From: Prevotella sp.
Lineage (GTDB): Bacteria; Bacteroidota; Bacteroidia; Bacteroidales; Bacteroidaceae
DNA length: 64,000 bases
Direction: 5' to 3'
Assembly (NCBI GenBank): GCA_017554145.1
Contig: JAFZIZ010000008.1
Coordinates: 62,001 to 126,000, forward strand
Part shown: piece by piece, positions 1 to 64,000 of the stretch
Layout: every line of letters starts with the position of its first letter
How positions within the stretch are numbered: the stretch's first letter is position 1
Made by a program: the position numbers and the translations under genes
Notes under the pieces: model-generated
The model's database searches: none
Seen by the model: the letters and a program-made list of their open reading frames with translations, nothing else
What the model was told of the DNA's origin: nothing

Positions 1-152
1 CAAACAGCATGATCGTGACGTCCACGAATTGCTGCTTCGAAAGGTTCGAGCCATGAGTCATCTCTGACTAATCCAATGTGTTTGGGTTCTTCTTTTCTTT
101 TTACTACTTTTTTCGTTACTCTTTTCACGGTAGTTTTCTTCGTTGTTACCAT
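1..152 (-). CDS. glgB: 1,4-alpha-glucan branching enzyme, N-terminal part (runs off the window)
   Basis: Only the first 50 codons are present. They read from an ATG at 152 toward the left edge. After a Lys/Arg/Thr-rich stretch (residues 4-20) comes GLVRDDSWLEPFEAAIRGRH, which I recognise as the start of Bacteroidetes glycogen branching enzymes (typically ..DxxLEPYxxAIRGRHDHA..). GlgB transfers segments of alpha-1,4-glucan to 6-positions and makes glycogen branch points in the cytoplasm. The ATG lies 15 nt after the stop of the MORN-repeat gene on the same strand, so the two are probably co-transcribed. The basic tail before the conserved start is probably disordered. Neither the catalytic domain nor the GH13 motifs can be checked here. 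Confidence 0.8.
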   Translation of the reverse strand, partial: MVTTKKTTVKRVTKKVVKRKEEPKHIGLVRDDSWLEPFEAAIRGRHDHAV

Positions 153-167
153 AGTATTTTGTATATT

Positions 168-1289
168 TTAGTTCTTATCCACTTCTCTACGTCCACGTGT
201 GTAGGTGCCCTGTGCAACGATATTTCCATTGGCATCTTTCTCTACAAAAGGTCCGTCACGGCGATCGTCAACGTATGTTCCCTCGAAGCGTTTACCGTCT
301 TTATCTTGTTCGATAGCAGGACCATTGCGCTTACCGTCTTTGAAGATACCTTTAAATTTGGAGCCGTCGGCATAGCGAGCAATACCTTCACCATGTATCG
401 TTCCGTCTTTAAACTGTCCTTCAAAAACATCTCCATTCTTCATGACCAGTTTACCACGTCCATTGGGTTTATCATTATTCCATTGCCCCTGATAGACATT
501 GCCGTTTTTCCAGACAATCATGCCTTCGCCTTGTTTGTCACCATTAACGAAACTCCCCGTGTATTTATCACCATTGGCATAACGGAACACACCTTGTCCT
601 GTACGTTCACCCTGGAAATAATCACCTTCATAAACATCTCCGCCTTGGAATTTGTAGATGCCTTTCCCATGAGGAGCGTCTTCTTTCCACTGGCCTACAT
701 AGAGGTCGCCATTGGAATACTTGAAAACACCTTTTCCCTGTCGCAGGTTATTGTCGTATTGTCCATCATAGGAAGAGCCGTCAGGCCAAGTGAAGACCCC
801 TTTCCCACTCTTCATGTCGTCTTTCCACTGACCTACATACTTAGCACCTTCTTTAAAGGTATAGGTGCCTTGTCCGTTACGTTTGTCATGTTTCCATTCA
901 CCATCATAGACATCACCGTTGAAATAGTACATCACACCGTGGCCCTGTTGTTCGTCTGTGTACCACAGTCCTACATATTTATTATTATTTTGGAAATAGA
1001 ACGTTCCTTGTCCATGCTGATGATCCTGAAACCATTCTCCTTCATATTTCTCTCCGTCAGAGAAGGTATAAGTACCCTTTCCTTGTCGTTTCCCTTTCTC
1101 ATATTCACCTTCGTACCAGTCACCATTCTTATAGGTTGCACGACCTTTACCCTGAGGTTTACCTGACACCATTTCACCCTTATAGTCACCGCCATCGGCA
1201 GTTGTACATGATCCAAGTGTGATTTTTTGAGCCTGAAGAGTAAAAGGTGATATTATAATGATTGTAAATACAATATTTCGTAGTTTCAT
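168..1289 (-). CDS. Secreted MORN-repeat protein, 14 repeats
   Basis: The 373-residue protein starts with a signal peptide ending in FTLQAQ (about residues 1-21). The rest is nearly all MORN repeats: I count 14 consecutive 23-residue units from residue 36 on, of the form YxGxxxxxxxxGxGxxxxxxGxx. Only the last two drift from consensus. There is no catalytic domain. MORN repeats form an extended beta-hairpin rod, usually used for protein or lipid contacts; the role here is unknown. A signal peptide implies a periplasmic or outer-surface location. The gene precedes glgB by 15 nt, and its own promoter (1320-1350) lies in the gap shared with kdsB. The regular repeat opens long spurious frames on the opposite strand. 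Confidence 0.85.
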   Translation of the reverse strand: MKLRNIVFTIIIISPFTLQAQKITLGSCTTADGGDYKGEMVSGKPQGKGRATYKNGDWYEGEYEKGKRQGKGTYTFSDGEKYEGEWFQDHQHGQGTFYFQNNNKYVGLWYTDEQQGHGVMYYFNGDVYDGEWKHDKRNGQGTYTFKEGAKYVGQWKDDMKSGKGVFTWPDGSSYDGQYDNNLRQGKGVFKYSNGDLYVGQWKEDAPHGKGIYKFQGGDVYEGDYFQGERTGQGVFRYANGDKYTGSFVNGDKQGEGMIVWKNGNVYQGQWNNDKPNGRGKLVMKNGDVFEGQFKDGTIHGEGIARYADGSKFKGIFKDGKRNGPAIEQDKDGKRFEGTYVDDRRDGPFVEKDANGNIVAQGTYTRGRREVDKN

Positions 1290-1319
1290 CTTTCTATGAA
1301 TTTTATAAATTTAACATGA

Positions 1320-1350
1320 CAAAAGTAGAAAAAAAAGTGTGACTCTCAAA
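1320..1350 (-). promoter_or_regulatory. Promoter of the MORN protein gene
   Basis: On the minus strand TTTG (1347-1350) and TACTTTTG (1320-1327) are 19 nt apart. This matches the Bacteroidetes -33/-7 pattern. The start codon is 30 nt downstream. Confidence 0.7.
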
Positions 1351-1390
1351 ATTAATTAGGGTATATTAACGGAAGATAGAGATAATTTCG

Positions 1391-1398
1391 TACCTTTG
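1391..1398 (+). promoter_or_regulatory. -7 box of the kdsB promoter
   Basis: TACCTTTG followed by CA, 20 nt before the kdsB ATG. I see no convincing TTTG at the -33 position, so only the -7 element is supported. Confidence 0.55.
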
Positions 1399-1418
1399 CA
1401 CAAAAATTAGCGATTATT

Positions 1419-2165
1419 ATGAAGTTTATAGGGATTATTCCTGCCCGTTACGCTTCCACACGTTTTCCTGGTAAGCCACTGGCTCTTTTAGGAGGACGCC
1501 CCGTAATCCAACACGTTTATGAGAAAGCGTTGGCAGCATTGGGCGAAGCCTATGTAGCAACTGATGATGAACGCATCTATGATACTGTGCGTTCCTTTGG
1601 TGGTGAGGCGGTGATGACACGGAGCAATCATCAAAGTGGTACGGACCGTATTGAGGAGGCCTGTGAGAAAATAGAAACCCAAGCGGATGTCATTATAAAC
1701 ATTCAAGGTGACGAACCTTTCGTCCATTCCTCACAATTAGAGACATTACAACACCTCTTTGACCATCCTCAGACACAGATCGGTACATTAGGAAAACGCT
1801 TTGAATCTTTTGAAGCCGTCATGAATCCGAATTCACCAAAGATTGTTACCGATCGACATGGTTTCGCTTTGTATTTCAGCCGTTCTGTTATCCCTTATAT
1901 CAGAAGCAAAGAACAACAGAAATGGTTGGAGTATTTCCCCTACTTGAAACATTTGGGTATCTATGCTTATCGTAGGGATATTCTTCATGAAATCACTCAG
2001 TTGCCACAGTCTTCACTGGAGATAGCAGAAAGTCTGGAACAGCTACGCTGGCTTGAAAACGGATATCGTATCCGAGTAGGAATCACAGAAGTTGAGACGG
2101 TAGGTATTGATACGCCTGAAGACTTACAACGTGCTGAAGAATTCCTGTTAAGCCATCTCACATAA
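1419..2165 (+). CDS. kdsB: 3-deoxy-manno-octulosonate cytidylyltransferase (CMP-Kdo synthetase)
   Basis: KdsB activates Kdo with CTP to give CMP-Kdo, the donor for the lipid A inner core; it is a cytoplasmic enzyme. The 248-residue length is normal for the family. The N-terminus carries the nucleotide-binding signature IIPARYASTRFPGKPL (residues 5-20), and IINIQGDEPF (about 91-100) holds the metal-binding Asp. ATG at 1419 follows the -7 box by 20 nt and starts directly on the conserved MKFIGIIPAR. The 5'-nucleotidase gene follows after 6 nt, so the two probably share a transcript. Confidence 0.95.
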   Translation: MKFIGIIPARYASTRFPGKPLALLGGRPVIQHVYEKALAALGEAYVATDDERIYDTVRSFGGEAVMTRSNHQSGTDRIEEACEKIETQADVIINIQGDEPFVHSSQLETLQHLFDHPQTQIGTLGKRFESFEAVMNPNSPKIVTDRHGFALYFSRSVIPYIRSKEQQKWLEYFPYLKHLGIYAYRRDILHEITQLPQSSLEIAESLEQLRWLENGYRIRVGITEVETVGIDTPEDLQRAEEFLLSHLT

Positions 2166-2171
2166 TCAAAT

Positions 2172-3899
2172 ATGAAAGACTTCAGATTTATACAGGTTGC
2201 TTTTGCATCCATCATAAGTATGACTACGATTGCACAAGAAAATAACACCGTGACACTCCAACTGATAGAAACCAGTGATGTGCATGGCGCTTTTTTTCCT
2301 TATAATTTTATCGAGCGTCAATCAATGAAAGGTACGATGGCTCGTGTAAGTTCCTATATTTCAAAACAAAGGAAAGAATACGGCAATAACCTTATTCTCT
2401 TAGACAATGGCGATATCCTTCAAGGACAACCAACATGTTATTATACTAACTATATAAAAACTGAGCTTCCCAACGTTGCTGCTGAAGTTGTAAATTACTT
2501 AAAATATGATGCACAAATATTTGGAAATCACGACATTGAGACAGGTCATACGGTATATGATAAATGGATTAAGGAAGTGAATTGTCCGATGTTAGCAGCT
2601 AACGTTATCAACACAAAAACAAACCTTCCTTATTGTACCCCTTATATCATATTAGAGCGCGAAGGCGTTAGGGTGGCAGTTCTCGGATTACTTACTCCTG
2701 CTATCCCTAATTGGTTACATCAGAACCTATGGACGGGTATGCGTTTTGAAGAAATGGTAGGCAGTGCCCGTAAATGGATGAGAGTTCTGCAAGAAAAAGA
2801 GAAGGCTGATGTAATAATCGGCCTTTTCCACAGTGGTTGGGACGGTGGTATCGCGACACTACACTATGATGAAGATGCTACCAAGAAAATTGCTGAAGAA
2901 GTAAACGGCTTTGACGTCATCTTCTACGGACATGATCATACGGAAAGAGTTGAAACATTGGATAATGGAGTCGTCTGTCTGGATCCGTCATGTAATGCTC
3001 TAAAAGTTGCTCAGACAACTCTTACTTTAAAAAAGGAAAACAGTCACTGGAACATTATTGGAAAAAAAGCGGAACTTGTAGATGTTACCTCTGAACCCAT
3101 AGATGAAATATTTATGAGTCATTTCCAATCCCAGATAGATAGTGTAAGAGCATATATTGATCGTCAAATCGGATTATTCAAGAAGTCTATTTGTTCTTTT
3201 GACTCATTCTTTGGTCCTGCACCGTTTACAGATTATATTCATGAGTTACAATTGGAGATGACTCATGCAGATGTGTCGTTTAATGCTCCATTGACCTATA
3301 ATTCCAAGATTCAGGCAGGACCTGTCTATATTAGCGACATGTTTAAACTGTATCGTTACGAGAATCAAATATACGTTCTTCGTATGACAGGTGAGGAAAT
3401 CCGTAAGCATTTGGAAATGAGCTATGATCAGTGGGTGAATACGATGCACTCACCTGATGATCATATCATGTTGATGTCGTTAGAAACAGGGAAAGATCAG
3501 CAACGTATGGGTTTCAAGAATCTCACTTTCAATTTCGACTCTGCTGTTGGTATTGACTATGAAGTAGATGTAACAAAACCTAATGGAGAGAAAGTACATA
3601 TCCTTCAATTCTCCGATGGTCGTCCTTTTGATGAGCATGCGTGGTACAGAGTTACCATGAACAGTTATCGTGGTAATGGCGGAGGAGAACTATTGACTCG
3701 TGGAGCAGGTATTCCCTTAGACTCAATTCCTGGACGTATAGAATATATGAGTGAACGTAATCAGCGCTATTATCTAACGCATAAGATTGAAAAGGAAGGT
3801 GTTGTCGAGGCAAAATCATATAATAACTGGAGATTTGTACCAGAGGCTTGGACGAAGCCTGCTATAGAAAGAGATCGAAAAATAATATTTGGTAAATGA
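2172..3899 (+). CDS. Periplasmic 5'-nucleotidase/UshA-like metallophosphatase
   Basis: The 575-residue two-domain protein has a signal peptide (about residues 1-21, ending TTIAQ). The metallophosphatase domain shows the metal-ligand motifs in order: SDVHG, NGDILQG, GNHDIE, FHSGW and GHDH. The C-terminal 5'-nucleotidase domain is marked by NSYRGNGGGELL near residue 500. The family includes UshA and CpdB, which hydrolyse nucleotides, UDP-sugars or 2',3'-cyclic nucleotides in the periplasm; the exact substrate cannot be read from sequence. It overlaps nudC by 4 nt (ATGA), so extracellular nucleotide salvage and NAD(H) pyrophosphatase would be translationally coupled. Confidence 0.85.
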   Translation: MKDFRFIQVAFASIISMTTIAQENNTVTLQLIETSDVHGAFFPYNFIERQSMKGTMARVSSYISKQRKEYGNNLILLDNGDILQGQPTCYYTNYIKTELPNVAAEVVNYLKYDAQIFGNHDIETGHTVYDKWIKEVNCPMLAANVINTKTNLPYCTPYIILEREGVRVAVLGLLTPAIPNWLHQNLWTGMRFEEMVGSARKWMRVLQEKEKADVIIGLFHSGWDGGIATLHYDEDATKKIAEEVNGFDVIFYGHDHTERVETLDNGVVCLDPSCNALKVAQTTLTLKKENSHWNIIGKKAELVDVTSEPIDEIFMSHFQSQIDSVRAYIDRQIGLFKKSICSFDSFFGPAPFTDYIHELQLEMTHADVSFNAPLTYNSKIQAGPVYISDMFKLYRYENQIYVLRMTGEEIRKHLEMSYDQWVNTMHSPDDHIMLMSLETGKDQQRMGFKNLTFNFDSAVGIDYEVDVTKPNGEKVHILQFSDGRPFDEHAWYRVTMNSYRGNGGGELLTRGAGIPLDSIPGRIEYMSERNQRYYLTHKIEKEGVVEAKSYNNWRFVPEAWTKPAIERDRKIIFGK

Positions 3900-4657
3900 G
3901 ATATTTTGTATTTTGTCAGAGTGACTTGGTCTTAGAAAAGACCACTAATGGTTACAGGATTCCAATAGAACCTCCTGTAGAACTAAAACCATGGACTACT
4001 GTGATGGACGTTGACGGTGACAAGACATATCGAATAGATCACCCCTTAACGGATCAAAAACGATACGAGATGTGTGGCCTGCGACAAAGTTACTACAAAC
4101 TGTCTTCGGAAGAATATCTGAAAGCAGGAAAATGTCAGGAACTTCTATATTGGGATTCTAATACGAAATTCTGCGGAGTATGTGGCGGTCCGATGCATTT
4201 TGATACACCCATCTCCAAGAAATGCGAACAATGCGGTAAGGAGATATGGCCACAACTGGCTACCGCCGTTATAGTCCTAGTGCGTCGAGGCAAGGAGATA
4301 TTACTTGTTCATGCCAAGAATTTCCGGACAGACTTCTATGGATTAGTGGCAGGCTTCGTAGAAACAGGTGAGACGTTAGAAGATGCTGTTCATCGTGAAG
4401 TGATGGAAGAAACAGGTTTACATATCAAAAACCTTCAATATTTCAGTAGCCAACCATGGCCCTATCCTTGTGGGTTGATGGTAGGATTCACAGCAGAATA
4501 TGACAGTGGAAAAATACACCTTCAACGTTCAGAGCTATCAAAAGGGGCGTGGTATGATAAAGACCATCTTCCAAAAATTCCGGAAAAGCTATCTATTGCC
4601 CGTCAATTGATAGATCACTGGTTGAAAGAGCAAGAAAAAGAAAAAATGAAGAATTGA
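3896..4657 (+). CDS. nudC: NADH pyrophosphatase / NAD-RNA decapping Nudix hydrolase
   Basis: NudC cleaves NAD(H) to NMN(H) and AMP and in E. coli also removes NAD caps from RNA. The 253-residue protein shows the full architecture: an N-terminal lobe, a four-Cys zinc ribbon (CGVCGG...CEQCGK, about residues 93-114), the Nudix box (GFVETGE...REVMEETGL, about 150-172), and SQPWPYP just after it, a close match to the SQPWPFP motif that separates NudC from other Nudix enzymes. The start overlaps the upstream stop by 4 nt. The downstream lysozyme gene starts inside its stop codon. Confidence 0.93.
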   Translation: MRYFVFCQSDLVLEKTTNGYRIPIEPPVELKPWTTVMDVDGDKTYRIDHPLTDQKRYEMCGLRQSYYKLSSEEYLKAGKCQELLYWDSNTKFCGVCGGPMHFDTPISKKCEQCGKEIWPQLATAVIVLVRRGKEILLVHAKNFRTDFYGLVAGFVETGETLEDAVHREVMEETGLHIKNLQYFSSQPWPYPCGLMVGFTAEYDSGKIHLQRSELSKGAWYDKDHLPKIPEKLSIARQLIDHWLKEQEKEKMKN

Positions 4658-6060
4658 AATACAATACGACTATCATCGATATCTGTGTGGTAGTACTATT
4701 AGGACTACTCCACCCTTTTTCTCCTTTGATCCATCAACGACAGTCGATTAGCATCGGAGATAAGGTCATTGTAACTATTCATCAACGTCCTTCCGACGAT
4801 TCTCTCCGTCATGCACTACAATTAGCGGATCAGGAGATAGAAGAGATTCAATATTATCTGCGTAATCATAATGTGTCAGATGAAGGTTATAACCTGATAG
4901 CTGCTCATCACGCAAAACTTCATCAACATCGTCAACATCTCACAGGATTATTATCAAAGACAAATGCCACACCATATTACACCTATGATACTATCCCTGC
5001 ACGACAACGTCATCTAGTTGCATACATAACAGAAAAAAGCTATTGGTATGCAGGACGTTTCTATGCTCACCATCCTTTCACTGGACGAGGAATAAAAATC
5101 GATCAAGAAGGACGTGTTGTTAGGGGTATCTGGGATCATGATACTATTGTTGTTGCTCGAAGAACAGATTCTTTAGGTGTTTATTTTGGACAAATGGATG
5201 ATCAGGTGACAGCATCAGGTCAAGGTATCTATCGTGCCTATAATGGAAGCTACTACGATGGACTTTGGAAAGAAGACCAAAGACAGGGATTTGGTTTTGA
5301 GTCCTCACCCTATCATCAATTGCGCGTGGGTGAATGGAAGAAAGGAAAATTCATGGGGGAACGGCTTCGATATACTGCCGAAAGAATATATGGTATAGAC
5401 ATTTCTCGCCATCAGCACGAAAAAGGACGCCATCATTTCAGTATCAATTGGAACAATCTGAAAATCCTCTCTTTGGGTAAACGCCACCCTACAGAGGGAC
5501 TGACTTTTCCCGTCTCGTTTATTTATATCAAGGCTACCCAAAGTACTACCATTCAAAATAAGTATTTTCGGCAGGATTATCAACAAGCAAAGAAGCACAA
5601 TATTCACGTGGGAGCATACCATTTTTTTTCACTAAGCACGACGCCACAGGCACAAGCAGACTATTTTCTAAAGAATTCTATTGTTGCTCAATCAGATTTT
5701 CCTCCTGTTCTTGATGTTGAACCGACTGAAGCACAGATTGAAAGTATTGGTGACGAGGAATTGATGCGTCGTATCAAGGTATGGATGCAGATTGTTGAGC
5801 GACGTACTGGCAAGCTTCCTATACTGTATGTCAATCAGTCTTTCATTTTCAAACATATGGCAAATGCAACAGACATCAAACAGAAATACAATGTATGGAT
5901 CGCTCGTTACGGTGAATATAAACCTGATGTCAAACTCGTATATTGGCAGTTATCATCTACTGGCAAAGTACAAGGTATTACAGGCGATGTCGATATTAAC
6001 GTGTTTAATGGGTATCAAGGACAGTTTGCCGATTTTGTGAGAACGGGTTATCACAGATAG
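4654..6060 (+). CDS. MORN-like/GH25 lysozyme family protein, membrane-anchored or secreted
   Basis: The C-terminal half (from about residue 249) is a GH25 muramidase: YGIDISRHQ, then FIYIKATQS, HVGAYHFFS, the catalytic pair in DVEPTEAQ, and GDVDINVFNG near the end. GH25 enzymes cut the MurNAc-GlcNAc bond of peptidoglycan. Before it, residues about 125-230 hold degenerate MORN-like units (for example SYYDGLWKEDQRQGFG). The N-terminus has a hydrophobic segment (IIDICVVVLLGLL) that serves as signal or anchor. The only usable start is a TTG at 4654 overlapping the nudC stop (TTGA); no in-frame ATG lies near. The 3' end overlaps trmN6 by 10 nt, convergently. Confidence 0.8.
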   Translation: MKYNTTIIDICVVVLLGLLHPFSPLIHQRQSISIGDKVIVTIHQRPSDDSLRHALQLADQEIEEIQYYLRNHNVSDEGYNLIAAHHAKLHQHRQHLTGLLSKTNATPYYTYDTIPARQRHLVAYITEKSYWYAGRFYAHHPFTGRGIKIDQEGRVVRGIWDHDTIVVARRTDSLGVYFGQMDDQVTASGQGIYRAYNGSYYDGLWKEDQRQGFGFESSPYHQLRVGEWKKGKFMGERLRYTAERIYGIDISRHQHEKGRHHFSINWNNLKILSLGKRHPTEGLTFPVSFIYIKATQSTTIQNKYFRQDYQQAKKHNIHVGAYHFFSLSTTPQAQADYFLKNSIVAQSDFPPVLDVEPTEAQIESIGDEELMRRIKVWMQIVERRTGKLPILYVNQSFIFKHMANATDIKQKYNVWIARYGEYKPDVKLVYWQLSSTGKVQGITGDVDINVFNGYQGQFADFVRTGYHR

Positions 6061-6710
6061 AAATCTTTGGTCATTTCCCTATATTCTTTATCACCAATGG
6101 TGATAATATGATGTTCTACTTCTATAGGATGTTTGATGAAAGAGAGGAGATATCGTTTAGCAGGCCGTTTTTCTACAGTACGAACACCTAGAATCTTATG
6201 AGGAAAGAATCCTACAAAAGTCGCTTCATCCTCCATCCTTTTTTTATAGTCAAAAGGCACGACTACAGACAACTCTCCATCGTCTTTCAGCAAACGATAT
6301 GATGCTTGCATCAAATCTGCATAACTCAACGTGTCTGAATGTCGTGCAATATTACGTTGCTCGTTAGGAGAAGGTAGTGAATCCATGAAAAACGGTGGAT
6401 TACTTACAATAGCGTCATATTTTCCTTGATGAGCCTGAACCGCCTCATGTAAAACGATGATTCGATTTCTTAAAGAAGAGTTTTCTACATTCTCCTTTGC
6501 TTGACGAACAGCACCTTCATCAATATCAAGAGCTGTGATCTGCGCCTTTGGATAACGTTGTGCCACCATCAGTGCTACGACTCCTGTTCCCGTTCCCACA
6601 TCCAGTATCTTCAAGCCTCCTGTAGCCCATGCGCCTAAAAGGACTCCATCTGTTCCAACCTTCATGGCACATAGGTCTTGTTGTATGGTGAATTGTTTGA
6701 ATTTAAACAT
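6051..6710 (-). CDS. trmN6: tRNA1(Val) A37 N6-methyltransferase family protein
   Basis: The 219-residue class I methyltransferase has the SAM motif LDVGTGTGVVAL (about residues 36-47), an acidic residue in ALDIDE, and the N6-adenine/N5-glutamine catalytic motif NPPFF (about 108-112). The opening MFKFKQFTIQQDLCAMKVGTDGVLLG pattern (residues 1-26) is typical of TrmN6/YfiC, which methylates A37 of tRNA-Val in E. coli. The gene is divergent from lon, and each has its own recognisable promoter in the 106-bp gap. Related YfiC-like methyltransferases are the alternative. Confidence 0.85.
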   Translation of the reverse strand: MFKFKQFTIQQDLCAMKVGTDGVLLGAWATGGLKILDVGTGTGVVALMVAQRYPKAQITALDIDEGAVRQAKENVENSSLRNRIIVLHEAVQAHQGKYDAIVSNPPFFMDSLPSPNEQRNIARHSDTLSYADLMQASYRLLKDDGELSVVVPFDYKKRMEDEATFVGFFPHKILGVRTVEKRPAKRYLLSFIKHPIEVEHHIITIGDKEYREMTKDFYL

Positions 6711-6728
6711 ATTGACTATTTTGGTGTG

Positions 6729-6760
6729 CGAAGGTACAAAGAAGTCTTCAAAAAAACAAA
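6729..6760 (-). promoter_or_regulatory. Promoter of trmN6
   Basis: On the minus strand TTTG (6757-6760), exactly 20 nt, then TACCTTCG (6729-6736). The start codon is 18 nt downstream. The box carries TTCG rather than TTTG, as also seen for lon and truA. Confidence 0.75.
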
Positions 6761-6798
6761 TTTTAGGATGTAGATTTTTTTATTCAAAAAAAAATGCG

Positions 6799-6806
6799 TA
6801 CCTTCG
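6799..6806 (+). promoter_or_regulatory. -7 box of the lon promoter
   Basis: TACCTTCG, with TTTT at the -33 position 20 nt upstream (6775-6778). The first in-frame ATG (6817) is only 10 nt downstream, so the mRNA leader would be very short. Confidence 0.65.
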
Positions 6807-6816
6807 CAGCCTAATT

Positions 6817-9282
6817 ATGGAAGAAACTGTGAATGTATATATGGATAATAAGAACAGGTCTTTCTCTATGATAGCTGATGTTGAAGGCGATTATAGCGAC
6901 CTAAGTAATGTAAGTATTTCTGATTCACTCCCGATACTTACTGTTCGTAACATCGTATTGTTTCCTGGTGTTATTACTCCTATCCTTATTGGACGTGAGT
7001 CAAGTATGAAACTAGTACGTATGGCTGAAAAAAGCGACACATTAATAGGTGTATTCTGCCAGCGTGACCCAGAGACAGAACAGCCTATTCGTGCTGATTT
7101 ATATGATATGGGAGTTTATGCAAAAGTGCTAAAGCTACTGACTCTTCCTAATGGCAATATCACTGCCATTATTCAGGGACTTGGACGTATCAAACTGATG
7201 GAGTTACAAAAATACAAGCCCTATTTAGTAGGTCATGTAGAAATTGCTCCAGAAATAGAACCTGATAAGAAGGACACCGAATTTCTTACAGCTATAGAGG
7301 ATTTGCGTAACCAAACAGCTGAATATATTAAGCTGAATGACGAAATACCAGAGGAAGCAGCGTTTGCCATCAAAAATGTTGGTAACAATATTATGGCACT
7401 CAATTTCATCTGTTCTAACTTGCCGTTCTCTGTTAAAGAGAAGATGATGTTACTCATGATGTCATCTATCAAAGAACGCTTGTTCAATACCATGAAGATA
7501 GTTAACCGTGAAATTGATTTACAGACTCTGAAACTCGATATCCGTAATAAAACACGGGACGATATTGACGAACAACAGCGTAACTACTTTCTACAACAGC
7601 AGATTAAAAACCTGCAGGCAGAAATGGGTAACGAGAGTTCTCCGGAAAAGAAAGAACTATTGGAAAAAGCAATGGAGAAGCAGTGGAGTGATGAGATAGA
7701 GCGTATCTTCTATCGGGAAGCCGACAAACTCGATCAACTCAATCCACAAAGTCCTGAGTTTAATATCCAACTTACCTATCTGCAGAATTTTGTAACACTG
7801 CCATGGGATGAATGCACAACAGACGACCTCAATCTGGATCGTGCACAAAAGATTCTGGACCGAGATCACTATGGTATGGAGAAAGTAAAGGAACGTATTC
7901 TTGAATATATTGCTGTACTCTCATTACGTGGTGATTTGAAATCGCCTATTCTCTGTTTGTATGGTCCTCCAGGAGTCGGAAAAACTAGTCTTGGCAAGTC
8001 CATAGCCGATGCCATGAACCGCAAGTATGTGCGTGTGTCATTAGGCGGATTACATGATGAGGCGGAAATCCGTGGACATCGTCGTACCTATATTGGGGCA
8101 ATGCCTGGACGTATCATTAAGAATATCCAGAAAGCAGGATCAAGCAATCCAGTGTTTATCCTTGACGAGATTGATAAGGTCACACAAATGACACATAACG
8201 GTGATCCAGCCTCTGCCCTATTGGAGGTGCTCGACCCTGAACAAAACAATGCCTTCCATGATAATTACTTAGATGTAGACTACGATCTGTCGAAAGTTCT
8301 CTTTATTGCAACGGCAAACAATCTGGGTACAATTCCCAAACCTCTACTCGACCGTATGGAGGTCATTGAGGTTAGTGGTTATATTACTGAGGAGAAATAT
8401 GAGATTGCCAAGCGACATCTGATTCCAAAAGAGAAAGAGAACACCGGACTTACCGATAAAGGACTTACATTTAACAAAGCTGCTATTGAGAAAATTATTG
8501 AACAGTATACTCGAGAAAGTGGCGTGCGCCAGTTGGAGAAACAAATCAATAAGTCTCTGCGTAAGATGGCTTTCCAAAAAGCCAAAGACGGTTCACTCCC
8601 CTATCTTAAAATTACTCCCAAAGAGATTGAAGACCTGTTAGGCAAGCCACCTTTCTATCGTGATATCTATCAAGGGAATAACTATGCTGGTGTTGTTACT
8701 GGACTTGCATGGACAAGTGTAGGCGGAGAGATTCTATTCATCGAAACATCATTGTCTAAAGGTAAAGGTTCTAAGCTCACACTCACAGGTAATCTAGGGG
8801 ATGTGATGAAAGAAAGCGCCGTGCTTGCATTGGAATACGTAAAGGCACATGCTGAGAAGTTGAATATAGACTATCGCATTTTCGATCATTGGAATATCCA
8901 TATCCATGTACCTGAAGGGGCAACTCCAAAGGACGGACCTTCAGCAGGTATTACTATTGCGACATCAATTGCCTCTGCCTTAACACAACGTAAAGTGCGT
9001 AAGAATACTGCAATGACAGGAGAAATTACTCTTCGCGGTAAGGTACTACCTGTAGGTGGTATCAAGGAGAAAATACTAGCCGCTAAGCGTGCAGGTATTA
9101 CAGATATTGTGATGTGTCGTGATAACCAGAAAGATATTGACGAGATTCCTGATATGTATCTGAAAGGAGTCAACTTTCATTATGTCGAGAATGTACAGGA
9201 TGTATGGGACTTTGCCTTAACAGACGAAATTGTCAGCAATCCTCTAAACTTCGAGATTGAAGAAGAAAACAAAGACAAATGA
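6817..9282 (+). CDS. lon: ATP-dependent protease La
   Basis: Lon is a cytoplasmic homo-oligomeric AAA+ serine protease that degrades misfolded and regulatory proteins. From ATG 6817 it is 821 residues, the usual length. Domains in order: the N-terminal substrate domain (from [14 protein letters not shown]), a coiled middle, the AAA+ module with Walker [14 protein letters not shown] and Walker B FILDEIDK, and the protease domain with catalytic Ser in GPSAGI and Lys in GGIKEKIL. The open frame extends upstream to 6664, but that part lies before the -7 box and overlaps trmN6, so I reject it. An in-frame ATG at 6841 is an alternative start giving a longer leader. The end overlaps tgt by 4 nt (ATGA). 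Confidence 0.95.
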
Positions 9283-10406
9283 CATTTGAGTTACAACATA
9301 CTGATTCGGCAAGTGAGGCACGTACCGGAATCATTATTACAGATCACGGGCAGATTAAAACTCCTATTTTTATGCCTGTGGGAACATGTGGTAGTGTAAA
9401 GGGTGTGCATTTCTCAGAATTGCGAGAACAGGTTAAGGCTCAAATCATCTTAGGGAATACCTATCATCTCTATCTCCGTCCAGGATTAAAAATCCTCGAG
9501 AAAGCAGGCGGATTACATCAGTTTAATACATGGGATCGTCCGATATTAACAGACTCTGGAGGTTTTCAAGTGTTCTCTTTGACAGGTATTCGTAAACTCC
9601 GTGAAGAAGGTTGTGAGTTTCAAAGCCATATTGATGGTTCACGTCACATTTTCACGCCAGAGAATGTGATAGATACGCAACGCATCATTGGTGCGGATAT
9701 TATGATGGCACTTGATGAGTGTCCTCCAGGACAGAGTGACTACCAATATGCAAAAAAATCCTTAGGACTTACGCAACGATGGCTTGACCGCTGCATCATA
9801 CGTTTCAATGAGACCGAACCGCTCTACGGACACCGACAGAGTCTTTTTCCCATAGTACAAGGATGTACGTTTAAAGACTTAAGACAAGAGGCTGCCAAAT
9901 ATATTGCAGACAAAGGCGCAGACGGAAATGCCATTGGCGGACTTGCTGTGGGAGAACCGACTGAGGTGATGTATGAGATGATTGAGGTTGTAAATGAGAT
10001 TTTACCCAAAGATAAGCCTCGTTATCTTATGGGAGTTGGTACACCTCAGAATATTCTAGAGGCCATTGAACGTGGTGTGGATATGTTTGATTGTGTCATG
10101 CCCACCCGTAATGGTCGTAATGCGATGCTTTTTACATATCAGGGAACGATGAATATGCGTAACAAGAAATGGGAGGATGACTTTTCGCCCATTGATTCTG
10201 ATGGATGTATCATTGATCAAATTCATACGAAAGCATATCTTCATCATCTGTTTAAGGCACAAGAATTGTTGGCAATGCAGATAGCATCAATCCATAACCT
10301 TGCTTTCTATTTACGATTGGTCACAGATGCCAGACAACATATTGAACAAGGTGATTTCGTACAATGGAAACGTTCCGTCATAGAGGATTTAGGACGTAGA
10401 AGATGA
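9279..10406 (+). CDS. tgt: Queuine/preQ1 tRNA-guanine transglycosylase
   Basis: Tgt swaps the wobble guanine of GUN anticodons for preQ1, a step in queuosine synthesis. The 375-residue protein carries LTDSGGFQVFSL, the substrate-binding GGLAVGEP and the nucleophile region MFDCVMPTRNGRN. The C-terminal zinc site is unusual: canonical bacterial enzymes have CxCxxC about 9-14 residues before AYLHHL, but here that segment reads DSDGCIIDQIHTKAYLHHL, with one Cys left. The distal His (SIHNL) is kept. Start and stop overlap the neighbouring genes by 4 nt each, so lon-tgt-permease are translationally coupled. Confidence 0.93.
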   Translation: MTFELQHTDSASEARTGIIITDHGQIKTPIFMPVGTCGSVKGVHFSELREQVKAQIILGNTYHLYLRPGLKILEKAGGLHQFNTWDRPILTDSGGFQVFSLTGIRKLREEGCEFQSHIDGSRHIFTPENVIDTQRIIGADIMMALDECPPGQSDYQYAKKSLGLTQRWLDRCIIRFNETEPLYGHRQSLFPIVQGCTFKDLRQEAAKYIADKGADGNAIGGLAVGEPTEVMYEMIEVVNEILPKDKPRYLMGVGTPQNILEAIERGVDMFDCVMPTRNGRNAMLFTYQGTMNMRNKKWEDDFSPIDSDGCIIDQIHTKAYLHHLFKAQELLAMQIASIHNLAFYLRLVTDARQHIEQGDFVQWKRSVIEDLGRRR

Positions 10407-11635
10407 AGGAAAAAATAGCCGACATATTAAAAAAGATTCGTCGTCTGTGGCTGCAACTACTCATCATGTTACATCCATTGATGAGAAAGTGTCGTGCATT
10501 GCCTTGGGAAAAACTGGAACCTCTCAAGAAACTGAATCCTTTTCTTTATATCAAACGGATGGATTGGTATATCATCAAGAAGTTTATTGGTACCTATATC
10601 TATTCTATCATTCTGATTATCTCGATCTCTATCGTCTTTGATATTAATGAGAATCTAGCGAAGTTTACTACTTTCCATGCCCCTCTTAGGGCTATCGTAT
10701 TCGATTATTACATGAATTTCGTGCCCTATTTCGCCAACCTATTTTCACCTTTGTTCGTCTTTATTGCTGTCATCTTTTTTACTTCCAAATTAGCAGGTAA
10801 TTCAGAAATCATAGCAATGCTTGCTTGCGGTATGAGCTTCAAACGACTCTTACGTCCCTATTTGATATCTGCCGCTATCATCGCATTAGTTAATTTCTAC
10901 TTAGGAGCATATATTATCCCGAAAGGAACTGTAGTAAGACATAACTTTGAATCACTCTACAAGGACAGCAGAAGGAAAACAACTGCGACAAATATCCAAT
11001 TGATGGTGGATCGTGGCGTAGTTGCCTATATTTCTCAATACGATGATGTCCGTAAAACAGGGTATGGTTTTTCGCTTTATAAATTTGAGAAAAAGAAACT
11101 TGTTAGTCATATGACAGCAAATATTATCCAATATGACACTATTTCGGATTCTCGTTATCATTGGAAGGCACGTAACTATAAAATCCGTGAACTAAAAGGT
11201 ATGCGCGAGAAGATTAGTACTGGTTCTGAGATTGATACACTTATTCAAATGGAACCTATGGATCTCATTTTTTCTAAAGGACAACAAGAGACATTCACAT
11301 CACCAGAATTACTCCGATATATCTCAAAACAACAGGAACGAGGCTCAAGTAATGTTGTACAATATGAGGTTGAATATCATAAACGAATAGCCACTTCTTT
11401 TGCCTCATTTATCCTGACAATTATCGGTGTTTCACTATCATCCCGTAAGCGAAAAGGTGGTATGGGAATGTATTTGGGAATCGGTCTTGCTCTATCATTC
11501 TCTTATATATTATTACAGACCATCAGTTCCACTTTTGCTATCAATGCGGACACTCCTCCTATGTTAGCAGCATGGATACCAAACTTATTATATGCAATTA
11601 TCGCTTACTTCTGTTATAAGCAAGCTCCAAGCTAA
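10403..11635 (+). CDS. LptF/LptG (YjgP/YjgQ) family permease
   Basis: LptF and LptG form the inner-membrane part of the LptB2FG exporter that extracts lipopolysaccharide from the inner membrane. The 410-residue protein has a basic cytoplasmic N-terminus (about 50 residues). Three hydrophobic segments follow (around IYSIILIISISIV, LFSPLFVFIAVIFF and PYLISAAIIALVNFYLG), then a periplasmic beta-rich domain, then three C-terminal helices. This is the YjgP/YjgQ fold. Sequence alone does not tell F from G. It overlaps tgt by 4 nt, and the helicase starts on the next base after its stop. Confidence 0.82.
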   Translation: MKEKIADILKKIRRLWLQLLIMLHPLMRKCRALPWEKLEPLKKLNPFLYIKRMDWYIIKKFIGTYIYSIILIISISIVFDINENLAKFTTFHAPLRAIVFDYYMNFVPYFANLFSPLFVFIAVIFFTSKLAGNSEIIAMLACGMSFKRLLRPYLISAAIIALVNFYLGAYIIPKGTVVRHNFESLYKDSRRKTTATNIQLMVDRGVVAYISQYDDVRKTGYGFSLYKFEKKKLVSHMTANIIQYDTISDSRYHWKARNYKIRELKGMREKISTGSEIDTLIQMEPMDLIFSKGQQETFTSPELLRYISKQQERGSSNVVQYEVEYHKRIATSFASFILTIIGVSLSSRKRKGGMGMYLGIGLALSFSYILLQTISSTFAINADTPPMLAAWIPNLLYAIIAYFCYKQAPS

Positions 11636-12904
11636 ATGACTTTTGAAGAGACATATTTGAATGATAATATCCTTGATGCGCTATATGACATGCGCTTCGA
11701 GGAGATGACCCCTATTCAAGAAAAATGTATTCCCCAAATACTTGATGGAAAAGATTTAATTGGTATAGCACAAACTGGTACAGGAAAAACTGCTGCCTAT
11801 CTATTGCCAATCCTAAGTTTGTTGGATGATGGTGGTTTTCCTAGAGATGCTATTAATTGTATTGTGATGGCTCCCACTCGAGAGTTAGCCCAACAGATTG
11901 ACCAGGCGATGCAGGGCTTCGGTTATTATTTGGAAGGAGTATCAAGCGTAGCAGTATATGGAGGTAATGACGGCACTCGTTTTGATCAAGAAATGCGTAG
12001 TTTGAAGATGGGAGCGGATGTGATAATCGCCACGCCAGGGCGCCTACTTTCTCATATTCGTATGGGGCATGTGGATCTCTCTCGTCTTTCTTTTTTTGTG
12101 CTAGACGAAGCAGACCGCATGTTGGATATGGGATTCTCTGATGATATCCTTCAAATTGCCAAACTTTTACCTAATAACCACCAGACAATTATGTTCTCTG
12201 CCACTATGCCTGATAAAATACAACAACTTGCCCGCTCTTTGTTGACGAATTATGTGGAAGTAAAAATTGCTGTCAGCAAACCAGCAGAAAAGATACAACA
12301 ATCGGCATACGTGTGTTATGAACCACAGAAATTAGGTATTATTCGTTCTCTTTTCAAAGCAGGGGAACTGAAACGTCTTATCATCTTCTCTGGCAAGAAA
12401 GATAAAGTGAAAGACATTACTTGGGAACTTCAACGTATGCATATTAATTGTGCGTCGATGCACAGTGATCTCAGTCAACAAGAACGAGACGATGTGATGT
12501 ATCGTTTCAAATCTGGTCAAGTGGATGTTCTAGTTGCTACAGATATCGTTGCCCGTGGTATTGATATTGATGATATATTGATGGTCATCAATTATGATGT
12601 ACCTCGTGATGCAGAAGATTATGTTCACCGAATTGGACGCACAGCCCGTGCACAACGTGATGGTATGGCAATTACTTTTGTATCCGACAATGACATGTAC
12701 TATTTTTCGAACATTGAACGGTTTTTAGAAAAGGATATTACCAAAAACCCACTTCCTGACGGATTGGGTGAGGTTCCTGAATATAAAACTTTCGCGCCAC
12801 GAAAATCAACAAGGGGACGAGGTGGTAGAGGACGTACTGGCTACCATCATCGAAAATACAAAAGAAACGACAACCGAAACGGTCATCATAAGAAAAAAAA
12901 GTAA
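11636..12904 (+). CDS. DEAD-box RNA helicase
   Basis: The 422-residue ATP-dependent RNA helicase shows the standard motifs in order: Q motif (MTPIQEKCIP), motif I AQTGTGKTAAY, Ia PTRELAQQ, Ib TPGRL, motif II DEADRMLDMGF, motif III SAT, and the C-terminal VATDIVARGIDI and HRIGRTARA. The tail after about residue 385 is Arg/Gly/Lys/His-rich (RGRGGRGRTG...NGHHKKKK), typical of RhlE-like proteins and likely an extra RNA-binding surface. It follows the LptF/G-like gene with no gap, so it ends the lon transcript. Roles in ribosome assembly or RNA decay are inferred from the family. Confidence 0.9.
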   Translation: MTFEETYLNDNILDALYDMRFEEMTPIQEKCIPQILDGKDLIGIAQTGTGKTAAYLLPILSLLDDGGFPRDAINCIVMAPTRELAQQIDQAMQGFGYYLEGVSSVAVYGGNDGTRFDQEMRSLKMGADVIIATPGRLLSHIRMGHVDLSRLSFFVLDEADRMLDMGFSDDILQIAKLLPNNHQTIMFSATMPDKIQQLARSLLTNYVEVKIAVSKPAEKIQQSAYVCYEPQKLGIIRSLFKAGELKRLIIFSGKKDKVKDITWELQRMHINCASMHSDLSQQERDDVMYRFKSGQVDVLVATDIVARGIDIDDILMVINYDVPRDAEDYVHRIGRTARAQRDGMAITFVSDNDMYYFSNIERFLEKDITKNPLPDGLGEVPEYKTFAPRKSTRGRGGRGRTGYHHRKYKRNDNRNGHHKKKK

Positions 12905-12997
12905 ATCGATTGCACTACTTTTTTTACACTTTTTCTTAAAAAATGTTGTTATGTGTGGGTACACAGTCGATTTGTCGAAAAAAAACAGCAGAAAAGT

Positions 12998-13028
12998 TTT
13001 GATAATATTAAAAATTGTTGTACTTTTG
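12998..13028 (+). promoter_or_regulatory. Promoter of the candidate small RNA
   Basis: TTTG (12998-13001), 19 nt, TACTTTTG (13021-13028), then CA. A good Bacteroidetes promoter with no protein start nearby downstream. Confidence 0.7.
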
Positions 13029-13032
13029 CAGC

Positions 13033-13127
13033 AGTTATCCTGAAAACAATCTTTTTACCTTAAAGGGACTAATACCTATTGAAGATATGAAGCGATTGCC
13101 TGTGAGGGTCATCGCTTTGTTTTTTTA
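13033..13127 (+). ncRNA. Candidate small RNA of about 95 nt
   Basis: Between a promoter and an intrinsic terminator lies about 95 nt without a credible open frame. The 3' end is a strong hairpin: AAGCGATTGCC (13090-13100) pairs with GGGTCATCGCTT (13106-13117) with one mismatch and one wobble, followed by TGTTTTTTT. Near the middle is CCTTAAAGG, a small palindrome. I do not recognise the RNA as a known family (it is too short for 6S or tmRNA, and no SRP signature is evident). The hairpin could also simply end the helicase transcript. Confidence 0.5.
13090..13126 (+). terminator. Intrinsic terminator
   Basis: A hairpin of 11 positions (one mismatch, one G-U) with loop TGTGAG, followed by seven T. 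It would end both the small RNA and read-through from the helicase gene. Confidence 0.75.
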
Positions 13128-13154
13128 CCTAAAAATAAAATAAATGCAATTTCT

Positions 13155-13186
13155 TTTGGTATTTTACTCACTTTTTTGTACCTTTG
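13155..13186 (+). promoter_or_regulatory. Promoter of rplU-rpmA
   Basis: TTTG (13155-13158), exactly 20 nt, TACCTTTG (13179-13186), then CG. It leaves a leader of about 80 nt, long for this genome. The leader has a direct tandem GCCATGC at 13231-13244 and a small TGGC-ACGAT-GCCA hairpin (13222-13234). Confidence 0.8.
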
Positions 13187-13273
13187 CGCCCGATTTAGTC
13201 CGTGGTGGCTCAGTTAAGACGTGGCACGATGCCATGCGCCATGCGGAAAAACCCGTTTTAACAACATTTTATA

Positions 13274-13591
13274 ATGTACGCAATTGTAGAAATTAACGGT
13301 CAGCAGTTCAAGGCAGAGCAAGGTAAAAAGCTCTTTATCAACCACATGAAGGACGTGGAAGCCGGTAACACTGTTGAATTCGACAAGGTACTGCTTGTCG
13401 ACAACGATGGTTCAGTACAGGTAGGTGCACCCACCGTAAGTGGTGCTAAGGTAGTGTGTGAGGTGATCAATCCCCTTGTAAAGGGTGAGAAGGTGATTGT
13501 TTTCAAGATGAAGCGTCGTAAGGACTCTCGCAAGAGAAATGGTCATCGTCAGCAGTACACACAAGTAGAAGTTAAATCAGTAATCGCTTAA
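13274..13591 (+). CDS. rplU: 50S ribosomal protein L21
   Basis: The 105-residue protein has the L21 features: the start [33 protein letters not shown] in the middle, and the basic C-terminal [19 protein letters not shown] loop that binds 23S rRNA. The length matches the family. It is first in the rplU-rpmA pair, with rpmA starting 20 nt after the stop. Codon choice is biased to a few codons, as expected for a highly expressed gene. Ribosomal proteins often control their own mRNA, and the 80-nt leader is a plausible target, though this is inference. Confidence 0.97.
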
Positions 13592-13611
13592 AAACGTAGG
13601 AGGAACAAGAA

Positions 13612-13869
13612 ATGGCACATAAAAAAGGTGTAGGTAGTTCTAAGAACGGCCGTGAGTCAGCAGCTCAGCGACTCGGCATTAAGATTTTCGGTGGCCAGAA
13701 GGTTGTTGCAGGCAACATTATTGTTCGCCAGCGTGGCTCTAAGCACAACCCGGGTAATAATGTAGGTATTGGTAAAGATGATACCTTGTATGCTCTCGTT
13801 GACGGAACGGTTCAGTTCCATAAGGGAAAACGCGACAAGAGTATTGTATCAGTAATTCCTGAAGCATAA
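13612..13869 (+). CDS. rpmA: 50S ribosomal protein L27
   Basis: The 85-residue protein begins [20 protein letters not shown], the standard L27 N-terminus that reaches toward the peptidyl-transferase centre. It has no N-terminal extension of the Firmicutes type that needs proteolytic trimming. [21 protein letters not shown] follows around residues 36-56. An AGGAGG-like sequence (TAGGAGGAACAAG) lies just upstream of the ATG, one of the few strong Shine-Dalgarno sequences in the window. A bidirectional hairpin terminator follows 45 nt after the stop. Confidence 0.97.
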
Positions 13870-13914
13870 CACCGGAGAGAACAAACAAAGATAATTTATT
13901 CCAAACAAACAACA

Positions 13915-13953
13915 GAATCCCAAACCTCATGAGAGATTTGGGATTCCTGCTTT
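13915..13953. terminator. Bidirectional terminator between rpmA and the TPR gene
   Basis: GAATCCCAAA (13915-13924) and TTTGGGATTC (13937-13946) form a perfect 10-bp stem around a loop that holds CTCATGAG. It sits between convergent genes and can serve both strands. Confidence 0.8.
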
Positions 13954-13966
13954 ATAATGTTTATGA

Positions 13967-14659
13967 TTATTTTTTGAGTTTCTTGTAAAAGTCTCGAAGA
14001 ACCCCTTGATTCACTCCCCTACCCGCTAATTTATCGAGTTCACGGCGAGCAACTTCGTTTCTACCTAAACGGATTAAGACATCTATATAAGAAAGCCGGT
14101 AATCTGTATGATCAGGTTCTCGTTTAATGACCTCTTCCCAATCATAGAGTGCTGTATCATATCGTTGCATGTCTGTTTCTAAAGAAGCACGTGCCACATA
14201 ACCAGCTACTGAATCTGGATGCTGTTCTACTACTATATTCAGCAGGTCAAGTGCATCATTACGTTTTCCCATCAACTGATATACATACGACAGACCAAGA
14301 CGAGCCTCCAGATGTGTAGGCACCTTCAAGAGAATATCGTTATAGTCGTTTTTGGCTAAACTATACTGACGTGTGTGTGTATAGGCATAGGCACGATAGA
14401 ACAATGCCGTCAGATTATTTTCATCGTGGCGTAGAATTGTCTTATATTCATCAATGGCGTATTCCCACTGTTGTAACTCCAAATTGATGGCGGCTTTACG
14501 AAGATGTAAGTCCGTACTATAAGGAGAAGTGGCTATCTTCTGGTTGATTACATTCAAAGAGTCACGCCACTGCTCGTTGGTCTGAGCTTGCATGCCAACA
14601 GTCAAAAGCCAACAGCCAATCGCCAGTATTATGCTTTTTTGATATAGTCTACTATCCAT
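13967..14659 (-). CDS. Tetratricopeptide-repeat protein with signal peptide
   Basis: The 230-residue protein has a signal peptide ([15 protein letters not shown] at about residues 12-26) and then TPR units, for example [21 protein letters not shown] and [23 protein letters not shown] domains mediate protein contacts; no function can be assigned. It is the last gene of the leu operon. Its start lies 31 nt inside leuB. The hydrophobic core of the signal peptide is encoded by five 7-nt repeats (14594-14628) that begin right at the leuB stop. A start at 14593 (MQAQTNEQW) would place the repeats in the spacer but leave no export signal, so I keep the longer form. Confidence 0.75.
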
Positions 14660-15690
14660 GCTCCAACTTCCTTTGTTCCATATTTTGCACCACCTTCAAC
14701 TTGAATCTCTGGAGTACGCACATTGGCATCAAGAGATGCATTGACAGCCTCACGAATCAAAGCACCCTCCTTGTTGAGTCCGAAGTGTTCCAGCAGCATG
14801 GCGGCAGAGAGAATCTGCGCCAATGGGTTGGCAAGGTTCTGTCCAGCTGCCTGAGGCCATGAACCATGAACAGGCTCGAAGAGTGGAGTATGTTCTCCCA
14901 ATGAGGATGATGGCTGCAATCCCATAGAACCTGTTATACAAGATGTCTCATCTGTCAGTATATCACCAAAGGTGTTCTCTGTTACGATAACATCAAAGTA
15001 ACGAGGCTCTGTCAGTACACGCATGGAAGCGTTATCAATAAACATATAGTCCGTATTCACTTCAGGATATTGTGGCTCCATTTCTTTGGCAATCTGTCGC
15101 CACAAACGACTTGAAGCAAGCACATTCGCTTTATCTACCACTGTGAGGTGTTTATTGCGTTTCATCGCCATCTCAAAGGCAACCTTCAGGATACGCTCAA
15201 TCTCAGGACGAGTATAGATATCCGTATCGTAAGCCTTGTCGTTATCCTGATATTTCTCTCCGAAATACATACCTCCTGTCAGTTCACGGATAACCACAAA
15301 ATCGGCTCCCTTCAACAATTCATCTTTCAAAGGACTCTTGTGTAACAAACAGTCGAAAGTTGCTACAGGACGGATGTTCGCATACAAGCCGAGTTTTTTA
15401 CGCATAGCCAATAAGCCTTGTTCTGGACGAACCTTTGACGTTGGATCATTGTCATATTTCAAATCACCGACTGCAGCAAACAACACGGCATCAGCATTCA
15501 TACAGATATCATGAGTGGCGTCAGGATAAGGATCTCCGCAGACATCAATGGCATGAGCACCACAGATAGCCTCCGTATATTCAAACGTATGACTGCATTT
15601 CTCAGCAATAGCATTGAGTACAGCCACTCCCTGTTTCATGATTTCGGGTCCTATTCCATCGCCCGCAAGGATTGCAATCTTTAATTTCAT
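14629..15690 (-). CDS. leuB: 3-isopropylmalate dehydrogenase
   Basis: LeuB oxidises and decarboxylates 3-isopropylmalate to 2-oxoisocaproate with NAD+; many LeuB enzymes also take the methyl analogue made in the citramalate pathway. The 353-residue length is standard. Visible motifs are [11 protein letters not shown] at the N-terminus, [26 protein letters not shown], the dinucleotide/substrate region [20 protein letters not shown] (20 residues), and [20 protein letters not shown]. It lies 11 nt after cimA and overlaps the TPR gene. With cimA and leuCD in the same operon, one enzyme set could serve both leucine and 2-oxobutyrate formation. Confidence 0.96.
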
Positions 15691-15701
15691 ATTGTTTTCT
15701 T

Positions 15702-17285
15702 TTATTTCGTTAAATCACTTTCAATAATATTCAGCATCTTGAAAGTAGCTTTGATAGCAGCTTCCGTCTGGTCGGCATCCAAGCCACGAGTACGAAGAAT
15801 ACCATCATTATAGTTCCATGAGATGACTGCCTGAACCAATGCATCCGTTCGTCCACCTGGTGGAATAGATACCTGATAGTTGGCCAATGTAGGGAATGTG
15901 CGATCAAGGTATTTCTTATAGATATGTCGAAGGGCCTTCACGAAAGCATCGTACTGACCATCACCTACTGCGCTGCTTTCATACTGCTGACCGTTGATTT
16001 CAACTTTGATATTGGCACCAGGCTTCAGTCCGTAAGCTGTTGATACAACATAACTGATAAGTTTGACTTTATCCTCCGAGCCATCGTGTTTCAACACATC
16101 GCTGACAATATAAGGAAGATCCTCTTGAGTCACAATCTCTTTCTTGTCACCCAGTTCTGTGATACGTTCCGTTACACGACGTGTCTGCTCAGGAGTCAGT
16201 TCAAGACCAAGTTCTTCTAAGTTCTTGGCAATATTGGCCTTTCCGCTATTCTTACCTAATGCATATTCCCTCTTACGTCCGAAACGTTCTGGAATGAGTT
16301 CGTTATAATAGAGTTTGTCCTTCGTATCACCGTCAGCATGAACGCCAGCCACCTGTGTAAACACATTCTCACCAACGATAGGTTGATTGGGGGCCACAGA
16401 GATGCCACTGAAACTCTCAACCATACGCGAGAGGTCGTTCAACTGGCTCTCCACAATATTTGTCTTGGCATGGAACTGATCTTTCAAGATGGCTTGTACA
16501 GAAGCCAGGGGAGCATTACCACAACGCTCGCCCAGTCCATTGACTGTAACATGCAGTCCACGAGCACCACTGAGCACAGCAGCCAAAGAGTTTGATACAG
16601 CCAAGTCGTAGTCGTTGTGGGCGTGGAAATCGAAGTGAACATCAGGATAACGTTTCAGCATCTTTCTGAAATACTCGATAACCTGAAGAGGGTTCATCAC
16701 ACCCAGTGTATCGGGCAGCATGAAGCGCTTAATGGCTATTGGCTTTTGGCTATTAGCTGTTAGCACATCCATCAACTGATAAACATACTCCAACGAATCT
16801 TTCATACCATTCGACCAATCTTCTAAATACAAGTTGACGCTGATGCCTCGCTCGGCGGCATAGGCCACTTCACGCTGGATGTCGCTGATATGTTCTTCGG
16901 GAGTCTTGTGTAGTTGCAGCGTACAGTGTTTCAGTGAACCTTTAGCTAACAGGTTCAGCACACGACCTCCACACTCGTTGATCCAATCAATAGACTTCCC
17001 TCCGTCAACAAATCCCAAGACCTCTACCCTATCCAAACGTCCAATCTGTTGGGCATAGCGACATATTTTGGTCACTGCCTCACGCTCACCTTCAGAGACA
17101 CGTGCCGAGGCGACCTCGATGCGGTCAACATTCAGGTCGTAGAGTAGTTTACGTGCCATGACCACCTTCTCATGAGGCAGGAACGAAACGCCATTGGTCT
17201 GTTCACCATCACGCAGCGTCGAGTCCATGATCTCGACGAATGGTGGAATGCGCTGATAGGAATTTACTTGTTCTGCTGTTCCCAT
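15702..17285 (-). CDS. cimA: Probable (R)-citramalate synthase (LeuA paralogue)
   Basis: The 527-residue HMGL-type aldolase has [15 protein letters not shown] (about residues 20-34), the metal-binding [27 protein letters not shown] and a C-terminal LeuA-type regulatory domain ([12 protein letters not shown]). It differs from the operon's true LeuA ([24 protein letters not shown]). From memory it is closer to the Leptospira citramalate synthase, with shared stretches such as [19 protein letters not shown] and [18 protein letters not shown]. CimA condenses pyruvate and acetyl-CoA to citramalate for isoleucine. Ile codons in the operon leader support this. A loop near residue 175 ([11 protein letters not shown]) is encoded by five 7-nt repeats (16730-16764). 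The start overlaps leuD by 22 nt. Confidence 0.78.
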
Positions 17286-17860
17286 TCTTCTATCTTATCT
17301 TTATTCTGTAATAGGAAATCGATATCATCCAGTCCGTTCACCAGACAATGTTTCTTATAACTATTGATTTCAAATTGCTCCTGTCTCCCTGTCGCCTTAT
17401 TCGTGACAGTTTGATGAGGCAGGTCGACTTCAACCAGCGTTTTCGGATTATCCTGAATACTCTGAAATAATTCTTTCAGGAAATCCTCCGAGACAACTAC
17501 TGGCAACACGAAATTGTTCAGTTCATTGTTCTTGTGGATATCGGCAAAGAACGAACTGATAACCACACGGAAACCATAACCGGCAATTGCCCATGCAGCA
17601 TGCTCACGACTACTGCCAGACCCAAAGTTCTTACCTGCAACCAAGATGCAACCAGAATAGGTAGGATTGTTCAGCACAAAATCCTTATTCACAGTTCCGT
17701 CTGTATGGTAACGCCAATCACGGAAGAGGTTATCACCAAAGAAGCTCTCCTCACGCGTCGTTGCTTTCAGAAAACGGGCAGGAATAATCTGGTCTGTATC
17801 CACATTCTCTAAAGGAAGGGGCACACAAGTGGATGTAATGATGTTGAATTTTTGCTTCAT
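17264..17860 (-). CDS. leuD: 3-isopropylmalate dehydratase small subunit
   Basis: LeuD is the swivel domain of isopropylmalate isomerase and pairs with LeuC. The 198-residue length fits bacterial LeuD. The N-terminal [20 protein letters not shown] and the central [13 protein letters not shown] motif are diagnostic. The same LeuCD complex converts citramalate in organisms with CimA. Overlaps: 4 nt with leuC upstream and 22 nt with cimA downstream, so all these genes are translationally coupled. Confidence 0.96.
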
Positions 17861-19233
17861 AAGAGTGTTCTTGGATCAGTGATTATTCCTGTGACTGCTG
17901 CTGCGGCAGCAACAAGTGGTGAACAGAGAATAGTACGAGAGCCAGGTCCTTGACGACCTTCAAAGTTACGATTTGAGGTCGAGACGGCATATTTGCCTGC
18001 AGGAACCTTGTCATCATTCATCGCCAAACAAGCAGAGCAGCCTGGTTGACGAATCTCAAAACCAGATGTTTCGAAAATAGTGTCTAGGCCCTCTTCGTGA
18101 ATCTGCTGACGGACAGCCCATGAACCTGGTACTAACCAAGCTATGACGCTATCTGCCTTCTTACGACCTTTCACAATAGAAGCAAAGGCACGGAAGTCCT
18201 CAATACGTCCATTCGTGCAGGCGCCCAGGAATACATAGTCTATTTTCTTACCCAATAGGCATTCACCAGCTTTGAATCCCATATAGTTCAATGCTTTTTC
18301 AAAGCCTGCCCCACTCTTTGTAGGAATCGCCTCCGTGATACCAATTCCCATTCCTGGATTAGTACCATAAGTGATGCGTGGTTCAATATCCTTGGCGTCG
18401 AAGGTCAGTTCTTTATCGAATACAGCATTATCACCACTCTTCAAGGTATTCCAATAGGCTAAAGCTTTGTCCCAATCATCTCCTTTGGGAGCATATTCTC
18501 TACCTTTTATATATTCAAAGGTCACTTCATCAGGAGCGATAAATCCTCCACGGGCCCCCATCTCAATAGAGAGGTTACAGAGTGTCAGTCGTCCTTCCAT
18601 CGAGAGGTTTCTAACAACATCACCAGCATACTCCACAAAATAACCTGTAGCACCAGAGGTCGTCAACTGACTCATCAGATAGAGCGCAACATCCTTTGCT
18701 GTCACACCTTTTCCTAATATGCCATTGATATTGATGCGCATGGATTTTGGTTTCTGCTGGAGAATACACTGTGAGGCCATCACCATCTCTACCTCAGACG
18801 TACCAATACCAAAGGCGACAGCCCCCATCGCCCCATGTGTTGAAGTATGGGAGTCACCACATACAATGGTCATTCCTGGCAAAGAGAGTCCCTTCTCTGG
18901 TCCTACCACATGGATAATACCATTGTCTTTTGAGTACATCCCATAGTGGTTCAACCCGAAGTCCTTGGCATTCTGCGCCAAGGTTGCAACCTGCTTGGCA
19001 GATACAGGGTCCTCGATGGGTTTGTCCTGATCGTGCGTTGGAGTATTATGGTCGGGCATACAGTATATCTGTTCAGGACGGAAACACTTCAACCCACGTG
19101 CCCTCATACCGTCAAACGCCTGAGGTGAAGTTACCTCATGACAATACAGGCGGTCGATATAGAGTTGTGTGGGACCATCCTTTACCTGCTGCACCACATG
19201 TTTATCCCATATCTTGTCAAATAACGTATTCAT
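17857..19233 (-). CDS. leuC: 3-isopropylmalate dehydratase large subunit (4Fe-4S aconitase family)
   Basis: LeuC carries the catalytic 4Fe-4S cluster that isomerises 2- to 3-isopropylmalate. The 458-residue protein begins [14 protein letters not shown] and has [15 protein letters not shown], the cluster ligand [13 protein letters not shown], and the [10 protein letters not shown] segment that supplies the other two cysteines. The GxxSxGTSEV-type stretch reads [14 protein letters not shown]. It overlaps leuA by 4 nt and leuD by 4 nt. Confidence 0.96.
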
Positions 19234-20726
19234 TTCTTGAACTTATTGATACAGTCAATATATGCCTCTACAGAAGCAGTAACGATATCAGTATTGGCTC
19301 CGAAACCATAGTACATACCACCGTCGTATTCCACTTGCATGTGTACCTTACCCACATCGTCTGAACCCTTTGAGATAGCCTGAATGGTAAACTCCTTCAG
19401 CGTCATCTTTTTCATGATGATCTTCTTCAGCGCCTTGATGGCAGCATCGACAGGACCATTACCCGATGCGGCTGCCTCAAACTTCTGACCACTGATGTCC
19501 AGTCCGATAGAAGCCACACTCTTTACACCCTTACCAGAAGTGACCTGCAGGAAGTCGAGACGTACAGCATGTGCCTCGGCCGTATCGGCACCAGCCAACA
19601 TCAATACGTCAGCATCCGTTACATCCTTCTTTTGGTCAGCCAACTGCAGGAACTTCTCGTATATCTTGTCGAGTTTCTCCTCGCTGACGTCCACACCATT
19701 TACCATCAAACGATACTTCAGGGCTGCACGTCCACTGCGTGCTGTCAGTACGATGCTGTTATCATCTATACCCACATCCTTGGGATCCATAATCTCGTAA
19801 GTATGCACATCCTTCAATACGCCGTCTTGATGGATACCACTGGAGTGCGCAAAGGCATTGCGACCGACAATCGCTTTATTAGGCTGCACAGGCATATTCA
19901 TCAGACTTGATACCATTCGACTCGTTGGATAAATCTTCGTCGTATTGATATTCGTCTCGATACCCAATCCTTTATGACATTTCAGTATCATGGCAATCTC
20001 TTCGAGTGAGGTATTACCAGCACGCTCTCCAATACCGTTGACGGTTACTTCCACCTGTCTGGCACCAGCCATCACACCATTGAAGGTGTTTGCCGTTGCC
20101 ATACCAAGGTCGTTATGACAATGAGTAGAGATGATTGCCTTATCGATACCATCTACATGCTCCTTCAAGTATTTGATTTTCTCGAAATACTCCTGAGGCA
20201 GACAATAACCTGTTGTGTCGGGAATATTGACCACAGTGGCACCAGCCTTGATGACGGCTTCTACCACCTGCGCCAGATATTCATTATCCGTACGACCAGC
20301 ATCTTCACAATAGAACTCTACATCATCCACAAACTTCTTGGCGTATTTCACAGCTTCCACACCTTGTTCCAGAATCTTTTCACGCGTAGAATTGAATTTT
20401 AACTGAATATGCTCGTCGCTCGTTCCAATACCTGTATGGATACGTTTACGCTTGGCATACTGCAACGCTTCTGCTGCAACGTCAATGTCATGCTGGACAG
20501 CACGTGTCAGTGCACAAATAGTAGGCCATGTAACGGCCTTCGAAATCTCAATCACACTGTTAAAGTCGCCAGGAGAACTGACGGGGAATCCTGCTTCAAT
20601 CACGTCTACGCCCAACTGCTCCAGTGCCTTTGCCACCTGAATCTTCTCAATCGTGTTCAGCTGACATCCTGGCACCTGTTCACCGTCGCGCAGTGTCGTG
20701 TCGAAAATAAACAATCTGTCACTCAT
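19230..20726 (-). CDS. leuA: 2-isopropylmalate synthase
   Basis: LeuA condenses 2-oxoisovalerate with acetyl-CoA, the first committed step of leucine synthesis. The 498-residue protein has [16 protein letters not shown] (about residues 8-23), [12 protein letters not shown] with the metal-binding histidines, [14 protein letters not shown], and a C-terminal regulatory domain (from about 390) that normally binds leucine for feedback inhibition. It is the first gene of the operon. About 200 nt of leader separates it from its promoter, with a leader peptide and terminator in between. Just upstream of the ATG lie four 7-nt repeats (20733-20760). Confidence 0.96.
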
Positions 20727-20732
20727 ATAACT

Positions 20733-20760
20733 TTTAATCTTTAACCTTTAATCTTTATCT
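20733..20760 (-). repeat. Four 7-nt repeats before leuA
   Basis: The plus strand reads TTTAATC, TTTAACC, TTTAATC, TTTATCT in direct tandem, ending 7 nt before the leuA start codon. Similar heptads occur at 14594, 16730, 21934, 34220, 36714 and 48524. Confidence 0.75.
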
Positions 20761-20767
20761 ATTAACT

Positions 20768-20803
20768 AAAAAAGCCTCTCTACACCCGGAAGTGAGAAAG
20801 GCT
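20768..20803 (-). terminator. Attenuator terminator in the leu/cimA leader
   Basis: On the minus strand AGCCTTTC (20796-20803) pairs with GAGAGGCT (20773-20780), one G-U, followed by TTTTTT. It lies 41 nt before the leuA start, so transcription would stop before the structural genes. Its left arm and loop contain TCACTTCCGG (20786-20795), the perfect complement of CCGGAAGTGA at 20852-20861. Confidence 0.85.
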
Positions 20804-20861
20804 CGTTCATATTTAATTTTTATCTTTATCTTTAATTTTCTGAATACCTCATCACTTCCGG
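20786..20861 (-). promoter_or_regulatory. Antiterminator pair of the leu/cimA attenuator
   Basis: CCGGAAGTGA (20852-20861) and TCACTTCCGG (20786-20795), minus strand, are perfect 10-nt complements. Pairing can continue after one mismatch through GAGG with CCTT (two G-U), which would occupy the left arm of the terminator. The two structures therefore exclude each other. Confidence 0.8.
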
Positions 20862-20917
20862 CTACTTTTACGCAGTCGAATAATAATAATGTTGTTAAGT
20901 AGGTTCAGATTCTTCAT
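20852..20917 (-). CDS. Leader peptide of the leu/cimA operon, 21 residues
   Basis: The short frame reads MKNLNLLNNIIIIRLRKSSR plus a final K, then TGA. It holds four Leu codons (CTG, CTA, CTT, CTG) and four consecutive ATT (Ile) codons. The ATG is about 18 nt after the -7 box. The stop codon is part of CCGGAAGTGA (20852-20861), the 5' arm of the predicted antiterminator. A ribosome reaching the stop would cover that arm and let the terminator at 20768-20803 form. A ribosome stalled at Leu or Ile codons would leave it free to pair with TCACTTCCGG. This is the classical attenuation design, and the choice of codons matches an operon making both leucine and, through cimA, isoleucine precursors. 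Confidence 0.85.
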   Translation of the reverse strand: MKNLNLLNNIIIIRLRKSSRK

Positions 20918-20935
20918 ATCTTTCTAATTTCGCTG

Positions 20936-20967
20936 CAAAATTACTACTTTTCAAATGAACAGCCAAA
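20936..20967 (-). promoter_or_regulatory. Promoter of the leu/cimA operon
   Basis: On the minus strand TTTG (20964-20967), exactly 20 nt, TAATTTTG (20936-20943), then CAG. A full-consensus Bacteroidetes promoter. Confidence 0.85.
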
Positions 20968-21005
20968 CAATTCGTAAGTTTTTTGATTGAAAACGTAAAT
21001 AATTG

Positions 21006-21926
21006 TTACTTTGAGCCGATATAAAGGAATACCATACCCAAAAGAACCAATGCCAGATCGATGGCTTTTGAACGCAGATTCTTCTCATGGAAGAAGGCTG
21101 CTCCAAACAGGAAACTGACAATAACGGAACCACGACGAATCATCGAAACAATACTGATCATCGCGTCAGGCATCGACAGAGAATAGAAATACATGAAGTC
21201 GGCAGTAGAAAGAAATACACTCACTCCGATAATCGACCAATGCCAGTGGAATGGTGTCGTCTTGTCGTGATGGGGATACCATAGTAACAATAGCATAGCC
21301 AGCATCATACCACATTGGTAGATGGTATACCACGACTGCACCATCATCTTGTCAAGACCGACTCCCCCCTTCTCTACAGGTGCCATCAAAAATTTGTCGT
21401 AGAGTCCACTGATAGCACCAAAGGCAGCAGCCCCTACTATCATCCATATCCAATGGTTATGCTTGAAGTCTATACCCTCTTTCTTTCCGCTGTGACTCAG
21501 CATCATAAACGAGAGGATGGCGAGTAGCACACCAATCCATTGCCATACGTTGAGTCGTTCGCCAAAGACCAACAAGGCTCCTACCAACACCATCACAGGA
21601 CGTGTGGCATTAATCGGTCCGACGATGGTTAGCGGCAGATGTTTCATTCCGAAATAGCCAAGCAGCCAACTGCTCAGTACGATAAGTGCTTTCAGCAGGA
21701 TGTATTTATGCATATCCCATCCGCCTGATGCCACATGAACGAGTGTTCCGTCAAGCAAGGTTGTCTGTCCACTCAGCACGATGAATGGCAGGAATATAAG
21801 AGAGGAAAATAAGGTGTTCAGAAACAATACGGGGATGACGGCATTCTCCTTCAATGCCTGTTTCTTAAAGGAATCATAGCAGCCTAACAATGCTGCCGAC
21901 ATAAAAGCCAATATTAACCAAGTCAT
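21006..21926 (-). CDS. EamA/DMT-superfamily transporter
   Basis: The 306-residue integral membrane protein has about ten hydrophobic segments in two halves, the duplicated EamA layout: the first from MTWLILAFMSAALLG to about 140, the second from WIWMIVGAAAFGAISG on. Many DMT members export amino acids or metabolites, but the substrate cannot be read here. It follows truA by 29 nt on the same strand, and the spacer is made of 7-nt TTTAATC-like repeats. Its stop is 38 nt before the -33 box of the leu promoter, so a role in amino-acid export is possible but rests on position alone. Confidence 0.75.
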   Translation of the reverse strand: MTWLILAFMSAALLGCYDSFKKQALKENAVIPVLFLNTLFSSLIFLPFIVLSGQTTLLDGTLVHVASGGWDMHKYILLKALIVLSSWLLGYFGMKHLPLTIVGPINATRPVMVLVGALLVFGERLNVWQWIGVLLAILSFMMLSHSGKKEGIDFKHNHWIWMIVGAAAFGAISGLYDKFLMAPVEKGGVGLDKMMVQSWYTIYQCGMMLAMLLLLWYPHHDKTTPFHWHWSIIGVSVFLSTADFMYFYSLSMPDAMISIVSMIRRGSVIVSFLFGAAFFHEKNLRSKAIDLALVLLGMVFLYIGSK

Positions 21927-21933
21927 CCCTACT

Positions 21934-21961
21934 TTTTATCTTTAATCTTTAAACTTTAATA
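21934..21961 (-). repeat. Four 7-nt repeats between truA and the EamA gene
   Basis: The plus strand reads TTTTATC, TTTAATC, TTTAAAC, TTTAATA. The last unit contains the truA stop codon. The array is close kin to the one before leuA. Confidence 0.7.
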
Positions 21962-22684
21962 CTCGACTCGTTCGAGGAATAGCGCCTGTGCCGGCATCGA
22001 CTCTCCTGCCTGTGTCCTTCTGCCTCCGATAATCACCTGTCGGAACTCGTCAAGCGTCATACGATGCCTTCCCACCTCTATCAGCGTTCCTACCACAGCA
22101 CGTACCATATTACGAAGGAACCGATTGGCGGTGATTTCGAAATACCAGACATCAACTGCTGTCTGATGCCATTCTGCAGCCGTCACATGACAGATTGTCG
22201 TCTTCACATCACTACCAGCCTTGCAGAAAGCACCAAAGTCTTCATATTCCATCAAGATACGTGCAGCATCGTTCATCAAGGGGAAGTCCAGCACATAATG
22301 TAGTTCCAAAGAATAATGACGACGGAAAGGATTCTTTTTCGTATGTATATAATAATGATAGGTACGCGCGAAAGCCGAAAAACGGGCATGCATCTCGTCG
22401 CTCACCTGTTCTACCTTGCTCACACTGATATCTGGTGGCAATACCCCGTTCATCTTCATGACGAGCGTATCTGTATCGAAAACAGCATCCGTATCAAAGT
22501 GGGCAGCCATCTGTCGGGCGTGTACTCCTGTATCAGTCCTTCCCGCTCCTGTCACTGTGATTTCTTCACGTAACAACAGCGACAAACCCCGTTGCAGTTC
22601 TGCCTGCACGGTGTTACCGTTGGGCTGTAATTGCCAACCGTGATAATGGGTACCGTCGTAACTAAACCAGATGAAGTATCTCAT
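21956..22684 (-). CDS. truA: tRNA pseudouridine(38-40) synthase
   Basis: TruA isomerises uridines 38-40 in the anticodon arm. The 242-residue protein has the catalytic Asp in GAGRTDTGVHARQMAAHFD (about residues 47-65), the N-terminal FSYDGTHYHGWQLQPNGNTV, and FLRNMVRAVVGTLIEVG near the end. The length is typical. A strong promoter (22694-22725) lies 9 nt before the ATG, so the leader is very short. Confidence 0.95.
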   Translation of the reverse strand: MRYFIWFSYDGTHYHGWQLQPNGNTVQAELQRGLSLLLREEITVTGAGRTDTGVHARQMAAHFDTDAVFDTDTLVMKMNGVLPPDISVSKVEQVSDEMHARFSAFARTYHYYIHTKKNPFRRHYSLELHYVLDFPLMNDAARILMEYEDFGAFCKAGSDVKTTICHVTAAEWHQTAVDVWYFEITANRFLRNMVRAVVGTLIEVGRHRMTLDEFRQVIIGGRRTQAGESMPAQALFLERVEY

Positions 22685-22693
22685 AATCGGCTG

Positions 22694-22725
22694 CGAAGGT
22701 ACTATTTTTTATCAAAATAGCCAAA
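22694..22725 (-). promoter_or_regulatory. Promoter of truA
   Basis: On the minus strand TTTG (22722-22725), 20 nt, TACCTTCG (22694-22701). The box ends 9 nt before the start codon. Confidence 0.75.
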
Positions 22726-22739
22726 ATATAAAGACATAA

Positions 22740-22771
22740 TTTGGCTGTATTACGATTTTATCGTAACTTCG
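22740..22771 (+). promoter_or_regulatory. Promoter of the EFR1 gene, probably leaderless
   Basis: TTTG (22740-22743), exactly 20 nt, TAACTTCG (22764-22771). Only four bases (CACC) separate it from the ATG at 22776, so transcription should begin at or within a base or two of the start codon. Confidence 0.7.
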
Positions 22772-22775
22772 CACC

Positions 22776-23534
22776 ATGATATTCTACTTCTCTGGAACAG
22801 GTAATACGAAATGGGCGGCAGAGCAACTGGCACTTGCCACAGGTGATGAACTGCGCTATATTCCCGATGAAATCAGGAAGGAAAAGTGCGAATATACGCT
22901 TCAGGAAGGTGAGCGACTGGGCTTCTGCTTCCCTACTCATGGGTGGCAACCTCCACGAATCGTGCGCGATTTCATCGGGAAATCGACGTTTAAGAACGTT
23001 TCTTATGTCTATGCTTTGACTACCTGTGGCGACAATATGGGCTATGCTATGCGTATCTTCAACAAGGAATTGGGCAGAAAAGGACTCCATACCGATGCTG
23101 CTTTTGCTGTCGTTATGCCTGAATCCAACGTATGTTTCTCCTTCCTTCATCTCGACACTCCTGAGGGGGAAGTCCGAAAGATAAAAGCGGCAAAGGAACG
23201 CATGAAGCATATTTGCCAAGTTATTGAGAATCAAGAGAAAGGAATAGAAGAACTCGTTAAGGGAGCCATCCCCTTTACCTTTACTTATGTGATAGGCGGC
23301 TACTACAATAAACACCTTATTACCGACCAGCATTTCTGGGTAGATGAGGATGCTTGTATCCATTGTGGCTTATGTGCCAAACTCTGTCCTGTCGATGATA
23401 TTAAAGGCACCCCACCCCGTTGGAAACACGATGGATCTTGTACCAACTGCCTTGCCTGCTATCACCATTGTCCTAAGCATGCCATCCATTGGGGTAAGAT
23501 GAAACGAGGTCAATACGTATTCAAAGAGCTATAA
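22776..23534 (+). CDS. EFR1-type flavodoxin-ferredoxin electron-transfer protein
   Basis: The 252-residue protein joins a flavodoxin-like domain to a bacterial 2x[4Fe-4S] ferredoxin domain. FYFSGTGNTKW (residues 3-13) is the FMN phosphate loop. CIHCGLCAKLCP and CTNCLACYHHCP (about residues 196-232) are two cluster motifs. Such EFR1 proteins are thought to carry electrons between FMN and iron-sulfur clusters in anaerobes; the partner enzyme is unknown. The start must be at 22776 because the FMN loop follows at once, yet the promoter ends 4 nt upstream. The next gene follows after 19 nt. Confidence 0.85.
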   Translation: MIFYFSGTGNTKWAAEQLALATGDELRYIPDEIRKEKCEYTLQEGERLGFCFPTHGWQPPRIVRDFIGKSTFKNVSYVYALTTCGDNMGYAMRIFNKELGRKGLHTDAAFAVVMPESNVCFSFLHLDTPEGEVRKIKAAKERMKHICQVIENQEKGIEELVKGAIPFTFTYVIGGYYNKHLITDQHFWVDEDACIHCGLCAKLCPVDDIKGTPPRWKHDGSCTNCLACYHHCPKHAIHWGKMKRGQYVFKEL

Positions 23535-23553
23535 ATCCTATTAATACAAATAT

Positions 23554-24114
23554 ATGAGTAAGAAGTTTCCATACGGTCATGATATGAATGCCTATATTGA
23601 CAAGGCATTCGAACTGATGAAAGCAGACTTCCCTTGGGCAACAAGGGACATGATAGCAGATAATACTAATTTGGGTATCGAAAAGATAGGATGTCGCTAT
23701 CAGTATGTCGCTTATCACTCGCAATATGATGGTTCGTTAAAGCCAGAGCCTCTGAAGATTGACTGTGAAGAGTTTCTCCATCGCCTTGCCAGTGGTCGTG
23801 ACTATGAACTTGGACATGGGAATCCTGTAAAGGAGACCATCGACGTACCAGCATCATGCACATGCAGCGGTGACTGGTTTCTGGAGATATACCGTATACA
23901 AAAGCATGAGTTGGGAGGCTATTCAGCCTATGTCCAGGCAGGCAACCGCTCTGCTGGTGGATCGAGAACGTTCTTTATTCCAGCTTCTTTCTTCAAACTA
24001 CCTTGGGAGGAGTTTCTGGATAAGTACCTCGAGTTAGTTTCCCCAGGTCCCTTCTACGTCGGCAGAAAAGATCTCGAAAACGCCCCTGCTGTCAAAGAAT
24101 TCTTAGGATATTAA
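23554..24114 (+). CDS. Uncharacterised protein, cytoplasmic
   Basis: I do not recognise a family for this 186-residue protein. It has no signal peptide or membrane segment. Visible features are an acidic/aromatic N-terminal half (MNAYIDKAFELMKADFPWAT), an SCTCSGDWF motif near residue 107, then GGYSAYVQAGNRSAGGSRTFFI and a Phe/Pro-rich C-terminus (FFKLPWEEFLDKYLELVSPG). It follows the EFR1 gene by 19 nt on the same strand and shares its promoter, so a redox-related role is possible but unproven. Confidence 0.7.
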   Translation: MSKKFPYGHDMNAYIDKAFELMKADFPWATRDMIADNTNLGIEKIGCRYQYVAYHSQYDGSLKPEPLKIDCEEFLHRLASGRDYELGHGNPVKETIDVPASCTCSGDWFLEIYRIQKHELGGYSAYVQAGNRSAGGSRTFFIPASFFKLPWEEFLDKYLELVSPGPFYVGRKDLENAPAVKEFLGY

Positions 24115-24131
24115 TCATTATTGCCCAACAC

Positions 24132-24160
24132 TTCACATAGGGACTGTCCCCCTGTGTTCC
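24132..24160. repeat. REP-like palindrome
   Basis: CACATAGGGAC followed by TGTCCCCCTGTG forms an imperfect stem with GGGAC/GTCCC at its core. It lies just after the EFR1 unit and could act as its terminator (no T-run, so weak). The GGGAC-GTCCC core flanked by CACA/TGTG resembles REP elements mobilised by REP-associated (Y1) transposases; this rests on memory. Confidence 0.4.
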
Positions 24161-24167
24161 TTAAGGG

Positions 24168-24413
24168 AAACTGGGGAAAAGGCTCGTTCTAACAGGGAGA
24201 AAGACACGATGTAACAGGGAGAGAAACGGCGGTTTGCTTGATCAGGACGCAGACCCGCATAAATTGGGGCGGGCGCCCTGATATCTTGGAGCGCTCGCCC
24301 TAATATGTCCAATCGGTCGGTTGGAACCGAGTTTTAATCTATATAGTACTATCAATACTTTTAGAAAAGCTATATGTTTAGCACTCGTAAACTATATACT
24401 TTGCTAAAGGGAA
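24168..24413. repeat. Degenerate direct repeats with a constant 22-bp pitch (array 1)
   Basis: Three sub-arrays keep a strict 22-bp spacing. (1) AAACTGGGGA at 24168, TAACAGGGAG at 24190 and 24212. (2) GACCCGCATA at 24252, CGCCCTGATAT at 24274, CGCCCTAATAT at 24296. (3) ACTATCAATAC at 24348, CTATATGTTTAGCAC at 24370, CTATATACTTTG at 24392. Units within a sub-array share 10-15 of 22 positions. The unit at 24370 is 19/22 identical to the one at 45435, 21 kb away. Confidence 0.7.
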
Positions 24414-24532
24414 GTTCACGGTTTAGGTGTTGGTTGTATATGTAACGTACTTCTCATGTATTTGCAAAAATTGAAGTCAATTTGAGTTGAAATCTCGAAA
24501 TCATTACGTTGTTCACCTTCTGCTATAAATAT

Positions 24533-24563
24533 TTTGTAGTTATAGAAATTTGTTGTATATTTG
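24533..24563 (+). promoter_or_regulatory. Promoter of the WG-repeat lipoprotein gene
   Basis: TTTG (24533-24536), 19 nt, TATATTTG (24556-24563), then CA. The start codon is 38 nt downstream. Confidence 0.7.
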
Positions 24564-24601
24564 CAAAGTAATTAATAATAACTTTAAAACTAAAGATATT
24601 T

Positions 24602-25468
24602 ATGAAACGAACATTTTTTACATCAGTAATTGCCTTTGTTATGTTGACCTCGTCAGCATGTGGGCAGACGACACAGTCAAAAAATGAAAATCAATCGAAT
24701 GAGAATCAGACAATGACTGAGGATATAAATGATAAGTGGGAAGAAAAGAGCGAATACTCTGAAGGTTTCGCAAAAGTGTTGGATTCTACTAATGGGAAGT
24801 ATGGTTTTATTGACGAGACAGGCGCTGTTGTGATTCCATGCAAGTGGGTTGGAGCAAGTGATTTCTCTGAAGGTTTGGCTTCTGTAAGGGGTGACAATGA
24901 ATTGGTAGGTTTTATCGATAAAACAGGAGAGCTGGTGATTCCTTGTAAATGGGAAAGTGCTTACGACTTCTCCGAAGGTATGTCTGCAGTATTGGATCCT
25001 GCTGCAAAATATGGCTTTATCGACAAGAAGGGTAAATTGGTGACTCCTTGTAAGTGGATTGAGGTAAGATCCTTTTCTGAAGGTTTGGCTGTTGTTGGGA
25101 ACACCAATGCCAAGTATGGCTTTATCGATAAGACTGGCAAACTGGCAATTCCTTGCAAATGGAATCATGCACTACCTTTCACTGAAGGACTGGCAGCAGT
25201 TATGGGCGACAACGATTATTGGGGATATATTAATAAGACGGGTAAATTAGTGATTCCTTGCAAGTGGAATACAACGTATTTTTTCTCTGATGGACTGGCT
25301 AAAGTCGAGGATGCTAACTTTAAATGGGGCTTTATCGATAAGACAGGAAAACTGGTGATTCCTTGTAAATGGAAGGTTGCCTATGATTTCTCCGAAGGTA
25401 TAGCAGAAGTCGAGGATGCCGATGGCACTTCGTACAAGATAAATAAACAAGGAGAGATTGTGGAGTAA
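24602..25468 (+). CDS. WG-repeat lipoprotein
   Basis: The 288-residue protein begins with a lipoprotein signal (FVMLTSSAC, lipid Cys at about residue 20), then a short Asn/Gln/Ser-rich linker. Six complete 35-residue WG repeats follow, of the form FIDKTGKLVIPCKW...FSEGLA.V......YG, plus partial units at both ends. WG repeats are thought to fold as beta modules for binding; there is no catalytic site. Each unit keeps a Cys in IPCKW, giving an evenly spaced ladder of cysteines. It is a single-gene unit: a promoter lies 38 nt upstream and a strong terminator downstream. Confidence 0.85.
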   Translation: MKRTFFTSVIAFVMLTSSACGQTTQSKNENQSNENQTMTEDINDKWEEKSEYSEGFAKVLDSTNGKYGFIDETGAVVIPCKWVGASDFSEGLASVRGDNELVGFIDKTGELVIPCKWESAYDFSEGMSAVLDPAAKYGFIDKKGKLVTPCKWIEVRSFSEGLAVVGNTNAKYGFIDKTGKLAIPCKWNHALPFTEGLAAVMGDNDYWGYINKTGKLVIPCKWNTTYFFSDGLAKVEDANFKWGFIDKTGKLVIPCKWKVAYDFSEGIAEVEDADGTSYKINKQGEIVE

Positions 25469-25498
25469 GTGAAGTAACCCCTAAAAAAGTTTGACATG

Positions 25499-25539
25499 AG
25501 TAAAAGACCGTTTCTCATATAGCGAAACGGTCTTTTACT
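25499..25539. terminator. Bidirectional terminator
   Basis: AGTAAAAGACCGTTTC and its perfect complement GAAACGGTCTTTTACT enclose a 9-nt loop (25515-25523). The 16-bp stem carries A and T tracts on both sides, so it can serve the convergent genes on either strand. Confidence 0.9.
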
Positions 25540-25562
25540 ATTAATACTTTTGCTTGAATGTA

Positions 25563-26075
25563 TCAATCGGTTTGTTTCTCGAAATCGTAAACCTCGTCGT
25601 CGTATTCCAGAGAGAGCTTCGTTTCTGTGATATCAACAATCTTGATATCTCCATGCAACATCGCTTCCGCCATACCTGATTTCTGTTGTTGGAAACCATT
25701 CATATAAGCCTGTTTTAACTGATCCTCTAATTCGGGATTATCTGCGATTTTCTGTTTCACCTGGTCATTCCATTCCGTCTTCCTGATGAGAACAAGAATT
25801 TTGTTGGCATCGAAGTTAATCGTCAGCGTGTTACCTTTACGTTTAAACGGTATGTCTTGGGCAACATACGCCACACCTATCGTACCAGCACTCTCGTCGT
25901 CAATCTCACTATATACCGTCTGGAGGACATCATTCTGCCCATTGAAATATAAGAGGATAGCCATGGCGACATTGTCCTGTTTTTCTACGGCCATCCAATA
26001 ACCGTCCAAACTCTGTGCCTGAAGTGAGAACGATGTCATCAGCATCATGGCAATTGATAACAAGTACTTTTTCAT
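25563..26075 (-). CDS. Small secreted protein of unknown function
   Basis: The 170-residue protein has a clear signal peptide (MKKYLLSIAMMLMTSFSLQAQ; mature from about residue 22). It opens with SLDGYWMAVEKQDN, the pattern of lipocalin-like calycin domains common in Bacteroidetes. A beta-rich core and a helical insert (QVKQKIADNPELEDQLKQAY) follow. No catalytic residue is apparent. It sits 43 nt after yggS with no promoter of its own that I can see, so it is probably the last gene of the pseudokinase operon. Confidence 0.7.
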   Translation of the reverse strand: MKKYLLSIAMMLMTSFSLQAQSLDGYWMAVEKQDNVAMAILLYFNGQNDVLQTVYSEIDDESAGTIGVAYVAQDIPFKRKGNTLTINFDANKILVLIRKTEWNDQVKQKIADNPELEDQLKQAYMNGFQQQKSGMAEAMLHGDIKIVDITETKLSLEYDDEVYDFEKQTD

Positions 26076-26118
26076 AACGATTTTTGATTTATAATATGAT
26101 TAATTTGGATAATTTCCA

Positions 26119-26790
26119 TCAATACACACGGGGACCGAAGATAGAAGTGCCTACACGTACCATCGTACTACCCTCCTCTACGGCTATCGGATAGTCGTGA
26201 CTCATGCCCCAGGAACGCTCACAGAAATAGTCCTTGTCGGCAAAATACAGGGCTTTCAACTCGTCAAAGAGATTTCTGGCAATACGGAACTCAGAACGGA
26301 TCTGTTGCTCATCGTCAACAAACGACGCCATCATCATCAAACCACAGATACGGACATGCTCCAAAGCTCGCCATTCGCCATCTGCTAACAACTGTCTGCA
26401 GGCATCGGGAGTAAGGCCGTATTTAGTCTCTTCCTCTGCGATATGGAGTTCGAGTAATACATCAATAACGCGCTCATTTTTAGCAGCTTGCTTATCAATC
26501 TCTTTAAGGAGCTTTAAGGTGTCAACCGCCTCTATCATCGTAATATAAGGAGCGATATATTTTACCTTGTTGGTCTGGAGATGTCCGATGAAATGCCACT
26601 GGATATCTTTCGGCAGCGTCTCTACCTTTTGGCGCAGTTCCTGTTCGTGACTCTCACCAAAGATACGATGTCCTTCCTCGTAGGCAGACTCGATATATTC
26701 GTTTGGATGGTACTTACTAATAGCCACAAGGCGTACACCCTGTGGCAAATCAGCAAGAACTCGTTTCAGATTACTTTTTACGTCGTACAT
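26119..26790 (-). CDS. YggS-family pyridoxal phosphate homeostasis protein
   Basis: YggS/PLPBP proteins bind PLP without a known reaction and keep free PLP and vitamin B6 pools balanced. The 223-residue alanine-racemase-like barrel has the PLP lysine in LVAISKYHPNEYI (about residues 20-32), HFIGHLQTNKVKYI, and SWGMSHDYPIAVEEGSTMVR near the end, all diagnostic. The length is normal. It follows the DUF4494 gene by 2 nt, so expression is tied to the pseudokinase and DUF4494 proteins. Confidence 0.9.
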   Translation of the reverse strand: MYDVKSNLKRVLADLPQGVRLVAISKYHPNEYIESAYEEGHRIFGESHEQELRQKVETLPKDIQWHFIGHLQTNKVKYIAPYITMIEAVDTLKLLKEIDKQAAKNERVIDVLLELHIAEEETKYGLTPDACRQLLADGEWRALEHVRICGLMMMASFVDDEQQIRSEFRIARNLFDELKALYFADKDYFCERSWGMSHDYPIAVEEGSTMVRVGTSIFGPRVY

Positions 26791-26792
26791 AT

Positions 26793-27248
26793 TTACTCAT
26801 CGCTCTTTCCATATTCGAAGACATCCATCAGGGTTGACTCTGCAACACCGGCAATGACATAGTCGATCATAGAGCCGCCCATCGCCTCTTCGATATTGTT
26901 GACAGCACCTTTCAGAGTTGCTGCATGTACGAGATAGTTCACATTGCTGCGCTTCTCCTTCTCAGTCTTCTCATCGATGGTGATAAACTGGAGTTTAGCC
27001 TTATACCAACGGTCGGCAGAAGGATCATCACTAAAGAATATCTCTTTATAGGGGGCTATCTTGATGTCCTTGACGGTGAACTCACCACTGATATAACTGG
27101 ACATCTCTTCCATGATGCGCTTCTCTGCCTCTGTGAAACTGAGGGCATCAACGACATAATTCTCACTTACCTTCTTCTGCAAGCCGTCCTCCATTACTTT
27201 CTCGTAGGAAATCTTGCATTCAAACCAAATAGCTGTTCTTGATCTCAT
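26793..27248 (-). CDS. DUF4494-family protein
   Basis: The 151-residue cytoplasmic protein matches what I remember of DUF4494: IWFECKISYEK at the start, then VDALSFTEAEKRI, ISGEFTVKDIK, RWYKAKLQFIT and a MDVFEY ending. The family seems restricted to Bacteroidetes and has no assigned role. A compact alpha/beta fold is likely. It lies 6 nt after the pseudokinase gene and 2 nt before yggS; from memory the DUF4494-yggS pairing recurs in this phylum, which suggests a functional link. Confidence 0.8.
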   Translation of the reverse strand: MRSRTAIWFECKISYEKVMEDGLQKKVSENYVVDALSFTEAEKRIMEEMSSYISGEFTVKDIKIAPYKEIFFSDDPSADRWYKAKLQFITIDEKTEKEKRSNVNYLVHAATLKGAVNNIEEAMGGSMIDYVIAGVAESTLMDVFEYGKSDE

Positions 27249-27254
27249 ATTTTT

Positions 27255-28517
27255 TTACTTTTTATTTTTTTTATCTGGCAATTGTACGCCACGACTATTG
27301 GAGCCACCCAATGCATTCTTTTTCTGTTCAGTGAGACGCTCGATAATCTCCGTAGCAATCAACTGACTGCGTCCTGGATCCAATGCAGACTCGGCAGCAA
27401 TCTCCTGTTGCGCCTTCATCAGTTCGTCAACCGTAGACTCACTCGTTGCCTGAAAGTTCTTCTCGCTGACGTTCATACTCGACTTATTATAGATCTTCGA
27501 GAGAATCTTATCAGCTGCAGCCTCGTAGCGCTTGCGGAAGATAGCCTCTGCCTTTGCCTGATACTCCTGTTGTGATACATGTTCCGCAGCCACCAGTGAG
27601 TCACCATCAGCAGCAACACCCAGTTCTTCAGGAGAGAAACCGTCGTCAATCAAATCGTCTGTTGCCTGACGGGGAGCAGGTTTCACATATTCTACCTCGT
27701 GGGTCTCTGGCATCATGTCGAAATAAAGAGCGATAATCAAGCCAGCAATAGCAACGGCAATAATACCAGTGATAATGGAACGATAGGTATTACGCTTGAG
27801 GTTGATGCTTTTCAGCATGTCATCGGGAGTGGCATAACGGTCTTCAGGAGCCTCGCTGACTGCCTTCTTGATGACGCGACGTAACTCCAAGGGGATGTCC
27901 GACTGGTCGAAAATTTTCTGTAAAAGTTTACCAATAGAATACACATCACAACGGTCGTCTATTGTTCCCCTGTTCATCACCTCTGGAGCCACATACTGCT
28001 CCTGACCATTACAATAGAGTTGTGTGGGATCGCCCATCGACAGATAATGAGAGCCGACAGTCGGCAACAACACGGCATTGTCGCCCTTACGAAGGAAGAT
28101 TGTCTGCGGCGAGTAACAAACATAGAACACGCCCTGCTCATGCAGATAGGCAGTAACCTCCAATAACTCTCGCGTGAAATTCTCGATGAAATTAGGCTCT
28201 GCCACAATAGATGGCGTATCGTTGAGCACTTGCTGTAAAGGCTGATATTGTCCCAATTCCAACTCCAGACGGGTAATATCTGTTCCTTCCTTAACAGGAC
28301 GGAAATGAAGGATGTGCTGATTGTTGAGTTTGGAGTTGGTCTCGCAGTCAGCCTTCAAAGCCTCTGAGAACTTGATATTATTGTTCAACTCTGGGAAGAT
28401 GTCCACTACACTGCGAAACTTACCATCAATCTGTTGACGATAATACTCACCTATAGGCAAGCGCGTCTTATTCAGCTTACCATCTTTTCTCAACGCAATA
28501 AGTTCTTCGTAATTCAT
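27255..28517 (-). CDS. Membrane pseudokinase with Ser/Thr kinase fold
   Basis: The 420-residue protein has a kinase-like domain (about residues 15-240), one transmembrane helix (about 247-266, IITGIIAVAIAGLIIALYF) and a C-terminal extracytoplasmic part. The C-lobe is recognisable by YVAPEVM and the F-helix DVYSIGKLL. The catalytic residues are gone: the HRDxKxxN loop reads FYVCYSPQTIFL (about 131-142), so Asp, Lys and Asn are replaced by Cys, Ser and Thr, and the DFG segment reads LPTVG. It should bind rather than phosphorylate. It leads an operon with DUF4494, YggS and a secreted protein, behind its own promoter. Confidence 0.8.
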   Translation of the reverse strand: MNYEELIALRKDGKLNKTRLPIGEYYRQQIDGKFRSVVDIFPELNNNIKFSEALKADCETNSKLNNQHILHFRPVKEGTDITRLELELGQYQPLQQVLNDTPSIVAEPNFIENFTRELLEVTAYLHEQGVFYVCYSPQTIFLRKGDNAVLLPTVGSHYLSMGDPTQLYCNGQEQYVAPEVMNRGTIDDRCDVYSIGKLLQKIFDQSDIPLELRRVIKKAVSEAPEDRYATPDDMLKSINLKRNTYRSIITGIIAVAIAGLIIALYFDMMPETHEVEYVKPAPRQATDDLIDDGFSPEELGVAADGDSLVAAEHVSQQEYQAKAEAIFRKRYEAAADKILSKIYNKSSMNVSEKNFQATSESTVDELMKAQQEIAAESALDPGRSQLIATEIIERLTEQKKNALGGSNSRGVQLPDKKNKK

Positions 28518-28538
28518 TTTTTATTCGTTTTGGATGCG

Positions 28539-28570
28539 CAAAAGTAAGCATAAATTCCGAATTTGGCAAA
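28539..28570 (-). promoter_or_regulatory. Promoter of the pseudokinase operon
   Basis: On the minus strand TTTG (28567-28570), exactly 20 nt, TACTTTTG (28539-28546). The start codon is 21 nt downstream. Its -33 box lies 5 nt from that of the divergent aminotransferase promoter. Confidence 0.8.
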
Positions 28571-28575
28571 AAATA

Positions 28576-28607
28576 TTTGGTTTTCTTCTCACTTATTCGT
28601 AATTTTG
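28576..28607 (+). promoter_or_regulatory. Promoter of the aminotransferase gene
   Basis: TTTG (28576-28579), exactly 20 nt, TAATTTTG (28600-28607), then CA. The start codon is 28 nt downstream. Confidence 0.8.
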
Positions 28608-28635
28608 CACCCGATTTACGTAAATTAGACAAACA

Positions 28636-29838
28636 ATGCCGGAAATATCAGTTCGCGGACTGGAGATGCCCGAATCACCGATTCGAAAACTCGCACCTCT
28701 TGCTGCCGCAGCAAAAAAGAGAGGTACAAAGGTGTACCATCTGAATATCGGACAGCCCGACCTGCCTACGCCGCAGGTGGGTCTTGATGCTTTGAAACAA
28801 ATCGACCGTGACATTCTGGAGTATTCTCCCTCACAAGGTTATCTGAGTTATCGTGAGAAACTTGTCAGCTATTACGCGAAATACAATATCAATGTTACTG
28901 CCGACGATATTATCATTACCTCTGGAGGTTCAGAGGCGGTGCTGTTTGCCTTCCTTTCATGTCTGAATCCAGGTGATGAGATTATCGTGCCAGAGCCTGC
29001 CTATGCCAACTATATGGCGTTTGCTATCTCTGCTGGTGCGAAGATACGTACTATTGCTACAACAATCGACGAGGGCTTCTCCTTGCCGAAGGTGGAGAAA
29101 TTCGAGGAGTTGATCAACGACCGCACTCGTGCTATCATGATCTGCAACCCCAACAACCCGACGGGTTATCTATATACCCGACGTGAGATGAACCAGATTC
29201 GTGACTTGGTGAAGAAATACGACCTGTATCTCTTCTCCGACGAAGTATATCGCGAGTATATCTATACGGGGTCTCCCTATATTTCTGCCTGCCATCTGGA
29301 AGGTATTGAGCAGAACGTTATCCTCATCGACTCTGTATCGAAGCGTTACTCAGAATGTGGTATCCGTATTGGTGCGCTGATTACGAAGAATCAGGAGGTA
29401 CGCAAGGCTGTGATGAAATTCTGTCAGGCTCGTCTCTCACCTCCTCTGATTGGTCAGATTGTGGCTGAAGCATCATTGGATGCTCCTGAGGAATACTATC
29501 GTGACGTCTATGATGAATATGTGGAGCGCCGTAAGTGTCTGATTGACGGTCTCAACCGTATTCCTGGTGTCTACTCTCCTATTCCTATGGGTGCTTTCTA
29601 TACCGTTGCCAAGTTGCCTGTTGACGATGCTGAGCGTTTCTGTCGCTGGTGCCTTGCTGACTTCGAATATGAGGGTGAGACGGTGATGATGGCTCCTGCC
29701 GCAGGATTCTATACCACTCCGGGTGCAGGCATCAATCAGGTACGTATCGCCTATGTGCTGAAGAAGAAAGACTTGGAGCGTGCACTCTTCATTCTGCAGA
29801 AAGCACTCGAAACCTACCCCGGAAGAGTAATGGATTAA
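28636..29838 (+). CDS. Class I/II pyridoxal phosphate aminotransferase
   Basis: The 400-residue fold-type I enzyme has HLNIGQPDLPTP at the N-terminus, SGGSEAVLFAF (PLP phosphate binding), NPNNPTGYLYTR, SDEVYREYIY, and the Schiff-base Lys in DSVSKRYSECGIRIG. It is of the aspartate aminotransferase superfamily. The amino donor and acceptor cannot be fixed from sequence. No biosynthetic neighbour helps: a LolC/E-type permease starts on the last base of its stop codon (TAATG). Confidence 0.9.
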   Translation: MPEISVRGLEMPESPIRKLAPLAAAAKKRGTKVYHLNIGQPDLPTPQVGLDALKQIDRDILEYSPSQGYLSYREKLVSYYAKYNINVTADDIIITSGGSEAVLFAFLSCLNPGDEIIVPEPAYANYMAFAISAGAKIRTIATTIDEGFSLPKVEKFEELINDRTRAIMICNPNNPTGYLYTRREMNQIRDLVKKYDLYLFSDEVYREYIYTGSPYISACHLEGIEQNVILIDSVSKRYSECGIRIGALITKNQEVRKAVMKFCQARLSPPLIGQIVAEASLDAPEEYYRDVYDEYVERRKCLIDGLNRIPGVYSPIPMGAFYTVAKLPVDDAERFCRWCLADFEYEGETVMMAPAAGFYTTPGAGINQVRIAYVLKKKDLERALFILQKALETYPGRVMD

Positions 29839-31085
29839 TGAACTTTCCGTTTTTTATTGCCCGAAGGATATATTCTGATCATGGAGACCATCGTAAGGTG
29901 AGTCGCCCTGCTATCCGTATCGCTACCATCGGTGTGACTATCGGACTTGCCGTCATGATTGTCACAGTAGCCGTAGTCTTGGGCTTTAAGCATACCATCC
30001 GCGACAAAGTGGTGGGATTCGGAAGTCATATTCAGGTAGAGAGTTTCATCAGTTCTCAGAGTGCTACGCCCTATCCCGTTTGCATTGACGACTCCCTTTA
30101 CAAAGTTCTGAAGTCTATTCCTGGTGTGCGCCACGTAGGACGTTATGCCGTGACACAAGGAATCCTGAAAACAGACAGTGATTTCTTGGGTGTAGCCATC
30201 AAGGGTATCGGTGAGGATTACGACACCCATTTCCTGCAAAGCAATGTGGTAGAGGGAAAGATGCCTGCCTTCTCCAGCGAGAAGAGTTCGTACCAGATCA
30301 TGATATCTCGGATGACTGCAAATAAACTTGGACTTAGCGTAGGCGACCGAGTATATGCCTACTTTATCGGCTATGATGATGTACGGGCCCGTAAGTTCAA
30401 TGTGGCTGCTATCTATGAAACCAATATGACACAGTTTGACGAGGCATTGTGTTTTACTGATCTGCCCATACCCGTAAAATTGAACAAATGGGAGAAAGGC
30501 CAATGTAGCGGTGCCGAACTGTTGGTTGATAACTTCGACCAGCTTAAAAGCGTTTCAGAACGTGTGATAGAACGTGTTAACAGACATACTGATCACAATG
30601 GTGAGATACTTACCTCACACACCATCCAAGAGGCCTGTCCACAGATATTCTCGTGGCTCAACCTCCTCGATATCAACGTATGGATTATTCTTGCTCTAAT
30701 GGTTTGTGTGGCAGGTTTCACGATGATCAGTGGACTGCTCATTATCATTCTTGAACGTACGCAAACCATCGGATTGCTGAAAGCTTTGGGAGCACGCAAC
30801 AAGAGTGTGCGTCATACGTTCCTGTGGTTTGCCGTTTTCATCGTCGGACAAGGATTGCTCTGGGGTAATATCATTGGCATCGGGGTGATTCTGTTACAAC
30901 AACACACAGGCTTTATCCAGCTGAATCCTGCCAACTACTACGTCAGCACAGCACCCATGGAACTGAACATTCCACTGATTGTGCTCCTCAACATTGCCAC
31001 CCTACTCATCACTATCTTTATACTTATAGCACCCTCATACCTCGTCTCGCGTATCCATCCGGCACGCTCAATGAGGTATGAGTAA
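29838..31085 (+). CDS. FtsX-family permease of LolC/LolE type
   Basis: The 415-residue protein has the LolC/E layout: an N-terminal helix (IGVTIGLAVMIVTVAVVLGF, about 32-51), a large periplasmic domain (about 55-270), then three C-terminal helices with WIILALMVCVAGFTMISGL and LLKALGARNKSVRHTF. LolCDE moves lipoproteins from the inner membrane to the LolA carrier. The start FPFFIARRIY resembles that of LolC/E. No ATPase gene is adjacent. Other FtsX-like exporters remain possible. Confidence 0.8.
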   Translation: MNFPFFIARRIYSDHGDHRKVSRPAIRIATIGVTIGLAVMIVTVAVVLGFKHTIRDKVVGFGSHIQVESFISSQSATPYPVCIDDSLYKVLKSIPGVRHVGRYAVTQGILKTDSDFLGVAIKGIGEDYDTHFLQSNVVEGKMPAFSSEKSSYQIMISRMTANKLGLSVGDRVYAYFIGYDDVRARKFNVAAIYETNMTQFDEALCFTDLPIPVKLNKWEKGQCSGAELLVDNFDQLKSVSERVIERVNRHTDHNGEILTSHTIQEACPQIFSWLNLLDINVWIILALMVCVAGFTMISGLLIIILERTQTIGLLKALGARNKSVRHTFLWFAVFIVGQGLLWGNIIGIGVILLQQHTGFIQLNPANYYVSTAPMELNIPLIVLLNIATLLITIFILIAPSYLVSRIHPARSMRYE

Positions 31086-31106
31086 GTGTATAAAAAGATT
31101 TCGGGA

Positions 31107-32078
31107 TTAGTTATTTACCGTACCACCTACAATGTCGAGCAGTTCGGAAGTAATTGCCTGCTGACGACTCTTGTTGTACTGCAGGTTCAGTTGTCGCAAG
31201 AGCTCATCGGCATTATCCGTTGCCGTCTGCATGGCCACCATACGGGCGGCATGCTCGGAGGCAACACTGTCGAGAAGAGCTGTGTACAACATCAAGTGGG
31301 CCAGTTTCGGCATAAGTTGTGAAAGCACAGTGTTCATATCAGGCTCCACGATGAAGTTATCGTTTAAAGGCACAGCCTCGTTCTCACCTCTTACCACCTT
31401 TCTCTTACCTCTCTTCTTCAGATAGTCTTGAGCCTTCTTGGTAACAATGTTTGTAGTAAGATCGCGCTCATGATCACGCTCCAACTCACTCTCGATATCT
31501 ATAGGCAGGAACGTCTTTGTAGTGAGGACCTGTGAGCCAGCACTCTTAAAGTGATGGTAGATGAGGTCAACCTTATCTATCTCACCCTTTGCAAAGCGGC
31601 CTCCCAACTCCATCGCTATCTCTATACACTGATGAACGTTGGGATGGTCAATCATGTCGGCGTAGTTACCCATGACATGATAGCCTAACTTCTGAGCTTT
31701 CTCAGCCACCTTTCTACCAATAGGATAAATATCGATATTCTCGATTCCTATCTCCTCAGCCAATTCGCTAACGGTATGTTGCATAAGCTTGATAATGTTA
31801 GCATTAAAGCCACCACATAGCGACGAATTGCTAGAGAATACCACCAAGGCGGCACGCTTCACGGGACGCTCTTGATCGAAGATGGTCTGTGCCTCTGCCT
31901 CTGCTGCCAAGAATGACTTCAGGATATGCTCCAACATAGTTTCGTAAGGCAGCATATTCTGGATGGCTACCTGCGCATGATGGAGTTTCGACGAAGCCAC
32001 CATCTTCATTGCACTCGTAATCTTACGTGTGCTCTGAACACTGGCAATACGTCCTTTTATTTCCTTCAGACTGGGCAT
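31107..32078 (-). CDS. atpG: F-type ATP synthase subunit gamma
   Basis: Gamma is the central rotor shaft. The 323-residue protein has the N-terminal helix SLKEIKGRIASVQSTRKITS, SLCGGFNANI and the C-terminal helix with ARMVAMQTATDNADELL. It is longer than the usual ~290 residues: an extra basic/acidic stretch around residues 195-245 (ERDHERDL...KKRGKRKVVRG) accounts for this, as is common in Bacteroidetes. It is last in the atp cluster, 6 nt after atpA, and convergent with the LolC/E-type gene. Confidence 0.95.
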   Translation of the reverse strand: MPSLKEIKGRIASVQSTRKITSAMKMVASSKLHHAQVAIQNMLPYETMLEHILKSFLAAEAEAQTIFDQERPVKRAALVVFSSNSSLCGGFNANIIKLMQHTVSELAEEIGIENIDIYPIGRKVAEKAQKLGYHVMGNYADMIDHPNVHQCIEIAMELGGRFAKGEIDKVDLIYHHFKSAGSQVLTTKTFLPIDIESELERDHERDLTTNIVTKKAQDYLKKRGKRKVVRGENEAVPLNDNFIVEPDMNTVLSQLMPKLAHLMLYTALLDSVASEHAARMVAMQTATDNADELLRQLNLQYNKSRQQAITSELLDIVGGTVNN

Positions 32079-32084
32079 AGGCTA

Positions 32085-33671
32085 TCAGGCTTTATAGGTT
32101 CCTGCTATATCGAACATGATTTCCTCAATCTTGTCAGTCGTGGCATCATCAATCTTACCTGCGGCAAGCGTCTCAATCACTTCAGGAGCGCTGGAACGCA
32201 GTTTGTCGAGGAAGGCTGTCTGACACTCACGAACCTTATCAATGGGTACTTCACGCATCAGACCGTGAACACCACAATAGAGGATAGCTACCTGCTCACC
32301 AACGGGCATGGGGCTATACTGAGGCTGAATCAACAGCTGGTTGTTCTTACGACCACGATCCAGCGTCATTGCCGTCACAGCATCCATATCGGAAGAGAAC
32401 TTCGAGAAGGCCTCGAGCTCACGATACTGAGCCTGGTCGATCTTCAACGTACCAGCCACCTTCTTCATAGACTTGATCTGTGCAGAACCACCTACACGGC
32501 TTACGGAGATACCTACGTTGATGGCAGGACGGAAACCTTGGTTGAAGAGGTCACTCTCCAAGAATATCTGTCCATCAGTAATAGAAATCACATTTGTGGG
32601 GATATAAGCTGATACGTCACCAGCCTGTGTCTCAATGATAGGCAATGCTGTCAATGAGCCACCACCCTTTACATATCCTTTCATGCACTCGGGCAAATCG
32701 TTCATCTGCTCAGCCACCTCCTGTTGTTCGTTCATCTTAGCAGCACGCTCCAACAGACGAGAGTGGAGATAGAACACATCACCGGGATATGCCTCACGTC
32801 CAGAAGGACGACGGAGAATCAACGATACCTCACGATAGGCAACAGCCTGCTTCGACAGGTCGTCGTAAACAACCAATGCTGGCAGACCTCTATCACGGAA
32901 ATACTCACCGATGGCAGCACCTGCAAATGGAGCGTAATACTGCATGGCGGCAGGATCAGCAGCGGTAGCAGCCACCACGATAGTATAAGGCATAGCACCA
33001 TGCTCCTTCAGCGTCTGCACCAAGGTAGCAACGGTAGATGCCTTCTGTCCGATGGCAACATAGATACAATAGACAGGTTTGCCTGCCTCATAGAAACTCT
33101 TTTGATTGATGATGGTATCCACGGCAATAGCCGTCTTACCCGTCTGACGGTCACCGATAATCAACTCACGCTGTCCACGACCAATGGGAATCATCGAGTC
33201 AATAGCCTTCAGACCCGTCTGCAACGGTTCCTTAACGGGCTGACGATAGATTACACCTGGAGCCTTACGGTCAAGTGGCATCTCGAAAGAGTCAGTAAGG
33301 TCGATATCCCCCTTGCCGTCGACAGCCTGTCCAAGAGGATTGATGACACGTCCCAGCATATTGTCGTTGACGCGGATAGAGGCAATACGCTTTGTACGCT
33401 TTACCACCTGTCCTTCCTTGATACCAGCCGTAGGACCGAGGAGCACACAACCGACATTGTCTTCCTCCAGGTTCATCACGATAGCCATCGTACCATTCTC
33501 AAACTCCAACAGCTCATTGGCCTCTGCATTGCGTAGTCCATAGATACGAGCCACACCGTCACTGACAGTGAGCACAGTACCTACTTCGTCAAACTTCTCC
33601 GCACTCGAGATGCCCTGTAACTGGGCGAGCAGTACTTGGCTGACTTCGCTTGGTTTAATTTTATCTGACAT
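32085..33671 (-). CDS. atpA: F-type ATP synthase subunit alpha
   Basis: Alpha is the non-catalytic nucleotide-binding subunit of the F1 hexamer. The 528-residue protein has the P-loop [11 protein letters not shown] (about residues 171-181), the arginine-finger region [11 protein letters not shown], and the family signature [11 protein letters not shown]. It lies 7 nt after atpH and 6 nt before atpG, inside one long minus-strand unit. Several long open frames on the opposite strand are shadows. Confidence 0.97.
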
Positions 33672-33678
33672 TGTTTAT

Positions 33679-34215
33679 TTACTTTTTAAGTGTGTTAAGA
33701 ATATTGTTGAGTTTCGACCTGACACTGGCATCCATACGGAAGGTGTCGTATTCAAGGATGAAACCACCGATAATGTCAGGATTCACCTCCGTCTCAAACT
33801 CCACAGTACCATTAGTCTTGCTCTCCACCATCTGGCGCATCTTCTGCTCTGTCTGAGCCGAGACACGGGCAGCAGTGGTAAGCTTTCCACGGATGACGTT
33901 CTTCTGCTTGCGATAGAGCGTGACATAGCTATTAGCCATAAACTGCATCACGTTCTCACGATCTTCTTTCAGCACGAGACGGATGAAACTCTTTGTCAGC
34001 GCACTAACCTTCTCGCCAGAGGCCGTTTGTAGCAACGTCTCTTTCTTGTCTTTCGAGAGCATGGGATTGTCTATCGTCTGACGCAACTGTGGTACCTCCA
34101 CGAAACTTTTGGCAAGGGTCATCATTTCCTGATAGACTTGCTCATCCAGCTTCTGGTCGGTAGCACTCTTCAGTAGCGCTCTCGCATATCTTACCGATAT
34201 TACTCCGATATCCAT
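33679..34215 (-). CDS. atpH: F-type ATP synthase subunit delta
   Basis: Delta (OSCP) joins the peripheral stalk to F1. The 178-residue protein begins MDIGVISVRYARALLKSATD, the typical N-terminal helical bundle, and ends with VNPDIIGGFILEYDTFRMDASVRSKL, the conserved OSCP tail. It starts 27 nt after the atpF stop; that spacer is made of four AATTNAN-type 7-nt repeats (34220-34247). Confidence 0.93.
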   Translation of the reverse strand: MDIGVISVRYARALLKSATDQKLDEQVYQEMMTLAKSFVEVPQLRQTIDNPMLSKDKKETLLQTASGEKVSALTKSFIRLVLKEDRENVMQFMANSYVTLYRKQKNVIRGKLTTAARVSAQTEQKMRQMVESKTNGTVEFETEVNPDIIGGFILEYDTFRMDASVRSKLNNILNTLKK

Positions 34216-34219
34216 ACGC

Positions 34220-34247
34220 TTAATTCAATTGACAATTAAGAATTAGT
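34220..34247 (-). repeat. Four 7-nt repeats between atpF and atpH
   Basis: The plus strand reads TTAATTC, AATTGAC, AATTAAG, AATTAGT. The last unit contains the atpF stop codon. Confidence 0.6.
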
Positions 34248-34737
34248 TAGCAGAAACATCATCCAGCATACGATTAATCAAATCCATCTGTGCTTGGTCG
34301 CCTTGCAAGTTCTGACGAAGAACCTTCTCAGCAATCTCGACACTCAGCGTAGCTACTTGCTTGCGGATGTCGGCAATGGCAGCTTTCTTCTCCTGTTCGA
34401 TGGCGGCTTTTGCATCGTCCAACAAACGGGCGCCTTCTACCCTCGCCTTCTCCTGGGCTTTCTCTACAATGGCATCACGCGTCTCAGCAGCCTCCTTCAA
34501 TATCTGAGCCTGCTTCTCACGTGCTTCCTGTAAGATGGATTCACCTTCTTTCTGAATATTGGCAAGACGTTCGTTAGCCTCATGCGCCTTCTTCAGCGAC
34601 GAGTCAATATAGTCCTTGCGGTCAAGCTCCATCTTGACAATCACGGGGAAACCCCATTTCCACAAGACGAAGAGGACCACCAAGAAGACGATCGTCATCC
34701 AAAACAGTAATCCAAAACCAGGTGTTATTAATGACAT
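34243..34737 (-). CDS. atpF: F-type ATP synthase subunit b
   Basis: Subunit b is the membrane-anchored dimeric stator. The 164-residue protein has one N-terminal transmembrane helix (about residues 5-30, FWMTIVFLVVLFVLWKWGFP) followed by a long charged coiled coil (AHEANERLANIQKEGESILQ and so on). A single b gene is present, so the stalk should be a homodimer. It lies 47 nt after atpE. Confidence 0.95.
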   Translation of the reverse strand: MSLITPGFGLLFWMTIVFLVVLFVLWKWGFPVIVKMELDRKDYIDSSLKKAHEANERLANIQKEGESILQEAREKQAQILKEAAETRDAIVEKAQEKARVEGARLLDDAKAAIEQEKKAAIADIRKQVATLSVEIAEKVLRQNLQGDQAQMDLINRMLDDVSAN

Positions 34738-34784
34738 AAGCTGTGATTGAAATTACACAATATTGTCCAGATAACCAGCACCTT

Positions 34785-35027
34785 TTATACGAAGAGAGCC
34801 AGCAGTGCGATAATAATAGCGAAGAAAGCTACACCCTCAATAAGAGCGGCTGCCACAATCATGTTTGAACGCAGGTCGTTGATCTTCTCTGGCTGACGTG
34901 CCATAGCATCCATAGCCTGTCCACCAATCTTACCGATACCGAGACCAGCACCAATAACTGCTAAACCACCGCCGATAGCGGCACCCAAATTCGCAAATGG
35001 AATTGTTGACAAAATTAATGAAATCAT
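34785..35027 (-). CDS. atpE: F-type ATP synthase subunit c
   Basis: The 80-residue hairpin of two membrane helices forms the rotor ring. The polar loop is ARQPEKIND and the ion-binding carboxylate is the Glu in AALIEGVAFF (about residue 64). The residues that mark sodium rings (Gln on helix 1, Ser or Thr right after the Glu) are absent: the equivalents are Ile and Gly. Proton coupling is therefore the better reading. Confidence 0.96.
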   Translation of the reverse strand: MISLILSTIPFANLGAAIGGGLAVIGAGLGIGKIGGQAMDAMARQPEKINDLRSNMIVAAALIEGVAFFAIIIALLALFV

Positions 35028-35067
35028 AATCTTAAAATTTTAATTGTTAATATTATATCTTTACTTT

Positions 35068-36141
35068 TTATTCTTTGACTGCGGCTTCATGCTCATGCAC
35101 ATGAGCCAGAGAGATGAATACTGCGGAAAGCATGGTGAATACCATAGCCTGGATGAAACATACCAGCACTTCCAATAACATCATGAAGATGCTCATGGCG
35201 ACACTGACAGGAATCATAGCAGTACCCGCTGCTGCATGGATGCCATACATGACGAAGATCAGACACGTCAGCGAAATAGCGATAGCGTGTCCTGCCATCA
35301 TGTTGGCAAAAAGACGGATCATCAATGCCAGCGGCTTGGTGAAAATACCAAAGAGCTCAATAAACGGCATCAGGGGTACAGGAGCCTTCAGCCACGTAGG
35401 TACATCGGGCCAGAAGATTTCCTTCCAATACTCTTTCGTTCCTGTGACATTCGTGATAACAAACGTACAGAGGGCGAGGAACAACGTACAGGCAATATTA
35501 CCTGTAAGATTGCCTCCACCCGGCGGGAACGGCATAACTCCCATCACGTTGGCTATGAAAATGAAGAAGAAACACGTCAACAGGTATGGCGCATACTTCG
35601 GAGCTTCCTTACCCAGAATGCTCTCAATGATGTCGTGATAGACATACATAATAAACATATGCATGAAACCTGTGAATCCTTTGGGAGCAGGATCGTCAAT
35701 CTTATGTTTCCTACACCAACGGGCAGGGATGAGTACACAGAGCAGGAGTAGAATGGCATCAATAAAGAGCACGACTACCGTCTTCGTGATGGAGATGTCG
35801 AACACAGGACTGCCATTTTCTACGATCTTACCTTCATTGTCACCCTCTGTGGCAATGGCAAGTCCGTAGGGTCCCTGCCGCAGTCCGTTAGCATCTGCAT
35901 GGTGTTCGAACTTCGAAGAAGAAAACACATGCCAGCCCGTAGAACTTTTCACGATAACAGGCAGGTTGATGACAACGGGAGTCTCGCCGATGTCCATGAT
36001 ATGCCACTCATAAGAATCCTGGATATGTCCAAACAAGATACCCTGCAAGTCAACACCCTCCTTCTTCTCTTCCGTCGCTTGGACAGGGAGAAGTGTGAAG
36101 AGCATCATAGCGATGCAGAGAAGTGGTTTGAAATATTTCAT
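35068..36141 (-). CDS. atpB: F-type ATP synthase subunit a
   Basis: Subunit a forms the ion half-channels. The 357-residue protein carries an N-terminal signal-like segment (LLCIAMMLFTLLPVQA) and a periplasmic domain of about 100 residues before the membrane helices; this extended form is usual in Bacteroidetes. The essential Arg is in LMIRLFANMMAGHAIA. The C-terminus is His/Glu-rich. It follows the small 94-residue membrane gene by 22 nt and precedes atpE. Confidence 0.95.
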   Translation of the reverse strand: MKYFKPLLCIAMMLFTLLPVQATEEKKEGVDLQGILFGHIQDSYEWHIMDIGETPVVINLPVIVKSSTGWHVFSSSKFEHHADANGLRQGPYGLAIATEGDNEGKIVENGSPVFDISITKTVVVLFIDAILLLLCVLIPARWCRKHKIDDPAPKGFTGFMHMFIMYVYHDIIESILGKEAPKYAPYLLTCFFFIFIANVMGVMPFPPGGGNLTGNIACTLFLALCTFVITNVTGTKEYWKEIFWPDVPTWLKAPVPLMPFIELFGIFTKPLALMIRLFANMMAGHAIAISLTCLIFVMYGIHAAAGTAMIPVSVAMSIFMMLLEVLVCFIQAMVFTMLSAVFISLAHVHEHEAAVKE

Positions 36142-36163
36142 TTCTTACTTGTTTTGTTATTAT

Positions 36164-36448
36164 TTACTTTTTCTGTGAACGGATGTAGAACCAAACGTCA
36201 AAGATGAGCATAAGTAGATAGAACACAGAGAACGTGATGATGAAAGTACGCCGGAAAGTAGTATCTTCAACGATGAAGAGGAAGATAATCACGACGAGGG
36301 CTGCTGAGAGCATACGCAATGCCATCGCCACAAGACCGTAAAGTGTCAATGCTCTTTCGGAGTGGCGTACAGCCCGATAACCAGCCACGAAAGCCAATGT
36401 GGCGAGTATCGTATATACTACACTGATGGCAATACTTGTCGTTATCAC
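36164..36448 (-). CDS. Small membrane protein of the atp cluster (AtpI-like position)
   Basis: The 94-residue protein has three hydrophobic segments (SIAISVVYTILATLAFVAG, LVAMALRMLSAALVVIIFLF, FIITFSVFYLLMLIFDVWFY) with short basic loops. I do not recognise a named family. In other bacteria a small membrane protein, AtpI, precedes atpB and helps c-ring assembly. This gene holds the equivalent place between atpC and atpB, so a similar role is possible; sequence similarity to AtpI is not evident to me. Confidence 0.7.
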   Translation of the reverse strand: MITTSIAISVVYTILATLAFVAGYRAVRHSERALTLYGLVAMALRMLSAALVVIIFLFIVEDTTFRRTFIITFSVFYLLMLIFDVWFYIRSQKK

Positions 36449-36463
36449 TGTTTCAAAGAACTC

Positions 36464-36724
36464 TTATTCTACTTCGTCAACCTCGACACAAAGGCTAACC
36501 TTGTTCTGTTGGACAGCAACAAAGCCTCCTGATACCTGAAGCTGTTGTTTCCCTTCTGCCGTAGCATATTCCACGGTTCCCTTACCAAGTGAAGAGATAA
36601 TGGGTGCGTGGTCAGTGAGTATCTCAAACTGTCCCATTGTACCAGGTACGAGAACACTCTCGACCATTCCGTCGTATTCTACCTTCTCGGGCGAAACTAT
36701 CTTAAGCTGTAACATAATTGTCAA
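36464..36724 (-). CDS. atpC: F-type ATP synthase subunit epsilon, short form
   Basis: The 86-residue protein covers only the N-terminal beta-sandwich of epsilon (LKIVSPEKVEYDGMVESVLVPG, GQFEILTDHAPIIS). The C-terminal two-helix domain present in the ~135-residue E. coli-type protein, which can inhibit ATP hydrolysis, is missing. The short form is common in this phylum. It sits 13 nt after atpD, the spacer being TCAATTA-type 7-nt repeats. Confidence 0.93.
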   Translation of the reverse strand: MTIMLQLKIVSPEKVEYDGMVESVLVPGTMGQFEILTDHAPIISSLGKGTVEYATAEGKQQLQVSGGFVAVQQNKVSLCVEVDEVE

Positions 36725-36734
36725 TTATCAATTA
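36714..36734 (-). repeat. 7-nt repeats between atpD and atpC
   Basis: The plus strand reads ATAATTG, TCAATTA, TCAATTA. The array overlaps the atpC start codon and nearly reaches the atpD stop. Confidence 0.6.
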
Positions 36735-36737
36735 TCA

Positions 36738-38279
<1,542 letters not shown>

Positions 38280-38296
38280 TTAAAGTTATTTTGTTT

Positions 38297-39667
38297 TTAG
38301 ATTAAATTAATTTCCATCCATAGCACGACGATACCGACCAGCCAGCCAATCAGCACCTTAGGTGTCAGGTTCTTGAGATACCACCACAACCTTACGTGCT
38401 CCATTTTCATCAATGCCAAGCCACTGGTAGAACCTACTGACAAGAGACAGCCTCCAACAGCCGTACAGTAAGCAATGATCTTCCAATAGGATCCATTGGT
38501 TGCCATATCTCCAGCTTCTGCTATTGGATATAGCATGATATTGCTGACGGCAACAGTGAAAGTGTCAATAAGAGAACTCAAAACACCAGAGCCGATTCCT
38601 ATCAACCAGATATTATGGATATTGGTATCAAACCATGCGGCGATATCACCCCATACACCCGTCTCAATCATCAAGCCCATACCCATCATGATTCCCATGA
38701 CGAAAAGCATCTGTTGGATAGCACCATATTGGAGGGCACGAGGAATACGACGCTGTGCCATCTGGTCTGCATTCATTAGCTTGTGATTAAATGCCTCGTT
38801 AACTACCCATAAGACACTCAACACGCAGAGCGCACCCAAGAACGGAGCCAGTTTGGTGATATTATGAAACGTCGGAATAAACCATAGACCTCCAATACCT
38901 ACAATTAACATGATAAACCGTTGCCAGCGATTCAACCTCGTATCGTCCCCGCGGAATGGTGATGGATTCCATTCACAATCTAAACGGTCTGGCAATTGAC
39001 GATTGATTAGAATCGTGGGAATAACCCATGCCAGAATAGCAGGAAGAGCCAGATAACCAGAGAAATGACTTGCCGTCACAGCTCCATCGCCCCACAGAAT
39101 CAATCCAATGGGATCACCTATCACCGTAAAACATCCACCACAATTAGCAGCTAAGACGATTGCTGATCCAACTAGCATTCGCTGACGACCACTTTGTAGG
39201 ATATTATTCATGATGACCAGCATCATCATCGTGGTCGTTAGATTATCCAAATTAGCGGAGATGACAAAGGTCGCTAATGTGATGGTCCATAACAGACGTT
39301 TGGAATTACGAGTACGAATCCACTCTGTAATAAAGTCAAAACAGCCGTTATTGTTAAGAATTTCAATAATTGTTATGGTGGCAAGCAAGAACATGACAAT
39401 AGCAGCCGCTTTGCCTACATAGGTCAAGAATATCTTATCGTAGATAAAATATTTAACGGTCTCACTAGTCGGAGTTGTCCCTGACAAATATTCTGCATAA
39501 TCGTCAGGATGTTGCTGCATGACGAAATCTGTACCGTAACTTACATATAGTACCCATCCTACCGTTCCAAGGAACATGGCAATAGCTGCTTTATTCACTC
39601 CAGTCAGATGACCAGTGGCAATAAGCAGATAGGCAAGTACCAGTAATAATACGATAATTAGCGTCAT
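38297..39667 (-). CDS. nhaD: NhaD-type Na+/H+ antiporter
   Basis: The 456-residue membrane protein has about 12 hydrophobic segments. Diagnostic stretches are TIIEILNNNGCFDFITEWI, FVISANLDNLTTTMMML (membrane acidic residue), AANCGGCFTVIGDPIGLILW and SSLIDTFTVAVSNIM, which match the ArsB/NhaD ion transporter superfamily. NhaD exchanges sodium for protons. It has its own promoter (39697-39727) and runs into atpD after 32 nt, so ion antiport and ATP synthase may be co-expressed. The assignment within ArsB/NhaD is from memory of the family. Confidence 0.85.
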   Translation of the reverse strand: MTLIIVLLLVLAYLLIATGHLTGVNKAAIAMFLGTVGWVLYVSYGTDFVMQQHPDDYAEYLSGTTPTSETVKYFIYDKIFLTYVGKAAAIVMFLLATITIIEILNNNGCFDFITEWIRTRNSKRLLWTITLATFVISANLDNLTTTMMMLVIMNNILQSGRQRMLVGSAIVLAANCGGCFTVIGDPIGLILWGDGAVTASHFSGYLALPAILAWVIPTILINRQLPDRLDCEWNPSPFRGDDTRLNRWQRFIMLIVGIGGLWFIPTFHNITKLAPFLGALCVLSVLWVVNEAFNHKLMNADQMAQRRIPRALQYGAIQQMLFVMGIMMGMGLMIETGVWGDIAAWFDTNIHNIWLIGIGSGVLSSLIDTFTVAVSNIMLYPIAEAGDMATNGSYWKIIAYCTAVGGCLLSVGSTSGLALMKMEHVRLWWYLKNLTPKVLIGWLVGIVVLWMEINLI

Positions 39668-39696
39668 AACATTATATCGTTTTTAGTTTCCGACTA

Positions 39697-39727
39697 CAAA
39701 GATAGGGATTTTTTAGCAAACGACAAC
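39697..39727 (-). promoter_or_regulatory. Promoter of nhaD (and possibly the atp genes)
   Basis: On the minus strand GTTG (39724-39727), 19 nt, TATCTTTG (39697-39704). The start codon is 29 nt downstream. Confidence 0.65.
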
Positions 39728-39746
39728 GTTTTACCCTTTATTTTTT

Positions 39747-40508
39747 TCAATCACGATCATTCAGAACACGAAATTTGTCACGTCGCTGCCGCAAATCCGC
39801 AAGGGATAACTCCACAGTAAGAGCCTCTGTCTGATTTCGATGGCACTGGGCAATCGTTTTTCCTGTAGGGGAAATAACACAGCTGGCTCCAACATAATGA
39901 GAATAATCATCATCACCTACCCTGTTCACTCCTACCAGATAGGATTGGTTCTCTATCGCCCGTGCTCTTGTCAGTATATGCCAGGCGGATTGACGAGACT
40001 GAGGCCAATTGGCAACGACAACAATCATGTCATATTCCAGTTTATCGGCATATCGGCTCCAACATGGGAAGCGCAGATCGTAACAGGTCAACAGCAAAAT
40101 ACGGAAACCTTCATAGTTTACAACAGTATGGCTTTGACCTGCCGTATAATATTGATTCTCACCACCATAAGTAAAGAGATGATGTTTATCATAGAATACT
40201 TCTTGATGATTCCGTCCATCTATAAAATAATGCCGATTACGGTATGTCCCATCTGACAATTGCACGGCAAGGCTTCCGCTGATTGCACACTGTTTCTCTT
40301 TTGCAACATCTCTCATCCACAAAAGAGCCTCATTGACAGCTTCGTCTTGAGCAATACCTTCTGGCTCTGTAGCAAATCCTGTGCTCCACATTTCAGGAAG
40401 GATATACAAATCGCTATCACCAGTGGTTTTCATTAGTTGCTCTACCAACTTGATATTGGCATGAGGGTTCCCCCATTTGATGTCTGTCTGCAACAGCGTT
40501 ATTCTCAT
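39747..40508 (-). CDS. Nitrilase-superfamily amidase, omega-amidase (YafV) type
   Basis: The 253-residue protein has the nitrilase triad: Glu in ILPEMWSTGF (about residue 40), Lys in FYDKHHLF (about 109) and Cys in LLTCYDLRFP (about 144). The Trp after PEM and the FSTGF-like motif point to omega-amidases such as YafV, which hydrolyse 2-oxoglutaramate or 2-oxosuccinamate in metabolite repair. The length is normal. It is last in the rfbC-ugd-lipoprotein unit, 10 nt after the lipoprotein gene. Confidence 0.85.
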   Translation of the reverse strand: MRITLLQTDIKWGNPHANIKLVEQLMKTTGDSDLYILPEMWSTGFATEPEGIAQDEAVNEALLWMRDVAKEKQCAISGSLAVQLSDGTYRNRHYFIDGRNHQEVFYDKHHLFTYGGENQYYTAGQSHTVVNYEGFRILLLTCYDLRFPCWSRYADKLEYDMIVVVANWPQSRQSAWHILTRARAIENQSYLVGVNRVGDDDYSHYVGASCVISPTGKTIAQCHRNQTEALTVELSLADLRQRRDKFRVLNDRD

Positions 40509-40518
40509 ATCACCACCC

Positions 40519-41325
40519 TTAATATTCTATCAGTTCCATAGACACTGTTCCTTTGATAGAAACCGTTGTACTGACCATATAACAACTGGCTGCATCAGGA
40601 ATACAAAGTGTAGCATTGAAATGGAATCCTTGAGCATCTGTCTTATCATAATCCATGTCACTCAGAATGGCCTGATTAAGAAAACCGGCAGGAACCTTTT
40701 GGGCATACATCTGCTTTACAAAATTCTTGGAAAAGATACGTGTTCCCCCTTTGAAAATACTGATATGTATCAGATTGTCATAATAAGCATTCTCCACCTG
40801 TACGCCATCTGCAGAGAGTTCACTTTTCATGACCTTGCTTCTTGTCGGATTAATAGCGATATAACAATGATAGCGTTCACCTTCAAACGAAACGATGGTG
40901 TCTCGCTTCACCACCTTATTATTAATTATAGGAGACTGCATCAACTTGCGATGCTCAAAGGCGGCGGAGTCGGCAGCGTCCGTACTTCTTGTGAGTTTGA
41001 TAATCTCTCCATTAGGACTTTTAAACCAAAACAGATGCTCTGCTTGTTTGATGATAGGATATTTGGTAACGGTAGATCCTATCATAAGCGTATCGTCCAC
41101 GATACGGAAATAAGCTGGAATACTGGTGGTATCGGGATAATAGACAGTATCTCCTTTAATTTTGAAGGTAACAGTCTCGGATTCTGCATCAACCCAGATT
41201 CCTTGCAGCAACTGCTTTGCCGTCAGACTCTCCTCTCTATCTATGGCATCCGATGATTTCTGCTGGCACCCTGATAATGCCAGTAACCAACATACACCAA
41301 TAAAAATAAGATAGTATTTTCTCAT
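40519..41325 (-). CDS. Lipoprotein, probable DUF4738 family
   Basis: The 268-residue protein has a lipoprotein signal (CWLLALSGCQQK, lipid Cys at about residue 20). A beta-rich domain follows, with GIWVDAESETVTFKIKGDTV and LFWFKSPNGEIIKLTRS, a pattern I associate with DUF4738 of Bacteroidetes, though this is from memory. No catalytic motif is visible. It begins on the base next to the last base of ugd, so it is part of that operon; no functional link to UDP-glucuronate is apparent. Confidence 0.65.
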   Translation of the reverse strand: MRKYYLIFIGVCWLLALSGCQQKSSDAIDREESLTAKQLLQGIWVDAESETVTFKIKGDTVYYPDTTSIPAYFRIVDDTLMIGSTVTKYPIIKQAEHLFWFKSPNGEIIKLTRSTDAADSAAFEHRKLMQSPIINNKVVKRDTIVSFEGERYHCYIAINPTRSKVMKSELSADGVQVENAYYDNLIHISIFKGGTRIFSKNFVKQMYAQKVPAGFLNQAILSDMDYDKTDAQGFHFNATLCIPDAASCYMVSTTVSIKGTVSMELIEY

Positions 41326-42642
41326 TTATTTTCCGATACAATGATACTCAAAGCCGTTCTCTTCCAACTCCTCGATATCAAAAATATTACGTCCGTCAAT
41401 GACCAGTGGATGTTTCATTGCTTTCTTGATGACTTTCCATGTCGGTAGGCGGAATTCTTTCCATTCAGTCAATAACAACATAGCATCTGCATCAAGAACT
41501 GCATCATACATATCTCTACAATAGATGACAGCATCACCGATACGACGCTTGCATTCATCCATGGCAACAGGATCGTAGACACGAACTGTACACCCTGCAT
41601 CCAACAGCATCTTAATCATAACAAGTGCTGTCGATTCTCGCATATCATCCGTCTCAGGCTTGAATGACAGTCCCCACATCGCAATGGTCTTCCCTTTCAA
41701 CGACTCTCCATGATATGCTTTCTGTAATTTCTCAAAGAGTACTGACTTCTGCTTTTCGTTCACACGTTCTACAGCCTTCAGGACTTCCATGGAATAGCCG
41801 TTCTGGTCTGCTGTCTTGATAAGCGCTTTCACGTCTTTCGGGAAGCAACTTCCACCATAACCACAGCCAGCATAGAGGAATTTACGTCCGATACGGGTAT
41901 CAGAGCCAATTCCCGCACGAACCATATTCACATCTGCGCCAACACGTTCGCAAAGGTTGGCAATATCATTCATAAATGAGATACGTGTAGCCAGCATGGA
42001 GTTAGCAGCATATTTCGTCATTTCCGCAGATGGAATATCCATGAATATCACACGGAAATTATTCATCATGAAAGGCTTGTAGAGCCTTGACAGTACTTTC
42101 TTCGCATGTTCACTCTCAACACCTACCACAACACGGTCTGGTGACATAAAGTCCTTGACAGCACTACCCTCTTTCAGAAACTCCGGATTGGAAGCTACAT
42201 CAAATTCCACTTTCACGCCACGCTTCTGTAATTCCTCATTAATCGCATGGTAAACCTTCTGGGCAGTACCCACAGGAACTGTAGATTTAGTAACCACTAC
42301 CACATAGTGATTTAGGTTCTGACCTATCGTTCTTGCAACTTGCAATACATATTTTAAATCTGCAGAGCCATCCTCATCGGGAGGTGTGCCCACAGCAGAG
42401 AAGACGATCTCTACATCATCGAGTATAGAAGCAAGGTCTGTAGTGAACTTCAGGCGTCCTGCAGCCACATTCTTTTTTACTAATTCGTCAAGACCTGGCT
42501 CATAGATAGGTACTTCTCCTTGTTTCAAACGCTCTATCTTGTTCGCATCAACATCCACACATGTGACATTAACACCTGTATCAGCAAAACATGTTCCCGA
42601 CACTAATCCTACATAACCCGTTCCAACTATTGCTATATTCAT
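41326..42642 (-). CDS. ugd: UDP-glucose 6-dehydrogenase
   Basis: Ugd oxidises UDP-glucose to UDP-glucuronate with two NAD+. The 438-residue protein has the Rossmann motif IVGTGYVGLVSGTCFAD, FLKEGSAVKDFMSPDR, the catalytic Cys in YGGSCFPKDVKAL, and the C-terminal WGLSFKPETDDMRES. It follows rfbC by 21 nt. Both enzymes make sugar nucleotides (UDP-glucuronate, dTDP-rhamnose pathway) for surface polysaccharide. Closely related UDP-sugar dehydrogenases cannot be fully excluded. Confidence 0.93.
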   Translation of the reverse strand: MNIAIVGTGYVGLVSGTCFADTGVNVTCVDVDANKIERLKQGEVPIYEPGLDELVKKNVAAGRLKFTTDLASILDDVEIVFSAVGTPPDEDGSADLKYVLQVARTIGQNLNHYVVVVTKSTVPVGTAQKVYHAINEELQKRGVKVEFDVASNPEFLKEGSAVKDFMSPDRVVVGVESEHAKKVLSRLYKPFMMNNFRVIFMDIPSAEMTKYAANSMLATRISFMNDIANLCERVGADVNMVRAGIGSDTRIGRKFLYAGCGYGGSCFPKDVKALIKTADQNGYSMEVLKAVERVNEKQKSVLFEKLQKAYHGESLKGKTIAMWGLSFKPETDDMRESTALVMIKMLLDAGCTVRVYDPVAMDECKRRIGDAVIYCRDMYDAVLDADAMLLLTEWKEFRLPTWKVIKKAMKHPLVIDGRNIFDIEELEENGFEYHCIGK

Positions 42643-42663
42643 AATATATTAATAATTAGTTTG

Positions 42664-43215
42664 TTAATCAAATAATTCTGCATTTTTCATACAAGGTTGA
42701 GCCAGATCTTTCTCACTCATCAGAATCTCTTTCGGATCAATAGGCCAATCAATACCTAAATCCGGATCATCCCATCGGATACCCGCCTCACATTGGGGAG
42801 CGTAAACATTGTCAACCTTATAGGTAAATATAGCCTCTTCGCTTAATACAAGAAATCCATGAGCAAAACCTCGAGGTATAAAAAACTGCTTTTTGTTTTC
42901 CTCACTGAGTTCCACCATCACATACTGTCCAAAAGTGGGGCTACTTTTTCGGATATCAACAGCGACATCAAGCACCTTTCCTTTGATTACACGTACTAAT
43001 TTAGCCTGTGCCGCCTCTCCTTTCTGGTAATGGAGTCCTCGAAGAACTCCATAACTCGATTTAGACTCATTGTCTTGTATAAAATTCACTGGTCCGACCT
43101 GTTCGTCAAACTCCTTCTGTTTCCACGCCTCAAAGAAATAACCACGCGAATCATTAAACACACGCGGTTCTATGATATAAACGCCATCTATTTCAGTTGT
43201 TTTATATTCCATCAT
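42664..43215 (-). CDS. rfbC: dTDP-4-dehydrorhamnose 3,5-epimerase
   Basis: RfbC (RmlC) epimerises dTDP-4-keto-6-deoxyglucose on the way to dTDP-L-rhamnose. The 183-residue cupin has DSRGYFFEAWKQKEF, NESKSSYGVLRGLHYQ with the catalytic His, KVLDVAVDIRKSSPTFGQ and FIPRGFAHGFLVLSEEA. The length is normal. The other rml genes are not in this window. It is the first gene of a four-gene minus-strand unit with promoter boxes at 43240-43269. Confidence 0.94.
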   Translation of the reverse strand: MMEYKTTEIDGVYIIEPRVFNDSRGYFFEAWKQKEFDEQVGPVNFIQDNESKSSYGVLRGLHYQKGEAAQAKLVRVIKGKVLDVAVDIRKSSPTFGQYVMVELSEENKKQFFIPRGFAHGFLVLSEEAIFTYKVDNVYAPQCEAGIRWDDPDLGIDWPIDPKEILMSEKDLAQPCMKNAELFD

Positions 43216-43239
43216 TCAATAAACAATTTCTTTTGAGTG

Positions 43240-43269
43240 CAAAAATAGTAAATAATATTGGAAAACAAA
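43240..43269 (-). promoter_or_regulatory. Promoter of rfbC-ugd
   Basis: On the minus strand TTTG (43266-43269), 18 nt, TATTTTTG (43240-43247). The spacing is 1-2 nt shorter than usual. Confidence 0.5.
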
Positions 43270-43308
43270 AAGATTTTTAAATTTTATGTTATTTAAAATG
43301 CTTTTTTA

Positions 43309-43340
43309 TTTGCGAGTTTCTAAGATTTTTCTTAATTTTG
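43309..43340 (+). promoter_or_regulatory. Promoter of the HU-like/SPOR gene, probably leaderless
   Basis: TTTG (43309-43312), exactly 20 nt, TAATTTTG (43333-43340), then CACTC and the GTG start at 43346. Full consensus. The upstream in-frame ATG at 43286 lies before the promoter and is unlikely to be used. Confidence 0.75.
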
Positions 43341-43345
43341 CACTC

Positions 43346-44419
43346 GTGATTGAATTAGCAAAACATCTCGAAGTGCTCTTATTGAGCAACGATTGTGTGA
43401 TAGTGCCCGATTTCGGAGGCTTTGTCGCACATTATGTTTCTGCCCATGTTGACGAAAGGGATGGAACGTTTATTCCCCCTATTCGCACACTGGGGTTCAA
43501 TCCGCAGCTAAAGATGAATGATTCTCTATTGGCTCAAGCCTATATGGAGTCACAAGACATCAGTTATCCGGAAGCCCTTCGCCATATCGAACAGGAGATT
43601 GATGAGATAAGGCGAAGAATTTCCCATGAAGGTAGCTTTTGTTTGGAAGGTATCGGTGTGTTGCGTGCTAACGACGAAGGAACTTATCTTTTCGAGCCTA
43701 ATGAATCAGGAATTTTGTCCCCATCGCTATATGGCCTCGGCACTTTCGAATTCCTCCCCCTGTCATCACCAGCTATCAAACAAGAGAAAGACGAACCAAA
43801 AGCCCAAATTGTTGATATGGAAACAGAAGAGGCAAGTCCGTCTCTCTATGACATGACAGAATATGAAGAAGAGGAAGATAGTACTATCAATATCAAGATG
43901 TCATGGGTACGAAATGCTGTTGCCATTGCAGCGGCTATTATTCTCTTTTTCATGTTGACTACACCTGTGGCAAACAGCAATATGGGATCCAAGACGATGA
44001 GTGCCTTACAGAACAGCTTTATCCATAAACTCATACCGAAAGATACCAATATAACGTCTGCTACTCCTGTTATAAACCAGAACAGTAAGGCAACAACAAA
44101 ACCTGTTGTGGATAAAGATACTACTCAGCAGAAATCAGCGGAGAAACCAGCACCTCAGCAGGCGGTACAGTCCAATACTGACCGTCCCTATTGCCTTGTT
44201 TTGGCCAGTCAGGTAAAACGTTCCAATGCCGAGGAGTTTGTCCGCATGTTAAAAGCAAGAGGATTTAAGGACACAGAAATATACATCAACAATCATATCA
44301 TACGCGTAGTATATGGACACTTCAAGTCCGAAAGTGCCGCTTATATTGAACTACATAACTTGCGGTTTGAAGAGGATTTTGAAGAAGCATGGGTCTATAA
44401 AAGAAAAACTGGAGTATGA
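43346..44419 (+). CDS. HU-like (CCDC81-type) domain protein with membrane helix and SPOR domain
   Basis: From GTG 43346 the protein is 357 residues and starts (M)IELAKHLEVLLLSNDCVIVP, the usual beginning of this family. The N-terminal ~130 residues form the HU-like DNA-binding-fold domain (CVIVPDFGGFVAHY, FNPQLKMNDSLLAQA). One transmembrane helix follows (AVAIAAAIILFFMLTT, about 198-213), then a Pro/Gln/Lys linker and a C-terminal SPOR domain (YCLVLASQVKRSNAEEFVRM...VVYGHFKSESAAYIELHNL). SPOR domains bind denuded septal peptidoglycan, so a division-site role is likely. The start is chosen because the consensus promoter ends 5 nt upstream. Confidence 0.82.
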   Translation: MIELAKHLEVLLLSNDCVIVPDFGGFVAHYVSAHVDERDGTFIPPIRTLGFNPQLKMNDSLLAQAYMESQDISYPEALRHIEQEIDEIRRRISHEGSFCLEGIGVLRANDEGTYLFEPNESGILSPSLYGLGTFEFLPLSSPAIKQEKDEPKAQIVDMETEEASPSLYDMTEYEEEEDSTINIKMSWVRNAVAIAAAIILFFMLTTPVANSNMGSKTMSALQNSFIHKLIPKDTNITSATPVINQNSKATTKPVVDKDTTQQKSAEKPAPQQAVQSNTDRPYCLVLASQVKRSNAEEFVRMLKARGFKDTEIYINNHIIRVVYGHFKSESAAYIELHNLRFEEDFEEAWVYKRKTGV

Positions 44420-44952
44420 AACGCGTAAGATGCCCTAAATGTGATACTTATATTTTATTCGACGAGACCCAATATCAAGAAGGTCAGTCTCTTGTTTTCC
44501 AATGTGCTGAATGTGGAAAACAATTCGGAATCCGTATCGGTGTTTCTAAATTGCGTGAGACTCAGAAGAAGGAAAATGAATTGGCAAATACTCAATTTTC
44601 CAACCTTGACACAGCATGTGGCAGTATTGTGGTCATAGAGAATGTCTTCCATTTCAAACAGGAGATCCCTCTCCATATGGGAGATAATATTATTGGGCGC
44701 TATCAGAAAGGTAATCCCATTAACACTCCCTTTGAGACCGTTGACCCCAGTGTCGACCTCAATCACTGTACTATCAACGTAAGCCGTGACAAAAATGGAA
44801 GACTTCGCTATATGCTGAGTGACAACAACAGCAATACTGGTACTTTCGTCGATAATATAGAACTGAAGCCCCATGAGCGTCGTCTGATAGAAGACGGTAC
44901 CCTCTTCACTCTTGGAGCCACCAGCATCATTCTACGGACCGCTAATGATTAA
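44416..44952 (+). CDS. Zinc-ribbon and FHA domain protein
   Basis: The 178-residue protein has an N-terminal zinc ribbon (CPKCDTYILF...CAECGKQF, about residues 5-36) of the MJ0042 type. A C-terminal FHA domain follows (about 80-178) with IIGRYQKGNP, NHCTINVSRD, SDNNSNTGTFVDN and FTLGATSIIL. FHA domains bind phosphothreonine or act as phosphate-independent adaptors; the conserved Gly-Arg and His are present. The start overlaps the previous stop by 4 nt (ATGA), linking it to the SPOR protein. The only kinase-like protein in this window is a pseudokinase, so the phospho-partner lies elsewhere if there is one. Confidence 0.85.
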   Translation: MKRVRCPKCDTYILFDETQYQEGQSLVFQCAECGKQFGIRIGVSKLRETQKKENELANTQFSNLDTACGSIVVIENVFHFKQEIPLHMGDNIIGRYQKGNPINTPFETVDPSVDLNHCTINVSRDKNGRLRYMLSDNNSNTGTFVDNIELKPHERRLIEDGTLFTLGATSIILRTAND

Positions 44953-45117
44953 GACATCCGACAGGACCTTAAATATAAGGCTATTAGGGTACATACACCA
45001 GCAAAAAAACTCTAACATCATCAATCCTCCTTTTGCATTCTTATTCTTCTGCAGCCTCACAAGTGGACTGATTCCCGCTGACGCGCCTACCCGTAGCCTT
45101 TCCCCATATGAGGTATT

Positions 45118-45324
45118 TTACCCCGCATACAAATGTCGTTGGGCGTCTTTGAAGGTTTGACGAGCAATGGGGACGCTACCTAAGGCATTGATGCCTTCAG
45201 GCAAAGAACCGAATTTCAGTTCCAACAGCGTCTTCAACTTATCCATTCTCAACTCGTCGATACCAGATTTGATATAGGCATTGATGATATATTCCACAAA
45301 CTGGCGCTGAGCATCCGAGAGGCT
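45118..45324 (-). pseudogene. C-terminal remnant of a type I restriction enzyme R subunit
   Basis: The minus strand encodes 68 residues before a stop, starting SLSDAQRQFVEYIINAYIKS and ending SVPIARQTFKDAQRHLYAG. This resembles the C-terminal ~65 residues of EcoEI-type HsdR proteins (an AQRQF...ALG....R..F...Q..LY pattern), as I recall them. No start codon and no helicase or nuclease domain precede it: upstream the frame enters the AT-rich repeat array and meets a stop near 45377. It looks like the tail left after deletion of an hsdR gene. Confidence 0.55.
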
Positions 45325-45368
45325 TTCAGATTTATCTGTATTTACTGTATATCTGTATTTTTTATAAA

Positions 45369-45566
45369 CTATATATTAAGCAAGTAAAAGTCATATACTT
45401 AGCCCTCGTAAGTATAGTGTTTATTTCAAATAAACTATATACTTAGCACACGTAAACTATATACTATTCGAAGGCGTTTTTCCTAGACCGAAGAGGAAAA
45501 CTTTTTCCTCCGAAGAGAAAAAAGTGCTGCTCCGAAGAGGAGGAAAAACTCCTAAGGTACCAAAGA
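45369..45566. repeat. Degenerate direct repeats with a constant 22-bp pitch (array 2)
   Basis: Nine consecutive 22-bp units. The first five start CTATATATTAAG (45369), TCATATACTTAG (45391), TATAGTGTTTAT (45413), CTATATACTTAG (45435) and CTATATACTATT (45457). The later units share CCGAAGAG at the same place in each unit (45488, 45510, 45532) but differ elsewhere. The units at 45391 and 45435 are 17/22 identical, and 45435 is 19/22 identical to 24370 in array 1. Confidence 0.7.
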
Positions 45567-45583
45567 TGAGAGGATTTTTTCGT

Positions 45584-45621
45584 TATTACCTTTGGTAATA
45601 TGTTTTTTTTATGTAATTTTG
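45584..45621 (+). promoter_or_regulatory. Xylanase promoter with palindromic operator
   Basis: TATTACC-TTT-GGTAATA (45584-45600) is a 7-bp-arm palindrome whose centre contains the -33 TTTG (45591-45594). TAATTTTG (45614-45621) follows after 19 nt. The same ~47-nt block, nearly unchanged, precedes purU at 47581-47631. Confidence 0.75.
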
Positions 45622-45651
45622 CAGCCGAATCTACAATTACTATAATATTTT

Positions 45652-47523
45652 ATGAAGAAATTATGTTTATTAATGCTTATAGCCTGTCTCTCGGCCTCGG
45701 CTATGGCACAGGAAAAATTTGAGTTGGGTAAACCAGGGGATGACAACTACAGATATTTGGATAAGTATCAGGCTCTCAAAGAGTACATCGACAAATCGAA
45801 ATACCCTAATTTTAAACTAGGTGCTGGTACAACAGTCAACGACTATCTCAAGAAATCCACAGTCTATAAGATGACCAATGCCAACTTCAATGAAACTGTT
45901 GCAGGTAATGCTATGAAGATGGCCAGTTGCGTGGATGGAAATGGCAATATGAATTTCACCGCAGTGAAAAACTATGTGAAAGCTGCCACCGAAGCAGGTC
46001 TCAGTGTCTATGGTCATACTCTTGCCTGGCATTCACAGCAGCCCATCGGTTGGTTGTCGAAACTTATTGCAGACAAACCAGACCCCAATGCTGAGGAAAT
46101 ATGGACAGTGGTTGCCAACGAGGACTTCCGTAAATACACAAGTTTTAACCACTGGAAAGCAAATGAAATCGAGAACGGCTACACAATCTCTTTCGATGCC
46201 CCCAATGGTCTTAAGGTAACGACCCAGAAATCAAAGCCATGGGAAGTGCAATTTATTGTGATGGAAAATATTCCTCTTAAAGCAGGCAAGACTTTTAAAA
46301 TGACAATAGACGTAAAAGGTTCAAACACAGGTCGTTTGGATGGACATCTTGGAGACTGGACCAGTAACAATGACCAAGATAGCCAAACGGGGACAAGTGT
46401 TAGCGTTTCTTTCACTACAGATTGGCAGAGTGTAGAAGTGAGCGTCATTCCAACCATGGACACCAACTTCTTGTTGCTGCATGTTCCGGACTATGTAGGT
46501 GACATCTATATTAAGAGTATCAAGTTTGAAGGCAACAAGGTTAAGACCGTTCCTCTAACCGACCAGGAGAAACACGATGCCCTCGTAGGCGCTATGGAGA
46601 AGTGGATTAAGGGCATGATGGAGGCCTGCGACGGAAAGGTGAAAGGTTGGGATCTCGTTAACGAAGCCATCTCCGGTGGCGGCAATGACGGGCAAGGCAA
46701 CTACGTTTTGCAGAGTTCTGAGCAAAAAGACAGTCAATCCTGGGATGTCGGTGGCGACAAATTCTACTGGCAGGACTATATGGGCGATCTTGAATACGTT
46801 CGTCAAGCATGTCGTCTGGCTCGTAAGTATGGACCAGAGGATATCAAACTTTTCATCAACGACTACAATCTGGAGTCTGACTGGGACGACAACAAGAAGG
46901 TGAAGTCACTCATCAACTGGATTAAGAAGTGGGAGGCTGACGGTGTGACCAAGATTGACGGTATAGGTACACAGATGCATATCAGTTGCTTTGAAAATGC
47001 AAGTATTCAGAACAGTATCAAATCGCATATCACCAAGATGTTCCAACTCATGGCTAATTCAGGTAAACTGGTTCGCGTTTCAGAACTCGATATGGGTTAT
47101 GTCCGTGGGTCAAACCGATGGGGAAGTTCCGTCAAAACCAATCAACTGACAGAAGCCGAACATAAGAAGATGGCAAATTTCTACGAGTGGATCATCCAAG
47201 AGTACTTCCGTATCATACCGCCAGAACAGCAGTGGGGCATCTGCCAGTGGTGTACTACCGATGCACCCTCAGGTAGTGGATGGCGCGGTGGCGAGCCTGT
47301 TGGTATCTGGGATCTCAACTACTACCGCAAGCATGTCTATGCTGGTTTCGTACGTGGATTGAATGGAGGTGAACCTACTGGTATTGACGATATTACGACT
47401 GACAAGACTTTAGACACATCAAAGGGTATCTACAACTTGAAAGGTATTCGCATGTCAACAACATCACTTGAAGAACTTCCTTCAGGCCTTTACATCATAA
47501 ACGGCAAGAAGGTGGTTAAATAA
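45652..47523 (+). CDS. Secreted endo-1,4-beta-xylanase, GH10 with inserted CBM
   Basis: The 623-residue protein hydrolyses xylan backbones. The signal peptide is residues 1-20 (ACLSASAMAQ). The GH10 barrel is split: its first part includes VYGHTLAWHSQQP (about 119-131), a beta-rich insert of about 145 residues (about 150-296, CBM4/9-like) follows, and then the barrel resumes. The acid/base Glu is in GWDLVNEAI (about residue 338) and the nucleophile in VRVSELDMGY (about residue 478). Such inserted modules are known in Prevotella and Bacteroides GH10 enzymes. The last 30 residues (GIYNLKGIRM...LPSGLYIINGKKVVK) resemble a Bacteroidetes C-terminal sorting tail. It is a single-gene unit with its own promoter and terminator. 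Confidence 0.93.
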   Translation: MKKLCLLMLIACLSASAMAQEKFELGKPGDDNYRYLDKYQALKEYIDKSKYPNFKLGAGTTVNDYLKKSTVYKMTNANFNETVAGNAMKMASCVDGNGNMNFTAVKNYVKAATEAGLSVYGHTLAWHSQQPIGWLSKLIADKPDPNAEEIWTVVANEDFRKYTSFNHWKANEIENGYTISFDAPNGLKVTTQKSKPWEVQFIVMENIPLKAGKTFKMTIDVKGSNTGRLDGHLGDWTSNNDQDSQTGTSVSVSFTTDWQSVEVSVIPTMDTNFLLLHVPDYVGDIYIKSIKFEGNKVKTVPLTDQEKHDALVGAMEKWIKGMMEACDGKVKGWDLVNEAISGGGNDGQGNYVLQSSEQKDSQSWDVGGDKFYWQDYMGDLEYVRQACRLARKYGPEDIKLFINDYNLESDWDDNKKVKSLINWIKKWEADGVTKIDGIGTQMHISCFENASIQNSIKSHITKMFQLMANSGKLVRVSELDMGYVRGSNRWGSSVKTNQLTEAEHKKMANFYEWIIQEYFRIIPPEQQWGICQWCTTDAPSGSGWRGGEPVGIWDLNYYRKHVYAGFVRGLNGGEPTGIDDITTDKTLDTSKGIYNLKGIRMSTTSLEELPSGLYIINGKKVVK

Positions 47524-47554
47524 GTTTGAATATCAAACCTGAAAAATTCTATAG

Positions 47555-47588
47555 AAATCCCCCTCAAATACATGATGGGGGATTTTTT
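47555..47588 (+). terminator. Terminator of the xylanase gene
   Basis: AAATCCCCC (47555-47563) pairs with GGGGGATTT (47577-47585), with T continuing to 47588. The T-run abuts the palindromic promoter block of purU. Confidence 0.85.
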
Positions 47589-47591
47589 CAT

Positions 47592-47630
47592 TATTACCTT
47601 TGGTAATATGATTTTTTTTGTGTAATTTTG
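47592..47630 (+). promoter_or_regulatory. purU promoter with the same palindromic operator
   Basis: TATTACC-TTT-GGTAATA (47592-47608) with TTTG (47599-47602) at its centre, exactly 20 nt, then TAATTTTG (47623-47630). It is nearly identical to the block before the xylanase. Confidence 0.75.
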
Positions 47631-47662
47631 CACATTAATTTAAACAAAGATGGATTTTAGAG

Positions 47663-48529
47663 ATGAAGAAACCAACCGCTATATTGCTTCTGCACTGTCC
47701 CGACCAACAGGGAATTATCTCAGAAGTAACTCGCTTTATTACTGATAATCAGGGTAATATCGTTTACCTCGACCAATATGTAGATAAACAGGATGGCATG
47801 TTTTTCATGCGCATCGAATGGGAATTGGAGAATTTCCTGATTCCACAAGACAAGATTCAGGAGTACATTAATACCCTCTATGCCCAACGTTACAAGATGA
47901 CTTGCAAGTTGTATTTCAGTGACAAACGCCCCAGAATGGCGATTTTTGTATCAAAGATGAGTCACTGCTTGTATGACCTGTTAGCCCGCTGGAAGGCTGG
48001 AGAATGGGATATCGATATTCCCTGTATCGTATCGAACCACGAGGATTTACGCTATGTGGCAGAACAGTTCAATATCCCCTATTACGTCTGGAGCATCAAG
48101 AAAGACCATTCTAATAAGGAAGAGGTAGAGGCTGCGGAGATGGAACTGCTGAAAAAAGAAGGTGTGACATTTATCGTCCTTGCCCGTTACATGCAGATTA
48201 TCAGTGATGAGATGATTGCAGCATACCCGAATCATATTATCAACATCCACCATTCCTTCCTTCCCGCTTTTGTGGGAGCGAAACCTTATCATCAGGCATG
48301 GGAGCGTGGCGTGAAGATTATCGGTGCCACCAGTCACTATGTGACAGCAGAACTGGATGCTGGTCCTATCATCGAACAGGATGTAACACGTATCACGCAT
48401 AAGGACACACCAGAGAGTCTAGTGCTCAAAGGCAAAGACTTGGAAAAGATTGTGCTGTCCCATGCTGTCTCGAAACATATCCAGCGTAAGATCCTGACGT
48501 ATAAGAACAAGACCATCATTTTTAGTTGA
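47663..48529 (+). CDS. purU: Formyltetrahydrofolate deformylase
   Basis: PurU hydrolyses 10-formyl-THF to formate and THF, balancing one-carbon pools and supplying formate to PurT. The 288-residue protein has an N-terminal ACT domain (ILLLHCPDQQGIISEVTRFI) and a formyltransferase-like catalytic domain with VLARYMQIIS, INIHHSFLPAFVGAKPYHQA, GATSHYVTAELDAGPIIEQD. An earlier ATG at 47650 is out of frame. The stop codon lies in the first of the AGTTGAY 7-nt repeats that lead to hisH. Confidence 0.95.
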   Translation: MKKPTAILLLHCPDQQGIISEVTRFITDNQGNIVYLDQYVDKQDGMFFMRIEWELENFLIPQDKIQEYINTLYAQRYKMTCKLYFSDKRPRMAIFVSKMSHCLYDLLARWKAGEWDIDIPCIVSNHEDLRYVAEQFNIPYYVWSIKKDHSNKEEVEAAEMELLKKEGVTFIVLARYMQIISDEMIAAYPNHIINIHHSFLPAFVGAKPYHQAWERGVKIIGATSHYVTAELDAGPIIEQDVTRITHKDTPESLVLKGKDLEKIVLSHAVSKHIQRKILTYKNKTIIFS

Positions 48530-48555
48530 CAGTTGATAGTTGACAGTTGATAGTT
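48524..48555 (+). repeat. 7-nt repeats between purU and hisH
   Basis: AGTTGAC, AGTTGAT, AGTTGAC, AGTTGAT and a partial AGTT run directly into the hisH ATG. The purU stop is in the first unit. This is the cleanest of the heptad arrays. Confidence 0.85.
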
Positions 48556-49137
48556 ATGAACGTAGCCATCGTAAAATACAACGCAGGAAATGTCTATTCA
48601 GTGGTGAATGCCCTCAGAAGGCTGGGCATCGAACCGCTGTTGACAGACGATGCTGAACAACTTCAGCGTGCTGACCGTGTGCTTTTCCCTGGACAGGGAC
48701 ATGCCGGTGAAGCCATGGAATATCTGAAGGCGCGTCGGCTGGATGAGGTCATCCGCGACCTGAAGCAGCCCGTCTTTGGTATCTGCGTAGGACAGCAGTT
48801 ACTTTGCAAGCATTCAGAAGAAGGTGATGTGGATTGTATCGGCGTCTTTGATGCGGACGTAAAGCGTTTCCAGCCTCAACGACACGAGGAGAAAGTTCCT
48901 TGTATGGGGTGGAACAGTCTGCATGACGTCAAAGGACCTCTCTTTGAAGAGAACACCTATGTCTATTTTGTACATAGTTATTATGTACCCCTTTGTGAGC
49001 ATACGACAGCCATGGCAGACTATATCCTGCCCTATTCCGCTGCCATGCAAAAGGATAATTTCTACGCCTGTCAGTTCCACCCCGAGAAGAGCGGTGCTGT
49101 AGGTGAACAGATTCTCAAGAGATTCTTAGAATTGTAA
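48556..49137 (+). CDS. hisH: Imidazole glycerol phosphate synthase, glutaminase subunit
   Basis: HisH releases ammonia from glutamine for HisF. The protein is 193 residues from ATG 48556 (MNVAIVKYNAGNVYSVVNAL). The class I amidotransferase triad is present: Cys in VFGICVGQQLLC (about residue 78), and His and Glu in CQFHPEKSGAVG. A TTG nine bases upstream is in frame but lies within the 7-nt repeats and is not needed. hisA follows after 17 nt. Confidence 0.95.
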   Translation: MNVAIVKYNAGNVYSVVNALRRLGIEPLLTDDAEQLQRADRVLFPGQGHAGEAMEYLKARRLDEVIRDLKQPVFGICVGQQLLCKHSEEGDVDCIGVFDADVKRFQPQRHEEKVPCMGWNSLHDVKGPLFEENTYVYFVHSYYVPLCEHTTAMADYILPYSAAMQKDNFYACQFHPEKSGAVGEQILKRFLEL

Positions 49138-49153
49138 AATTGAAGAATTGAAG
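49138..49153 (+). repeat. Two 8-nt repeats between hisH and hisA
   Basis: AATTGAAG twice in tandem, ending one base before the hisA ATG at 49155. A related pair (GAAAAATT twice, 51305-51320) precedes ftsE. Confidence 0.6.
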
Positions 49154-49154
49154 T

Positions 49155-49880
49155 ATGAAGATAGAACTGATTCCTGCCATCGATATCATCAACGGTCAGT
49201 GTGTACGACTGACGAAAGGTGACTACGACCAGAAGACTATCTACGGTGAGCCTCTGGATATGGCACTGGAGTTTGAACGCATCGGGTTCCAACGCCTGCA
49301 TGTGGTAGATCTGGACGGGGCAAAGTCAAAGCATATCGTCAACGAGACTGTGCTCAGAAGTTTGGCTACCGAGACACATCTCATCATCGACTTTGGTGGT
49401 GGCATCAAGACGGATGAGGATATTGAAAAGGCTTTTGCCAATGGGGCTAAGATGGTAACTGTAGGCTCTATCGCTGTCACTCAACCAGAACTCTTTATGG
49501 GATGGTTGGAGAAATACGGTGCCGAGCGGATGATATTGGGTGCCGATGTGCGCAATGGAAAGATCAGTATCAACGGATGGAAGGAAGATTCCGAAGAGGA
49601 CCTGCTGCCTTTCCTCAAGAAATATGTCGAAGCCGGTGTCAGGAATGTGCTTTGTACGGAGATTTCGAAGGACGGTACCCTCGCAGGACCTGCCATCGAC
49701 CTCTATCAGCGCGTGATGGATGCCTATCCCGAACTGCATCTCATTGCCAGTGGCGGGGTTAGCAGTATTGACGATATCAAGGCTCTCAACCAAGCAGACA
49801 TCCCTGCCGTAGTATTCGGCAAGGCAATCTATGAAGGTAAAATTAATTTGAAAGAACTATGGGACTGGCAAAACGCATAA
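49155..49880 (+). CDS. hisA: Phosphoribosylformimino-5-aminoimidazole carboxamide ribotide isomerase
   Basis: HisA performs the Amadori rearrangement of ProFAR. The 241-residue beta-alpha barrel has the first catalytic Asp in [15 protein letters not shown] (about residue 8) and the second in the strand [14 protein letters not shown] (about residue 130). Phosphate-binding loops are [11 protein letters not shown] and [11 protein letters not shown]. It overlaps hisF by 22 nt. Confidence 0.96.
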
Positions 49881-50617
49881 TACCCTGTTTGGATGTCAAA
49901 GACGGTGAGACGGTCAAAGGCACGAACTTCGTGAACCTGCGCTCGGCAGGCGACCCTGTAGAACTGGGTAAGGCCTATAGCGAGCAAGGGGCTGACGAAC
50001 TGTGTTTCCTTGACATCACCGCTTCATTTGAGGGCCGTAAGACATTTACCGACATGGTAACGCGCGTGGCAGAGACCATCAATATACCCTTCACCGTGGG
50101 TGGAGGCATCAACGAACTGAAAGACGTAGAGCGCCTGCTTTATGCCGGTGCCGACAAGGTGAGTGTGAATAGTGCTGCTATCCGCAGACCAGAACTGATT
50201 GATGAGATTACCAACCGTTTTGGCAGTCAGGTTTGTGTGGTAGCCATTGATGCCCGTCTGGATGCCGATGGCTGGCATTGTTATCTCAAAGGAGGGCGCG
50301 AACGTACAGAACGCGGACTCTTTGAATGGGCACATGAGGCACAGGAACGTGGTGCAGGTGAGATTCTCTTCACCTCGATGAACCACGACGGTACCAAGAA
50401 CGGCTATGCCAATGAGGCGCTGCGGGAATTGGCAGACCATCTTTCCATTCCCATCATTGCCAGTGGCGGTGCAGGATGCAGAGAGCATTTCCGTGATGTA
50501 TTCACAGAAGGACATGCTGATGCTGCTTTGGCAGCCAGTGTATTCCATTTCGGAGAGATTCCTGTACCTGAACTCAAAAAGTATTTAAAAGAAGAAGGAA
50601 TTAACGTAAGACTATGA
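49859..50617 (+). CDS. hisF: Imidazole glycerol phosphate synthase, cyclase subunit
   Basis: HisF joins ammonia from HisH to PRFAR, giving IGP and AICAR. The 252-residue barrel has [20 protein letters not shown] with the catalytic Asp at about residue 11, [13 protein letters not shown], the second Asp in [11 protein letters not shown] (about residue 130) and [13 protein letters not shown]. The start lies 22 nt inside hisA, and hisIE begins 4 nt before its stop. Confidence 0.96.
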
Positions 50618-51261
50618 AGATAGATTTTGAAAAAATGGGTGGACTCGTGCCAGCCATCGTACAAGATGTAACGACGAAGAACGTTCTGATGCTCGGATTC
50701 ATGAACGAAGAAGCCTATCAGAAAACGATAGAGACTCAACATGTGACGTTCTGGAGCCGTACCCGTCAGACGCTGTGGACAAAAGGAGAGACCAGTGGTC
50801 ACTTCTTGAATCTCGTTAGCATGCAGATAGACTGCGACAACGACACCTTGTTAGTCAAAGTCCATCCTGTCGGTCCTACCTGTCATACAGGAACAGATAC
50901 CTGTTGGGGAGAAAGCAACGACACCAATCCCCTACTCTTCCTAACGGAATTGCAGGACTTTATCAATAAGCGTAAAGAAGAGATGCCAGAAGGTTCATAT
51001 ACCACCAAACTCTTTAAAGACGGTGTCAACAAGATTGCGCAGAAAGTCGGTGAAGAAGCCTTGGAAACCGTCATCGAGGCAACCAATGGCAATAGCGACC
51101 ATCTGATATACGAAGCCAGCGACCTACTCTATCATTTATTGGTTCTTCTTACCGATAAAGGATTACGTATTGAAGACGTCGCTGCGGAGCTTCAGAAGCG
51201 GCATGACCCTAACTGGGACAAGAAACGCCGTGAAGCAAAGGCTCATGGAGATATGAAGTAG
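50614..51261 (+). CDS. hisIE: Bifunctional phosphoribosyl-AMP cyclohydrolase / phosphoribosyl-ATP pyrophosphatase
   Basis: The two early histidine steps are fused in 215 residues. The HisI part (about 1-110) has [44 protein letters not shown] and CHTGTDTCW with the zinc cysteines. The HisE part (about 115-205) has [20 protein letters not shown] and [14 protein letters not shown]. Only hisH, A, F and IE are here; hisG, D, C and B must lie elsewhere. It is the last his gene; ftsE follows after 65 nt. Confidence 0.96.
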
Positions 51262-51326
51262 AATTCTTTGACCTAAAGGTACAAAGCGTTACAAGTAACG
51301 ATTAGAAAAATTGAAAAATTGAAGAT

Positions 51327-52088
51327 ATGCTTATAGATTATCAGAAAGCGAACATCTATCAGAAAGATGGTATTCTCGTATTAGAAGGAGTGGACTTTCA
51401 TGTAGATGAAGGTGAGTTTATCTACATCATCGGTCGTGTCGGTGCTGGTAAGAGCACTCTGTTAAAAACACTCTATTTCGAATTAGACGTTGACGAGGCA
51501 GAGAATGCTTTTGTTCTCAACCATGACTTGAGAGGACTGAAACGCAGATATATTCCTGCCTTACGCCGTCAGATGGGTATTATCTTCCAAGACTTCCAAC
51601 TGTTGAGTGACCGTACGGTCCATGACAATCTTGCTTTTGTCTTGAAAGCAACAGGCTGGAAAGACAAAGAAGAGATAGAGGAGCGCATCCATGACGTATT
51701 GGAAGATGTGGAGATGCAGGATTATGGTGACCGTTTCCCACATGAGCTTTCTGGTGGTGAACAACAACGTATTGCTATTGCCCGTGCCATCCTGAACAAG
51801 CCCAAAATCATTATTGCCGATGAACCCACAGGTAATCTTGATCCAGAGACTGCCACCAATATCATCGGATTGTTGAGACATATCACCCAGACTGGCACTG
51901 CTGTTGTGATGACTACACACAACATTCCTCTGCTGAAGGATTATCCAGGCATTGTTTACCGTTGTATCGATGGCCATTTGGAGGAGATTACCAACGACTA
52001 TAATAAAATAGCCGTCTATGAAGAGAATAACGAGCAAGAAGAGATACGTAAAGTAGATTATTCTACACGTGAGGATTTGTCTATATAG
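51327..52088 (+). CDS. ftsE: FtsE-like ABC ATPase
   Basis: FtsE with FtsX controls septal peptidoglycan hydrolases during division. The 253-residue ATPase has Walker [18 protein letters not shown], the Q-loop [20 protein letters not shown], the signature [14 protein letters not shown], Walker [13 protein letters not shown] and the H-loop TTHNI. QDFQLL and the D-loop sequence are typical of FtsE. The C-terminal ~30 residues are acidic and extra. ftsX is not adjacent, so the partner is unlinked; a MacB/LolD-type ATPase is the alternative. Confidence 0.82.
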
Positions 52089-52113
52089 AAATAAATTAAA
52101 AAAAGAATATACA

Positions 52114-53433
52114 ATGAAGGTAATGAAATTTGGCGGTACATCGGTAGGTTCACCGGCCCGCATGAAAGAGGTTACAAAACTGGTGACAAAATCAGGAGAA
52201 CCCGTATTCGTGGTTCTGTCTGCCATGTCTGGAACGACCAATTCTCTGGTGGAAATCTCTGACTATCTTTACAAAAAGAACCCAGAGGGAGCCAATGAGG
52301 TTATCAATGCGCTTGAAAAGAAATACATGAAGCATATTGATGAACTTTACTCGACCGACGAGATGAAGAAGACTACTCGTGATTTTATTGTCACCGAGAT
52401 GAATTATCTGCGTTCCTTCACCAAGGAACTCTTTACTTCGTTCGAAGAAAAAATCATCGTGGCACAAGGAGAGATGATGTCTACCAATATGGTGGTCAAC
52501 TATATGAAGGAATTGGGTATCAAGGCCGTTTTGCTCAATGCATTGGATTTCATGCGCACTGACAAGAATTCAGAACCTGACCCAGCCTATATCCGTGAGA
52601 AGCTGTCGGCTATCATGGAGAAGAACGAAGGTCAGCAAGTATATATCACCCAAGGATTCATCTGTCGCAATGCCTATGGCGAGGTTGACAATCTACAGCG
52701 CGGAGGTTCTGACTATACCGCTTCGTTAATAGGTGCTGCCCTGAATGCTGAAGAGATTCAGATTTGGACAGATATCGATGGCATGCACAATAACGACCCA
52801 CGTGTGGTTGACAAGACGGCTCCTGTTCATCAGCTTCATTTCGAAGAGGCTGCCGAGCTTGCCTATTTTGGTGCAAAGATCCTTCACCCCACCTGTGTCC
52901 AACCTGCCAAATATGCAGGAATCCCCGTACGTCTGTTGAACACAATGGATCCTGACGCTGAGGGAACAACTATCAGTAATCAGACAGAATATGGTAAGAT
53001 CAAGGCCGTGGCTGCCAAAGATAATATCATTGCCATCAAAATCAAGTCCAGTCGCATGCTCCTTGCCACAGGTTTCCTCCGTAAAGTCTTTGAGATTTTC
53101 GAGAGTTACCAGACACCTATTGATATGGTATGTACCTCTGAGGTCGGCGTTTCTATGTCTATCGACAACTCTGCACATCTGGGTGAGATTGTAGATGAGC
53201 TGAAGAAATACGGAACCGTAACGGTTGATACCAATATGTGTATCATCTGTGTGGTCGGTGACCTCGACTGGTCAAACATCGGTTTCGAGACCCTCGCCCT
53301 GGATGCGATGAAGAGCATCCCCGTCCGCATGGTCAGCTATGGAGGTTCCAACTACAATATCTCCTTCCTTATCCGTGAGGAAGACAAGAAGCGTGCTCTC
53401 CAGAGTCTGAGCAATACATTATTCAATAAATAA
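52114..53433 (+). CDS. lysC: Aspartate kinase (monofunctional)
   Basis: The enzyme phosphorylates aspartate, the first step to lysine, threonine and methionine. From ATG 52114 it has 439 residues. The kinase domain opens MKVMKFGGTSVGSPARMKEV and contains QGFICRNAYGEVDNLQRGGS (20 residues) and TDIDGMHNNDPRVV. Tandem ACT domains (about 300-439) can bind lysine for feedback control. The frame is open upstream to 52069, but those codons overlap ftsE and lack similarity, so I use 52114. lysA follows after 20 nt. Confidence 0.94.
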   Translation: MKVMKFGGTSVGSPARMKEVTKLVTKSGEPVFVVLSAMSGTTNSLVEISDYLYKKNPEGANEVINALEKKYMKHIDELYSTDEMKKTTRDFIVTEMNYLRSFTKELFTSFEEKIIVAQGEMMSTNMVVNYMKELGIKAVLLNALDFMRTDKNSEPDPAYIREKLSAIMEKNEGQQVYITQGFICRNAYGEVDNLQRGGSDYTASLIGAALNAEEIQIWTDIDGMHNNDPRVVDKTAPVHQLHFEEAAELAYFGAKILHPTCVQPAKYAGIPVRLLNTMDPDAEGTTISNQTEYGKIKAVAAKDNIIAIKIKSSRMLLATGFLRKVFEIFESYQTPIDMVCTSEVGVSMSIDNSAHLGEIVDELKKYGTVTVDTNMCIICVVGDLDWSNIGFETLALDAMKSIPVRMVSYGGSNYNISFLIREEDKKRALQSLSNTLFNK

Positions 53434-53453
53434 TACCCCAGCAACACAACACA

Positions 53454-54614
53454 ATGGCAAAAGGAATATTTCCCATAGAGAAACTGGAACGGATAGACAC
53501 TCCGTTCTACTATTACGATACAGAACTATTACGGCAGACACTCCGTACCATCAATGCCGAGGCAGGCAAACACGAGGGCTTCTGCGTACACTATGCCATC
53601 AAGGCAAATGCCAACCCTAAGATACTGCGCTTCATCCGTGAGGCCGGCTTGGGTGTTGACTGTGTAAGCGGCGGCGAAATAGAAGCCTCCTTAAAGGCAG
53701 GATTTTCTCCCTCCAAGATTGTCTTTGCAGGCGTAGGTAAGAGTGATTGGGAGATCAATATCGGTCTCGACAACGATATTTTCTGTTTCAATGTGGAGAG
53801 TATTCCTGAGTTGGAGGTTATCAATGAACTTGCTGGTCAGAAAGGAAAAGTGGCGCGTGTCGCCTTCCGCCTGAATCCCAACGTGGGTGCTCATACCCAT
53901 GCCAATATCACGACAGGACTGGCTGAGAATAAGTTCGGCATTGCCATGCGTGACATGATGAGTGTCATCGAAGAGGCTGCAGGGATGAAGAACATCAAAG
54001 TTGTCGGACTGCATTTCCATATTGGTAGTCAGATTCTGGATATGGGCGATTTCGAAGCCCTATGCAATCGTGTCAATGAACTGCAGAACGAATTAGAACG
54101 GCATCGTATCATCATGGAACATATCAATGTAGGTGGTGGACTTGGTGTTGACTATCAACATCCCAATCGTGTCCCTGTTCCTGATTTCAAAGCTTATTTC
54201 GACACCTATGCCAAGAAACTGAAGCTACGTCCTGGACAGACACTCCATTTTGAATTGGGACGTGCCGTAGTAGCACAATGTGGCAGTCTTATCACGCGTA
54301 CCTTATATATAAAGCAAGGTGCCATCAAACAGTTTGCCATTGTCGATGCCGGCTTCCCAGACCTCATCCGTCCCGCACTCTATCAGGCCTATCATAAAAT
54401 AGAGAATATCACCAGCGAAGAACCTACTCAGACATACGATGTGGTTGGCCCTATCTGTGAGTCTACGGATGTCTTTGCCAAACAGATAGACCTGAACCAA
54501 TGCCGACGTGGAGATCTGTTGGCCATCCGTTCTGCTGGAGCCTATGGCGAGATTATGGCATCCCAATACAATTGTCGCCGTCTTCCACAAGGATATATGA
54601 GTGATGAAATCTAA
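53454..54614 (+). CDS. lysA: Diaminopimelate decarboxylase
   Basis: LysA makes lysine from meso-diaminopimelate. The 386-residue fold-type III enzyme has the PLP Lys in VHYAIKANANPKIL (about residue 49), VDCVSGGEIEASLKAGF, the PLP-phosphate motif HFHIGSQI, INVGGGLGVDYQHP, ELGRAVVA and the substrate-binding GPICESTDVFA. It lies right after lysC, pairing the first and last steps of lysine synthesis. An unusually short gap (7 nt) separates it from the glycosyltransferase gene. Confidence 0.95.
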   Translation: MAKGIFPIEKLERIDTPFYYYDTELLRQTLRTINAEAGKHEGFCVHYAIKANANPKILRFIREAGLGVDCVSGGEIEASLKAGFSPSKIVFAGVGKSDWEINIGLDNDIFCFNVESIPELEVINELAGQKGKVARVAFRLNPNVGAHTHANITTGLAENKFGIAMRDMMSVIEEAAGMKNIKVVGLHFHIGSQILDMGDFEALCNRVNELQNELERHRIIMEHINVGGGLGVDYQHPNRVPVPDFKAYFDTYAKKLKLRPGQTLHFELGRAVVAQCGSLITRTLYIKQGAIKQFAIVDAGFPDLIRPALYQAYHKIENITSEEPTQTYDVVGPICESTDVFAKQIDLNQCRRGDLLAIRSAGAYGEIMASQYNCRRLPQGYMSDEI

Positions 54615-54621
54615 ATAAACC

Positions 54622-55278
54622 ATGACAATAGATAATCAGACAAAAGAAATCAGACCTCAGTTGTCAATGGTAATGGTCGTCCATGACCAAGGAAACCTAT
54701 TGGAGCAGAACCTGCCCCAGTTCCTGACACAGCCTTGTCAGACAACATACGAGGTGATTGTAGTGGATGACACTTCCACAGACGACACTCCTGATATCTT
54801 GAAACGTCTGAAAAATGAACACTCCAATCTCTATACCACCTTCATGCCCGTATCGGTGACCAACCCCAGTAGGCTGCGCCTTGCCATGACAGTAGGTATC
54901 AAAGCTGCCAAGGGCGAACGTATTGTATTGACAGACATCCAACGTCCACCTACGTCTCCAGAATGGATCGACGGACTCATGGAAGATCATTATGCAGAGG
55001 TGGTGATGGTATATAGCAACAGGAAACACCCTGAAATAGTAAGACATCAAGTATGGCAACAGTTAGAGGATGCCATACCACTATTACGCAAAGCTGAACG
55101 TCGCGCTGGCCGTGGACATCGTGGAAAATGGCAGAAGAGACGTCGCGGAATCTACGACGCTGTGGCTGTCAAACGTGATCGTATATTTGATGCCGTCCGC
55201 TGTTATGACCAGATTATCCGTCGTCGCAGACTGGCAGGTCTGCGTCTACATGTAATCTGGAAGGCTCTGACACACTAA
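54622..55278 (+). CDS. Family 2-type glycosyltransferase, short
   Basis: The 218-residue protein has a GT-A nucleotide-binding domain of GT2 type: LSMVMVVHDQGNLLEQNLPQ, YEVIVVDDTSTDDTPDILKR and then IVLTDIQRPPTSPEW in the place of the DxD motif. The second half is very basic (RAGRGHRGKWQKRRRG) and may touch the membrane or nucleic acid. There is no transmembrane helix. It is shorter than usual GT2 enzymes, and the canonical metal-binding Asp pair is not clear. Donor and acceptor are unknown. It sits between lysA and another glycosyltransferase-like gene. Confidence 0.75.
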   Translation: MTIDNQTKEIRPQLSMVMVVHDQGNLLEQNLPQFLTQPCQTTYEVIVVDDTSTDDTPDILKRLKNEHSNLYTTFMPVSVTNPSRLRLAMTVGIKAAKGERIVLTDIQRPPTSPEWIDGLMEDHYAEVVMVYSNRKHPEIVRHQVWQQLEDAIPLLRKAERRAGRGHRGKWQKRRRGIYDAVAVKRDRIFDAVRCYDQIIRRRRLAGLRLHVIWKALTH

Positions 55279-55297
55279 TCCATATTCCTTATCAGCG

Positions 55298-56392
55298 ATG
55301 AGAATTCTCCATTACTATCCCAAAGACGACAACATGATTGCAGGTTATGTAAACATGTTAGTAGATAATATGGGATTGGAGGCTGAAAACATCACTGCAT
55401 CGGAAGAAATGGAGGCAAAAGAGAAACTGCAAGCAACACACTATGATATCCTGCATATACATGGATGCTGGCGAAATTCTTCTTCACATATTCTGAAAAT
55501 CGCTACCAAACAAGGTACCCGTATGGTACATTCTCCTTATGGACAGTTAGAGCCGTGGATTCTCGATGAGAACTATTGGAAAGAGAAACTTCCGAAACGC
55601 CTGTTATACCAACGACATATCGTAGAAAGTGCCTATGCCGTTATCATTCAGGGAAGAATGGAAGAAGAATGTATTCGGAACTTGGGATGGAACCAACGGA
55701 TGGAGATTATCCGTAATCCAATGATTACTCATTCTATTACTCCTAGCGAACTGGCACGAAAGACCTATGCTGTCTATCGCAAAGTGCTTGACAGTAATAC
55801 CATTGAACTGATGAGCGACAATACTCTTAAGATGCTTCGTCATTTCATCAAGGCAGGTATTACAGGTGACAGCAGATGGATTACCGATGAACTTTGTGCC
55901 ATTTCCGATCAGGAACAATGGCGCCATCTGCTCTGTTATGCATATCAGGAACAAATTGAGGGCATAGTCAACAGGGGAATCCGTATTCTGAACTATCCGG
56001 CTCCAGATATGGATATGAGTAAGGTGACATGGTATAAACCTAACCACTATGAGCCTTCCAAATCCATCCAAGATGCCATCGGACTACAGTTCACATCCGA
56101 GAATGAGCGCTTGTTGGCTACCTTTAAATATCTCCGCAAACAGATTCTTAGAAAACGACTAACTATCAGTCATTTATGTGAGCTCGACCGCGAGTTAAGA
56201 GAACACGATATAGAGGAAGATCATCTCTCAGAAACACTGAAAGAAGAACGTCTCTATAAAATGACGGGACGCATCATGCAGCTCATGGAAGAACTGACAG
56301 GCTTGAATGAAGGGTTCACGCCTATCCCACCCCTTAACGACCGTATCACCAAACAGATGAAACGGCAAATCAAGAATCACCTGAAATTATAA
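55298..56392 (+). CDS. GT-B-like protein with an unknown helical C-terminal domain
   Basis: The first ~150 residues look like the acceptor half of a GT4 glycosyltransferase: MRILHYYPKDDNMIAGYVNM, YDILHIHGCWRNSS, TRMVHSPYGQLEPWIL, YAVIIQGRMEEECIRNLGW and IRNPMITHSITPSE. A GT4 enzyme would then show the donor half with the EX7E motif, but this protein instead has about 200 charged, helix-rich residues (LKMLRHFIKAGITGDSRWIT, LREHDIEEDHLSETLKEERL) I cannot assign. It may bind a sugar acceptor without transferring, or need a partner such as the GT2-type protein 19 nt upstream. Confidence 0.65.
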   Translation: MRILHYYPKDDNMIAGYVNMLVDNMGLEAENITASEEMEAKEKLQATHYDILHIHGCWRNSSSHILKIATKQGTRMVHSPYGQLEPWILDENYWKEKLPKRLLYQRHIVESAYAVIIQGRMEEECIRNLGWNQRMEIIRNPMITHSITPSELARKTYAVYRKVLDSNTIELMSDNTLKMLRHFIKAGITGDSRWITDELCAISDQEQWRHLLCYAYQEQIEGIVNRGIRILNYPAPDMDMSKVTWYKPNHYEPSKSIQDAIGLQFTSENERLLATFKYLRKQILRKRLTISHLCELDRELREHDIEEDHLSETLKEERLYKMTGRIMQLMEELTGLNEGFTPIPPLNDRITKQMKRQIKNHLKL

Positions 56393-56418
56393 TTACTTTC
56401 AAGACGTTCTTAAAGAAA

Positions 56419-56769
56419 ATGCCATACGTCATCATTGCCTTAGGTTCCAACTACCAACAGACTGCCCATATCCAATGGGCATCGCAACGTTTGGAAGCGC
56501 TATTAAGTAATCTTCAATTCAGTCGAACGATATGGACCAGAGACATCAAAGGTAGTAGAAAGATGTATTTGAACAGACTCGCATGTGGAACAACATCTCT
56601 TAGTGTGGAAGACCTCGAAAAAAGGCTTAAACAGATGGAGGCAGAGACAGGACGTACCCAACAACAGGTAACCCTCGACCTCGACCTGATGCAATACGAT
56701 ACAAAACGCTATCATGAGAAAGATTGGCCAAGACCCTATATTCAGAAACTCATCCCCGATATCATATGA
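56419..56769 (+). CDS. Short HPPK-like (FolK) protein
   Basis: At 116 residues this is shorter than the ~160-residue 6-hydroxymethyl-dihydropterin pyrophosphokinases. It keeps the start IIALGSNYQQTAHIQWASQR, LEKRLKQMEAETGRT and the metal-binding LDLDLMQYD (about residues 88-96). The usual HPR-type segment after DLDLL is replaced by YHEKDWPRPYIQKLIP, and the closing C-terminal strand region is missing. It could be a trimmed FolK or a non-catalytic relative. Its stop overlaps the start of the M64 peptidase gene by 4 nt. Confidence 0.65.
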   Translation: MPYVIIALGSNYQQTAHIQWASQRLEALLSNLQFSRTIWTRDIKGSRKMYLNRLACGTTSLSVEDLEKRLKQMEAETGRTQQQVTLDLDLMQYDTKRYHEKDWPRPYIQKLIPDII

Positions 56770-57998
56770 AAAAGACTTTCGTTTTACTACTTTTCCTTTC
56801 CAGTATTCTGCCTTTATCCGCCCAGACTTTTGAGCAGTATTTCTGTGACAGCACCCTGCGTCTCGACTATATCTTCGCAGGCGATGCCAACAGCCAATAT
56901 ATCTTTGTCGACGAGTTATCCAAGAATGCCCGCTGGTATGGACGCAAGCACCGTTTAAGCGAACTTCCATTACAGGGGAATGGCTGCATCACGGTGAAGG
57001 ATAAGGACAGTGGCAGCGTTATCTATCGCCATTCTTTCTCTACCCTCTTTCAAGAATGGCTTGCCACCGATGAAGCGAAAAAGACTCAAAAGTCGTTTGA
57101 AAACGTATTCTTGGTTCCATATCCTAAGCAACCTGTCAGTATCACGGTAGAACTCCGTGACTATCATGCTCAGGTGATGACCAGTCTGACTCACGATGTC
57201 GACCCTCGGGATATCCAAATCCGTCAACTGCAAAAGAAGGAGAATACATCGTATATCACACTTCAGCAGGCTGATGACACAACCCGTTGCATCCATATAG
57301 CCTACGTCTCTGAAGGCTATACAGAGGAACAGATGGGACAATACCTGACTGACTGTCGCGCTGCCACGGAAGCGCTCTTCGAGCACGAACCGTTCAAGCA
57401 GTTACGTGGACGTTTCAATATCGTTGCATTACTTGCTCCATCCCATGATACGGATGTCAGTCAACCAGGCAAAGGTCTCTGGTTGAATACCGCATTAGGT
57501 TCCCGTTTCGATACCTTCTATAGTGAACGTTATCTCACCACCCTGCACCTCAAGCATCTTCACGACTGGCTGGCGTGCGTCCCCTATGAGCACATCATCA
57601 TCCTTGCCAACACAGCGCATTACGGAGGCGGCGGCATCTATAACTCCTATAATCTGAGCTATACGCGTGGCGATAAGTTCCTCCCCGTAGTGGTTCATGA
57701 GTTCGGACATTCCTTTGGCGGATTGGCCGATGAGTATCCGTATGGAGATAGCGACCCGATGTATTTCGCAGATACAGAGCCTTGGGAGCCTAACCTGACA
57801 ACGACCACTCGAAAACCTGCAAAATGGCAGGATTTGATTGATGAGGGAAAAGTCGGACTCGTAGAAGGAGGAGGTTATCTCTCCAAGGGAGTATGGCGAG
57901 GACAGGAAGACTGTCGGATGCGCACCAACGAATGTAAGGATTTCTGTCCAGTATGCCAACAGGCACTCACCAGACTCATTGATTTCTACACGAAATAG
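56766..57998 (+). CDS. Secreted M64-family metallopeptidase
   Basis: The protein has 410 residues from ATG 56766. A signal peptide (TFVLLLFLSSILPLSAQ) is followed by a beta-sandwich domain (about 20-145) and a zinc peptidase domain with VVHEFGHSFGGLADEY (about residues 315-330), the M64 HExxHxxGxxxD motif. The family is named after an IgA peptidase, but most members have unknown targets. CRMRTNECKDFCPVCQQAL near the end is typical. The start is set by ATGA overlap with the HPPK-like gene; the frame is open further upstream but the signal peptide fits 56766. Confidence 0.88.
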   Translation: MKKTFVLLLFLSSILPLSAQTFEQYFCDSTLRLDYIFAGDANSQYIFVDELSKNARWYGRKHRLSELPLQGNGCITVKDKDSGSVIYRHSFSTLFQEWLATDEAKKTQKSFENVFLVPYPKQPVSITVELRDYHAQVMTSLTHDVDPRDIQIRQLQKKENTSYITLQQADDTTRCIHIAYVSEGYTEEQMGQYLTDCRAATEALFEHEPFKQLRGRFNIVALLAPSHDTDVSQPGKGLWLNTALGSRFDTFYSERYLTTLHLKHLHDWLACVPYEHIIILANTAHYGGGGIYNSYNLSYTRGDKFLPVVVHEFGHSFGGLADEYPYGDSDPMYFADTEPWEPNLTTTTRKPAKWQDLIDEGKVGLVEGGGYLSKGVWRGQEDCRMRTNECKDFCPVCQQALTRLIDFYTK

Positions 57999-57999
57999 C

Positions 58000-58776
58000 T
58001 TATTCTGCCCTTTGACGAACTGCTTCGTAGAGTAAAATCGCAGCAGAGACACTGACGTTCAAGGAATCCAGTCGCCCCAACATTGGTATACGGATATGAG
58101 CCGTAGCCGCCTCACGCCATTGGTTTGTAAGCCCCGTAGCCTCCGTACCCATCACAATGGCAGTTCCCTTACGCATATCCGTATCATAATAGAGATGGGA
58201 ATCCTGCAACTGTGCCGTCAGTATTTGAATGCCATGCCCTTGAAGGAAACGGATGCACTCTTCCGAGGTACAGGCAACAGTAGGAACGGTAAAGATGGCA
58301 CCGATGCTACTGCGGATCAGATTAGGGTTATATAGGTCTGTCAATGGATCGCAGACAATCACAGCATCCGCTTTAGCAGCATCTGCTGAACGGAGAATGG
58401 CACCCAGGTTACCGGGTTTCTCCACACGTTCCAATACCATCAGCAAAGGATTTTCCGATAGTTGCAGATTCTCTAATGTCATCTGACGACTACGGATAAT
58501 GGCAACAACGCCCTCCGTCGTTCCCCTATAGACTATTTTCTCATAAATATCAGGAGTTACCTCAAACACATGGGCTGCCGTATATGATGCGCCTTCCAAT
58601 AACTCTGGACACAAGAAAAGCGTATCTATCTCATATCCTGCTTCCACACAATGTTGCAACTCTCGCCTACCTTCCACCACAAACAGTCCTTGCTTGCGAC
58701 GTTCAGACGATTTCTGCTGTAACAACAACAAATTCTTGATGCGTGGATTCTGTGCACTCGATAGTATTGTTTCCAT
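58000..58776 (-). CDS. SpoU/TrmH-family RNA 2'-O-methyltransferase
   Basis: The 258-residue SPOUT enzyme has an N-terminal L30e-like substrate domain (VVEGRRELQHCVEAG) and the knotted catalytic domain with PGNLGAILRSADAAKA, IVMGTEATGLTNQW and LDSLNVSVSAAILLYEAVR, the three family motifs. Such enzymes methylate 2'-OH groups of 23S rRNA or tRNA; the target nucleotide cannot be told. The gene faces the M64 gene with one base between the stops. A TATATTTG -7 box lies at 58798-58805. Confidence 0.88.
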   Translation of the reverse strand: METILSSAQNPRIKNLLLLQQKSSERRKQGLFVVEGRRELQHCVEAGYEIDTLFLCPELLEGASYTAAHVFEVTPDIYEKIVYRGTTEGVVAIIRSRQMTLENLQLSENPLLMVLERVEKPGNLGAILRSADAAKADAVIVCDPLTDLYNPNLIRSSIGAIFTVPTVACTSEECIRFLQGHGIQILTAQLQDSHLYYDTDMRKGTAIVMGTEATGLTNQWREAATAHIRIPMLGRLDSLNVSVSAAILLYEAVRQRAE

Positions 58777-58797
58777 AAAACTCCCGATTTTTCAGTG

Positions 58798-58805
58798 CAA
58801 ATATA
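58798..58805 (-). promoter_or_regulatory. -7 box of the SpoU methyltransferase gene
   Basis: TATATTTG on the minus strand, 21 nt before the start codon. No clear -33 TTTG is visible. Confidence 0.5.
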
Positions 58806-58890
58806 CATATAATTCATGTAACCATCGTCTTTTTTACTAAAAAAACCGTTAATATTACTTACGTAATCTACTTGTTTAAGAAAAAAGTAG

Positions 58891-58898
58891 TATCTTTG
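58891..58898 (+). promoter_or_regulatory. -7 box of the lpxD operon
   Basis: TATCTTTG followed by CA, 30 nt before the lpxD ATG. The -33 element is not clear (a TTG lies 16 nt upstream). Confidence 0.55.
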
Positions 58899-58928
58899 CA
58901 AAGATTAAATAAAAAACTTAACAACAAA

Positions 58929-59912
58929 ATGGAGTTTACAGCCAAACAAATAGCCGATTTTATAGGAGGTACCGTAGATGGCAATGAACAGACTACTGTG
59001 AATACCTTTGCCAAGATAGAAGAAGGCAAAGAAGGAGCCATCACTTTCCTATCGAATCCCAAATACACCCACTACATCTATGATACAAAAGCAAGTATCG
59101 TACTGGTTAATGAGGATCTCCAATTGGAGAAACCTGTAACCACCACACTGATTCGTGTGAAGAATGCCTACGAATGTGTGGCAAAACTCATGCAGATGTA
59201 TGCTCAATCGATGCCTAAGAAGACGGGGGTTGATTCATTGGCCTTTGTATCACCGTCTGCCCAGATTGGCAAAGACGTCTATATCGGTCCCTTTGCCGTC
59301 ATCGGTGACGGCGTGAAAATCGGCGACGGCACACGCATCTATCCTAATGTCACCATATATGACGGTTGCCAGATTGGCAAGAATGTTACCATCCATGCAG
59401 GAGCGGTGATTGGTGCCGACGGTTTCGGATTCGCTCCCAATACGGAAGGTTACGACAAGATTCCACAGTTAGGCATCGTTGTCATCGAGGACAATGTGGA
59501 GATTGGTGCCAACACATGTGTAGACCGCTCGACAATGGGTCAGACTATCATCCACAAAGGTGTGAAGCTGGACAACCTCATTCAGGTGGCCCATAACTGT
59601 GAGATTGGTGAGAACACCGTCATGTCGGCACAAGTCGGTATGGCAGGAAGCACAAAGATTGGTGCCTGGTGTATGGTAGGCGGCCAGGCTGGATTCTCAG
59701 GACATATCACCATTGCTGACAAGACATTCATTGGAGCTCAAAGTGGTGTCATCAGCAATACGAAGGGAAATGGCGAGCAACTTATCGGAGCCCCTGCCAT
59801 CGACCCGAAGGTGTTCTTCAAAGCATCGGCTGTCTTCAAGAAACTGCCCGATATGTATCGAGAAATGGCTGCACTCCGTAAAGAACTTGATGAACTGAAA
59901 GAGAAAAAATAA
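58929..59912 (+). CDS. lpxD: UDP-3-O-acylglucosamine N-acyltransferase
   Basis: LpxD adds the second acyl chain in lipid A synthesis. From ATG 58929 ([14 protein letters not shown]) it has 327 residues. An N-terminal uridine-binding domain (about 1-100) is followed by a left-handed beta-helix of hexapeptide repeats ([20 protein letters not shown] and onward), the catalytic His in [15 protein letters not shown], and a C-terminal helix ([18 protein letters not shown]). The open frame reaches back to 58872, but that part lies ahead of the -7 box. lpxC-fabZ follows after 26 nt. Confidence 0.95.
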
Positions 59913-59938
59913 TCGTCAAATAATCGTAAAAACAAAAT

Positions 59939-61321
59939 ATGAAACAAAAGACACTCAAAGGTAGTTTTTCGCTATTCGGAAAAGGCTTGCATACAGGATT
60001 GAACCTCACGGTAACGTTTAATCCTGCCCCCGAGAACCATGGATACAAGATTCAGCGTATTGATATGGAAGGTGAGCCCATCATCGATGCCATTGCTGAA
60101 AACGTCATTGACACTCAACGTGGTACTGTACTGGGCAAGGGAGATATGCGCGTATCTACCGTAGAGCACGGACTTTCCGCACTCTATGCACTGGGCATTG
60201 ACAACTGTTTGATACAGGTCAACGGTCCTGAATTCCCCATCCTCGACGGCTCGGCTATCAAGTATGTGGAGAAAATCAACGAAGTAGGTGTAGAGGAGCA
60301 GAACGCCCCCAAAGATTTCTATATCATCCGCAAGAAGATCGAGGTGAAGGATGAAAACACTGGTTCATGTATCACAATCCTGCCCGACGACGAGTTCTCG
60401 ATTACGGCGATGTGTTCATTTGAATCGAAATTCATTAACTCGCAGTTTGCTACACTCGACAAAATCGACAAATTCTCTACAGAGATTGCTGCCGCACGTA
60501 CTTTTGTGTTTGTCCGTGATATCGAGCCGCTGTTGCAGGCCAACCTCATCAAAGGCGGCGATATGGATAATGCCATCGTCATCTATGAGCGTCAGACGAC
60601 TCAGGAGCGTCTCAATATGTTAGCTGACATGCTGGGCGTAGAGCACCGAGATGCTAATGAGCTTGGTTATATCCAACATAAGCCGCTGGTTTGGGAAAAT
60701 GAGTGTACGCGCCACAAGCTACTCGACGTCATCGGTGATATGGCACTCATTGGTAAACCCATCAAGGGCCGCATCATTGCTACTCGTCCGGGACATACCA
60801 TCAACAACAAATTTGCCCGTCAGATGCGCAAGGAGATTCGCAAGCATGAGGTTCAGGCCCCCATATACGACCCCAACGAGGAGCCTGTGATGGACGTGAA
60901 CCGCATCCGTGAGTTGCTGCCCCACCGCTATCCCATGCAACTAGTCGACAAAGTAATCTCGTTAGGTGCCAACACCATTGTGGGTATTAAGAACATTACC
61001 AGCAACGAGCCCTTCTTCCAAGGACACTTCCCCGAAGAACCTGTGATGCCTGGTGTCCTTCAGATTGAGGCAATGGCACAATGTGGCGGTCTCTTGGTGC
61101 TCAACACATTAGAGGAACCTGAGCGCTGGTCAACCTACTTTATGAAGATTGACGATGTGAAATTCCGTCAGAAGGTAGTACCTGGCGACACACTTATATT
61201 CAAAGTCGACCTTCTGGCACCTGTCCGTCATGGAATCTCTTCCATGAAGGGTTATATCTTCGTAGGTGACCATGTCGTAGCAGAAGCGACATTCACCGCA
61301 CAAATCGTAAAAAACAAGTAA
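59939..61321 (+). CDS. lpxC-fabZ: LpxC-FabZ fusion: UDP-3-O-acyl-GlcNAc deacetylase and 3-hydroxyacyl-ACP dehydratase
   Basis: One 460-residue chain carries two enzymes. LpxC (about residues 1-305) is the zinc deacetylase that commits UDP-acyl-GlcNAc to lipid A; STVEHGLSALYALG holds the first zinc His and HKLLDVIGDMALIG the second site. FabZ (about 315-460) has LLPHRYPMQLVDKV, the catalytic FFQGHFPEEPVMPGVLQIEA with His, and PGDTLIFKVDLL. The fusion is characteristic of Bacteroidetes and ties the use of hydroxyacyl-ACP for lipid A to fatty-acid elongation. lpxA follows after 3 nt. Confidence 0.97.
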   Translation: MKQKTLKGSFSLFGKGLHTGLNLTVTFNPAPENHGYKIQRIDMEGEPIIDAIAENVIDTQRGTVLGKGDMRVSTVEHGLSALYALGIDNCLIQVNGPEFPILDGSAIKYVEKINEVGVEEQNAPKDFYIIRKKIEVKDENTGSCITILPDDEFSITAMCSFESKFINSQFATLDKIDKFSTEIAAARTFVFVRDIEPLLQANLIKGGDMDNAIVIYERQTTQERLNMLADMLGVEHRDANELGYIQHKPLVWENECTRHKLLDVIGDMALIGKPIKGRIIATRPGHTINNKFARQMRKEIRKHEVQAPIYDPNEEPVMDVNRIRELLPHRYPMQLVDKVISLGANTIVGIKNITSNEPFFQGHFPEEPVMPGVLQIEAMAQCGGLLVLNTLEEPERWSTYFMKIDDVKFRQKVVPGDTLIFKVDLLAPVRHGISSMKGYIFVGDHVVAEATFTAQIVKNK

Positions 61322-61324
61322 ATT

Positions 61325-62098
61325 ATGGCAAATCAGATACATCCATTAGCAGTCGTCGACCCCGAGGCAAAATTGGGCGATAACAATATCATTGGTCCGT
61401 TTTGCGTGATTGACAAAAACGTGGTGATTGGCAACAATAACAAATTGTTGAACAACGTGACGCTCCACTTCGGAACCCGTCTGGGCAATAACAACGAGAT
61501 TTTCCCAGGTGCCTCGATATCGACAAAGCCTCAGGATTTGAAATTCCAAGGTGAAGAGACAACCTGCGAGATTGGCGACAATAACAGCATCCGTGAGAAT
61601 GTCACCATCAGTCGTGGTACCGCCTCGAAGGGTAAGACAGTGGTAGGCAATGGCAATCTGTTGATGGAGAATATGCACATCGGTCATGACTGCATCATTG
61701 GCAATGGATGCATCATCGGTAATTCAACGAAATTTGCCGGCGAGGTCATTGTCGATGATTGTGCAATTATCAGTGCCACCTGCCTGTTCCACCAGTTCCT
61801 TCACGTTGGTGGCTACATTATGTTCCAAGGTGGTACGCGTACAAGTCAGGATATACCTCCCTATGTTATAGCTGGAAAAGAACCTGTACGTTATGCTGGT
61901 GTGAACCTGATAGGATTGAGACGTCGTGGCTTCTCCAATGAGACCATTGAGGCCATCCATGATGCCTATCGTATCATTTACTCGAAAGGAGTTTTGAAAG
62001 ACGGTATTATAGAAGCACGCGCCAAATATCCTGACTCGAAAGAGGTGGAATATATCTGTTCGTTCATCGAGAACTCTAAGCGCGGAGTCATCAGATAA
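61325..62098 (+). CDS. lpxA: UDP-N-acetylglucosamine O-acyltransferase
   Basis: LpxA catalyses the first acylation of lipid A synthesis. The 257-residue trimeric beta-helix protein begins [20 protein letters not shown]. It has the hexapeptide repeats, [16 protein letters not shown], the catalytic His in [15 protein letters not shown], and the C-terminal helical part [20 protein letters not shown]. The stop overlaps the miaA start by one base (TAATG). Confidence 0.96.
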
Positions 62099-62988
62099 TG
62101 ACGCTCATCGTCGTCATCGGTCCCACGGCTGTCGGAAAAACAGCACTCTGCATCGATATCGCACGCTATTATGGCATACCTATCATCAATGCAGACTCTC
62201 GTCAGATATATCGTGAACTGAAGATTGGTACAGCGACACCGACGACAGAGCAGCTTCAAGCAGTGAAGCATTATTTCGTGGGCAGCATCGGCATCGACGA
62301 CTATTATAACGCCTCTATGTATGAGCAGGATGTGTTGTCGCTCCTTGACGAGCAATTCAAACGTTCATCCATCCAACTGCTTTCCGGAGGTAGTATGATG
62401 TATATCGACGCTGTATGTAACGGTATCGATGATATCCCTACCGTGAGGGATGATATCAGGGAGAAAATGAAAAGGAGATACGAGGAAGAAGGATTAGAAG
62501 CACTCTGTAAGGATTTACAACGCCTCGACCCTGAACATTACGAGACAGTAGACCGAAAGAATCATCGCCGCGTGATTCATGCTTTGGAGATCTGCTACCA
62601 GACTGGCCGCACCTACACATCCTTCCGCACTCAGGAGAAGAAAGCCCGTCCCTTTCAGATTGTCAAGATCGGATTGAACCGCAATCGCGAGGAACTCTAT
62701 GACCGTATTAACCGACGCGTTGACAGGATGATGGACGAAGGATTATTGGAAGAGGCCCGTTCGCTCTATGACAAACGGAGCAACAATGCACTCAACACAG
62801 TTGGCTACAAAGAAATGTTCGCCTATCTCGATGGCATCTGGAGTCTTGACGAAGCCATTGAACGCATCAAAGGAAACACCCGTCGCTATGCCCGTAAGCA
62901 GCTCACTTGGTTTAAGCGCGACGAACAAATACAATGGTTTCATCCACAACAAGAAGAAATACTGAAGTATATAGCACAATATGAATAA
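62098..62988 (+). CDS. miaA: tRNA dimethylallyltransferase
   Basis: MiaA prenylates A37 of tRNAs that read UNN codons. The 296-residue protein has the P-loop [37 protein letters not shown] with the catalytic Asp, [25 protein letters not shown] and [11 protein letters not shown] near the end. The length is standard. It overlaps lpxA by one base and the PBP gene by 8 nt, so it is embedded in the envelope operon. Confidence 0.96.
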
Positions 62989-64000
62989 GTACTTAGAAAA
63001 AACACTCCAAGCCCCCAAAAAGGGTTGGCAATGGTATAAACGATTGTATCAGGGACGCAAATGGTACACCAAGACGGCGATAGGTTTCGCCTCGTTCATA
63101 GCAGCCTTTTTACTCTACCTCTTTATGGTAGATATCAATTTCCTATGGCTTTTCGGCAAATCGCCCAGCCTTGGCGCTATTATGCACCCCAAGACCACAC
63201 AGGCTTCCGAGCTCTATAGTGCTGATGGTGTATTGATTGGAAAATACTTCAGCGAGAACCGCACGCCTGTGGAGTTTGATGATGTGAATCCCGTATTCTG
63301 GCGTGCGTTGATAGATACCGAGGACGAGCGCTACTATCAGCACTTTGGCATAGACTTTCAAGGTGTCTTCGCAGCCTTCAAGGACTATGTAGTACATCAT
63401 GATGCCCGCGGCGCCTCTACCATCACCCAACAGTTAGTGAAGAATATGTTCCGTGTCCGCACAGAATATTCCACTGGTCTTCTTGGATATATCCCTGGCG
63501 TTAAGATGCTCATTATGAAGAGCAAAGAGTGGATCACTGCTGTGAAACTCGAACTATTCTTCGATAAGCAGGAGATTCTGACAATGTATGCCAATACCGT
63601 TGATTTCGGCTCAAATGCCTTCGGTATTAAGACGGCAGCCAAAACCTATTTCGGTACGACACCTAAGAACCTCACACCCGATCAGTGTGCCATTCTCGTA
63701 GGACTCTTGAAGGCAACAACTTACTATAATCCACGCATCAATCCCGAGAACTCGTTCAACCGCCGCAATGTGGTGCTAAACAACATGCTCAGGCATAAGG
63801 ACATCACCGCGGAGGCTTATGACACACTGAAACAGAAACCCATCGACCTCGACTACAGCGTCGAGAACAACTACGACGGTCAGGCTCTTTATTTCCGCGA
63901 TGGAGTAGCCAGTTTCCTTCGTGATTGGTGCAACGAGAATGATATCGACCTCTATCGCGATGGTCTTAAAATATACACCACCATTGATACGCGTATGCAG
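62981..64000 (+). CDS. Class A penicillin-binding protein (PBP1A type), partial
   Basis: The first 340 codons are present and the gene leaves the window. After a cytoplasmic Lys/Trp-rich N-terminus and one transmembrane helix ([19 protein letters not shown], about residues 38-56) comes the GT51 glycosyltransferase domain: the catalytic Glu in [53 protein letters not shown]... and [18 protein letters not shown]. The C-terminal transpeptidase domain would follow. The enzyme polymerises and crosslinks peptidoglycan. The start overlaps miaA by 8 nt. Confidence 0.92.

Follow-up and report, generated by a model that had tools for sequence, protein, structure and literature searches.

A putative ribosome-mediated attenuator with leucine and isoleucine control codons upstream of the leu/cimA operon in Prevotella and other Bacteroidales

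How is an operon controlled that joins the leucine genes to a probable citramalate synthase gene, and which amino acids does its leader sense? The question is raised by a window of 64,000 nucleotides (nt), the whole stretch of DNA analysed here (contig JAFZIZ010000008.1), from a Prevotella sp. genome of 2,797,331 bases in 38 contigs whose close relatives among named records are rumen Prevotella and Xylanibacter. Its minus strand carries leuA (2-isopropylmalate synthase, 19230–20726), predicted to be the first gene under leader control, followed by leuC (17857–19233), leuD (17264–17860), a probable cimA ((R)-citramalate synthase, 15702–17285) and leuB (14629–15690). The cimA identity is probable, not certain, because its best model, NF042433 CimA, scores 622.6 bits, under the cut-off of 950, with the second-best model at 354.9. 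A preliminary description of the sequence upstream of leuA had proposed leader-peptide attenuation of this operon, a reading that is supported here by covariation of the stems and by control codons that follow operon content. We consider it very likely that the leader controls transcription by ribosome-mediated attenuation and responds jointly to charged tRNA-Leu and tRNA-Ile.

The leader, on the minus strand throughout, starts from a promoter (20936–20967) that had been called full-consensus and does read TTTG (20967–20964), a 20-nt spacer and TAATTTTG (20943–20936), which places it with Bacteroidota-type promoters. A generic scan of the window returned no promoters and no terminators; the scanner's models, sigma-70 boxes and loops of 3–8, do not suit this leader, with its Bacteroidota-type promoter. 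An open reading frame (ORF) of 21 codons (20852–20917) follows, with its ATG at 20917–20915 and its TGA at 20854–20852; read to the base, the peptide MKNLNLLNNIIIIRLRKSSRK has 4 Leu and 4 Ile codons, the latter as four consecutive ATT, just as had been claimed. These control codons stop where segment 1 starts (CGACTGC, 20872–20878, immediately 3′ of the ATT run), and segment 1 has as its partner the start of segment 2 (GTAGCCGGAAGTGATGAGG, 20847–20865), which includes the stop codon of the peptide. Segment 3 (20786–20804) comprises the terminator's left arm, which starts at 20804, and the 3′ arm of the antiterminator, TCACTTCCGG (20795–20786), and segment 4 (20768–20785) comprises the right arm of the terminator and a T6 run. 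The perfect 10-nt inverted repeat reported earlier was correctly placed: its 5′ arm, CCGGAAGTGA (20861–20852), closes with the final base of the TGA, and TCACTTCCGG follows after 56 nt. Likewise, positions and folds bear out a terminator hairpin, GAGCCTTTCTC, whose right arm GAGAGGC (20780–20774) runs into T6 (20773–20768) and whose left arm the antiterminator would occupy. Segment 1, which the preliminary description had not named, completes a scheme of three alternative stems from four segments, namely a protector (1:2), an antiterminator (2:3) and a terminator (3:4 with T6).

These parts suggest a mechanism in which, with leucine and isoleucine plentiful, the leading ribosome would reach the stop codon and mask segment 2, so that the 3:4 terminator would form and transcription would end before leuA. 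If either amino acid ran short, the ribosome would stall at the Leu or Ile codons and mask segment 1; segment 2 would then pair with the emerging segment 3, the terminator would be blocked, and leuACD-cimA-leuB would be transcribed. That the peptide is translated, that ribosomes stall on it and that transcription terminates or escapes accordingly is inferred from the arrangement of the sequence.

Folding of the whole window leader gives the 1:2 stem plus the terminator (z −3.45, with equal stability in 0 of 200 shuffles), pieces starting at 20880 or 20863 fold as the antiterminator (z −2.84 and −2.72), and a piece starting at 20853, without segment 2, folds as the terminator (z −2.27). Antiterminator and terminator are mutually exclusive, both using segment 3. 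Models of ribosome position in 145 leaders, in which the stalled ribosome sits at the last suitable Leu or Ile codon, are consistent with a switch between starvation and plenty (these models, the alignment and the valine comparison below omit leaders without an ORF and the mis-assigned L120, L124 and L144). Before segment 4 is made, the predicted median probability of the antiterminator is 0.92 in the stalled state and 0.01 with the ribosome at the stop codon, and stalling is computed to shift the fold to the antiterminator in 140 of the 145. The models leave the untranslated state ambiguous: with the ribosome absent, the antiterminator at this stage still has a median of 0.79, and superattenuation without translation is therefore not predicted. 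Once segment 4 is included, the equilibrium models give the terminator in 142/145 leaders without a ribosome and in 144/145 with the ribosome at the stop codon, and stalling tips the balance to the antiterminator in only 56/145; the window leader itself, when stalled, flips cleanly (terminator 0.003, antiterminator 0.99).

Is the arrangement conserved among relatives? As the preliminary description had anticipated, Leu and Ile codons are retained while the peptide drifts, and both the terminator and the 10-bp stem show covariation. For the alignment, 113 leaders were thinned to 80. In these, 90.2% of cells are paired in the protector stem, 90.8% in the antiterminator and 91.9% in the terminator, with covariation scores of 0.330, 0.122 and 0.210 against 0.207, 0.095 and 0.153 in shuffles, respectively. 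For each stem, none of 500 shuffles attains the score, which is taken over sequences that are related and not independent and which drops when the partners are slid. Pairs with double changes number 6 in the antiterminator, no better than slid controls (up to 7), and 4 in the protector stem, a count reached by 93 of 500 shuffles; segment 3, shared by two stems, hardly varies. RNAalifold, unaided, chose the antiterminator. In the window (20804–20786) and in relatives, segment 3 carries CCTTTCTCACTTCC, which is conserved beyond the needs of pairing, and CCTTTCTCAC recurs in many of the ilvD leaders described below.

The distribution was charted in 179 leuA upstream regions from the genus and family (80 + 30 + 29 + 40; 161 unique), a sample and not every genome with leuA. 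The annotation finds a terminator and then its best upstream partner, and under cut-offs chosen once the scores were seen, 119 of the 161 unique regions pass, 9 are weak and 33 have no called terminator. Inspection by eye adds 8 of the regions without a called terminator and 5 of the weak ones, so that about 132/161 carry the element; it is absent from 28/161. A TAnnTTTG box lies upstream of the leader in 116 of the 119 passing relatives, 115 of the 116 leaders that have an ORF place its stop codon no more than 15 nt from where segment 2 ends, and the peptides of 116 relatives are 16.9% Ile and 15.1% Leu. Of 149 leader ATGs, only 11 have Shine-Dalgarno-like tetramers in the 20 nt upstream. At one leuA (L119), the promoter box leads almost directly into a bare hairpin, TTTCACTTCCGAAGTGGGAAA, with a T run and no leader ORF, possibly a decayed attenuator.

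Further searches extended the element to 33 of 69 loci that pass with an ORF, 16/40 in the family and 17/29 in the order, one of the order-search loci (L274) coming from a family genome that L244 also represents. Across other Bacteroidales families, arm sequences diverge widely yet still pair (L272, L276, L290 and L291). Among leuA upstream regions from 29 genomes of the phylum outside Bacteroidales none passes and 3 are weak, which is no proof of absence because leuA may not lead its operon there. A covariance model, R1, matched 56 of 100 genus genomes with 57 hits in all; 56 of these lie immediately upstream of leuA and the remaining one upstream of a lone cimA (G047), and the 22 genomes without a LeuA match had no hit. 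In 151 family genomes it gave 82 matches, placed by coordinates before leuA (73), ilvD (7), an acetolactate synthase gene (1) and leuC (1). An IS110-type transposase gene (PF01548; L329, 1130–1786) separates the attenuator from leuA in one of the 73, in genome G173, and in G204 an attenuator (L322, about 3658–3782) lies within a cluster, between ilvD and an acetolactate synthase gene.

The leader peptide looks read, to judge from its frame-specific constraint. Over the ten codons before an Arg-Leu anchor (95 leaders with the anchor, 85 unique segments), pN/pS is 0.74 in frame against 1.10 and 1.50 out of frame, and at position −8 Leu is retained in 65 of the 85 segments through at least 4 different codons. 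Codon choice is skewed: Ile is written ATT, ATC and ATA 430, 22 and 51 times in leaders and 95, 96 and 38 times in ten window genes, and CTA makes up 118 of 448 Leu codons in leaders versus 20 of 293 in the ten genes. Such a choice suits a starvation sensor; avoiding stray pairing may likewise contribute to the preference for ATT.

What seems to us the strongest evidence for an attenuator is that the control codons track the content of the operon. Upstream of the lone cimA of G047, the leader MMQSTSQHIIISIIIRQPIVAGSV has 7 Ile and 0 Leu codons, and no attenuator could be recognised at the leuACDB operon of this genome, where an annotated weak hairpin, overlying the promoter and lacking an ORF, was discounted. 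In the eight genomes of one genus (g14), cimA stands apart from leuA-leuC, on the opposite strand in G240, on another contig in G141 and about 7–8 kb off in the other six; there the leuA leaders have 5–6 Leu and 0–2 Ile codons (7/8 pass the annotation, L245 being weak at 18/200), and cimA has its own TAnnTTTG box in 8/8, with no leader found at any of the eight. Genome G146 has leuA and leuC-leuD-cimA separately, each with an attenuator, the first with 5 Leu and 1 Ile codons and the second with 5 Ile and 2 Leu. Since the G146 leuA leader closely resembles the g14 leaders, these two cases are perhaps one event. A genome from the order search with LeuA but no cimA-like match (G273) has a leader with 0 Ile codons (L281).

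Leaders before ilvD gain valine codons, as in MNLHTSINLAVLHIIRVVVVSSRV, with a mean of 4.67 Val versus 1.16 (30 versus 140 distinct peptides). There are 32 such leaders (30 distinct) among 55 loci, the assignment of L354 and L372 being doubtful; one more candidate (L362) passed the cut and was rejected, having no ORF, lying 192 nt from the gene and resembling coding sequence. At the ilvD of the window genome and of six other genus members, an attenuator was found in 0/7. Codon tracking is imperfect: outside g14, 0–2 Ile codons occur in 10 of 143 leaders, and two of these ten (L168 in G196 and L180 in G211) have cimA close downstream of leuA.

Other amino-acid operons offered further short ORFs. 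Of 8 Bacteroidales genomes from other families, 6 have His-rich ones such as MRFYSRHRVHHHHHHLSG upstream of hisG (L380, L381, L383, L384, L388 and L397), 3 of the 6 passing the terminator/antiterminator test; none of the 10 genus genomes does. L440 has a Thr-rich short ORF, MIRTTEHTAILTTTPWGVQ, some 250 nt upstream of thrA, the sole candidate in 20 thrA loci; no attenuator was found at the thrA of the window genome.

Codons that vary with operon content also bear on the other ways in which this leader might work. A protein or a small molecule could switch the stems, in the manner of a riboswitch or T-box, with the ORF incidental or encoding a small protein of its own, and the marked constancy of CCTTTCTCACTTCC in segment 3 is what one might see in a bound site. 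We think this improbable in view of those codons, of the frame-specific constraint on the ORF and of a stop codon located at segment 2; moreover, Rfam gave no match at gathering over the whole window, T-box and proteobacterial leader families included, and on 20700–21010 searched up to E 10 returned only eukaryotic or unrelated families. Fainter still is the prospect that the peptide controls leuA translation or Rho-dependent termination and not an intrinsic terminator. Ribosome-based translational attenuation does have a precedent in tetQ of Bacteroides, but here a covarying hairpin and T run end upstream of the leuA start, and most called terminators finish between 16 and 117 nt upstream of leuA, so that its start codon is not hidden by the stems. 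The idea that a small ORF and hairpins came together by chance in an AT-rich intergenic region, where single stems of this size do arise, has a negligible claim, already refuted by recurrence of the arrangement with covariation across genera and families.

The Ile codons also support the cimA assignment and suggest a citramalate route to isoleucine in these rumen and gut bacteria, with feedback from the leader. With some reservation, we favour an old Bacteroidales-wide attenuator family, with one scaffold for leu/cimA and ilv (His and perhaps Thr leaders elsewhere) whose codons were rewritten as genes joined or left the operon. The operon break-ups are a natural experiment, an unusually direct evolutionary test of what an attenuator senses. 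Classical attenuation requires a ribosome close behind RNA polymerase, and transcription-translation coupling in Bacteroidota is, to our knowledge, an open point. Such a family, if real, would imply close coupling in a phylum that initiates without strong Shine-Dalgarno sites, and conservation of the leader makes this testable through one leader.

Attenuators of the enterobacterial leu (leuL) and ilv (ilvL, ivbL) operons are well known and share with the Prevotella leader a peptide rich in cognate codons, four segments forming protector, antiterminator and terminator, and a place before branched-chain genes. Unlike them, the Prevotella leader would sense Leu and Ile together, matching a leu operon with a probable cimA, and it has a Bacteroidota promoter, few Shine-Dalgarno-like tetramers and no Rfam match. 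Vitreschak et al. (FEMS, 2004) reportedly predicted attenuators that include some Bacteroidetes/Chlorobi operons, and our literature search yielded no paper that we recognised as reporting leu attenuation for Prevotella or Bacteroides. According to a 2010 paper, no leader-peptide system beyond Proteobacteria and Actinobacteria had been known, ermC aside, before its authors' own case in Firmicutes (PMC2965389). The preliminary description's remark that there is little direct evidence for attenuation in Bacteroidetes is fair, yet the Prevotella leader is not the first in the phylum: a passage on amino-acid operons of Flavobacterium psychrophilum reports strong clues for leader-peptide attenuation (PMC9723704). 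The control proposed there is the same and the phylum is shared; the class is different, and that passage itself gives no operon, peptide or operon-content test. Small ORFs of B. thetaiotaomicron are described as resembling leader peptides (PMC7366714). Bacteroid-trp RNA (RF01692), presented as a cis-regulatory RNA candidate in Bacteroidetes (PMC2864571), is like the Prevotella leader a candidate cis-regulator, at trp genes judging by its name, although its model gives no match to the window. The mechanism proposed for the Prevotella leader is already known; the leader family is new to Rfam, and attenuation in the phylum had been hinted at, in the passage on F. psychrophilum (PMC9723704).
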